Positions 1 through 7,093 of a stretch of DNA of 7,093 nt are shown here, piece by piece; position 1 is the stretch's first letter, and every line of letters begins with the position of its first letter. Below the pieces are notes generated by a model. The model was not told the DNA's origin. It did no database searches and saw only the letters and a list, made by a program, of their open reading frames with translations. The stretch lies in assembly GCA_029256485.1 (NCBI GenBank), contig JAQSXU010000164.1, forward strand, positions 1 to 7,093, written 5' to 3'. Source of the stretch: Clostridiaceae bacterium (lineage in GTDB: Bacteria > Bacillota_A > Clostridia > Clostridiales > Clostridiaceae). The position numbers and the translations under genes were made by a program.

Positions 1-81
1 TCCGAGTGGTCGAAGGAGCACGCCTGGAAAGCGTGTATAGGGGCAACTCTATCAGGGGTTCAAATCCCCTTCTCTCCGCCA
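1..81 (+). tRNA. tRNA-Ser(GGA), 5' end outside the window
   Basis: The 3' most of a class II tRNA is visible. The anticodon stem is 19-23 paired with 31-35, the 7-base loop is 24-30 and the anticodon GGA is 26-28, which reads serine codons UCC/UCU. A long variable arm follows (about 36-53), then the T arm with GGTTCAAATC, the 3' acceptor strand TCTCTCC (71-77), discriminator G78 and an encoded CCA (79-81). The first bases (acceptor 5' strand and start of the D arm) lie before the window. The 3' half from base 21 is duplicated at 6705, so this is the copy kept functional when an element integrated at the tRNA 3' end. Confidence 0.95.
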
Positions 82-82
82 C
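21..82 (+). repeat. Left attachment site (attL), 62-bp direct repeat
   Basis: Bases 21-82, from the anticodon stem to one base past the CCA, are identical to 6705-6766. After one mismatch (C83 versus T6767) four more bases agree. A perfect repeat spanning the 3' half of a tRNA is the usual footprint of site-specific integration by a tyrosine recombinase. Here it lies inside the intact tRNA, so integration left the tRNA working. The repeat is seen directly; the integration mechanism is inferred. Confidence 0.85.
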
Positions 83-133
83 CAGTGTTTTGAACACTTC
101 AAGGGGCGCTCCACTTTAAGGAAGCATGAAATT

Positions 134-184
134 ACTATACACGATTTTTGTTTGAAAATAGATGAAACGTGTGTAGTTTTTTTA
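134..184 (+). terminator. Rho-independent terminator of the tRNA-Ser gene
   Basis: The arms ACTATACACG (134-143) and CGTGTGTAGT (168-177) form a 10-bp stem with one G-T pair, followed by a T run (177-183). It lies 52 bases after the tRNA 3' end. The right-hand tRNA copy is also followed by a terminator with a similar ACACG/CGTGTG core. Confidence 0.8.
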
Positions 185-196
185 TCAATATATATA

Positions 197-225
197 TTGG
201 GATTAAAGTCTATTTATGGTACAAT
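197..225 (+). promoter_or_regulatory. Promoter of a beheaded gene
   Basis: TTGGGA (197-202) and TACAAT (220-225) are separated by 17 bp, and a TG at 217-218 makes an extended -10. The arrangement is close to a housekeeping sigma-A promoter. About 20 bp downstream is AGGAGAA (247-253), then a TTG codon at 259. It now transcribes into only a 7-codon frame and the 3' side of the IS110 remnant, against the transposase gene. Confidence 0.6.
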
Positions 226-246
226 TATGCTAGTTGTTATTTAAAT

Positions 247-282
247 AGGAGAATTAACTTGAAAGAAAAAACTCTAAATTAA
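247..282 (+). pseudogene. Start of a lost gene: RBS, TTG start and 7 codons
   Basis: AGGAGAA (247-253) sits 5 bases before TTG at 259. The frame reads MKEKTLN and stops with TAA at 280-282. The A run at 266-271 makes a single-base indel easy: one added A would open a lysine-rich frame continuing for some 19 more residues to about 338. A good promoter and a good ribosome binding site in front of almost nothing suggest the head of a gene whose body was removed. This is the place next to attL where an integrase often sits, but the few residues do not identify the product. A short leader peptide is the alternative. Confidence 0.4.
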
Positions 283-329
283 AGCATAACAATAAAACCC
301 AAACCGAACTTAAAAAAAAGAGTGGGCTA

Positions 330-347
330 TTTGAATGATGATTCAAA
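330..347. repeat. Small hairpin after the transposase stop codon
   Basis: TTTGAAT (330-336) and ATTCAAA (341-347) form a 7-bp stem with a 4-base loop, about 20 bases beyond the transposase stop. On the minus strand an eight-T run follows about 10 bases later (complement of the A run at 312-319). It may be a weak terminator or part of the insertion sequence right end. The exact end of the element cannot be placed because IS110 elements lack clear inverted repeats. Confidence 0.3.
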
Positions 348-368
348 ATTATATTTTATTAGATTTAG

Positions 369-1283
369 TTAAGGTGATATCTTATTGTCTGACCTGTGCG
401 AAATGTTGAAGCCTTTTGATTGTAGGAATAAAATCATTTTATCAATATTCCTATCTTGTGGCTTTGTAGCAGATTCTAAATATTTTTTGTAAAGAGATTC
501 ATCAAAAACTTCGTTGTTAGAGAGAATATTATAGATACAAGTCAAAAGCATTCTTGCAATTGCAATTATTGCTCGTTTGTGACCACGACGTTTTTTTATG
601 CTTTCATAACGATATTTGAAGTAAGGGCATGATTTATCTTTTATACAAGAATTTGCACATTGAATTAGTAAGGTTTTTAGATATACGCCAGCACGGCTTA
701 TGCGGACGCTTTTTTTCTTACCAGCACTTTCATTATTTTGAGGAGTAAGTCCAGCCCACGAGCACAGATGCTTTGCATCTGGAAATACGGACATATCAAC
801 TCCGATTTCAGAAATGATACCAGTTGCTGAATTAGATGTTATACATGGAACAGTTTCAATTAATTTTATATTAGTTTTATATCTCATTAAATCACGTAAT
901 TCGCGAATTTGCTTAGGAGGAATAAAACTTCCCCGTACCAAGCCATGCTTGTGTAAATCGGCAATCCATATAGAATCACGTTTATCAGTTTTTTTGCCAG
1001 GTATATTTTTAATAAATTTAGGGTTTGCTAAAGTAATTTTACAAGTAGTTTCAAGAACATTGTAGATTGAAATCCAGTATTTTCCTGTGCTTTCCATACA
1101 AACCTCATTACAATTATTGAGAGATATCCAATCTCTTAACTGTATCAAATCAGAAGTGAAAGTGTTGAATTGTTTAGTTTTATAAGTTGTGATGTTATTA
1201 ACGTCGGTAGCTGCAATAGTAGCTACAACAAACTTTTTATGGACATTAATTCCACAACTTATTTGATGAACTATTTTTAACAT
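369..1283 (-). pseudogene. IS110-family transposase, internally deleted and catalytically altered
   Basis: The 304-aa frame has an IS110 DEDD (RuvC-like) N-terminal domain and a C-terminal Transposase_20 domain. The N-terminus reads GINVHKK (11-17) where the family has GIDVHKK, so the first catalytic Asp is Asn13. The next acids are present: Glu64 in MESTGKYW, and Asp100 and Asp103 in KKTDKRD. The C-terminal domain shows SWAGLTPQNNESAGKKKS (175-192), which carries the serine-rich motif of the family. Between RYKTNI (about 134-139) and LIETVPCITS (141-150) roughly 100 residues of coiled-coil linker are missing in frame, near base 866; the family is usually about 400 aa. The helix-hairpin-helix, commonly close to PGVG, is eroded to PCITS. 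AAAGGTGAT (complement of 1287-1295) is a good ribosome binding site for the ATG at 1283. The frame is open but the enzyme is very probably inactive. Confidence 0.85.
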
Positions 1284-1350
1284 TTTATCACCTTTAAAAT
1301 AAAAAAATTAAGCACACAGACATTGACTGAATACCTAAGCTTTTAAACGG

Positions 1351-1368
1351 TCTTTGTTTAAACAAAGA
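1351..1368. repeat. Perfect 18-bp palindrome
   Basis: TCTTTGTTTAAACAAAGA is a perfect palindrome with no loop, between the candidate bridge RNA and the transposase start. It could be a protein-binding site at the insertion sequence left end or a third RNA hairpin. No T run follows on either strand, so a terminator is unlikely. Confidence 0.6.
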
Positions 1369-1370
1369 TT

Positions 1371-1500
1371 AACTTACGTGCTCGATGGCATACTTATTTG
1401 TGCTTAATAAGGTATTCGGCACATGTTATTATGCGGATTACAGTAGGTGTAATCACACTTACTCCGCCGTGCTCTGTAGTATGTCTGTATACTTGTCTTA
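1371..1500 (-). ncRNA. Candidate IS110 bridge RNA region
   Basis: The roughly 230 bp upstream of the transposase start have no gene but are strongly structured. Read on the minus strand, hairpin A has stem 1463-1467 with 1433-1437 and an inner stem of 1455-1458 with 1447-1450, extended by 1460-1462 with 1443-1445; it is enclosed by GCAC/GTGC (1469-1472 with 1419-1422). Hairpin B pairs 1406-1415 with 1390-1398 around one bulged base. IS110-group elements are known to encode, in the non-coding end before the recombinase, an RNA with two internal-loop hairpins that bind target and donor DNA. Position, length and two successive looped hairpins fit this. The ends of the RNA and the guide loops are not defined here. 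Expression is doubtful because the transposase is degraded. Confidence 0.45.
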
Positions 1501-1584
1501 ATTATTGACATAATTGAGATGTTTATACGAATAAATTTCATTAAATTTTGTGCCTTGAGCACAGCGAAAGGAATGATAGTTATT

Positions 1585-2019
1585 ATGAAAAAAAGAGTGA
1601 GTATAATTATATTATTAATTGCTGTGTTAGTAGTTATTTTGGGATACTATTTATATCCTAGGACTGGAACTTTGAATAGTTTTTTATCGAACAATTATAA
1701 TAAAGAAAATATAGAGCAAATTGAGATCAGAAGTACATATTCTGGACAAGATAAAACAGTTAAAGATAAAGATGAGATAAACAAAATTTTAGATAATGTT
1801 TCCAACATAAAATTAGTTCGGCATTATGGTAGTACAGAGAATAAAACAAAGGGTGCTATTCATATTTTCATTTACGATGAAAGCAGGATTGTTACTGAGA
1901 TTATTATACAGGGTAAAGAATATATTGATATCATCAATGACTATGATAACTCAAATAAAGAGTATAAAATCATTGATAATAGTTTAGATTTAGATTATAT
2001 AAATAGGTTAATTTCATAA
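1585..2019 (+). CDS. Small membrane-anchored protein, DUF5301-like
   Basis: The protein has 144 aa from ATG 1585. The N-terminus MKKRVS is followed by one hydrophobic segment (about 6-24) ending at YYLYP, giving a single anchor or uncleaved signal with the rest outside the membrane; no lipobox Cys is seen. The soluble part starts GTLNSFLSNNYNKENIEQIE and continues with a mixed alpha/beta pattern to the C-terminus, which resembles the clostridial DUF5301 family of about 150 aa, function unknown. I chose 1585 because AAAGGAA (1567-1573) lies upstream and the start gives a normal Lys-Lys-Arg membrane N-terminus; an earlier in-frame ATG at 1519 would add 22 unlikely residues. The gene ends 1 base before a terminator shared with the converging gene. 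Family assignment is from remembered sequence character, so moderate. Confidence 0.75.
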   Translation: MKKRVSIIILLIAVLVVILGYYLYPRTGTLNSFLSNNYNKENIEQIEIRSTYSGQDKTVKDKDEINKILDNVSNIKLVRHYGSTENKTKGAIHIFIYDESRIVTEIIIQGKEYIDIINDYDNSNKEYKIIDNSLDLDYINRLIS

Positions 2020-2020
2020 A

Positions 2021-2055
2021 AAAAATCAGCTAATATATTAAATTAGCTGATTTTT
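2021..2055. terminator. Bidirectional terminator between convergent genes
   Basis: A perfect 14-bp stem, 2021-2034 with 2042-2055 (core AATCAGCTAAT), encloses a 7-base loop. T runs follow on the plus strand (2051-2057), and the A run at 2018-2025 gives a T run on the minus strand. It serves the plus-strand membrane protein gene and the minus-strand gene ending at 2075. Confidence 0.92.
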
Positions 2056-2074
2056 TTATAAAATTAATCTAAAT

Positions 2075-2515
2075 CTAGACTTCTTGCCATCCTTTACCCT
2101 TAATATGGCATCTTACATAAACACTTTTCCCTGATATATAACGGATATCTCCACTATCTGTTGAAAATTCTATGAATGGAGTTCTTATTTCTATCAAATC
2201 ATATTGTGGATTGTCCTCAAAGAAATATCTTTTTTCTCTTAAGTCTTTATAACCTGCATTCATTAACCTTATAACAGTATCCTTTTCTGAATCAGATAAT
2301 AGGCCACTAACAAGACCTGCGCAGCATGATACTGCACCTGCAACAGTAGATAAAAGAAAAACTGATAAACAAGTGGAAACAGCTGAAAGCGATTTGCTTA
2401 ATTCAGCATTATCTAAATCTCCAGTTATATAATCAAACATTGCATCTTCTGCTCTTTCAATCTTTTTTAAGTCAGATAAACTTACTGTTATTTTTTCTGC
2501 ATATTCTCTTGCCAT
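2075..2515 (-). CDS. Unknown 146-aa protein with a central hydrophobic segment
   Basis: I do not recognise a family. The N-terminal 40 residues are charged and helical (MAREYAEKITVSLSDLKKIE). Residues about 45-73 are hydrophobic and small-residue rich, with three Cys (49, 64, 65), and could form one or two membrane helices or a helical hairpin. The C-terminal half (about 88-146) is polar and probably beta-rich, ending RCHIKGKGWQEV. GGAGAG (complement of 2525-2530) is 9 bases before the ATG, supporting this start. The gene stands alone on the minus strand, ends at the shared terminator, and has dyad operators about 100-140 bp upstream, so it may be a regulated cargo or lysogeny-type gene. The presence of both a hydrophobic centre and a polar tail would also fit a small effector, but nothing shows it. 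Confidence 0.75.
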   Translation of the reverse strand: MAREYAEKITVSLSDLKKIERAEDAMFDYITGDLDNAELSKSLSAVSTCLSVFLLSTVAGAVSCCAGLVSGLLSDSEKDTVIRLMNAGYKDLREKRYFFEDNPQYDLIEIRTPFIEFSTDSGDIRYISGKSVYVRCHIKGKGWQEV

Positions 2516-2589
2516 GTAAATACACTCTCCTTAAATTAAATTGTGTGAGGTCATTTGATGTTAGCTAACTCATCTGCTCTACATTTATT

Positions 2590-2595
2590 ATTATA
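2590..2595 (-). promoter_or_regulatory. Candidate -10 for the minus-strand gene
   Basis: On the minus strand TATAAT (complement of 2590-2595) lies 75 bp before the start codon. No good -35 is found at 17 bp. The dyad at 2618-2632 lies just upstream, where an activator or a repressor could act on it. Confidence 0.35.
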
Positions 2596-2617
2596 AAGCA
2601 TTCAACTTTTAATTTCT

Positions 2618-2654
2618 TATAGTTTGTCTATAGATTACTTATAGTTTTTCTATA
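2618..2654. promoter_or_regulatory. Two tandem dyad operators, 22 bp apart
   Basis: TATAG-N5-CTATA occurs at 2618-2632 and again at 2640-2654, each a perfect 5-bp inverted repeat. The surrounding 17 bp (2616-2632 and 2638-2654) agree at 16 positions. The period of 22 bp is about two helical turns, putting two dimers on the same DNA face. TCTATA recurs once more at 2677-2682. They lie between the minus-strand unknown gene and the plus-strand sigma remnant, the layout of a divergent regulatory region. No regulator gene with an obvious DNA-binding domain for them is intact next door. Confidence 0.6.
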
Positions 2655-2718
2655 ATTTTTATATCATATTTTTGTGTCTATAAATCATGTGATTTAATAA
2701 ACAGATAAAAAGAAATAA

Positions 2719-3189
2719 AAAGATATTAGTAATAATAAACTTTATAATAGCTGTATAAGCCTTGATGTAACATTACAGTCAGAGGAAGATATACAACTAA
2801 AGGATACTGTTGAAAGTATTGATTATGGCTTTGAGAATGTGGAAGAAAAGATTTATATTCAGCAGCTAAGAGAAGAATTAGAGGATGCAATGCTAGATAA
2901 TAATACTTTAAAGGAAAGAGAGATACTGCAGCTCTGCTATGGGTGGGATTATCAAAAGATATTTACATATAAGGAAGTAGCGGAAATTCTAAGTATAAAC
3001 TTTAATAGCATTCCTCAAATAGAATTTAATGCACTTAGAAAGCTAAGAAATAGCGCCTGAGGCAAAGATAGAGTTAAAGAGTATATGAGAGACAAGATTA
3101 AAGTTATACAGGAATGCTCAAGATATAACCAGGATAAAGCCATAGATAAAATTAATCTTATAGATAAATATTTTAATGGGGTGATGTAA
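2719..3189 (+). pseudogene. Phage-type sigma-70 factor remnant (regions 3-4)
   Basis: The frame opens after a stop at 2716 with no start codon or ribosome binding site. From about 2740 it reads KLYNSCISLDVTLQSEEDIQ, matching the stretch before sigma region 4 (SLD-P...ED..L.D). Next comes EEKIYIQQLREELEDAM, LKEREILQLCYGW, then the region 4.2 helix-turn-helix FTYKEVAEILSINFNSIPQIEFNALRKLR. A TGA at 3058-3060 interrupts it; the same frame then stays open for 42 codons (GKDRVKEYMRDK ... DKYFNGVM) to TAA 3187. The N-terminal core-binding regions are absent and the -35-recognition helix has unusual residues (IPQIEFNAL for RVRQIE.KAL). A GTG at 2839 has no ribosome binding site, so a short functional protein is unlikely. 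Clostridial prophages carry such sigma-like genes beside late regulators, as here. Confidence 0.75.
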
Positions 3190-3579
3190 TTGGATCGCAA
3201 AGATATATTTGAACAAACTAAGAAAGATTTGAAGGCATTTAAAATAATAGTTACAAGATTAAAAACCAGTAAATCAACATTAGAAAAGGATACTTTATTA
3301 AGTGATGAAGAAAAAAAGTTACTTGAAAGAAAAATAAAATTAGATGAAATTAAGATTGGCAAAATAAAAGCAGCATTGGAATTCTTAGAAGATACAGATT
3401 TAAAAATAATAACATCTATATTCTTTGAAAAAGTAACCAATAAGGATATGGCGGCTCAATTAAATGTATCTAAAGAGTTTATAAATAGACACAAAAGAGA
3501 ATCTACTGAAAAAATAGCTGATATAATGTATGGACATTTAGTGGGAAGTAATTTTAGTAGTTCTTATTTACAGGGCTAA
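3190..3579 (+). CDS. Phage late-gene regulator, RinA/ArpU-like
   Basis: The 129-aa protein starts at TTG 3190 directly after the TAA of the sigma remnant. GGGGTGAT (3178-3185) serves as ribosome binding site, so the two were translationally coupled. Residues about 1-65 are charged helices with coiled-coil character (LLSDEEKKLLERKIKLDEIK). The C-terminal part (about 75-118) is a sigma region 4-like helix-turn-helix: LKIITSIFFEKVTNKDMAAQLNVSKEFINRHKRE. Small proteins with this build, RinA and ArpU relatives, activate packaging and lysis genes in phages of Gram-positive bacteria. No terminase or lysis gene follows; a terminator does. It may be a relic, or a satellite-type link to a helper phage. 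Exact subfamily is uncertain. Confidence 0.75.
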   Translation: MDRKDIFEQTKKDLKAFKIIVTRLKTSKSTLEKDTLLSDEEKKLLERKIKLDEIKIGKIKAALEFLEDTDLKIITSIFFEKVTNKDMAAQLNVSKEFINRHKRESTEKIADIMYGHLVGSNFSSSYLQG

Positions 3580-3630
3580 GACAAAACTATATAAAGAGGT
3601 TTTAAAAACTACATAATACGATTTTGTTAT

Positions 3631-3660
3631 AACATCTATAGAAATATAGGTGTTTTTGTT
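3631..3660 (+). terminator. Terminator after the phage regulator gene
   Basis: AACATCTATA (3631-3640) and TATAGGTGTT (3645-3654) form a 10-bp stem with one G-T pair and a GAAA tetraloop, followed by a T-rich tract. It ends transcription 50-80 bases past the regulator stop and insulates the DUF4062 gene. Confidence 0.85.
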
Positions 3661-3676
3661 ATATTTCTGTAATTTA

Positions 3677-3705
3677 TAGGAGGAATTTTCCTACTTTTGT
3701 ATAAT
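3677..3705 (+). promoter_or_regulatory. Promoter and possible operator of the DUF4062 gene
   Basis: TATAAT (3700-3705) is a perfect -10, 19 bp before the AT-rich leader meets the ribosome binding site. The -35 position has no good hexamer; instead it holds an inverted repeat TAGGA-N7-TCCTA (3677-3693). A weak -35 covered by a dyad suggests regulated transcription. The -10 is seen; the control is inferred. Confidence 0.5.
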
Positions 3706-3736
3706 ATTTATTTATACAGGAGGGATGGGATTTCAC

Positions 3737-4717
3737 ATGGCGAAAAAGAAACTTCAGATATTTATATCATCAACATATTTGGATTTAGAAGAAGAAAGGC
3801 AAGCAGCCGTTGAAGCGATACTTGGTTCAAAACATATACCGGCCGGGATGGAATTATTTAGGGCAGGAAATACATCTCAATGGGATGCAATTAAAGGATG
3901 GATAAATGAATCAGATATCTATATGCTTATTCTAGGTGGTAGATATGGAAGTATAGAGATTCAATCAGGAAAAAGTTATACCCAACTTGAATATGAATAT
4001 GCTATAGAGAGAGGTATACCGGTATTCGCTGTTGTATTAACTGATCAGTTTTTATTTAAAAAAGCAGTTGATATTACTAAAGAGAAAGTTTTTGAGATTG
4101 AAAATACAGATGCTTATAACGAATTTAAGAAATTTGTAGAAACTAAAATAGTTAGATACGTGGATGATTGCAAAGATATACAAATAGCAATAAAGGATTC
4201 AATATCGGAATTAGAAGATCAATATAGGTTAGTCGGTTGGGTAAGATCATCAGAAATGGATGATTATACAAGCCTAATAAGAGAAAATAATAATTTAATT
4301 AAAAATAACAACAATTTGGAAAAAGATAATGATAGATTAAAAAATCAAATTAAAAAAGTTAAAGAAAGTTCAGGGAACGATATTGAAAATATATTGCAAG
4401 AAAGAAAAGGAAATAGGGTATGCCTTATAATGGAATTACTTGATGTTTCAATACTTACAAAAGAAGAAAGAAAAGAAATTAAAAAATACATAGCTGATTC
4501 GATAGCTGATAAAAAGCAGATAATTTCGGCATGTAGTTATAGTGGATATAGTTATGCAGAAGATGATAATTATATTCACGCAACTTTTGATGGTTTTTGG
4601 ATTAGTAATCAAGCAAGAAATTATTTAGCAGACGAAACAAAGAAATTAATTGTTGATTGGCTGAAACAATATAGTTATGATATCAATTGCGAAATTAAGA
4701 CTGAAATGATATGGTAA
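3737..4717 (+). CDS. DUF4062 domain protein with coiled coil
   Basis: The protein has 326 aa from ATG 3737. Residues 6-96 are a clear DUF4062 domain: LQIFISSTYLDLEEER (6-21), GMELF (37-41), W55 to SDIYMLILGGRYGS (59-72), and SYTQLEYEYAIERGIPVF (80-97). DUF4062 is a Rossmann-like fold akin to TIR and is found alone or fused to NACHT/STAND ATPases, including animal NWD1-type proteins; its function is mostly unproven. Residues about 176-216 form an Asn/Lys-rich coiled coil, probably for oligomerisation. The C-terminal 100 residues match nothing I know and may sense a ligand. No ATPase domain is present. I prefer 3737 because AGGAGG (3718-3723) touches the ATG at 3725, leaving no spacing, and MAKKKLQIFISS is a typical family start; 330 aa from 3725 is possible. 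The gene is flanked by terminators on both sides. Confidence 0.85.
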   Translation: MAKKKLQIFISSTYLDLEEERQAAVEAILGSKHIPAGMELFRAGNTSQWDAIKGWINESDIYMLILGGRYGSIEIQSGKSYTQLEYEYAIERGIPVFAVVLTDQFLFKKAVDITKEKVFEIENTDAYNEFKKFVETKIVRYVDDCKDIQIAIKDSISELEDQYRLVGWVRSSEMDDYTSLIRENNNLIKNNNNLEKDNDRLKNQIKKVKESSGNDIENILQERKGNRVCLIMELLDVSILTKEERKEIKKYIADSIADKKQIISACSYSGYSYAEDDNYIHATFDGFWISNQARNYLADETKKLIVDWLKQYSYDINCEIKTEMIW

Positions 4718-4723
4718 TATACT

Positions 4724-4750
4724 GAACTCTAGAAATAGGGTTCTTTTATT
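4724..4750 (+). terminator. Terminator between the DUF4062 and DUF5677 genes
   Basis: GAACTCTA (4724-4731) pairs with TAGGGTTC (4736-4743), one G-T pair, around a GAAA tetraloop. TTTTATT follows. It starts 6 bases past the stop codon, so the two cargo genes are not simply one operon. Confidence 0.82.
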
Positions 4751-4775
4751 ATATAAAGGGGATTAATCATTTATG

Positions 4776-4801
4776 TAGAATATTTTACTTTATGGAAGGG
4801 G
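4776..4801 (+). promoter_or_regulatory. Candidate -10 and strong RBS of the DUF5677 gene
   Basis: TAGAAT (4776-4781) is a possible -10 about 28 bp before the start codon; no convincing -35 is present. GGAAGGGG (4794-4801) is an extended ribosome binding site 7 bases before ATG 4809 and fixes this start. Confidence 0.4.
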
Positions 4802-4808
4802 CAAAATA

Positions 4809-5627
4809 ATGAAGGAAGAAGAATTTTTAAAGAATATAATGCCAGATATAGAAGAATATTTAATACAAAACAATAGACCAGTTATTATAATGCAAGGGTA
4901 TGAATGGTTTAGAGAAGTGATTACATTATATGCGAAACAACATAATTTGTTAGAGGCTGCAATTGTATTAATGGATAATGGTATGAATGAAGAAGCTTTG
5001 ATTATAGCTAGATCAGCTATGAATAATTATTTTTTGATAGGATATTTATTGGATGATGACACTAATCGAAGTAGATTAAAAGAATATCAAAGTCAACCAC
5101 TAATATCCCAAAGATATCTACTTAAAAATATGAAGGATATGATTAATGGTGATTTTGGAGCGAGATTGAATAAAACCAGTATAACATTACCATATACAAT
5201 TAGTGATTTAGAAAATAAAATCAATGAAACAGAAATTAAAATTGTAGCAGAAGGATTTTCAAAGAATATTACACCATTATCGATACGTAAATTGGCAAAG
5301 GAATCAGATGTGCAGGGGTTTGATTTTTATGCTGCATATTATGGTGAAGCTAGCAAATTTGAACATTCAGATATATCAAGTTTAAATATATATAAAAAGG
5401 CTATAGATCAGCAAACTTCAGTAAACGATGCATTTATTATGGATTTAAATAGAACCGATGAAAAATTAAAAGAAAAAATATGTGCAATGTTTATTATAAG
5501 TTATTTGGATTCTTTTACGAAAATATGTAATGTAATAGCAAATAAGGAACCTCAATTGCAAGTAAATTATAATATAAATAAACTATCAGAGATGTTGATT
5601 AAAGTATTGGCGTGTATGCAAAAATAG
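4809..5627 (+). CDS. DUF5677-like all-helical protein
   Basis: The 272-aa protein is soluble and largely helical. The N-terminal part (20-66) includes YEWFREVITLYAKQHNLLEA and a helix leading into EEALIIARSAMNNYFLIGYL (61-80), matching the family pattern of an Arg-Ser helix followed by an aromatic/hydrophobic helix. The second hallmark is Y178-x3-S182-x3-H186 in YYGEASKFEHSD, like the Tyr/Ser/His motif late in DUF5677 proteins. The spacing of the two motifs and the length fit the family. The activity of the family is not known; a HEPN-type RNase has been a natural guess for such helical proteins, but the RX4-6H motif is not seen. It is the middle gene of the cargo trio, with its own start signals and with terminators before and after. 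Confidence 0.75.
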   Translation: MKEEEFLKNIMPDIEEYLIQNNRPVIIMQGYEWFREVITLYAKQHNLLEAAIVLMDNGMNEEALIIARSAMNNYFLIGYLLDDDTNRSRLKEYQSQPLISQRYLLKNMKDMINGDFGARLNKTSITLPYTISDLENKINETEIKIVAEGFSKNITPLSIRKLAKESDVQGFDFYAAYYGEASKFEHSDISSLNIYKKAIDQQTSVNDAFIMDLNRTDEKLKEKICAMFIISYLDSFTKICNVIANKEPQLQVNYNINKLSEMLIKVLACMQK

Positions 5628-5665
5628 TTTTAAAAGATTGTGTAAATAATATATCATTAATTATG

Positions 5666-5700
5666 AAGGTATTCATCCATAAGATGAGTATCTTTATTTC
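5666..5700 (+). terminator. Terminator after the DUF5677 gene
   Basis: AAGGTATTCATC (5666-5677) and GATGAGTATCTT (5683-5694) form a 12-bp stem with two G-T pairs and a 5-base loop, followed by TTTATTTCT. It separates this gene from the next promoter. Confidence 0.82.
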
Positions 5701-5704
5701 TAAT

Positions 5705-5750
5705 ATGTATATACAAGCAATACAATATATACTTAGAAATATGCTATAAT
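5705..5750 (+). promoter_or_regulatory. Promoter with upstream dyad for the third cargo gene
   Basis: TATAAT (5745-5750) preceded by TG at 5742-5743 is a perfect extended -10. TACAAT (5721-5726) would be a weak -35 at 18 bp. It lies in a dyad GTATA...TATAC (5707-5711 and 5728-5732) within a 28-bp segment that recurs at 7025-7052 with four mismatches. A factor bound there would cover the -35. Confidence 0.6.
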
Positions 5751-5805
5751 CATTGAATAAATAGTAGAAATTTCTTGAATTATTATAGAATTGGAGAGCA
5801 AAAAT

Positions 5806-6552
5806 ATGTATAGTGACAAAGAATTGGATTTAATAAAAACATATGGAATACCTAAAAAATACGAAATTTTATCAAAGTTTTCACATAAAATAGTTAGAAA
5901 TATATCATTTGAATTTGGTGAAGCGCCTGGAATACCAGTAATATATGATCCTCCAAGAATAATTTATGGGGGAAGTTTTTATAGTAAAAATAATACTTCT
6001 AGAAATGGGCAAAAAGGAAATTACGAGTTAGTAGCAGAAATCGAAGATATAATATTGCAAGAGGAGTGTAAAGCATTAGTTGTTAGGGGAGAATCATTCT
6101 ATGGAAAAAGAGCCGAAAACTGCATTAATGTCATTTACTTCAATGAGTTGAGAGAAGACGTGGTGGTTTGGGCACCAACATTTAAAGAATTATTCTTAGA
6201 ATTAGCGAGTGATGAGAGTGTTGAAGATTCCAACAGATTGCATTATGAAATAATGGAGAAAGTATCATGTAAACTTGGGGAACTGAAGACAATGGAAGAA
6301 AAAAGACAGATTAATATGAATGAAATAATTGAAGAATACAGTGGCGAGAACTCCTGGGTAGTAAAATATGAACTAGGGTTTTCATTAGATTCAAGATTAT
6401 ATCATTCAATTATAAAATCTATAATGATTTCTGAAGATATAAAATATCCCAAAGGGGAAGGTAGAAAAAGGATTTTAAAAAGTTACTATGATTTAGTTAT
6501 AAATAAGATGGACATTGATAAATGGGAAAAAGAATATAAATTATGGAATTAG
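5806..6552 (+). CDS. Unknown 248-aa cargo protein
   Basis: No family is recognised with confidence. The protein is soluble, with no signal or membrane segment. The first 135 residues look alpha/beta, starting MYSDKELDLIKTYGIPKKYE (1-20), with a Gly/Pro-rich stretch (38-56) and ending VVWAPTFKELFLELA (120-134). A GIP near the start and a TFKELFLEL helix near the end of such a domain recall SUKH/SMI1-type immunity folds, but this is weak. The rest (140-248) is mainly charged helix, ending in EKEYKLWN. I chose ATG 5806 because GGAGAG (5793-5798) lies 7 bases ahead; an upstream in-frame TTG at 5791 overlaps that site and cannot be the start. It has its own promoter and is the last full gene before attR. 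If the module is toxic or abortive, this could be its partner or antidote; that is inference. Confidence 0.8.
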   Translation: MYSDKELDLIKTYGIPKKYEILSKFSHKIVRNISFEFGEAPGIPVIYDPPRIIYGGSFYSKNNTSRNGQKGNYELVAEIEDIILQEECKALVVRGESFYGKRAENCINVIYFNELREDVVVWAPTFKELFLELASDESVEDSNRLHYEIMEKVSCKLGELKTMEEKRQINMNEIIEEYSGENSWVVKYELGFSLDSRLYHSIIKSIMISEDIKYPKGEGRKRILKSYYDLVINKMDIDKWEKEYKLWN

Positions 6553-6692
6553 TTTATTTAAGTTTTTTTATTTCCTTCAAAATGTTGACATTAATATCAC
6601 AAAAGTATACTATTAATGACAATAACATCGTGAAGATATTTGAGAATAAGAATCGTGCGAAGGCTCAGAAATACAACGCTTCTAGCTTATAA
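6543..6692 (+). pseudogene. Short basic frame next to attR, possible gene tail
   Basis: An open frame overlaps the end of the previous gene and reaches TAA 6690-6692, 12 bases before attR. Its possible starts (ATG 6543, ATG 6582, GTG 6630) have no ribosome binding site. The last part reads NNIVKIFENKNRAKAQKYNA and is more GC-rich than its surroundings, like the retained C-terminus of a longer protein. Tail ends of integrase genes often lie this close to an attachment site, but the residues do not prove that. It may also be chance. Confidence 0.3.
6585..6613 (+). promoter_or_regulatory. Promoter-like TTGACA-N17-TACTAT facing attR
   Basis: A perfect -35 (6585-6590) and a 4/6 -10 (6608-6613) lie 17 bp apart. 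No gene start follows. Transcripts would cross the truncated tRNA copy and end at the terminator at 6808-6857. This may be an old promoter or chance in AT-rich DNA. Confidence 0.4.
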
Positions 6693-6704
6693 TTTTTTTA
6701 TTTG

Positions 6705-6766
6705 CGCCTGGAAAGCGTGTATAGGGGCAACTCTATCAGGGGTTCAAATCCCCTTCTCTCCGCCAC
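6705..6766 (+). repeat. Right attachment site (attR), truncated tRNA-Ser copy
   Basis: This is a perfect copy of 21-82, from inside the anticodon stem to one base past CCA. The 5' half of the tRNA is missing (the preceding base is G6704, not A), so no tRNA can fold. It marks the far end of the integrated element. The perfect identity suggests recent integration or selection on the repeat. Confidence 0.85.
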
Positions 6767-6807
6767 TAGTGCTTAGGTGTGCTTCACCTTTTGAGATATA
6801 AAAATTA

Positions 6808-6857
6808 AGTCACACGTTTTTTAGTGAAAAATATTCAAAACGTGTGATTATTTTTTT
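6808..6857 (+). terminator. Original tRNA-Ser terminator beyond attR
   Basis: CACACGTTTT (6811-6820) and AAAACGTGTG (6837-6846) pair perfectly; three more pairs (one G-T) extend the stem to 6808 and 6849. A seven-T run follows (6851-6857). At 43 bases from the CCA it is placed like a tRNA terminator and is probably the one that served the gene before integration. Confidence 0.88.
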
Positions 6858-6872
6858 ATGTAATTGATAATT

Positions 6873-7080
6873 ATGATATTTGGATATATGAGAATAAGTA
6901 CACATCTATTTTTAAACATAAAAAGTTTGAGAAGAAGAAGGGTGCAGAATATCTTTTATTGCTGGAGATAATTGTACAAATGACATTATTAAAATCTTCA
7001 TATTCATATTTAATAATGTATTACATGTATATACTGGCAGTACAATCTATACATGTTTTTATTTAGTAATAAAATAAGTT
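6873..7080 (+). pseudogene. Serine recombinase (resolvase/invertase) remnant
   Basis: ATG 6873 opens MIFGYMRIST, the N-terminus of small serine recombinases, where the family has [YF]GY.R[VI]ST with the catalytic Ser at the end of that strand. The frame then ends at TAA 6969. After the ST, residues expected to hold the .DQ...Q motif are missing. Another frame just downstream reads KKFEKKKGAEYL and a third reads FIAGDNCTNDIIKIF, together resembling the next strand and helix broken by frameshifts. No ribosome binding site is seen. It is a decayed fragment outside the tRNA repeats, so it belongs to the chromosome or to an older neighbouring element. Only the first 10 residues are convincing. Confidence 0.5.
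7024..7055. repeat. Long dyad similar to the site before the third cargo gene
   Basis: CATGTATA (7024-7031) and TATACATG (7048-7055) are perfect 8-bp arms. Between them is a second small dyad, TAC-TGGCA-GTA (7032-7042). The 28 bp at 7025-7052 match 5705-5732 at 24 positions. A DNA-binding or recombination site is possible. Confidence 0.5.
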
Positions 7081-7093
7081 TATTTTTAGTTAA

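Follow-up and report, generated by a model that had tools for sequence, protein, structure and literature searches.

A probable Swarozyc-type DUF4062 gene in a putative phage-derived remnant at a clostridial tRNA-Ser gene

The 7,093-bp stretch of Clostridiaceae DNA that was analyzed (here called the window) probably represents what is left of a prophage, or another decayed island of phage origin, inserted at a tRNA-Ser 3' end, in which a DUF4062 gene serves as a solo Swarozyc-type abortive-infection gene and a DUF5677 gene and an ORFan are separate cargo (Table 1). The DUF4062 gene very probably encodes a stand-alone enzyme, with an unusual sensor end, that breaks down NAD upon attack by another phage.

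Table 1. Features of the window
Feature	Position	Strand	Evidence or remark
tRNA-Ser(GGA), incomplete at the window's left edge; probable left attachment site	1..83	+	Match over 1-81 (see text)
IS110-family transposase, internally shortened, 304 aa	369..1283	-	NF033542, E 2.7e-54; PF01548
Sigma-70 region 4 fragment	2839..3060	+	PF04545, E 3.5e-9
Phage late-transcription-regulator-like ORF, 129 aa	3190..3579	+	phrog_36, E 1.2e-6; phrog_351, E 6.9e-7; phrog_248, E 2.8e-4
DUF4062 gene, 326 aa	3737..4717	+	ATG 3737; PF13271, E 2.2e-28
Terminator-like hairpin with T-run	4724..4743	+	3' of DUF4062; -9.4 kcal/mol, z -2.4
DUF5677 gene, 272 aa; product nearly all helical, possibly HEPN-like	4809..5627	+	PF18928, E 4.2e-19
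Strong hairpin, then U-rich stretch	5663..5697	+	3' of DUF5677; -15.9 kcal/mol, z -4.95
ORFan, 248 aa (253 aa from TTG 5791)	5806..6552	+	Likelier start ATG 5806, behind TTGGAGAGC
Partial second tRNA-Ser 3' copy (from the anticodon stem onward); probable right attachment site	6705..6774	+	Repeat

The DUF4062 ORF, which has an alternative in-frame ATG at 3725, encodes a predicted TIR-like NADase domain (residues 1 to ~165), a helical stalk (178 to 222), and a C-terminal domain (~213 to 326). The original prediction had described a TIR-like protein with a coiled coil, a new C-terminal domain, and no ATPase, and this description held: no ATPase family matched the protein, and its structural model contains a long, coiled-coil-like helix at 178 to 222, with a pLDDT of 75 to 86 in the core and <50 at the end. 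When the model was searched with Foldseek, TIR domains were prominent among the matches (best E 5.9e-4).

A May 2026 preprint (PMC13174449) describes the Swarozyc protein KpSwz as a DUF4062 TIR-like NADase that defends alone, a single protein that senses infection through an AUX domain of the winged HTH type, which binds the phage portal, and kills through its NADase. Portal-triggered NAD+ hydrolysis and abortive infection were demonstrated for KpSwz. Residues 3 to 205 of the window protein align with KpSwz (PDB 10wc, 11cq, and 11cv; E 9.6e-27), and with the family profile the E value is 5.6e-41. Both proteins, in the versions compared, are 326 aa long, with an N-terminal enzyme, a helical stalk, and a C-terminal domain. 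In both alignments, E85 of the window protein faces an alanine of the deposited chain; by position, this alanine fits an E97A substitution of the catalytic glutamate (E97) of KpSwz, to which E85 would then correspond. E85 was invariant in the 26 aligned sequences among the 120 relatives listed.

In contrast, the C-terminal domain of the window protein, which takes the position of AUX, has no sequence match to KpSwz and is of a rare tail type. It lies outside the Pfam domain, was modeled with low confidence (blocks with a pLDDT of 42 to 72), and gave no PDB match by sequence, KpSwz included. When 179 DUF4062 proteins were clustered, their heads formed 1 cluster and their tails formed 15; the window's tail cluster, which differs from that of most relatives, held only 2 of the 179 tails, the other being that of P0005. 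The analysis shows that it is the sensor tail, not the adjacent genes, that carries the interesting variation. The portal is the trigger described for KpSwz; that of this tail type need not be a portal. A phage-protein family, phrog_15411, matched residues 3 to 308 (E 2.9e-61), so DUF4062 proteins of such length are already known from phage genomes, although this family is unnamed and has no function attached to it. The tails differ, so most of this match probably comes from the conserved head.

By analogy with KpSwz, we infer the following mechanism as a whole for the window protein. At rest, it would form an autoinhibited oligomer. Upon superinfection, the incoming phage would make a trigger protein that binds the C-terminal domain, and this binding would realign the stalks, a step that PMC13174449 puts forward as a proposal for KpSwz, and activate the TIR-like domains. 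The active domains would then hydrolyze NAD+, and the infected cell would halt phage production. According to PMC13174449, DUF4062 family members guard against phages as lone genes; its phage tests covered no more than five DUF4062 proteins, which have similar auxiliary domains, all in E. coli.

The borders of the island are marked by a direct repeat of 70 bp (positions 21 to 90 versus 6705 to 6774, 97% identity), as expected of a tRNA-integrated element. Positions 1 to 81 are 100% identical to the tRNA-Ser of two Clostridia genomes (G278 and G178); ARAGORN called no tRNA in the window because the first bases of the tRNA-Ser presumably fall outside it. A native chromosomal flank of the tRNA-Ser was also sought, and nothing convincing was found among the 10 loci compared. 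While the flanking tRNA repeats bear out the predicted tRNA island, the phage features ascribed to it proved thin, consisting of the regulator-like ORF and the sigma fragment. The regulator-like ORF scored below the cut-off against both ArpU (0.036) and RinA (0.096). The sigma fragment is a 5'-truncated remnant, the upstream frame being open only briefly in a three-frame translation.

Other signs of decay accompany this truncation. The IS110 transposase matches NF033542 in two stretches, the best of which places residues 138 to 257 on positions 219 to 342 of the 343-position model, and residues 10 to 138 fit PF01548; from these fits, ~80 residues appear to have been lost between the two parts. 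Among the eight main ORFs scanned, no integrase family, such as an active prophage or phage satellite would be expected to carry beside its attachment site, was found with Pfam or PHROGs, and no terminase, portal, capsid, tail, or lysis gene was recognized. The DUF4062, DUF5677, and ORFan genes are all intact, which could mean that they are cargo under selection instead of random leftovers.

The position of the DUF4062 gene recalls that of its relatives in clostridial prophages. DUF4062 lies upstream of terminase genes, at a distance of 0 to ~6 genes, in 5 of the 13 Clostridiaceae loci examined (L120, L121, L123, L152, and L153). A phrog_36-type late regulator lies upstream of DUF4062 in four of the 13 (L121/L010, L123, L152, and L153), with two ORFs between the two genes in L121 and L153; no late regulator was recognized in L120/L008, where DUF4062 also precedes the terminase. 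The window shares the late-regulator-like gene upstream of DUF4062 with these four prophages but differs from the prophages with DUF4062 before the terminase in lacking any recognized packaging, structural, lysis, or integrase gene. The regulator-DUF4062 pair is probably the residue of the order late regulator, DUF4062, terminase, portal that is seen in related prophages. Because no intact relative of the exact island was found, the deletion of the rest of the prophage is a step that we infer.

In two IMG/VR contigs (L009 and L027), DUF4062 directly precedes the terminase. In the remaining 8 of the 13 Clostridiaceae loci, it is not before a terminase within the fetched DNA, and the closest locus (L119; 80% across the initial two-thirds) has no packaging genes by eye in the 12 kb examined. 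DUF4062 before the terminase was rejected as a rule for all phages, baseplate genes being as common as terminases downstream in a tally of 63 neighbors from 33 of 79 viral loci (four from L008 and one or two from each other locus). No paper in the library searched named both DUF4062 and prophages.

In 4 of the 13 Clostridiaceae loci, DUF4062 stands behind a late regulator and before a terminase; this placement would also suit a DUF4062 gene that belongs to the phage's own late program, for example, in the control of NAD during packaging, and that has no part in antiphage defense. We regard this reading as improbable, given that DUF4062 occupies other positions in the remaining loci, that lone family members protect against phages (PMC13174449), and that relatives occur on 184 plasmid records, 164 of them from Staphylococcus, where a phage late program is not expected.

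The original prediction proposed the DUF4062, DUF5677, and ORFan genes as a candidate defense module, in which the neighbors may provide sensing, effector, or immunity roles. The three are real genes that adjoin one another on one strand with gaps of 91 and 178 bp, an arrangement that would suit a true three-component system, with the DUF5677 protein and the ORFan sensing, restraining, or extending the DUF4062 enzyme. DUF4062 and DUF5677 were found together in none of the 153 loci examined, whose flanks ranged from a few kilobases to 16 kb, and within this search that is the outcome which the original prediction had named as refuting the module: none of the 10 distinct DUF5677 places had DUF4062, and none of the 115 DUF4062 loci (91 distinct proteins; 82 loci with at least 8 kb of total flank) had DUF5677, a count that leaves out the contexts of the closest DUF5677 relatives (70 to 77%) and of P0005.

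Hairpins also separate the genes. Two terminator-like sites with a hairpin and T-run were observed in the region, against 0.5 expected, both strands included; the hairpin behind DUF5677 was missed by the consensus terminator scan, and none of 200 shuffles was equally good. Promoter-like sites were not enriched (21 versus 23.7 in shuffles) and so give no evidence on an operon. The hairpins and the lack of co-occurrence in the loci examined led us to reject the trio as an operon. Moreover, no relative of the ORFan was found, and KpSwz senses and kills without a partner (PMC13174449). A three-component system is thus very improbable, and neither the single module nor the supporting roles of the neighbors could be upheld, whereas the defense role itself remains very likely for DUF4062. 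The best reading takes DUF5677 and the ORFan for cargo of their own beside the attachment site, not for subunits of a DUF4062 system.

DUF5677 is a small family that may represent a HEPN-like accessory gene. RX4-6H is the ribonuclease motif of the HEPN superfamily, which includes AbiV (9bj6) and AF_0298 (2hsb). In 48 DUF5677 sequences, the invariant columns were R68, N73, E185, and H186, with no invariant arginine four to six residues before H186; the conserved residues do not spell RX4-6H. The DUF5677 model also gave no Foldseek match in the PDB at E ≤ 0.001 (best 0.5). DUF5677 relatives are next to GmrSD in L002 and L003, and in L005 the neighbor is SIR2_2.

At 248 codons, the ORFan is longer than every ORF in 1,000 first-order Markov sequences modeled on positions 5628 to 6704 (longest, 163 codons), a length that chance would not be expected to produce. 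Its Pfam matches, Qua1 (E 0.0031) and Herpes_BDLF2 (E 0.039), were both below the curated cut-off; the best PHROGs E value was 0.078, and PADLOC and NCBIfam gave no match. No relative was found in 5.8 billion proteins. Among 200 Clostridiaceae genomes, 14 had matches at E ≤ 10 and none at E ≤ 0.001. Three of 12 fetched candidates matched again upon re-scoring; given their partial alignments and their types (by eye, two membrane proteins and one of the ImmA/IrrE type [L136]), they were taken for chance, as were PDB matches to histone H2B (best E 0.0042). The stretch around 'WAPTFKELFLEL' resembles SUKH/SMI1-type proteins by eye, with no support from any tool.

The three genes could instead be independent defense genes gathered by selection at the tRNA, each acting alone, with the phage-like genes being incidental. 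Their intactness amid decayed genes would fit such a defense island, as would the GmrSD and SIR2_2 neighbors of DUF5677 relatives and the statement in PMC13174449 that more than half of bacterial DUF4062 homologues adjoin a defense-gene homologue. Nevertheless, we consider this alternative rather unlikely, since the regulator-DUF4062 order is a prophage order, PADLOC matched only the sigma-like end of the sigma fragment (MzaA, E 2.2e-5) and DUF4062 (NDT_II-A, E 0.061), and no tested defense role for DUF5677 was found in the literature searched, where a Salmonella severity study alone names the family.

Our preferred reading, a phage-derived remnant with a solo Swarozyc-type gene, places the window gene within the defense family described in the 2026 preprint (PMC13174449). 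Tentatively, clostridial prophages might carry Swarozyc-type genes next to those for their own packaging, swapping the sensor while keeping a near-fixed enzyme domain; the rare tail of the window protein might then sense another phage component, and the remnant might guard its host. This raises the question of how a prophage that bears a phage-triggered suicide enzyme beside its own packaging and portal genes avoids triggering it. If sensor exchange and the role of the rare tail are as suggested, a prophage remnant would still protect its host against competing phages.

According to a preprint (PMC13174449), DUF4062 proteins are TIR-like NADases, and single bacterial members protect E. coli from phage. 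In the characterised Swarozyc protein KpSwz, binding of the phage portal by the C-terminal auxiliary domain is described there as switching on NAD+ destruction (PMC13174449). The DUF4062 protein of the window, searched alone, matched the KpSwz PDB chain over window residues 3-205 (E 9.6e-27), and a profile of its relatives (26 of the 120 relatives among the matches listed, with 4810 found in all) matched the same chain at E 5.6e-41. The catalytic residue, E85, was invariant in that alignment of 26 of the 120 relatives among the matches listed and faces an alanine of the KpSwz chain, which, judged by position, would be its E97A site. In the predicted model of the window protein, confidence was high through the stalk core and through most of residues 1-165, and TIR domains featured prominently among similar folds (best E 5.9e-4). 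The homology to KpSwz, E85 and the TIR-like model suggest that the window protein is a NADase of the KpSwz kind, and we infer both this activity and its trigger.

The C-terminal tail (residues 213-326) was modelled with low confidence and had no sequence match in the PDB, KpSwz included. We compared tails across the 179 DUF4062 proteins whose tail was usable, which remained of 206 after the loss of 27 (the head was near-complete in 197); this set still contains duplicates such as those of loci L008 and L120. Whereas the heads formed a single cluster, the tails fell into 15, with sizes of 124, 36, 5, 2 and 2 plus ten singletons. Since the window tail grouped alone with that of P0005, a relative 52% identical to the window protein over the full protein length, and had no PDB counterpart, the original prediction of a new C-terminal domain was borne out.

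That prediction also joined the DUF4062, DUF5677 and unknown genes into one candidate defence module. All three genes are real and lie at the coordinates listed in the table. Among 153 loci, DUF5677 occurred in 12 (10 distinct places) and DUF4062 in 115 (91 distinct proteins); the two occurred together in none of the 153, a sample in which DUF5677 is represented by relatives other than the closest ones. Because total flank reached at least 8 kb in just 82 of the 115 DUF4062 loci, a distant partner could escape detection. Two of five whole genomes with DUF5677 also carried DUF4062, on different contigs as numbered. This absence of co-occurrence, together with the hairpins after both genes, counts against a three-gene module, and the three genes appear to be independent of one another.

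Features of the window and of three related chromosomal loci
Feature	Position	Remark
tRNA-Ser(GGA) gene		window starts inside it
IS110 transposase gene, shortened	369-1283	between tRNA-Ser copies
Two ORFs without family assignment	1519-2019 and 2075-2515	convergent
Hairpin	2015-2060	very strong, z -7.4; between the convergent ORFs; probably a two-way terminator
Sigma region-4 fragment		5'-truncated; between IS110-side ORFs and late-regulator-like ORF
Phage late-regulator-like ORF	3190-3579	phrog_36, E 1.2e-6
DUF4062 gene	3737-4717	first after late-regulator-like ORF
Hairpin after DUF4062	4724-4743	
DUF5677 gene	4809-5627	second
Hairpin after DUF5677	5663-5697	z -4.95; missed by consensus scan
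Unknown gene	5806-6552	third
Second copy of tRNA-Ser 3' part	6705-6774	97% identity over 70 bp
DUF4062 domain with extra N-terminal helical-looking segment	L148:6072-7013, L149:6001-6954, L150:6148-6843	

The unknown gene is a real gene, given its length relative to Markov controls, a ribosome-binding-site-like stretch and low third-position G+C. No other such protein was found among 5.8 billion, no relative in plasmids or among viral contigs having one of its short patterns, and none of 200 Clostridiaceae genomes gave a match at E<=0.001.

Elsewhere, in two differently named genomes (L002:6176-8849 and L003:6176-8849), a GmrSD-type gene is followed after 13 bp by DUF5677, a candidate two-gene defence operon. 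In Sporosarcina (L005:5373-8813), a SIR2_2 gene precedes DUF5677 beside a small terminase gene. At L006:589-3430, DUF5677 adjoins a convergent gene pair that encodes an AAA_21 ATPase and its 210-aa partner, the latter RloB-like by eye, in a record that also has parA-like genes.

A DUF4062 relative was present in 6 of 68 Clostridium-like genomes (the genus of genome G178) and in 13 of 200 genomes of the family Clostridiaceae; settings were compared at 13 of the 14 loci from these searches, with genome G519 left out. DUF4062 lay upstream of terminase genes in 5 of the 13 (L120, L121, L123, L152 and L153), separated by none to about six genes. A phrog_36-type regulator lay upstream of DUF4062 in four of these five, directly in L152 and, save for a tRNA-Asn, in L123, with two ORFs intervening in L121 and L153. 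The tRNA-Asn gene (L123:1935-2005) sits immediately 5' of DUF4062 inside a prophage-like region. DUF4062 lay near tail genes in L122, adjoined a gene SIR2-like by eye in L124, occupied a conserved chromosomal setting in three Clostridiaceae genomes (L148-L150) and was elsewhere in the other examined loci. It immediately preceded terminase in IMG/VR contigs L009 and L027; in the wider phage set, other positions were equally common.

Several of these loci have further features. In L124:1-3896 (G453 contig 43), DUF4062 is followed by a 473-aa gene without a Pfam match, its start being the part that resembles SIR2 by eye, and the pair is flanked by two very similar pieces of an apparent sirtuin-type deacetylase gene, as if inserted into it. 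The L148-L150 neighbours include, by eye, Nudix-like and MBL-fold-like genes, a setting unlike that of mobile DUF4062 copies. Two DUF4062 genes lie a few kb apart on two phage contigs (L009:1059-3334 and L029:4157-8975) and a plasmid (L026:1-5101), and 164 of the 184 plasmid records with a DUF4062 relative are from Staphylococcus.

The window itself (28.8% G+C over 7093 bases) retains prophage order, with DUF4062 directly downstream of the late-regulator-like gene. The scan of 8 window ORFs revealed neither an integrase nor a phage structural gene, and the IS110 transposase lacks ~80 middle residues, yet its reading frame is uninterrupted. The genes expected after the regulator-DUF4062 pair have likely been lost, and a deletion would have removed the phage body. 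The window is thus best read as what is left of a prophage, or as an island of phage origin, at tRNA-Ser. Alongside unconnected cargo it would have kept a Swarozyc-type NADase gene that acts alone and whose sensor tail is of a rare type.
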